7,146 bases of DNA, taken from NCBI GenBank assembly GCA_017614655.1, contig JAGABO010000085.1:1-7146 (forward strand). Reading direction: 5' to 3'. The DNA comes from Treponema sp. GTDB taxonomy: Bacteria > Spirochaetota > Spirochaetia > Treponematales > Treponemataceae. A model generated the notes under the pieces. That model had not been told where the DNA came from and ran no database searches. It was given only the letters and a program-made list of their open reading frames with translations. Below are positions 1 to 7,146 of this stretch, piece by piece. The stretch's first letter is position 1. Every line of letters starts with the position of its first letter. Both the position numbers and the translations under genes were made by a program.

Positions 1-2291
1 CCCAGTGAATATTCTGCATTTTCTATGTGTTTTTTTAAGCCAGGATATGAAGAATTTAATTCGTAAAGTGAAAGGAGGTCACTGTATGATGCAACTGCAA
101 GCGGTGTTTTTCCATTTATTTCTTTTACGCATGATTCAACCCTCATCGGGAAAACGGCATCAAAATTTTCTTTGTCGAGAAGTCGTTCTATTTTAAGTGT
201 AAGAAGTCCTGCATCTTTGTTTCTCGGATAGTAGGTTTTTACAAGACTTACTTTTTCCTTTGCATTTTCAAGCAGTTTTTTTCCTTCCTGCGTTTTACCT
301 TCCTGCATGAGGGCAGAACCTTTCTGATAGAATTCATCTGCAAGCGAAAGGTTTCTGTTCATTTCCGGAGCCTTTGTGTCATAAGGTGAAATTTCACGTC
401 CGCCTTTTATTTCCAGGGCAGTATTTACAAAGTCCTTGAGGCGTTCAAGTTCCATATCTCTGTCAATTGGAAGGTCAGTTAGTTTTTCCCATGCTGATCT
501 TTTTTCTTCTATTTGAGTTATTACAAGACTTGCATTTTCGAAGTTGCCCGAGTCATAAGATCTTTTTGCCTTTGTCTTGAGGTTTCGCTGTTCTTTAAAA
601 AACTCCGGCTTTTTCTTTTCGATGATTTTGTCTTTAAGCAAAATGATTGAACTGTAGACATTTTCCTTTAAGTCTCCGTCATTGTTAAGCGAAGCCGTAT
701 GCGAATCGTAGGAATTTTTTGCTTTCTGAAGATTATCCATTGCAGAATCATAAGCTGCCGTGTTGTAGCTTCTTGAAGCCCTTTCATAAAAAACGGTTAC
801 TTCATTTTTTGCAAGGACAGCATCCAGTTTAAGTGACCGTGCCTTTTCCGAAACAGCCGAAAGTTTTGGAAAAAGCTTTTGAAGATTGTCCCTTGTAGTG
901 TCTATTTCGCGGCTTTCTTTTAGAAAACTTGATCTGTATGCATATCCGTCCGAAAGTTTTACTTTTGATGAATCCAGATGCTTTATGTCATTGCGTATTG
1001 ATTCTTCGAGTACCGGAAGACGGTCAAGCGCACGCTGAGAATATTTTACTTCGTTACCGGAATCAATCAGTTTTTCTATTTCTGTAAGCTCTGTGCTTTC
1101 TGAGTTGTAAAGACCTTCTGCACAGAGAGCGTAGTATGCTGCACTTTCTTTCCAGTATTCGACGGAAAGGGTAGATGCTGTTTTCTCTATTTCTTCCGAA
1201 GCATTATAAAGACTGTCTGCAAATATTCTTGAAGAGGGACGGATATTTTCCATGCGTCTTAGTCTTACAAGCGGCTGTGATTTTTTCTGTGCTACTGCGG
1301 TATTTGAAAACGAAAGAAATGAATTTGCAAATCTTATGAGCTCTTCTGAATATGTGTCTTTGCCGCTTTTTACTGCATTTACAGGATCATCCGGTTTTTT
1401 TAGGTTTGTTTTTTTGAGTTCGCGGTATGATTTTACCGTTGCCTGAATTGAACTGCTTTCCGTGCATACGGTAGAAAGAAAATCCATTTCATCAGAAAAA
1501 GAAATTTTCTCCCTTACGATGTTTCTTCCGGCTCCTTCCAGCAGGGCGTATATTTCATGAATTTTTTTCTGATATTCGGCATTTTTTTTGAGTGCAAGGG
1601 CACATTCTTTTGCCTTTTCCATGTCTGTGTTTTTGAACAGGGAAGAAACTTCCATCTGTTCAGCAAACGATGATGCATAAGATATGCTTTCGTCTTCTAT
1701 GCTTTTTTTTGCTTTTTCCAGAACAGAATCAATGCAGGAATCCATTACTCCAAGAATTCCGGTTCTTCTGTCTTCATCTATTCCGAGTATTGATTTTGAA
1801 AGATATGTAATGTAGGGAGACGAGCCGTTTCTCTTTATAATCTGCCCGGACTCTGCAACGGAATTTCTTATTTCTATAAGCGGAAGAAGTTTTTCCGTAA
1901 GTTTTTTTGAATCCTTTGCGCTTTCTATGTCTGTTTTTATTTTCTGAATGTCACCCTGCAGCCTGATGAATTTTGAAATTTCGTTTTTAACTTTTCCTAT
2001 TTCTTCATCAGTTTTTTTTACTTCGTAGGACGGAGCACTGTATGAATCCCTCATGAAGCCGAATGCATCCGGTTTTTTCTTTTCTGTTTTTGAAAAAGCT
2101 TCTGCTGCATCTGCAAAATTTCCGTCAATTGTAAGCGCCAGTGCTTCTGAATTTATTTCTGCAAAACGTGAAGGATATTTTTTAAACACTGCACCTGCAA
2201 TAGTTTCCGATTCTGATTTTTTTGCAGAAACCGGAACGGCAAATGTGAGAATAAATGTCGTAAGAAAGAAGAATGTCTTTTTTCGGTTCAT
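1..2291 (-). CDS. Exported TPR-like/helical protein of unknown function (3' end outside window)
   Basis: The minus strand is open without a stop from the ATG at 2291 to the window edge, giving 763 codons of an unfinished gene. The N-terminus is a classic signal peptide: MNRKK, then a hydrophobic stretch at residues 6-21, then a VSA|KK cleavage site near residue 23. The mature protein is therefore probably periplasmic. The rest is highly charged and helical, rich in Lys, Glu and Ser. It has TPR-like segments near residues 55-72 (GNFADAAEAFSKTEKKKPD), 505-530, 573-600 and 643-690 (for example YDSGNFENA and ALMQEGKTQEGKKLLENAK). I see no enzymatic motif and cannot name the family. Another in-frame ATG lies at 2303 (MYRKMNRKK). 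I prefer 2291 because the predicted promoter would start transcripts near 2300, and MNRKK gives a normal signal peptide. It lies 60 bp after the GH57-like gene and may be co-transcribed or separately promoted. The reading frame is certain; the function is not. Confidence 0.88.
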   Translation of the reverse strand, partial: MNRKKTFFFLTTFILTFAVPVSAKKSESETIAGAVFKKYPSRFAEINSEALALTIDGNFADAAEAFSKTEKKKPDAFGFMRDSYSAPSYEVKKTDEEIGKVKNEISKFIRLQGDIQKIKTDIESAKDSKKLTEKLLPLIEIRNSVAESGQIIKRNGSSPYITYLSKSILGIDEDRRTGILGVMDSCIDSVLEKAKKSIEDESISYASSFAEQMEVSSLFKNTDMEKAKECALALKKNAEYQKKIHEIYALLEGAGRNIVREKISFSDEMDFLSTVCTESSSIQATVKSYRELKKTNLKKPDDPVNAVKSGKDTYSEELIRFANSFLSFSNTAVAQKKSQPLVRLRRMENIRPSSRIFADSLYNASEEIEKTASTLSVEYWKESAAYYALCAEGLYNSESTELTEIEKLIDSGNEVKYSQRALDRLPVLEESIRNDIKHLDSSKVKLSDGYAYRSSFLKESREIDTTRDNLQKLFPKLSAVSEKARSLKLDAVLAKNEVTVFYERASRSYNTAAYDSAMDNLQKAKNSYDSHTASLNNDGDLKENVYSSIILLKDKIIEKKKPEFFKEQRNLKTKAKRSYDSGNFENASLVITQIEEKRSAWEKLTDLPIDRDMELERLKDFVNTALEIKGGREISPYDTKAPEMNRNLSLADEFYQKGSALMQEGKTQEGKKLLENAKEKVSLVKTYYPRNKDAGLLTLKIERLLDKENFDAVFPMRVESCVKEINGKTPLAVASYSDLLSLYELNSSYPGLKKHIENAEYSL

Positions 2292-2293
2292 TT

Positions 2294-2338
2294 TTCTATA
2301 CATTGAATTTTAACATTTATTTTCAAATTTGTATAGAA
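2294..2338. repeat. Long AT-rich inverted repeat over promoter and start region
   Basis: The 14-nt arm at 2294-2307 (+ strand TTCTATACATTGAA) is the exact reverse complement of the 17-nt arm at 2322-2338 (TTCAAATTTGTATAGAA), apart from three extra bases (ATT) in the longer arm. The arms are separated by 14 nt. In RNA this gives two helices of 5 and 9 bp with a 3-nt bulge. No U-tract follows on either strand, so it is not a canonical intrinsic terminator. It covers the candidate -35 and -10 elements and ends two bases before the ATG at 2291. This suggests an operator, or a leader hairpin that hides the start codon in read-through transcripts from the GH57-like gene. Confidence 0.6.
2307..2335 (-). 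promoter_or_regulatory. Candidate sigma-70 promoter for the exported protein gene
   Basis: Reading the minus strand, TATACA (2335-2330, 4 of 6 matches to TTGACA) is followed after 17 bp by an extended -10 element, TGTTAAAAT (-10 hexamer TAAAAT at 2312-2307). Transcription would start near 2300. That would exclude the ATG at 2303 and leave a very short leader before the ATG at 2291. The region is AT-rich, so chance matches are easy. The call rests on motif and spacing only. Confidence 0.35.
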
Positions 2339-2351
2339 TTAAAAAATAAAA

Positions 2352-3950
2352 CTATTTCTTTCTGCTGTAGATTCTGTAATTCATCCACGGGTAAATGGCG
2401 TCCTGCTTTTCTTTTTTTGTAAGCCAGTCCGTGCTTACGGTATTCGAAGCAAGTGCATTAAAAATCATGGTGAATGAAAGTATGTGGCGCTTAAAAGTAT
2501 CTTTTACGTATTCGGTAAGTTTTCCTTCATGAAGCATAAGGGGCCACTGTCCGCTCTGTGCAAGAAGAATTTCTTTTGCAGCAAGATTAAGGAGACGTCC
2601 CTTAAGGCTGGTTTCTGAAGGAAGCCTTTCTGCAAGATCTGTCATTCTTTCCGTTGCTTTCCTGATGTAACGGTACATCCAGCTGTTTGAATCATCAAGA
2701 AGATTTTCTCCGTATCCTGAATCATCACCGGTGGAAGGGAAGGGGTCTACTTTTTGAAGTGTAAGCTGATCTTCAAGAAGATTACGGCAGAGATCAAGTT
2801 CAACTCCCTCTCCGTCCTTACAGAATGAACGTATTACTTTTTCCAGAAAGATAATTCCTTCGTGCCATTTTTCGCCGATAAGTTCAGCAGGAATTACGCA
2901 GATGTCAGAAACTGTTTTTTCGGGAAGCAGTTCTGCTGCTTTTGAAAGTTTTTCTTTTATGCTGTCAGTAAAGACAGCTGCATCTTCTGTTACCTGTTCA
3001 AGAGCTTCTTCCGGATCGTAGATTTCTGTTTCTTCTCCCGGATCATCTCCGCCTTTTTTCCAGTAGCGGTAAAGGGTACCGCTTCTTACTCCCGAGTTAC
3101 CGAGAAAGGATTTAAGTTCTTCTGCCTTAAGTTCGTAGCCTATATCTTTAAACTCCGAACGGTAAACTTCGTTTTCTACAAAGCCTTCTTCTCCGTTTAT
3201 AAGTTTTAGTGCCTGACTGTCTGTAGGAAACAGAATGAGAGAAGAAGGACTCCTTACCGGACGGAAAATACCTGTGTCGCAGGCATTGTTCGAAAAAAGT
3301 ACGGTACGCGGGTCTACCAGAGTGTAGTTCATTCCGTAAGAACGGAGAATTCTGTCTAATCCAGGCGCAAAGCCCATGAACGGCAGGAAGAAACCGTCTC
3401 CGCTTTCTCCGAAGAACTGTCTCTGTGCGTAAAGACCTGTTTCTACCTGTGCATTGACTGCTTCTTCCAGATCAGAAAAGTGGGGCAGATATGCGTAAGT
3501 AGCTGCTGTCGGAATAAGTTCTATTAAGCCTTTTGCAGCAAAGGAGGCAAAAGCTTTTGTAAGGTTTTTGCCGTATTTTTCCGTAAAGTCTGATTTTGTC
3601 TTCTTAAAGTTTTCGAGCGTTTCTTTTGCAAGTTCACTGCATTCAGAACCTTTAGTACGTTTTATTTCGCTTTCTCCGAGTTTTATAGCCCTTTCAAGGA
3701 AGTTTTCGTACTGTTTCTGAATTTCTGCATCGTTTAAGAGTTCTGCCAGCTGGGAAGAAATTACCATAGAAATCTTAAAGTCTGCACCTTCTGATTCCAG
3801 CTGTGAAAAAAGATTTAAAAGCGGAATGTATGTTTTTGTTATTGCCGAAAAAAGTACTTCGTTTTCGTTTGTAAACTCAGTTTTGCTGTTTAAGTTTCTT
3901 ATGTACGCCTGATTTGCATTTATTACAAGTACGAGTTTTTTAGCTGACAT
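2352..3950 (-). CDS. GH57 branching-enzyme-like protein with DUF1957 C-terminus; predicted catalytically inactive
   Basis: This 532-residue protein has the length and layout of GH57 1,4-alpha-glucan branching enzymes. Family landmarks are all recognisable (numbering from the 3950 ATG): KLVLVINANQAYIRN (about 5-19), GLIELIPTAATYAYLP (141-156), GFFLPFMGFAPGLDRILR (186-203), FKDIGYEL (267-274), AELIGEKWHEG (355-365), NSWMYRYI (422-429), WPLMLHEGKLTEYVKDTFKRH (469-489) and AIYPWMNYRIY near the end. At the catalytic sites the family residues are missing. HAH is NAN (11-13), the ATH histidine is Tyr152, the nucleophile Glu of WLPE is Phe191, and the acid/base Asp before AELFG is Pro354. The fold is probably kept but chemistry lost, so a glucan-binding or regulatory role is more likely than branching. 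An ATG also exists at 3956, but the Shine-Dalgarno at 3962-3957 abuts it and sits 6 nt from 3950, so 3950 is chosen. The stop is TAG at 2354-2352. The gene starts 10 bp after the DUF4912 stop codon, so the two are probably translationally coupled. Family membership is secure; inactivity is inferred from a by-eye alignment. Confidence 0.9.
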   Translation of the reverse strand: MSAKKLVLVINANQAYIRNLNSKTEFTNENEVLFSAITKTYIPLLNLFSQLESEGADFKISMVISSQLAELLNDAEIQKQYENFLERAIKLGESEIKRTKGSECSELAKETLENFKKTKSDFTEKYGKNLTKAFASFAAKGLIELIPTAATYAYLPHFSDLEEAVNAQVETGLYAQRQFFGESGDGFFLPFMGFAPGLDRILRSYGMNYTLVDPRTVLFSNNACDTGIFRPVRSPSSLILFPTDSQALKLINGEEGFVENEVYRSEFKDIGYELKAEELKSFLGNSGVRSGTLYRYWKKGGDDPGEETEIYDPEEALEQVTEDAAVFTDSIKEKLSKAAELLPEKTVSDICVIPAELIGEKWHEGIIFLEKVIRSFCKDGEGVELDLCRNLLEDQLTLQKVDPFPSTGDDSGYGENLLDDSNSWMYRYIRKATERMTDLAERLPSETSLKGRLLNLAAKEILLAQSGQWPLMLHEGKLTEYVKDTFKRHILSFTMIFNALASNTVSTDWLTKKEKQDAIYPWMNYRIYSRKK

Positions 3951-3956
3951 CCCCAT

Positions 3957-3962
3957 CCCCTT
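3957..3962 (-). promoter_or_regulatory. Ribosome binding site AAGGGG that decides the GH57-like start
   Basis: The minus strand reads CTAAGGGGATGGGGATG. AAGGGG overlaps the TAA stop of the DUF4912 gene. It touches the first ATG (3956) with no spacer but lies 6 nt from the second ATG (3950), which is normal spacing. This favours 3950 as the start and links translation of the two genes. The same TAAGGGG arrangement precedes the ATPase gene at 5785-5792. Confidence 0.6.
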
Positions 3963-4629
3963 AGTTTGAAAAAGACTGTCTGTGATTTATGTAGTGTGAA
4001 TAAAGGAGTTCCTTCATTCCGGAAAGTTCTACAAGCGGACTCATCTTTATTTTTTTACCCGGCTGCATGTCCCTTATGTCTTCACGCTCTTTAAGTATTT
4101 TCATTTTTTTAGAGAAAGTAAGTACCCTCGGCTGTTCATCTGCAAATTTCTGCGCAAGACTTACCATGACGTATTTTTTATCTGTCGGGATAAGGACGGA
4201 AAGTTCTCTCTGCTCCGGTTTTATGCTTAAGTCGAATGAATCGCACGGTTTTTCGTCGGTTTCATTTTCGTAGAATGTGATGTGAAGAAAAATGCTTTCG
4301 AAAGACGGATCCTGTTTTATCACGGCCATGTCTGATTCCTTTATGTCCCAGTAGACAAAAAGCCAGGCAGGATTTCTCATGAAAAGGGATACCGTTGTGT
4401 CGTTGTAAGTAAGCGGAAGATCCTGTTCTTCGAAAAGTTCCTGTTCGGTAAGGGTTTCGTCTGTGCCTGTTCCTGCGGCATCTTCTTCGGTAAATTCAAG
4501 AAGTTCTCCGATGATAAGCCTTCTGTCTAAGTTGTCGGGAAAATCAATTCCATAGTCATCTGCAAGGCTTAATAAATCAGCAGTAGACATTGCTTCCAGT
4601 CTCTGCCGTGTCAGGAGATCTTTTTTCAT
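3961..4629 (-). CDS. DUF4912 domain protein with SAP/Rho-N-like N-terminus
   Basis: This 222-residue soluble protein has no signal peptide or membrane segment. Residues 10-46 (motif LEAMSTADLLSLADDYGID) resemble the helix-extension-helix of SAP or Rho N-terminal domains, followed by an acidic linker at about 47-72. The DUF4912 core runs from about 73 to 172. Its hallmark is TYNDTTVSLFMRNPAWLFVYWDI (74-96 region), followed by alternating beta-type strands up to PRVLTFS. The C-terminus (173-222) is basic. The molecular function of DUF4912 is not established as far as I know. Its position directly upstream of the GH57-like gene, with only 10 bp between stop and start, implies that the two proteins work together. 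The ATG at 4629 has no clear Shine-Dalgarno, and a start very close to the predicted transcription start would fit a near-leaderless mRNA. An internal ATG at 4590 (MSTADLL) would cut into the N-terminal domain and is less likely. Confidence 0.88.
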   Translation of the reverse strand: MKKDLLTRQRLEAMSTADLLSLADDYGIDFPDNLDRRLIIGELLEFTEEDAAGTGTDETLTEQELFEEQDLPLTYNDTTVSLFMRNPAWLFVYWDIKESDMAVIKQDPSFESIFLHITFYENETDEKPCDSFDLSIKPEQRELSVLIPTDKKYVMVSLAQKFADEQPRVLTFSKKMKILKEREDIRDMQPGKKIKMSPLVELSGMKELLYSHYINHRQSFSN

Positions 4630-4634
4630 GATTT

Positions 4635-4666
4635 ATCATAATTGCGAAAAACAGAGATTTAGTCAA
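4635..4666 (-). promoter_or_regulatory. Candidate promoter of the DUF4912/GH57-like operon
   Basis: On the minus strand, TTGACT (4666-4661, 5 of 6 to consensus) is followed by AATTAT after 17 bp (4643-4638) or by the better hexamer TATGAT after 20 bp (4640-4635). Either would place the transcription start within a few bases of the ATG at 4629, predicting a very short leader or none. The nine bases TTGACTAAA are identical to those at the ssrA -35 region. The spacing is ambiguous, so confidence is limited. Confidence 0.35.
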
Positions 4667-4761
4667 TATAAAAAAACGGCAGTTCGGTTAATTTATTTTA
4701 AGTTTTCCTTCTGGTCGGCGCATGTTTCGCGGGGTTCAATTTTTTCCATTATGTACCGCAT

Positions 4762-4801
4762 AAAAAAATAAAGCCCGGCTTACCTTAAATAAGTCGGGCT
4801 T
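4762..4801 (-). terminator. Intrinsic terminator of ssrA
   Basis: The minus strand carries AAGCCCGACTTA (4801-4790), a 7-nt loop, and TAAGCCGGGCTT (4782-4771). This forms a 12-bp stem with one mismatch (A opposite C) and is followed by TATTTTTTT ending at 4762. It starts 8 nt after the tmRNA 3' end. The GC-rich stem base and long U-tract make this a textbook Rho-independent terminator. It isolates ssrA from the DUF4912 operon. Confidence 0.93.
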
Positions 4802-4808
4802 ATTCTTT

Positions 4809-5178
4809 TGGAGATGGGGGGAATTGAACCCCCGTCCGAACAAGTTAACCAGGCACCTCTACAGGCTTATTGAAGCGAGGTGTTTGTCGGGAAAGGGTAG
4901 CGGCTTCAAAGGCGTCCTTTCCGTATCGCAGAAAGAAGTCCCGTACACGGCCTGCGCTCCGTGCAAAGCAAGTCCCTGTCTGTGACAGCAGTTTACGGCG
5001 TTAGGAACAGCACACCGCAAGTGCCGGTCTCGCATTAAGCAGCGAGGCTAACTGCTTCGGAAGATTCCTCTTCACGACGTTTTGCAACTTTTGCAGTTAT
5101 TGTTTTGTCAGTTTAAGGCACCTTCACGCCTGCCTGCAGCACAAGATTACTCCTGCCCGTCGAAACCGGAACATCCCC
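4809..5178 (-). ncRNA. ssrA: Transfer-messenger RNA (tmRNA), one-piece
   Basis: tmRNA rescues stalled ribosomes with SmpB by acting first as tRNA-Ala and then as a short mRNA. The 5' end, GGGGATG (5178-5172), pairs with CATCTCC (4816-4810) to form a 7-bp acceptor stem with one G-U pair. It is followed by TTCCGGTTTCGACGGG, the conserved tmRNA D-analogue region. At the 3' end, GGGGGTTCAATTCCCCC is the T arm. The discriminator is A4809 and CCA is not encoded (the next bases are AAA), so CCA must be added enzymatically. CAGGCA near the 5' end can pair with TGCCTG near the 3' end as the long P2 helix. The stop codon of the tag lies in the loop of a CTCGC/GCGAG hairpin, as in helix 5 of other tmRNAs. 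The length is about 370 nt, and 5' and 3' halves are in normal order. The gene has its own promoter and terminator. Confidence 0.95.
5035..5094 (-). other. tmRNA proteolysis-tag reading frame
   Basis: The resume codon is most likely GCA at 5094-5092. It is preceded by TAACT, which keeps the U and A at -5 and -4 known to matter for tag-frame setting. Reading from there gives AKVAKRREEESSEAVSLAA and then TAA at 5037-5035, 19 residues. A second in-frame GCA at 5085-5083, preceded by AAGTT, would give a 16-residue tag starting AKRREEE. The LAA ending fits recognition by ClpXP-type proteases. The frame and ending are clear; the exact first residue is not certain. Confidence 0.75.
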
Positions 5179-5187
5179 GGTTTTATT

Positions 5188-5220
5188 AAAAGCGCCTTAT
5201 ATAAACATAAAAGCGCTTTT
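5188..5220 (-). repeat. Inverted repeat/palindrome between ATPase gene and ssrA
   Basis: AAAAGCGC (5220-5213, minus strand) and GCGCTTTT (5195-5188) form an 8-bp dyad around a 17-nt loop. The first copy is itself the left part of a perfect 12-bp palindrome, AAAAGCGCTTTT, at 5209-5220. The dyad lies inside the ssrA promoter, between the -35 box and the start of the mature tmRNA. It could be a weak terminator for the upstream operon, since the stem ends in UUUU but no longer U-tract follows. It could also be an operator. I cannot choose from sequence. Confidence 0.45.
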
Positions 5221-5227
5221 TAGTCAA
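5198..5227 (-). promoter_or_regulatory. ssrA promoter
   Basis: TTGACT (5227-5222, 5 of 6 to consensus) is followed after 18 bp by TATATA (5203-5198). Transcription would start about 10-15 nt before the mature 5' end at 5178, leaving a short leader for RNase P to remove. The -35 box starts just after the TAA (5232-5230) of the upstream ATPase gene. A second near-copy of the box (GTGACTAAAG/TTGACTAAAA, 10-bp period) overlaps that stop codon. Confidence 0.6.
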
Positions 5228-5229
5228 CT

Positions 5230-5778
5230 TTAGTCACCTACAGTAACACCGTGTCTCTTCTGCTGGAAGTGCTTGAGCATTGCTACTCCGTTTCTCTTGT
5301 CGTTGTAGATGAAACCGCCGTTCCAGTATTCAAGGGCTGCGAAAAGTGCGTTTCCGCCGTCCTGATCATCAGATTTTTTTGTACGGAAAGTTACGTAGTT
5401 TGCAAGTTCTTCGAAGTTTGAATCGCGGAGAGCGTCAATTCTTTTTCTGTTGAACTCATTCCACTTTTCAAGATCCTTAAATCCTTCACCTTCGTCTTCT
5501 ACGATGATGTGTGCATGTGTTGCACTGAAGGAGTACCATACGCGAACCTTCTTGTTGATGTCGCAGTTATTTCCGTGTTTTACTGCGTTTTTGATAATTT
5601 CACTTATCTGCTGTTCAAGAAGGTTAATTTCCTTGATTTCAAGGGGAGCCGACTGCACGATAAGAAGCGTGAAGTATCTGATCTGCCTGAAGTCTGACGG
5701 AAATTCCTTGTAAAGCATATTTGCTTTGTCAAAGAGCGGGTCGTTGCTGTCTGCACGTAATTCTTTGAGTTCTTCCAT
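5230..5778 (-). CDS. GHKL ATP-binding protein, RsbW/SpoIIAB-like serine kinase or anti-sigma factor
   Basis: This 182-residue protein has the Bergerat ATP-binding fold of RsbW-type kinases. The N box is EQQISEIIKNAVKHGN (55-70, with E60, N64, H68, G69), the G1 box is VEDEGEGF (93-100), and a G2-like region is DGGNALFAALEYWNGG (140-155). The three-element order and the length fit the anti-sigma kinase family. There is no histidine-kinase dimerisation domain. In this family the protein binds a target such as a sigma factor and phosphorylates the STAS partner encoded just upstream. The G1-to-G2 segment (101-139) is long and charged, and the G2 box lacks the usual GxGxG pattern, so kinase activity is likely but not assured. 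It starts 11 bp after the STAS stop with Shine-Dalgarno AAGGGGG (5791-5785) 6 nt from the ATG, which suggests coupled translation. No target gene lies in the window; ssrA follows directly. Confidence 0.87.
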   Translation of the reverse strand: MEELKELRADSNDPLFDKANMLYKEFPSDFRQIRYFTLLIVQSAPLEIKEINLLEQQISEIIKNAVKHGNNCDINKKVRVWYSFSATHAHIIVEDEGEGFKDLEKWNEFNRKRIDALRDSNFEELANYVTFRTKKSDDQDGGNALFAALEYWNGGFIYNDKRNGVAMLKHFQQKRHGVTVGD

Positions 5779-5789
5779 TTTCTGCCCCC

Positions 5790-6128
5790 TTATTCATTTA
5801 TCATAAGAAGAGCTTCTTCAACGCTGTTGGCAATAGGGAAATAGCCCATAAGTTTCGTAAGCTCAATAACTTTCTTTACAGAACCGTGTATATTGGAAAT
5901 GTAAAGCTTCAGATTCATCTTCTTAATGGTTGAAGAAATGTAAATGAGAGCTCCGATTCCGGACGAGTCGATGTAGTCAACCTGTTCGAGATTGATTACG
6001 AAGGACTTTACGTTCTTCTCAAGCATCTTCATTACAAGTTCCTTGAGTTTGTAAGAATTGTACAGATCCATTTCACCATTTACGTCGATGATGTAAACTT
6101 CGCCATTCTTACGGATTTTAAGTTCCAT
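5790..6128 (-). CDS. STAS-domain anti-sigma-factor antagonist (RsbV/SpoIIAA-like)
   Basis: This 112-residue protein is a single STAS domain covering nearly the whole chain. It begins with strand VYIIDVNGEMDLYNS (11-25), and then has FVINLEQVDYIDSSGIGAL (43-61). Asp54-Ser55-Ser56-Gly57 matches the phosphorylation loop of SpoIIAA and RsbV, in which the Ser directly after the Asp (Ser55 here) is the kinase target. In the family the unphosphorylated form binds the RsbW-like kinase and frees its target; the PP2C phosphatase encoded upstream restores this state. The ATG at 6128 has an excellent Shine-Dalgarno, AAGGAG (6141-6136), spaced 7 nt. Part of it lies in the short inverted repeat CCTTTAAAAAGG (6149-6138). 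Gaps of 29 bp upstream and 11 bp downstream place it in one operon with both partners. It should be cytoplasmic. Confidence 0.93.
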   Translation of the reverse strand: MELKIRKNGEVYIIDVNGEMDLYNSYKLKELVMKMLEKNVKSFVINLEQVDYIDSSGIGALIYISSTIKKMNLKLYISNIHGSVKKVIELTKLMGYFPIANSVEEALLMINE

Positions 6129-6157
6129 TTTCTAGCTCCTTTTTAAAGGTTTATTTC

Positions 6158-7146
6158 CTAAAATTTCACAATAAGCAGAGTCTGGTCATCATGCTGCACA
6201 AGACTTCCGCTGAATTTTTTTATGTCTGCCTTTACAAGGTTGACAATATCTTTTCCCGATGAATTGTGATTCGTCTGGATTAATTTAAGCAGTCTGTCAG
6301 TAGTATACTGTTTTCCTGCATCATTGAGCGATTCAACAATACCATCTGTGTACATAATCATTATATCACCTTTTTTGACATCGTGCATATAATTTTTGTA
6401 CTCGGTTGACTTTTCTACTCCGATAGGTTCACTCTGAACGGAAATCTTTTCGATACTGTTCGTTTCTCCGCTGTACCAGTAGAGAGGAGTCGTACCGCAG
6501 GAAGAGAATTCAATCTTTGAAGTTTCCGGATCATAGTTAACGAGGGCAAGAGAACCGAAATGGTCTGCACTGAAGGATTCACCTGAAATTCCCTTGTTTA
6601 CCCAGTTAAGGATTGTTCCTGCAGTCTGTTTTGTATTTACGACCAGGCGGAGCATTGCACGTACCATCGTCATAATCATGACGCTGTTTATGCCTTTTCC
6701 TGCAATATCTCCGACGATGAAGGAAACCCTGTCTTTTCTTGATGGAATGACATCATAGAAGTCACCGCAGACACCTTCGTTCTGTTCGAACAGGGATCCG
6801 ATCTGTACATCCTTTATAATCGGGAGCTTTACAGGACGGAGCATACTCTGGATATTGATTGCAAGATCCGTTTCCTTTGTAACTCCGTTATGCTCGATAA
6901 CTTCCTTAACTGTTATTGAATTCTGAACGGCTTCTGCAGCAAAACCTGCAAGAGTTTTAACAGTTTCGAACTCTGCTTCCGTAAATTTAGGGCTTGAATG
7001 GCTTCTTGAAAGTGCTATAAGTCCGATTACGGCATCTCCGTTAAGCATCGGAACTACAATATAGCTTCCACATTCAAGGAATTCTTCCGGTCCGTTCTGA
7101 TAAATGCGGTCATCCATTTCCGGTTTTGTAATGAGTTCCGGCTTTC
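6158..7146 (-). CDS. GAF plus PP2C/SpoIIE-type serine phosphatase, RsbU-like (5' end outside window)
   Basis: The frame stays open to the window edge, with nine complete codons upstream of the ATG at 7117 (KPELITKPE). That ATG therefore falls inside a domain and is not the real start. The 328 visible residues (numbered from 7144) begin with the C-terminal half of a GAF-type sensor domain (about 1-75; YIVVPMLNGDAVIGLIAL, then FTEAEFETVKTLAGFAAEAV). A short helical linker leads to the SpoIIE/PP2C domain (about 95-328). All metal-binding aspartates expected for this family are present: CGDFYD (D128, D131), VGDIAGKG (D146), YTDGIVE (D267) and HDDQTLL (D319, D320). The predicted job is to dephosphorylate the STAS protein encoded 29 bp downstream when the GAF domain senses a signal. 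The N-terminus may hold more sensor modules. The stop is TAG at 6160-6158. Confidence 0.92.
   Translation of the reverse strand, partial: KPELITKPEMDDRIYQNGPEEFLECGSYIVVPMLNGDAVIGLIALSRSHSSPKFTEAEFETVKTLAGFAAEAVQNSITVKEVIEHNGVTKETDLAINIQSMLRPVKLPIIKDVQIGSLFEQNEGVCGDFYDVIPSRKDRVSFIVGDIAGKGINSVMIMTMVRAMLRLVVNTKQTAGTILNWVNKGISGESFSADHFGSLALVNYDPETSKIEFSSCGTTPLYWYSGETNSIEKISVQSEPIGVEKSTEYKNYMHDVKKGDIMIMYTDGIVESLNDAGKQYTTDRLLKLIQTNHNSSGKDIVNLVKADIKKFSGSLVQHDDQTLLIVKF

What the first reader, a model, noticed from the sequence alone, without database searches (positions are those of the whole stretch)
2352..3950. GH57 branching-enzyme homologue that appears to have lost every catalytic signature
Family landmarks throughout the protein are intact, yet four active-site regions are changed together: HAH to NAN, the ATH histidine to Tyr, the nucleophile Glu (WLPE) to Phe (FLPF), and the acid/base Asp to Pro (PAELIG where DAELFG is expected). 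The Trp of the VWS motif also appears lost. The gene itself is intact, with a normal frame and ribosome binding site, so this looks like a maintained pseudoenzyme, perhaps a glucan sensor or scaffold, and not a decaying gene.
Basis: partly seen in the sequence, partly recalled or inferred. Interest (0 to 1): 0.72.

Follow-up and report, generated by a model that had tools for sequence, protein, structure and literature searches.

The report
Retired glycogen-branching enzyme kept as scaffold
A descendant of a glycogen-branching enzyme has lost its catalytic and sugar-gripping residues across the Treponema family of spirochaetes, yet it is kept in nearly every genome under strong selection beside the same partner gene, so it likely works now as a protein-binding scaffold and not as an enzyme.

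The parts
2352..3950 (-). GH57 branching-enzyme-like pseudoenzyme, 532 aa (an in-frame ATG at 3956 would give 534 aa)
3912..3920 (-). former HAH motif, now NAN (residues 13-15 of the 534-aa numbering; AmyC H10, H12)
3495..3497 (-). former ATH histidine, now Tyr154 (AmyC H146)
3378..3380 (-). former nucleophile Glu185 of AmyC, now Phe193 (FLPF)
   Evidence: AmyC numbering from PMC6616209
2889..2891 (-). former acid/base Asp349 of AmyC, now Pro356 (IPAELIG)
   Evidence: PMC6616209
3961..4629 (-). DUF4912 protein, 222 aa: Rho_N-like N-terminal helices (about 8-53), DUF4912 beta-sandwich (about 78-180), family-specific C-terminal tail (about 198-222)
3951..3960 (-). 10-base gap between the DUF4912 stop and the GH57-like ATG; the ribosome-binding-site-like AAGGGG overlaps the stop: probable translational coupling (inferred)

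Best explanation
The gene encodes a GH57 branching-enzyme descendant, predicted to keep the full fold, whose catalytic residues and glucan-gripping tryptophans are replaced, and it is likely maintained as a non-catalytic scaffold subunit that would bind the DUF4912 protein encoded immediately upstream. Shown by sequence: the replaced residues, the order-wide loss in steps, purifying selection, the adjacent gene pair, the positions newly fixed on the GH57 protein, and the new conserved tail on its neighbour in this family only. Predicted: the complete GH57 fold. Inferred, untested: no branching activity, no glucan binding in the old groove, and physical binding between the two proteins, perhaps through the tail. 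The partner's N-terminal Rho_N-like helices hint that the complex might touch RNA or DNA; this last step is speculative.
Against: DUF4912 adjacency also occurs with intact enzymes (at least 6 of 18 rows outside the class, all intact; Pfam's model adds G062), so it predates the loss of catalysis and could be synteny alone. 11 of 57 family rows keep both E185 and D349. The partner's tail is missing in 2 of 55 family copies, one of them the reduced genome that keeps the pair. The window's own branch could not be tested for dN/dS alone.
Confidence: 0.58

Rival explanations
1. Glucan sensor or lectin: a dead enzyme that still binds alpha-glucan in its groove and reports or localises it.
For: In the order outside the window's family the nucleophile is Gln in 14 of 23 rows while Trp246/402/411 are all kept in 17 of 23; titles show a GH57 E256Q mutant solved with maltopentaose, so such a change can leave binding intact (that E256 is the nucleophile is my inference). 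42 of 46 genomes searched have GlgA and 42 of 46 a phosphorylase match.
Against: In the window's family Trp29, 246, 402 and 411 are kept in only 4, 0, 1 and 0 of 57 rows, bulky aromatics sit in the catalytic positions of many members, and one genome keeps the gene without glycogen synthase or phosphorylase.
Confidence: 0.17
2. Non-catalytic subunit of a glycogen enzyme (such as GlgX or GlgA), as ISA2 is for ISA1 in plants.
For: GlgA and phosphorylase matches co-occur in most of 46 genomes, GlgX was identified in the 7 genomes whose candidate was scanned against NCBIfam, and no GH13 GlgB reached the curated cut-off in 46. ISA2 is a noncatalytic paralogue kept as a subunit (PMC12510319, abstract).
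Against: The gene lies on another contig than the glg genes in the window's genome (window C69; GlgX/GlgP on C230, GlgA on C164; the assembly is in 231 contigs, so distance is unknown). G114 and G313 keep it without GlgA and phosphorylase matches.
Confidence: 0.12
3. Still an enzyme, using other residues or another reaction.
For: 11 of 57 family rows keep E185 and D349, one position is newly fixed as acidic (Asp at AmyC 319), and the window's genome has a debranching enzyme but no recognised branching enzyme.
Against: The window protein has Phe and Pro at the catalytic positions and Asn at H10/H12, no acid replaces them at those places, and the substrate gatekeepers are gone.
Confidence: 0.08
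4. A decaying gene on its way to being lost.
For: Active-site changes are many and vary between members.
Against: Open frame, near-universal presence, dN/dS at most 0.150 in 73 pairs with finite dS, and many invariant positions outside the active site.
Confidence: 0.02

Closest known systems
T. maritima AmyC (PDB 2b5d), GH57 glycogen-branching enzyme
   Different: AmyC keeps E185, D349, H10, W29, W246, W402, W411 (PMC6616209 Table 1, passage; Trp246 is buried there and W411 not visible); the window has none of them
'GBE-like' GH57 proteins (60 bacterial sequences; PMC6037648, passages)
   Different: The main text does not contain the word Treponema, and its two 'spirochaet' hits are about another enzyme; the passages read give no partner gene, stepwise loss, selection test or groove loss. 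The supplement was not read, so these sequences may well be among the 60
MKIP1, class III plant branching enzyme that joined a splicing complex (PMC13172542, passages)
   Same: A branching enzyme that lost its catalytic centre and became an interaction platform; the window's neighbour has Rho_N-like helices
   Different: Other enzyme family (GH13, recalled) with a CBM48, in plastids; unrelated fold and partner
Isoamylase ISA2 (PMC12510319, abstract)
   Same: Non-catalytic alpha-glucan enzyme kept as a subunit
   Different: Other glycoside hydrolase family (GH13, recalled), binds a catalytic paralogue, role in starch

Membership tests
GH57 fold (PF03065 + PF09210) | (beta/alpha)7 barrel plus helical domain | tested here: met
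GH57 branching enzyme (EC 2.4.1.18) | Glu nucleophile (AmyC E185) | tested here: not met
   Phe
GH57 branching enzyme (EC 2.4.1.18) | Asp acid/base (AmyC D349) | tested here: not met
   Pro
GH57 branching enzyme (EC 2.4.1.18) | His polariser (AmyC H10) and aromatic gatekeepers W29, W246, W402, W411 | tested here: not met
   N, V, N, G, L
GH57 branching enzyme (EC 2.4.1.18) | Branching activity | not testable with these tools
   needs an assay
NCBIfam branching-enzyme equivalogs NF041566 / NF041133 | score over curated cut-off (920 / 1000 bits) | tested here: not met
   180.7 and 161.1 bits
GBE-like group of GH57 | related to GBE, one or both catalytic residues replaced | tested here: met
   definition from PMC6037648
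GBE-like group of GH57 | falls on the published GBE-like branch | not tested
   published sequence list (supplement) was not read
DUF4912 (PF16258), the neighbour | Pfam score over cut-off | tested here: met
   51.0 bits, cut-off 29.4
Rho_N (PF07498) in the neighbour | Pfam score over cut-off | tested here: inconclusive
   No hit at E <= 1 in the window copy; 23 of 58 scanned copies match at E <= 1, best 0.0055; of 10 more distant DUF4912 proteins, 3 match at E <= 0.5 and one exceeds the cut-off (L206, 31.3 bits, E 2e-7)

The most novel reading that the evidence does not exclude
Treponema-family spirochaetes turned their glycogen-branching enzyme into the core of a new protein complex with a Rho_N-DUF4912 partner, probably acting on nucleic acid, in the way plant MKIP1 became a splicing factor. 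The complex is essential enough to survive where glycogen metabolism itself was lost, and the phylum preserves the intermediate steps: active enzyme, groove-intact dead form, groove-less scaffold.
Probability: 0.15. Interest if true: 0.85.

Novelty: new variant of a known kind. Interest (0 to 1): 0.58.

Why it matters
Living families preserve the steps by which an enzyme became a non-enzyme: intact, then polarising His lost, then nucleophile or acid/base lost by lineage, then the substrate groove lost, with new fixed positions and a new partner tail arising at identifiable nodes. That makes a usually invisible process testable. It also warns that the '1,4-alpha-glucan branching protein' name that several of these proteins carry in databases is likely wrong for a whole family, host-associated treponemes included, and it leaves open who, if anyone, branches their glycogen.

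Full report

DISTRIBUTION. 58 of 59 genomes (the window's own and 58 relatives) encode the protein; the miss is an 80% complete genome. 168 of 296 genomes sampled across the phylum have a match; the small-genome family f7 shows none among its listed members. I aligned 116 spirochaete rows picked from these hits (not all were fetched; one large genus was thinned) plus two PDB sequences. All nine residues intact: 18 of 18 outside the class; 6 of 18 in the class outside the order; 0 of 23 in the order outside the window's family; 0 of 57 in that family. E185 and D349 together: 13 of 18, 2 of 23 and 11 of 57 in the last three groups; W246, W402 and W411 together: 16 of 18, 17 of 23, and never in the family. 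Two related families (f3, f4) have Gln at the nucleophile in 14 of 16 rows with D349 kept in all 16; f5 keeps E185 in 5 of 6, and D349 is changed in 4 of 6. So inactivation took different routes. On a quick tree (LG+G4, trait columns removed) the fewest changes were 12 for E185, 15 for D349, 10 for H146, 8 for H12, 7 for H10, 6 for W29, 11 for W246, 5 for W402 and 1 for W411; gaps counted as a state, so some counts are slightly high, and the counts cannot tell gain from loss. Among 102 database proteins (the window's copy and two fragments included), H10 is kept in 0, W246 in 0, W402 in 0, W411 in 0, E185 in 5, D349 in 27; E185+D349 in 4. Among 80 named Treponema-type loci (some from genomes counted above): E185 in 14, D349 in 36, both in 7, H10 in 0.

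SELECTION. Across 86 non-redundant family pairs at 75-98.5% identity, 73 had finite dS and 50 had dS < 1.5; these 50 give dN/dS 0.024-0.150, median 0.081 (Nei-Gojobori). One intact-enzyme pair gave 0.079 (its dS was 2.3). The window's own nearest DNA relatives are too far (dS 1.5 or more, one infinite) to test its own branch alone.

WHAT WAS GAINED. Positions fixed in the window's family but not in intact enzymes include Asp at AmyC 319 (His in all 26 intact rows, two of them PDB sequences; Asp in 54 of 57 family rows) and a run in the C-terminal helical part (427-452, 488-511, 526-533). They arose in steps: T509, W511, R444, F445, F530 class-wide; E172, F189, Y207, N526, K533 order-wide; D325, F488, Y430 in the family.

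PATHWAY CONTEXT. Of 46 genomes searched (own one included), 42 have a GlgA match, 42 a phosphorylase match, 44 DUF4912, 44 GH57, and 0 a GH13 GlgB over the curated cut-off (one model only, which passed in 4 of 14 controls). The window's genome, 57% complete, has GlgX beside GlgP. G114, a 1.14 Mb family member, has no match to GlgA, phosphorylase or the GlgB model but keeps both genes. The second GH57 of these genomes lacks the Glu of its 'TEQVWEP'-type motif at the aligned place in 7 of 7 family genomes examined; two of the seven (G321, G114) have a Glu one place earlier (that this Glu is the nucleophile is recalled).

MECHANISM. Shown: residues, distribution, selection, adjacency, tail. Predicted: fold. 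Inferred: no catalysis, no glucan in the groove, binding to DUF4912. The groove-intact Glu-to-Gln relatives look like glucan binders; the window's family goes one step further and abandons the groove, which is why I prefer a scaffold to a sensor. Precedents: MKIP1 (PMC13172542, passages) and ISA2 (PMC12510319, abstract).

NOVELTY. GH57 'GBE-like' proteins lacking catalytic residues are a described group of 60 bacterial sequences (PMC6037648, passages). In the searches I saw no paper on the spirochaete proteins, their partner, or the stepwise loss; the library holds open-licence papers only, and for two searches only the first 20 titles were listed.

Noticed in passing
L220:6992-8896 (-), window genome contig C164: The second GH57 of the window's genome (4-alpha-glucanotransferase-like, 635 aa, cut at the contig edge) also lacks its catalytic motif ('IFKSIWDP' against 'LTEQVWEP' in L233); 7 of 7 family genomes examined lack that Glu at the aligned place.
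   Followed up: partly
window genome contigs C164, C230; 46 genomes: Most of these genomes match GlgA and phosphorylase, and GlgX was confirmed in the window's genome, but none has a recognised GH13 branching enzyme: who makes the branches, if any?
   Followed up: partly
DUF4912 C-termini of families f3/f4 (L035, L039, L042, L044-L054, L056, L057): A different conserved C-terminal motif (mostly PSRIL or RIL) ends the DUF4912 protein where the GH57 mostly has the Glu-to-Gln nucleophile.
   Followed up: no
window 4806-5178 (-): tmRNA gene (Rfam RF00023, 124.4 bits).
   Followed up: no
window 5230-7144 (-): RsbW-like ATPase, STAS protein and SpoIIE-type phosphatase with GAF: a partner-switching regulatory cluster (domains; the name RsbW and the reading are recalled).
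   Followed up: no
window 3-2303 (-): 767-aa (incomplete) protein with a signal-peptide-like start and no Pfam family over its cut-off, 48 bases after the GH57-like gene; a relative lies downstream in 54 of 196 loci, adjacent in 15.
   Followed up: partly
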